The position numbers and the translations under genes were made by a program. DNA of 10,039 nt from Candidatus Bathyarchaeota archaeon (lineage in GTDB: Archaea > Thermoproteota > Bathyarchaeia > Bathyarchaeales > B26-1): NCBI GenBank assembly GCA_003662645.1, contig QMYL01000017.1:1-10039 (forward strand). The letters run 5' to 3'. Below the pieces are notes generated by a model. The model was not told the origin of the DNA, did no database searches, and was given only the letters and a program-made list of their open reading frames with translations. The number at the start of each line of letters is the position of its first letter. The stretch's first letter is position 1. Of the stretch, positions 1 to 10,039 are shown piece after piece.

Positions 1-1906
1 ACTTGGACATCTTCTCGCCCTCGATGGTCAACATGCCGTTGACACCGATACCCTTAGGCCAGAACCTCCTCGGAAATATTGCGACGTGCTGGAAGAGGAA
101 GAAGGACAGATGGTTCGGCACCAACTCCTTAGCAGAGACCCTCAAATCGACCGGATACCAATACCTAAACTCATCCCTCATCTCCCTCAAGATGGATGGA
201 TCAAGCCCAGAACTCTTAACCGCAGCCTCCAAATCCCCATCCTCAAGGAATATGTAATCGAAGACCTCATCCGTCAACTGTTCAGGCTTAACCCCATACT
301 TACGGATATGCTTAACAATCGTGTAGAAAGCCATATAGATTGTTGAATCACTCAAGGTCTCAACTATCCAGTCGGGGCTCCAGGGGAGGGGTGTTCCCAA
401 ACCGGTCCTACGGGCGCAGGCCCAATCATGGAGCCAATCTATCTTATCGTGGAAGTATTGCCTAGCAGACTCGGGGTAGATGTTCGCGTTATCGACAGCC
501 TCATGAGCCAGCCTCTTCCATTCTGGATCGGAGTACTTCAGGAACCATTGATCCGAGAGTATCTTAACTATGCATTTAGTTGTACATCTACACACAACCC
601 TCCTCGGGAGGTCGTACATCGAGTCGGCGACGCCCTCCCTCTTGAAGTCCTCGATCAACTCAGCCTTAACATCCCTAACCAGCCTACCAGCGTACTTACC
701 ACATATGGGCTTCAAAACCCCGGTGTGGAACTCCTTCTTGTAGATTATCGATGTGGCCTCATCAACCTTGGGATCAAACTGATCCCTAACACCCATCTCC
801 TCAACGATCTCAACAGCTGGATAGTCACCATAACCCTCAACACTGATCAACGAAATGGGCTTAATAGAATTGACGACCTCAACATCTATCCCAAACTTCC
901 CTAAGACCTCCGGCTTCTCAACCAGATCCCTAATCGCTATCCAATCGGCGGGGGCGTGGGCTGGAACGCTGTAGACAACCCCAGTGGCGGAGTCCGGGTC
1001 AACAAACCACCCGGGAAGTATCGGCAACATCCTGCCAGTAATCGGATCCTTAAAGTATTTACCTATCAGCTCAGAACCCTTAAACTCCCTCAGAATATCA
1101 ACCTTCTTCAACTGTTGGGAGAGCTTATAAGCGGCCTCCTTACTGATTATCCACCTCTCACCATCAACCCTAGCCTCAACATAGGTAGCATCAGGGTTTA
1201 TGAACATATTAGTGACCCCATAGATCGTCTCAGGCCTGAATGTAGCAGCTGGGAGATAGGCGTCGCCGAACTGAAACTTCAGTAGAGTATACTCCTCAGG
1301 TGAGACGCCCTCACCCTCCAACCTATCGTGGTCACCAGTAGGGCTCTCACACTTAGGGCACCAAACAACGGGATGGGTCCCCCTAACAACGTAACCCTTC
1401 CTACGCAGGGTCCTATACTGCCACTCTATAAAACGGCTGAAGGTGGGCTCAAGATATGTTGTGTGGAACTCCCTCCTCCAATCGACTGAGTAGCCTATCC
1501 TCCTAACGACCTCCCTACCCTCACGGGTATAATAGTTGGCCATGTAAACCGGATCGACGAACTTCTCCAACTCCTCATCAGGGACGCCATCGATCTCCCT
1601 CAAACCCCTTATAACATCCTCATCACCCATCTTAACCCTCAAGGCAGCCCCAACTATGGGTTCACCAGTCCAATGCCAAGCCCACGGGAAGAGCGTATTG
1701 TAACCGCGCATCCTCATGAACCTAGCGTAAACATCAACCCTAGTAGCCGTGAAGCCGTGTCCAATATGGAGAGGCCCATTCATGTAGGGAAATGGGAAGG
1801 TGACGAAGCACTTATCCCTACTCGGGTCTGGATCAGCCTCGAATATCCTAGCTTCCTCCCACCTTCTACGCCACTTCTCCTCTATACCCCTCCAATCCAG
1901 ACTCAT
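1..1906 (-). CDS. leuS: Leucyl-tRNA synthetase, archaeal type (partial, 3' end outside window)
   Basis: Class I cytosolic enzyme that attaches leucine to tRNA-Leu. I translated the minus strand from the ATG at 1906-1904 and got 635 codons with no stop up to the left edge. Seen: GPLHIGH (HIGH at residues 47-50), a WCPKC zinc-type pair at 183-186, the CP1 editing domain with TFRPETIYG (222-230) and GVVYSVPAHAPADW (309-322, with the conserved editing Asp at 321), a DQWFLKY block, and KMSK (632-635) at positions 2-13, where the window ends. Family enzymes are around 940-970 residues, so roughly a third lies outside, mainly the anticodon-binding and C-terminal domains. The start is supported by an AGGTGGT stretch upstream that overlaps the end of alaS. 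The gene begins 4 bases after the alaS stop, so cotranscription is likely. No in-frame TAG occurs in the part seen. Confidence 0.96.
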   Translation of the reverse strand, partial: MSLDWRGIEEKWRRRWEEARIFEADPDPSRDKCFVTFPFPYMNGPLHIGHGFTATRVDVYARFMRMRGYNTLFPWAWHWTGEPIVGAALRVKMGDEDVIRGLREIDGVPDEELEKFVDPVYMANYYTREGREVVRRIGYSVDWRREFHTTYLEPTFSRFIEWQYRTLRRKGYVVRGTHPVVWCPKCESPTGDHDRLEGEGVSPEEYTLLKFQFGDAYLPAATFRPETIYGVTNMFINPDATYVEARVDGERWIISKEAAYKLSQQLKKVDILREFKGSELIGKYFKDPITGRMLPILPGWFVDPDSATGVVYSVPAHAPADWIAIRDLVEKPEVLGKFGIDVEVVNSIKPISLISVEGYGDYPAVEIVEEMGVRDQFDPKVDEATSIIYKKEFHTGVLKPICGKYAGRLVRDVKAELIEDFKREGVADSMYDLPRRVVCRCTTKCIVKILSDQWFLKYSDPEWKRLAHEAVDNANIYPESARQYFHDKIDWLHDWACARRTGLGTPLPWSPDWIVETLSDSTIYMAFYTIVKHIRKYGVKPEQLTDEVFDYIFLEDGDLEAAVKSSGLDPSILREMRDEFRYWYPVDLRVSAKELVPNHLSFFLFQHVAIFPRRFWPKGIGVNGMLTIEGEKMSK

Positions 1907-1910
1907 ACTA

Positions 1911-4013
1911 TCAACCACCTAAAACATTCTTCAAGAAATCTCTAACCCTAACGAGGGCTTTATCAACATTCTCGACACGGCTCCCACCACCCTGGGCGAA
2001 GTTCGGCCTACCGCTCCCACCGCCACCAAGCTCGAGGGCAGCCTCCCTGGCGATGGCATCGGCCCTCACCCCACGTTCCATGGCTTCATCGCCAACCATA
2101 ACTATAACCCTACCACTCCTATTTATATGGAAGAGGACGGCGACAACTCTTGGATCGGACTTAACAAGCCTATCAGCAACCTTTATCAGCTGGTCAACCG
2201 GATCATCTGAGACTCTCATGACAAGCCTCAAACCGGAGATCTCCTCAGCCTCCCTAAGATACCTCTCAGCCATAAACCCAGCTATGAGATCGGTCAGCCT
2301 CTCCCTATCACGGCGCATCTCCCTCCACTCAGAGACCAGCCTCTCAGCAGCCCTATCAACCTTATCGAGCGGAACCCCAAGGGCCTCCGAGACCCTCATA
2401 AGCCTTGACTCGCCCTCATGTACAGCCCTCAAAGCTGGAAGCCCTGCGCTGAAGATTATCCTCTCAACGCCATCTTGGATCCTCTCGGTACGGAGTATCT
2501 TTATCAACCCCACCTCACCCGTAGTTCTGCAGTGGGTTCCACCGCAAGCCTCAACATCCCAATCGCCGCACTTGACAACCCTTATCTCCCTCCCAGGAAC
2601 GACGCCGCCCTGATAAAGGCGGAAGCCATACATCCTCTCAGCCCTCTCCCTGGGCATCCAGAAGGCTTCAACCTTAAGGTTCCTCATGACAGCCAGATTG
2701 GCCAGCTCCTCTATCCTTCTAACCTCCTCAACCGTCAGCCTCCTATAATGGGATATGTCCAGACGTGACCTATCGACGTCCTTCTGGGCTCCAGCTTGCC
2801 AAACATGTTCACCAAGAACCCTCCTAGCAGCCCCCATAACCAAGTGTGTAGCTGTGTGGTGTCTCATCAAGCTCAGCCTCCTCTCCCAGTCGATCTCTCC
2901 ATGAACCGAGGAACCCTCACCCGGCAACGGCCCATCCAGATAGTGAACTATAACCCTACCAAACTTTTGAACATCTACAACCCTGGAACGTTTTCCATCG
3001 AACTCGATATAACCGTGATCAGCGGGCTGTCCACCGCCCTCAGGGTAGAACGCGGTTCTATCGAGGACAACTCCCCCGTCACCCAGAACTCTCAGAACCT
3101 TAGCATCGAAGCTTGAAAGGTAGACATCCTTATAGTAGAGCGGCTCGGTTTCAGGTAGACCGGTGGTTTCCTCTGTCTCCCCCGGAGCCGCCTGCACGGG
3201 TTTGGGAGCCTTTATATGCCTCTCCGCAACGAGGCTGTAGAAGTTCTCCGGAACATTAACCTTCACGCCTTCGCCCTCAGCCATTCTACGAACTATCTCG
3301 GGCGTCAAACCATGGGAGTCGTATAACTCTATCAAGGTGCTGGTGGGAATCTCTTCATAACCCTTAGCCCTCAGCTCCCTTGAGATCCTCCTAACCAAGT
3401 TGTAGCCTCTACTTATCGTCTGCTTAAACTTTCCCCCCTCAACCGAGAGTATCTCAAGTATCTCATCCCTCATCTCCTTAAGGAGTGGGAAGTCCCTAGA
3501 CCAGTAGGATATCTGCATGTCGATTATATCGGGCAGGGAATCCTCGATGGACAACGCGTCTAAGAGGCGGTAGGTCCTCCTGACCATAAGCCTGGTTATG
3601 TAACCCTCACGGACATTAGACGGTATAACCCCTTCGGCGAGCAGGAAGGCCAGACACTTCGTGTGGTCGGTAACGGCGAAGACGTTTATGATCGGGTTCA
3701 ACTCCTCCATCAAATCTTCGGGGGCCATGCCAACCCTACTGGCGATGTACCTCCACCTGCTCTCCCTCTCAACACCCCTCTCCTTAGAGATGTTTATCAA
3801 ACCCGATAACTTAGAAACCTCGGCGAGGAGCTTATAGTCCGGCTCCGAGACCCCAGCTATGTCCATAATCTTCTTGAGTATATCCCCATAAACGGCGTGG
3901 AAGCAGCTCACCGAACCCTGAGAAAGCCACGTATACCTCTCGATCCCATAACCGGTATCAACGGTCCTTATCGGCAACTCCACGAACTGGTCGTCGATAA
4001 CCTTATACTTCAT
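1911..4013 (-). CDS. alaS: Alanyl-tRNA synthetase, C-terminal part downstream of the in-frame TAG
   Basis: Continuation of the class II alanyl-tRNA synthetase begun at 4682. The open frame from the first available ATG (4013) gives 700 residues, but AlaRS similarity runs in the same frame up to 4094, directly after the TAG. Those 27 codons include the conserved WSGGGNAGP glycine-rich motif, so an independent start at 4013 would drop part of the catalytic core. In full-length numbering I see motif 3 (GYGIERYTW, about 244-252), the beta-barrel signature FYPEGGGQP, the editing-domain metal ligands HxxxH (609/613) and CGGTH (713/717), and a glycine-rich C-Ala motif GGGGSGRPNFAQGGG near the end. 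All key residues are intact, which argues against long-standing decay. It ends in TGA at 1911-1913, 4 bases before leuS. An alternative reading is a split two-subunit AlaRS as in Nanoarchaeum equitans, but the missing core segment makes that less attractive. Confidence 0.93.
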   Translation of the reverse strand: MKYKVIDDQFVELPIRTVDTGYGIERYTWLSQGSVSCFHAVYGDILKKIMDIAGVSEPDYKLLAEVSKLSGLINISKERGVERESRWRYIASRVGMAPEDLMEELNPIINVFAVTDHTKCLAFLLAEGVIPSNVREGYITRLMVRRTYRLLDALSIEDSLPDIIDMQISYWSRDFPLLKEMRDEILEILSVEGGKFKQTISRGYNLVRRISRELRAKGYEEIPTSTLIELYDSHGLTPEIVRRMAEGEGVKVNVPENFYSLVAERHIKAPKPVQAAPGETEETTGLPETEPLYYKDVYLSSFDAKVLRVLGDGGVVLDRTAFYPEGGGQPADHGYIEFDGKRSRVVDVQKFGRVIVHYLDGPLPGEGSSVHGEIDWERRLSLMRHHTATHLVMGAARRVLGEHVWQAGAQKDVDRSRLDISHYRRLTVEEVRRIEELANLAVMRNLKVEAFWMPRERAERMYGFRLYQGGVVPGREIRVVKCGDWDVEACGGTHCRTTGEVGLIKILRTERIQDGVERIIFSAGLPALRAVHEGESRLMRVSEALGVPLDKVDRAAERLVSEWREMRRDRERLTDLIAGFMAERYLREAEEISGLRLVMRVSDDPVDQLIKVADRLVKSDPRVVAVLFHINRSGRVIVMVGDEAMERGVRADAIAREAALELGGGGSGRPNFAQGGGSRVENVDKALVRVRDFLKNVLGG

Positions 4014-4094
4014 GAAGACTAGGGTTGCAACCTCTAAACCGCGGACGACGCTCTCAACATCAGGTCCAGCGTTACCTCCACCAGACCAGACACC

Positions 4095-4097
4095 CTA
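4095..4097 (-). other. In-frame TAG (amber) codon 196 within alaS
   Basis: The codons read EEIIYK, TAG, GVWSGGGNAGP in one uninterrupted frame with no shift. Archaeal AlaRS sequences as I remember them have an acidic residue, usually Glu, after the (I/T)YK segment. A single G-to-T change in GAG would therefore explain the TAG. Possible causes are a sequencing or assembly error, a fresh nonsense mutation, suppression or readthrough, or pyrrolysine-type decoding. The window has no pyl genes and no obvious readthrough structure that I can identify. Confidence 0.9.
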
Positions 4098-4682
4098 CTT
4101 ATAGATTATCTCCTCAGATCTAACACACAGCTCCTCAGTCAAGAACTCATGGTGGTATCGAACCGTCTCATCCTTCCAGTAGACTTCCTTATCCGGGTAG
4201 TTGAAGGCGTGGTGGCCGCCCATCTCGAATATGGTAAGGTGTCTACCGAAGGTCGGCCCAACGTTATCTACATCCAGAAACCTCACGCAGGGTTGACTTA
4301 TCACTAAGGGATTTGCGGGCGGCGGTATAATGCCCTCAGTAACGTAAGGCTGAAAATCGATTATACTTGCATTCGTGAAGTATAGGTCGTCACGCCACCT
4401 AGCAACTATAGGGTAGGGTTTTATACGTTCATGTCCATTCCTCTCGAAGAATGAGAGGAATGCCTCCCTCATCTCCCTTAAGGTGTAGGCCCTACTGGTT
4501 GGAGGGTCACCTATAAACGTATACTCAGCGCAACCCTCACGCGTAGCCTCGCCGCAGAGCTCCTGATCAGGGTTCTGTGTCCAGAAGTACTCCCCACACT
4601 TGGGACAACGCTTCCTAACATAACCATACTCATCGAAGAATGGTATGTGATACTCATCCTCGCTGAAGGTTCTCAACGGCAT
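4095..4682 (-). CDS. alaS: Alanyl-tRNA synthetase, N-terminal part ending at an in-frame TAG
   Basis: First 195 residues of an archaeal AlaRS, which charges tRNA-Ala with alanine and edits mischarged Ser and Gly. Seen: the archaeal N-terminal extension with a Cys cluster (CPKC at 26-29, C43, C51), the start of the class II fold ([14 protein letters not shown], about 94-107), and motif 2 (QPCVRF 130-135, then [15 protein letters not shown] 146-160). Motif 3 and the glycine-rich core lie beyond the stop, so this piece alone cannot be an active synthetase. With the downstream part it spans 1911-4682, 923 codons, a normal archaeal AlaRS length. The start ATG at 4682 lies about 30 bases downstream of a TATA-like element, which suggests a leaderless or nearly leaderless transcript from its own promoter. 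It sits directly downstream of the L12 gene, an arrangement I recall from crenarchaeal genomes. Confidence 0.93.
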
Positions 4683-4707
4683 CTCTTCCCAACATTCCAG
4701 TAAGGCA

Positions 4708-4716
4708 TAATTAAAA
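4708..4716 (-). promoter_or_regulatory. TATA-like box of alaS
   Basis: Minus strand reads TTTTAATTA, centred about 30 bases before the alaS ATG at 4682. That spacing fits archaeal transcription beginning at or next to the start codon. The AT-rich character contrasts with the GC-richer coding DNA around it. It suggests alaS-leuS can be transcribed independently of L12. Confidence 0.5.
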
Positions 4717-4772
4717 TTATCTCGAACTCACTTAAGGAGTTTAAGGTTGTATCGATTCTAGAGAACGCTGCA

Positions 4773-4790
4773 GCTGACCGGAGGATCAGC
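4773..4790 (-). repeat. Small inverted repeat overlapping the L12 stop codon
   Basis: GCTGA (4773-4777) and TCAGC (4786-4790) are exact inverted copies around an 8-base loop. One arm contains the L12 TGA stop. An adjacent palindrome, GCTGCAGC, lies at 4767-4774. No U-rich tract follows on the minus strand, so this does not look like a classical terminator. It could be an mRNA 3'-end or processing structure, or chance. Confidence 0.3.
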
Positions 4791-5100
4791 CGAATAGGGC
4801 CCCAAGCCCCTCTAGGGCTTCCTCCTCCTTCTTCTCCTCTTCCTCCTCTTTAGGCTTCTCCTCTTCCTCAGCTGGAGCTGGCGCTGGAGCTGGGGCAGCT
4901 GGAGCGGCGGCCGCTGGCGCAAATGTCGGTGAGGATTTTATAGCCTCATCTATATCGATCTCGGCTAGGGATGCGACTAGAGCTTTAACCCTAACCGGAT
5001 CAGCGTTTATCCCGGCTGCCTCAAGAACCTTCGTTAGGTTAGCCTCATCAATCGGCTTACCAGCTCTATGAAGGAGCATGGCTGCGTATATGTACTCCAT
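4786..5100 (-). CDS. rpl12: Ribosomal protein L12 (archaeal P1/P2 stalk type)
   Basis: Acidic stalk protein of the large ribosomal subunit. It binds as dimers to L10/P0 and recruits translation GTPases. The 104-residue product has the full archaeal architecture: a helical N-terminal dimerisation domain ([18 protein letters not shown], then KVLEAAGI), an Ala/Pro hinge (about 60-77), a run of Glu and Lys (about 78-94), and the conserved C-terminal tail ending LGALFG. The start is supported by GGTGGAG just upstream. In many archaea L12 follows L11-L1-L10. Here the gene upstream is a PAS protein instead, with 156 bases between them, so L12 seems to have its own promoter. alaS follows 103 bases downstream on the same strand. 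Confidence 0.97.
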
Positions 5101-5181
5101 ACTTCTCCACCTACACCTTTATTGATCAGGTCTCCCTATTCAACTTTTCTAATCCGGGAGCGGTGATCTTTCGTCAAAATG

Positions 5182-5202
5182 TTAAATCTAATACTTAAAT
5201 CT
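5182..5202 (-). promoter_or_regulatory. Tandem TATA-like boxes ahead of rpl12
   Basis: The octamer TTAAATCT occurs twice on the plus strand (5182-5189 and 5195-5202), reading AGATTTAA on the minus strand. Each copy resembles an archaeal TATA box. Transcription about 27 bases downstream would leave a leader of roughly 50-70 bases before the L12 ATG at 5100, containing the Shine-Dalgarno stretch. The duplication itself is seen; the promoter role is inferred. Confidence 0.4.
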
Positions 5203-5246
5203 GTCGCTCTAATCGTCACAGATGATAGATGGTTGCAAGCTACATT

Positions 5247-5261
5247 GATAACATGCTTATC
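5247..5261 (-). repeat. Small inverted repeat at the end of the PAS gene
   Basis: GATAA (5247-5251) and TTATC (5257-5261) are inverted copies separated by five bases, and one arm contains the TAA stop of the PAS gene. The position mirrors the inverted repeat at the L12 stop. It is short and AT-rich, so chance is a serious alternative. Confidence 0.25.
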
Positions 5262-6051
5262 TTTCCTCTACGCTTTTCAATGTCTTGACATCTCTAAGAA
5301 CCCTAATTATATCTGTAAGACTCTTCGTGATTATTGCTATTCCAATAGTTTTTCCTTCTCTGTCTTTTATGATGTTCCAGGAGGTTAATGTTGGGAAGAC
5401 GTCTCCATTCTTCTTCACGTGGCCAAGTCTTCCTTTAGCGTTTCCCTTCGTTAGCGCTTCGTTCTCAAGTTTCCTAGCAATTTCAGGTCTCTCGTACAGG
5501 TCGTGGATGTCCATTTCGATGAGTTCATTTTCTTCGTAACCATGCATCTCCGCCCATGCTGGGTTGGCGAAAATTATCTTTCCATTAGTATCCGTAACCG
5601 CTATTCCCTCTGATACTTGCTCCACAACGCTCGATAGAAGCCGCATTTGCCTCTGCATCTCCATATACTTGGTTATATCTCTGGATATTCCAACAATGCC
5701 TATTACTCTTCCGTGATCATTAAAGATCGGAACTTTAGTAGCTGATACCCAGCGGATAGTCCCGTTCTTAGTAACGATCTTTTCGATCTTGTTTATTAAC
5801 GGCTGCCCTGTCTCGATTATTCGCCTTTCGTCCTCATATGCCTCGCGTGCAAAGTCCTCAGCGTAAAAGTCGAAGTCGGTCTTTCCTCTCGCCTCCTCGG
5901 GGCTTTTAAGTCCCATATTTTTAGCATGAGCGTTGCTCACCATGATGAAACGTGAGGATGAATCCTTGAAGTATATCGAGTCGGGAATATTATCCATAAG
6001 TATCTTCAGGAGTCTACTATCGCTGAAAAATTTAGCTTCACCGCCGCTCAT
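5257..6051 (-). CDS. Stand-alone double PAS-domain sensor protein
   Basis: A 264-residue soluble protein made of two PAS domains and little else. PAS 1 (about 12-130) contains NIPDSIYFKD, NAHAKNMG, GKTDFDFY and a closing WVSATKVPIFNDHGRVIGIVG block. PAS 2 (about 136-250) contains VSEGIAVTDTNGKIIFANPAW, MHGYEENELI and a closing SWNIIKDREGKTIG block. A short helix (about 125-140) links them. PAS domains bind small ligands or cofactors and mediate protein contacts. No histidine-kinase, HTH, GGDEF or membrane segment is present, and the DNA after the stop shows no kinase remnant. It may be a partner for another signalling protein or a reduced kinase. The ligand is unknown. Start chosen at the ATG at 6051, with GTGATCC just upstream. 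Codon use is somewhat AT-richer than in the synthetase genes. Confidence 0.9.
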   Translation of the reverse strand: MSGGEAKFFSDSRLLKILMDNIPDSIYFKDSSSRFIMVSNAHAKNMGLKSPEEARGKTDFDFYAEDFAREAYEDERRIIETGQPLINKIEKIVTKNGTIRWVSATKVPIFNDHGRVIGIVGISRDITKYMEMQRQMRLLSSVVEQVSEGIAVTDTNGKIIFANPAWAEMHGYEENELIEMDIHDLYERPEIARKLENEALTKGNAKGRLGHVKKNGDVFPTLTSWNIIKDREGKTIGIAIITKSLTDIIRVLRDVKTLKSVEER

Positions 6052-6080
6052 TACGGATCACATTAAGGAGAAATAAACTT

Positions 6081-6088
6081 TATTAAAA
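6081..6088 (-). promoter_or_regulatory. TATA-like box of the PAS gene
   Basis: Minus strand TTTTAATA in a very AT-rich stretch (6072-6105), centred about 34 bases before the ATG at 6051. A transcript starting about 27 bases downstream would carry only a few bases of leader. Confidence 0.4.
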
Positions 6089-6129
6089 ATTTTTCTATAT
6101 TTTGAATTGATACTGTTAAGATAAGGTTT

Positions 6130-6790
6130 ATGTTGAGTTTTTTAGTGTTTAGCGGTTCTTAGGTTGTTGTGGCATGTGAATGCTGCAGGAAGAGTTTTAC
6201 GGATTTTACATCATTCTTTCTCCGCTGAGAAGCCTCGTAAACGGTCTTATCCTTCCTTTAGTGTTCTGAACAATCTCTTGATTTGGTTTTCTCAATCTAC
6301 ATGTGGTATGCATCCATTCCAGGCCTAAACTGTGAAGAGTATGATATCATGGTCCTATCAATTATGATTAACGCTTATCTATGCGTGACCTCAGAGCCTC
6401 CTTTAGGATGCACTCGCCGTTCATCGTTGACGCTGCCGGCTGGTATCAACGGCTAACACCTCCCTTAAATCCACATCTGCAGCGGCCTAGACGGACAGGT
6501 ATTGGCCGTTCCTTCAACTTGGCCTCATCTATAGCTATAACCTCCCTCACCTTAGGCTTAATGGATGGGTTACCCCTTCAACTTCCTAACCTAATAATAG
6601 ACGGCTACATGGCTAGCGGGAACCAAACCGTAGTTACGCCTGAAAATCTCGGACTTCTCAATGGCTTCGAGGAGCTAATCAGAAGAAACCGTAACAGACT
6701 GTCTCTAAAAGAGTAACCCCTCGAAGCCGCAAAAACTATCTTAACAGCATCCCTTAAGAAAGCAGTTGTTATACTCACCATCAGAAGAGA
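6130..6790 (-). pseudogene. Decayed DDE transposase, IS6/IS240-like
   Basis: No single frame is open, but minus-strand fragments in different frames line up in the order of an IS6-like transposase. VREVIAIDEAKLK (6512-6553) is the first catalytic Asp block. A frame change gives NGQYLSV and AAADVDLREVLAVDTSR (6436-6500). LIIIDR (6354-6371) is the second Asp block. YHTLHSLGLEWMHTT (6302-6346) follows. IKRLFRTLKEG (6251-6282) matches the usual N-x-IERLFRTLKER block, with Lys where the catalytic Glu is expected. NDVKSVKLFLQ (6183-6215) is the C-terminal helix region. A weaker match to the N-terminal HTH area lies at about 6600-6790. At least five frameshifts or stops separate these pieces, so it is inactive. 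I found no convincing terminal inverted repeats, so the element's outer ends are approximate. The family assignment is from motif recognition only. Confidence 0.72.
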
Positions 6791-6827
6791 GTGAGCTTCA
6801 TTAGTGTGTAGTTCTACTAACAATAAG

Positions 6828-6834
6828 GGTGATC
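6828..6834 (+). promoter_or_regulatory. Shine-Dalgarno site of the phosphoesterase gene
   Basis: GGTGATC, complementary to the conserved archaeal 16S rRNA 3' end, sits 4 bases before the ATG at 6839 and fixes that start. Confidence 0.7.
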
Positions 6835-6838
6835 TAGC

Positions 6839-7333
6839 ATGTTGTTGGGAGTTATGGCTGATACCCACGACAGGTTGCCATTCATAGATAGGGCGGTGGA
6901 GATAATGAACCGGGAGAGGGTGGAGTTGGTGGTGCACGCCGGGGACTACATAGCTCCCTTCACAGTGAAACACTTCAAACCCTTAAATGTGAAGCTCTTA
7001 GGGGTCTTCGGCAACAACGACGCAGAACTATCCACGCTGAGCAGGAAATTCGCCGATCTGGGTTTTGATGTGAAGGGGAGGTTCAGGGAGCTCAAGCTTG
7101 ATGGCTTAAGGATCGCCGTACTCCACGGCGACGAGGAGGAGCTACTGGAGTCGCTGGTCAGATGCGGAGGCTACAATGTGGTCATCCATGGACACACCCA
7201 TAAGGCAGAGGTCCGTAAGGTCGGCGGGACTTTGGTTCTAAACCCCGGTGAGGTCTGCGGATATCTGAGCGGCGAGCCCACAGTAGCAAAGCTGGATACA
7301 AAGACGCTCAAAGTTGAGGTTATGCGCATCTAG
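6839..7333 (+). CDS. MJ0936/YfcE-family metallophosphoesterase
   Basis: Small cytosolic calcineurin-like phosphoesterase of 164 residues, the usual length for the family whose archaeal prototype is Methanocaldococcus MJ0936. All metal-ligand motifs are visible: DTH (8-10), GD (35-36), GNND (58-61), LHGD (95-98) and GHTH (118-121), followed by the LNPGEVCGYLSG segment typical of this subfamily. Members bind two divalent metals (Mn or Ni) and hydrolyse phosphodiesters in vitro. The physiological substrate is generally not known and cannot be read here. The gene ends in TAG at 7331-7333, at the same place where the family normally ends, so this TAG is a genuine stop. It lies just right of the transposase relic, which may have displaced or supplied its upstream region. 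Confidence 0.95.
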   Translation: MLLGVMADTHDRLPFIDRAVEIMNRERVELVVHAGDYIAPFTVKHFKPLNVKLLGVFGNNDAELSTLSRKFADLGFDVKGRFRELKLDGLRIAVLHGDEEELLESLVRCGGYNVVIHGHTHKAEVRKVGGTLVLNPGEVCGYLSGEPTVAKLDTKTLKVEVMRI

Positions 7334-7341
7334 CATCCAGT

Positions 7342-7360
7342 ATCCCCCTCTTTATTTTCT
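7342..7360 (+). terminator. Pyrimidine/T-rich tract after the phosphoesterase gene
   Basis: The stretch ATCCCCCTCTTTATTTTCT begins 9 bases after the stop. T-rich tracts without a hairpin commonly end transcripts in archaea, and a separate promoter follows at 7397. Evidence is compositional only. Confidence 0.35.
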
Positions 7361-7396
7361 CCACTACCCAGACCCAAATTCGGGGAAATGGAGAAG

Positions 7397-7404
7397 CTTT
7401 AAAT
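7397..7404 (+). promoter_or_regulatory. TATA box of the six-helix membrane protein gene
   Basis: CTTTAAAT preceded by purine-rich GGAGAAG (a BRE-like context), centred 30 bases upstream of the ATG at 7431. The spacing predicts a leaderless transcript that begins at or near that ATG. This supports choosing 7431 over the upstream in-frame ATG at 7314. Confidence 0.6.
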
Positions 7405-7430
7405 CATCTGAAACCAATAGTTGGAAGGCA

Positions 7431-8189
7431 ATGTCTAGTATCCTCACGGCTCTCGGAAGGAAGATGCTGGGTTTAGCCCTAATATTCAACTCCCTAATGA
7501 GTCTGCTCTCAACCGTAAATATACTGCTCGGTTTCTACTCATCCATGCCGTGGTGGAAACCATACGCACCCTACATAATCGATGGTTCAGTATTCTGGCT
7601 CGTGATCCCAACCTCGCTCTTGAATATAATCCCGGCCAGAAGCGTTGGCGAGGTTAAGATACGGAGGGTTATATTCCACCACTACGTATACGGCTTCTTA
7701 ACGGTTCTTAGTTCAACCTTCGCGGTCTCCCTATTCGCACCGCTTCCGCTGATAAGTCTATTCCTTCCACCGCTATATGAAAGCGGGATAAACTTGAACA
7801 ACCTGACGTTTTACATCTGCTCATTCTTTGCCTATGGAGGTTTAGTCTTGATACTTGACGACCTATACGACTTCTCTTCAAGGATACCCTGCATATCAAG
7901 GCTGCTGAGGTTGAGGGTCGGTCGATCGAGTAGGCTCCTCAGGATGATCCACCTATCGTGTAGCATACTGACGATCTACATAGCCCTCGGCGTAGGGTTG
8001 TGGCTTATAAGAAATTACAACTGGATAGGAAGACATACCTTCGTATGCGTATCCCACATAGTCTTCATGTCCAGCCTATTAATAACTGGTCTCTTCGGTT
8101 TCAAGGTGAGCATAAATAACTCGAGAGGGAGAATGGATAAGAACGAAGATTCGGAAAAGGGTAAATATATAAATAACACATCAACATGA
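7431..8189 (+). CDS. Uncharacterised six-helix membrane protein with His/Asp-rich helices
   Basis: I do not recognise this family. The frame is also open back to an ATG at 7314. I start it at 7431 (252 residues) because the upstream ATG lies inside the phosphoesterase gene, the intervening codons look non-coding, and a TATA box sits 30 bases before 7431. Hydrophobic segments fall at about 12-34, 49-68, 80-113, 124-143, 172-193 and 204-225, followed by a charged tail. Polar residues in or beside the helices are notable: HHYVYG (His 83-84), ILDDLYD (Asp 143, 144, 147), MIH (His 174) and RHTFVCVSH (His 202, 209). Such residues could bind metal or haem, but no known signature is complete. The next gene on the same strand starts 25 bases after the stop and is also a membrane protein, so a shared role is plausible. 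Confidence 0.82.
   Translation: MSSILTALGRKMLGLALIFNSLMSLLSTVNILLGFYSSMPWWKPYAPYIIDGSVFWLVIPTSLLNIIPARSVGEVKIRRVIFHHYVYGFLTVLSSTFAVSLFAPLPLISLFLPPLYESGINLNNLTFYICSFFAYGGLVLILDDLYDFSSRIPCISRLLRLRVGRSSRLLRMIHLSCSILTIYIALGVGLWLIRNYNWIGRHTFVCVSHIVFMSSLLITGLFGFKVSINNSRGRMDKNEDSEKGKYINNTST
8166..8174 (+). promoter_or_regulatory. TATA box inside the end of the preceding gene
   Basis: TATATAAAT lies about 45 bases before the ATG at 8215 and within the last codons of the upstream membrane-protein gene. Initiation about 27 bases downstream would give a leader of about 20 bases that includes AGGAG (8201-8205), a Shine-Dalgarno site 9 bases from the ATG. The second membrane-protein gene can therefore probably be expressed separately as well as by readthrough. 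Confidence 0.5.
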
Positions 8190-8214
8190 ACTTACTGACT
8201 AGGAGTAGAACTGG

Positions 8215-10039
8215 ATGAGAAAGATAGTTGCATTCTTACTCTGCTCAACAATAGCCTTCACCACCAGCTTCTCGGCCGTACCGGAAAGCTTCAACCTCAT
8301 AATAGGGTGGCTCTCCCCAGTCTTCGGGACGTCACTGAGGGTTCTCTTCTCCATGCTCTTCATACTTCTAGGAGACCCCCTCAAATACACGGCCATAGCC
8401 GTCTTGTGGGCCACCGTGGGCCTCCTCTGCGGTTTAATAGTTAGGAGGAAGATCGGGAGTATACTCTCAGCCTGGCTCGTCTACGGCTCGATGTTCCTCG
8501 TCTTGGGGGTCGCAGCCTTGAGGCTCTTCGAGGTTGCGGTGGAGGTTGGTATAACTGAGAGGCCGGAGAATATGCTGGCACTCTTACCCCCGTTCCCACC
8601 AGGCTTCTCCCTACCAACATTACTCGGCGCGCCGATAATAGGAGAGGTCTACGCGGGGCTACAGGGGTTACCGCCCACATCGTTATCGTCACCCATGGGT
8701 ATAATCTCTCCAATAATCTCAGTTATCCTCCTGAACGCCCTGAAGAACATACTAATACTCTTCCTCACATCCCTCGTCGGCTGTGAGTTTGGTAAACTGG
8801 TTGAGGAGTCCCTCTGGAAACTGATCTCTGAGAAGGTGTTCAGGAGGGAAAAGGAAGCCCCTGAGGAAACGAAACCAGAGACAGAAGCCCCTGTGAAGAT
8901 GTTCAAGGTTGGGTTCCGCGTATCCGGTAGGGTGTGTAGGGCCTTATTGCTCTCATCGTTGATGATCATCATCTCCACGCCAGCTCTCTCCTCAATAATC
9001 CAAGCCGCCTTCGGCCAAGACGCATACTATTACGCTGAGGGCATATTCTTCCTCGCGACGCCTGATGGGACCATCTCACTCGCCTCAGCCTTCGTTGACT
9101 CAGAGATATCGATACCCGGTGTGGACCTCTCCTCGCCGGACTTAGAGGGCGCCTTAATGGGAGTCTTGATATCGCAAGACACCAGGGCTGACGCTCTACC
9201 TCCAATCCTGAGCTCCCCGACGATATTAAGTAGTATGTTGGGCGGTGTATTGCCTTCCGGTCTCCCACCGGAGCTTATGGGGAACCTGACTAGGTATTAC
9301 GAGATAGTTCCCCGTACAGTCTTCATAATAGTCTATAGCGGGGTGAGCGGGGATGAGGCCTCTAGGAGAGCTGAATCCGTCGCCTCTATGTTCTCCTCGG
9401 CCTTCCACGTATCGCTTTCATACCTCGCATCGACCACGCAGAGCGGAGAGCTGGACGGGACAACTATAGACCTGACCTTCGTGGTCTACCAGTCGGCGGC
9501 CTCGCTGAGCGATGTCGCCCCCTACATAGTTGACTTAATGCCTGTTGAGAGGCTTGGTATAGCCTCTTTCATAACTGAAGCCTATGAGGCGGGGATATTC
9601 ACCCCGGGTTCAACGAGTCTGTCCTCTAATGGGACTGTTATGGCTGTGGGCTTCTTCTCCTCGGCTATGGTTCTTCGCATGCTCGAGAACGTTAGCTACG
9701 TCGCCATGAGCATGGTTAGGTTGATACTGCCTGAGATGGAGACCCCCATACCCATGTTGGGCCTCTTCTCCTTCTGGATAAATAGGCTCCACTCATCATC
9801 CTTCGAGCACACACTGAACATAACGAAGCTCTTGAACATCACTAAGCCGATAGAGTTCTCACCCGAGGCGGTGGTCTCCGTCATATCGATGGTCGCCCCA
9901 AACGCCACGATAGAGGAGGGTGAGGTTGTATCCCAAACCCCCATCGTGTCTCTCATACTCTCCGCCAACCTGACCGAGCCCGATTTACAGCCGATAAGGG
10001 AGATAATTGAGAGCTTGAACGAGACTATATCTCTCAACC
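8215..10039 (+). CDS. Large uncharacterised membrane protein with glycosylatable extracellular region (partial, 3' end outside window)
   Basis: I read 608 codons from the ATG at 8215 to the right edge with no stop, and I do not recognise the family. The first 20 residues are hydrophobic (signal peptide or anchor). Further helices lie at about 28-52, 57-76, 80-104, 160-189 and 241-264. Residues 110-160 form a Pro/Gly-rich loop (for example LLPPFPPGFSLP). Residues 191-240 are charged, with an EKEAPEETKPETEAP stretch, and should be cytoplasmic. From about 265 on the chain looks globular and probably exterior. All eight N-x-S/T sequons I found (Asn 357, 472, 492, 535, 541, 563, 585, 602) are in this part and none are before it, which fits archaeal N-glycosylation outside the cell. 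It could be an envelope, adhesion or transport-accessory protein; the sequence does not decide. Confidence 0.85.
   Translation, partial: MRKIVAFLLCSTIAFTTSFSAVPESFNLIIGWLSPVFGTSLRVLFSMLFILLGDPLKYTAIAVLWATVGLLCGLIVRRKIGSILSAWLVYGSMFLVLGVAALRLFEVAVEVGITERPENMLALLPPFPPGFSLPTLLGAPIIGEVYAGLQGLPPTSLSSPMGIISPIISVILLNALKNILILFLTSLVGCEFGKLVEESLWKLISEKVFRREKEAPEETKPETEAPVKMFKVGFRVSGRVCRALLLSSLMIIISTPALSSIIQAAFGQDAYYYAEGIFFLATPDGTISLASAFVDSEISIPGVDLSSPDLEGALMGVLISQDTRADALPPILSSPTILSSMLGGVLPSGLPPELMGNLTRYYEIVPRTVFIIVYSGVSGDEASRRAESVASMFSSAFHVSLSYLASTTQSGELDGTTIDLTFVVYQSAASLSDVAPYIVDLMPVERLGIASFITEAYEAGIFTPGSTSLSSNGTVMAVGFFSSAMVLRMLENVSYVAMSMVRLILPEMETPIPMLGLFSFWINRLHSSSFEHTLNITKLLNITKPIEFSPEAVVSVISMVAPNATIEEGEVVSQTPIVSLILSANLTEPDLQPIREIIESLNETISLN

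Follow-up and report, generated by a model that had tools for sequence, protein, structure and literature searches.

An in-frame amber codon at an invariant glutamate of a Bathyarchaeia alanyl-tRNA synthetase gene, probably a consensus error in a fragmented metagenome-assembled genome

The gene described here shares its length, domains and conserved alignment columns with the archaeal alanyl-tRNA synthetase (AlaRS; family model TIGR03683; solved structures 2zze, 3wqy and 2ztg), from which it differs by an internal TAG at an invariant glutamate. Isolated consensus errors occur in fragmented metagenome-assembled genomes (MAGs), and the present case would resemble them in that single stops of different types interrupt otherwise intact genes and are absent from a near-identical sequence. 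In-frame TAG codons are also a feature of genes in pyrrolysine-decoding archaea, which carry pylTSBCD, and archaea reading all TAG codons as pyrrolysine were reportedly described in 2025. Some members of the present class carry pyl genes, and such clusters are reported in the Bathyarchaeia for Ca. Bathyarchaeota JdFR-11 (PMC9723677). This likeness is offset by the nature of the gene, which does not encode a methylamine methyltransferase, and by a near-identical protein that has glutamate at the site. True decoding of a TAG within the core of such an essential enzyme would amount to an altered genetic code in an archaeal lineage not previously known for it, a reading that the tests reported here oppose. 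When a draft MAG shows a single in-frame stop, a quick check is offered by a near-identical sequence, by the use of that stop in the genome and by the other stop codons inside its genes.

The window, i.e. the whole stretch of 10,039 nucleotides that was analysed, is the entire contig C17 of a Bathyarchaeia MAG of 1,227,202 bases (1.23 Mb) in 231 contigs, with a completeness of 81.25% and a contamination of 2.12%. The alaS gene for an archaeal-type alanine--tRNA ligase lies at 1911..4682 on the minus strand and matches TIGR03683, TIGR00344, PF01411, PF07973 and PF02272. Read from 4682 to 1911, its frame counts 923 codons and holds, besides the terminal stop, a single internal one, the in-frame amber codon 196 (4095..4097, minus strand). 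Around this stop the minus strand reads ATC TAT AAG TAG GGT GTC TGG, with the TAG flanked by codons 195 and 197. The TIGR03683 profile is covered by two separate pieces, as residues 1-195 align to its positions 1-183 and the open reading frame from 4013 to its positions 222-901; together with the catalytic, editing and DHHA1 domains this places the gene among the archaeal AlaRS, the frame of which is here interrupted at codon 196. The original prediction of an in-frame TAG within one continuous 923-codon archaeal AlaRS frame is therefore confirmed by the sequence and by the profile matches on both pieces. Conserved protein sequence on either side of a single stop, in a frame of this length, is not due to chance. 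A frameshift instead of a stop was ruled out by the continuous frame and by a gapless alignment to the database protein P0001. The gene had also been noted as the only apparent copy in the window; in the search of the whole MAG (81.25% complete) one alaS and no second one was found. From 91 relatives 80 named loci were kept, most of them titled Candidatus Bathyarchaeota; the other AlaRS matches listed in relatives were mostly partial, many of them covering the editing and C-terminal part, and were taken as putative AlaX-type proteins or split pieces.

The conservation of the interrupted site was assessed with 109 other AlaRS loci, 106 of which show the GGGNAGP-type motif that marks it (L029, L107 and L108 lack the motif and were left out). 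A glutamate codon is present at the site in all 106, as GAG in 63 and as GAA in 43. An alignment of the window protein, these 106 loci and 120 listed database proteins, the latter two sets partly overlapping, comprised 227 sequences, and residue 196 is glutamate in 226/226 of the others, in line with the residue that had been expected from the sequence alone. The solved chain 2zze_A likewise has glutamate at the matching site. At the 197 columns conserved to at least 97% in this alignment, the window gene deviates at 196 alone, while among the 226 other sequences 124 show no deviation and 54 show one. One deviation is thus an ordinary number, and a stop is an unusual kind of deviation.

A near-identical intact counterpart is P0001, a protein of 921 residues from another assembly (ENA source), which is identical to the window AlaRS at 901/921 positions (98%) in a gapless alignment and has glutamate at 196 and glycine at 186. 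Since 20 of the 921 positions differ, the source of P0001 is a close relative rather than the same strain. At four of these 20 positions (186, 196, 500 and 501) the state of the window is absent from the other sequences, and positions 500 and 501 sit in a gapped linker. The remaining two lie close together: codon 186, at 4125..4127 on the minus strand as computed from the codon number, is TGT for cysteine, a residue found in 0/226 other sequences, in contrast to glycine in P0001 and in 220/226 others. This change is located ten residues upstream of the stop, and both changes fall within 31 nt. Residues 4-185, 187-195 and 197-266 are identical in the window and in P0001, and the next difference is at 267, so that the private changes at 186 and 196 stand alone within 263 residues. 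By the fewest possible changes, TGT and TAG may each be one G>T step away from a glycine and a glutamate codon, respectively. When the 195-residue piece upstream of the stop was used as query, 297 matches were obtained; among the 120 listed, the only one at 100% was P0241, which has a contig of 10,039 bases and no outside source and is thus the window itself, and the next match had 80% identity. The P0241 cluster has three member sequences, of which the representative alone was examined, so that an independent truncated copy is possible.

We consider it quite likely that the TAG stems from an incorrect base in the consensus sequence of this fragmented MAG and that the gene is otherwise an ordinary AlaRS; this explanation ranks as the most likely one, followed by a recent private nonsense mutation. 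A one-base change at the invariant glutamate codon would then lie in a short patch with another private change, likewise of this minimal type. The real alaS of the organism would be intact and the TAG would be a plain stop. The origin of the fault would be in sequencing or assembly, outside the cell. A consensus error is favoured by the invariance of the site, by the intact P0001, by the two private changes within 263 residues and by the presence of solid internal stops in the MAG but not in G001, a member of the same family. It is opposed by the adjacent leuS for leucine--tRNA ligase (2..1918, minus strand; NF008957, TIGR00395), which is truncated by the contig end and shows zero deviations at 243 conserved columns, meaning that errors are not dense along the contig. 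This gene is identical to the database protein P0121 at 616/634 positions (97%), and one of the 18 differing states (position 350) is unseen in 119 others. Because P0121 and P0001 are both encoded on a 38,614-base contig of the ENA source, the two homologues are probably neighbours there as they are in the window. A further point against an error is that frameshift-like junctions, which would also indicate faults, are not in excess in the MAG (4 vs 5 in G001).

Among 68,906 aligned residues of MAG genes on 61 of the 231 contigs we counted ten inner stops (5 TAG, 3 TGA and 2 TAA), four of which were judged solid by eye, namely two TAG and two TGA, one per gene. Besides the TAG in alaS these are a TAG in L164 (5608, plus strand; glutamate in G001, left flank 5/15 identical), a TGA in L222 (5432, minus strand; tryptophan in G001) and a TGA in L235 (4737, minus strand; isoleucine in G001, right flank 4/15 identical). 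The stops in L235 and L164 are weaker cases than that in the window, and the glutamate site of L164 was compared with G001 only. By eye, we take the three genes to be FAD-oxidoreductase-like (L164), metallo-beta-lactamase-like (L222) and radical-SAM-like (L235). Two stops in L226 and two in L125 were dropped by eye as their alignments resemble shadow frames, one in L126 as its left flank is 1/15 identical and one in L221 at 37% identity. Stops at the alignment edges (12 in the MAG, 17 in G001) were left uncounted. Among 75,092 aligned residues of G001 there were three inner stops, none of which was judged solid by eye on like grounds. Since the solid internal stops are two TAG and two TGA, the fault in the MAG is not amber-specific, and the several kinds of stop speak for errors or variants and against amber decoding. 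The position of both solid TAG codons at glutamate is the point on which a novel reading could draw, and it would equally result from single-base changes at common GAG codons.

Less probable, yet a possibility to be weighed, is a real nonsense mutation of very recent origin, carried by the sampled strain as a whole or by a minor fraction of its cells, with the gene dead there or an intact allele left unassembled. The TAG is private to the window contig among the matches listed and no decay is visible elsewhere in the gene, the four genes with one solid internal stop each in the sampled 45% of the MAG could be strain variants, and a second alaS could be missing from a MAG that is 81% complete. 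On the other hand, alaS is an essential gene, and two private changes of the same type within 31 nt fit a local patch of errors as well or better. Of the four options offered by the original prediction (error, very recent mutation, suppression and decoding as an amino acid), error or very recent private change is supported. Decoding is not, in view of TAG as a common stop, of the pyrrolysine genes that were not found, of the glutamate in the near-identical P0001 and of the TGA codons among the solid internal stops. A suppressor tRNA may lie outside the 19 tRNAs read from this incomplete MAG.

The use of TAG as a stop was determined in 61 of the 231 contigs of the MAG (551,626 bases, 45%) and compared with 60 stretches of G001 plus one locus (973,082 bases). 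The 200 homology-supported gene ends of the MAG comprise 72 TGA, 69 TAA and 59 TAG, those of G001 79 TGA, 74 TAA and 62 TAG. The TAG share in the MAG amounts to 29.5% of 200 (95% interval 24 to 36%). A motif-only count on frames of at least 200 aa (TAG 64, TGA 63, TAA 60) includes shadow frames and was replaced by this homology-supported count. One of the TAG-terminated genes is that for a yfcE-type phosphodiesterase in the window itself (6839..7333, plus strand; TIGR00040), residues 1-162 of 164 of which align to the G001 homologue; if continued, its frame soon meets stops. The proposed count of genes that end in TAG versus genes with an internal TAG therefore shows neither the depletion as a stop nor the enrichment inside genes that mark reassignment, with 59 of the 200 ends against two solid internal TAG, alongside two TGA.

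It is very unlikely that amber suppression or a partial reassignment operates here, by which an unseen tRNA would insert an amino acid, probably glutamate, at the TAG. Both solid internal TAG codons, in alaS and at L164 5608, lie where G001 has glutamate, and part of the tRNAs of the MAG is missing. None of the 19 tRNA hits read (17 plus the two intron-bearing Tyr GTA and Lys TTT) out of 20, a plainly incomplete set from which one partial hit was left out, has a CUA anticodon. The release factor aRF1 is also not over the cut-off in the MAG (best 45.3 bits vs a cut-off of 234.7). Because aRF1 is present in 9/11 genomes searched, including the family members G001 and G002, we read its absence as incompleteness of the MAG. 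Suppression is further opposed by the TAG ends of 59/200 homology-supported genes, by TGA being as frequent as TAG among the four interrupting stops and by the plain glutamate of P0001 at the site. Still less likely is an ambiguous reading of TAG throughout the lineage, in which many genes would end at this codon and an unseen suppressor tRNA would insert glutamate at some TAGs; its basis would be the two glutamate sites in G001, one of them invariant across AlaRS. None of the observations calls for suppression or an altered code.

The insertion of pyrrolysine at the TAG would be in keeping with the pyl genes of some Bathyarchaeia, i.e. JdFR-11 (PMC9723677) and genome G066 of another family. 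A high share of TAG stops is compatible with it, as pyrrolysine is reported together with frequent UAG stops in the Sifarchaeia (PMC9499178), and frequent TAG stops alone are accordingly no argument for its exclusion. The arguments against pyrrolysine are that its genes were not found and that P0001 has glutamate at the site. In contrast to pyrrolysine-decoding archaea, the MAG has none of PylS, PylD and PylB over the cut-off. In the proposed search for pyl genes, PylS and PylD each exceeded the curated cut-off in 0/41 genomes, including the MAG and both family members, while one control genome passed in either case; the best PylS score in the MAG (81% complete) was 28.4 bits vs a cut-off of 178.15, and PylB had no match in the MAG. 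Within the order, PylS was over the cut-off in 1/151 genomes drawn, G066. As the replacement of the invariant glutamate of a housekeeping enzyme by pyrrolysine would also be implausible, this explanation is the least probable of all. In G066 itself, the locus L260 encodes a PylS of 277 aa at 1390-2223 (276 bits, cut-off 178.15) that matches the C-terminal domain model, adjoined by a PylB at 2271-3377 (407 bits, cut-off 348.2), and no tRNA was detected by ARAGORN in this partly masked 3.7-kb locus.

The remainder of the window contains two plus-strand frames at 7314-8189 and 8215-10038 that resemble membrane proteins by eye; neither matches an NCBIfam or Pfam model at E 0.001, and the second runs off the contig. 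Between the gene for a protein with two PAS domains and yfcE, the segment 6060-6838 holds no recognised gene. Two frames tested in it match nothing in Pfam at E values up to 1, and the segment could be a gene remnant.
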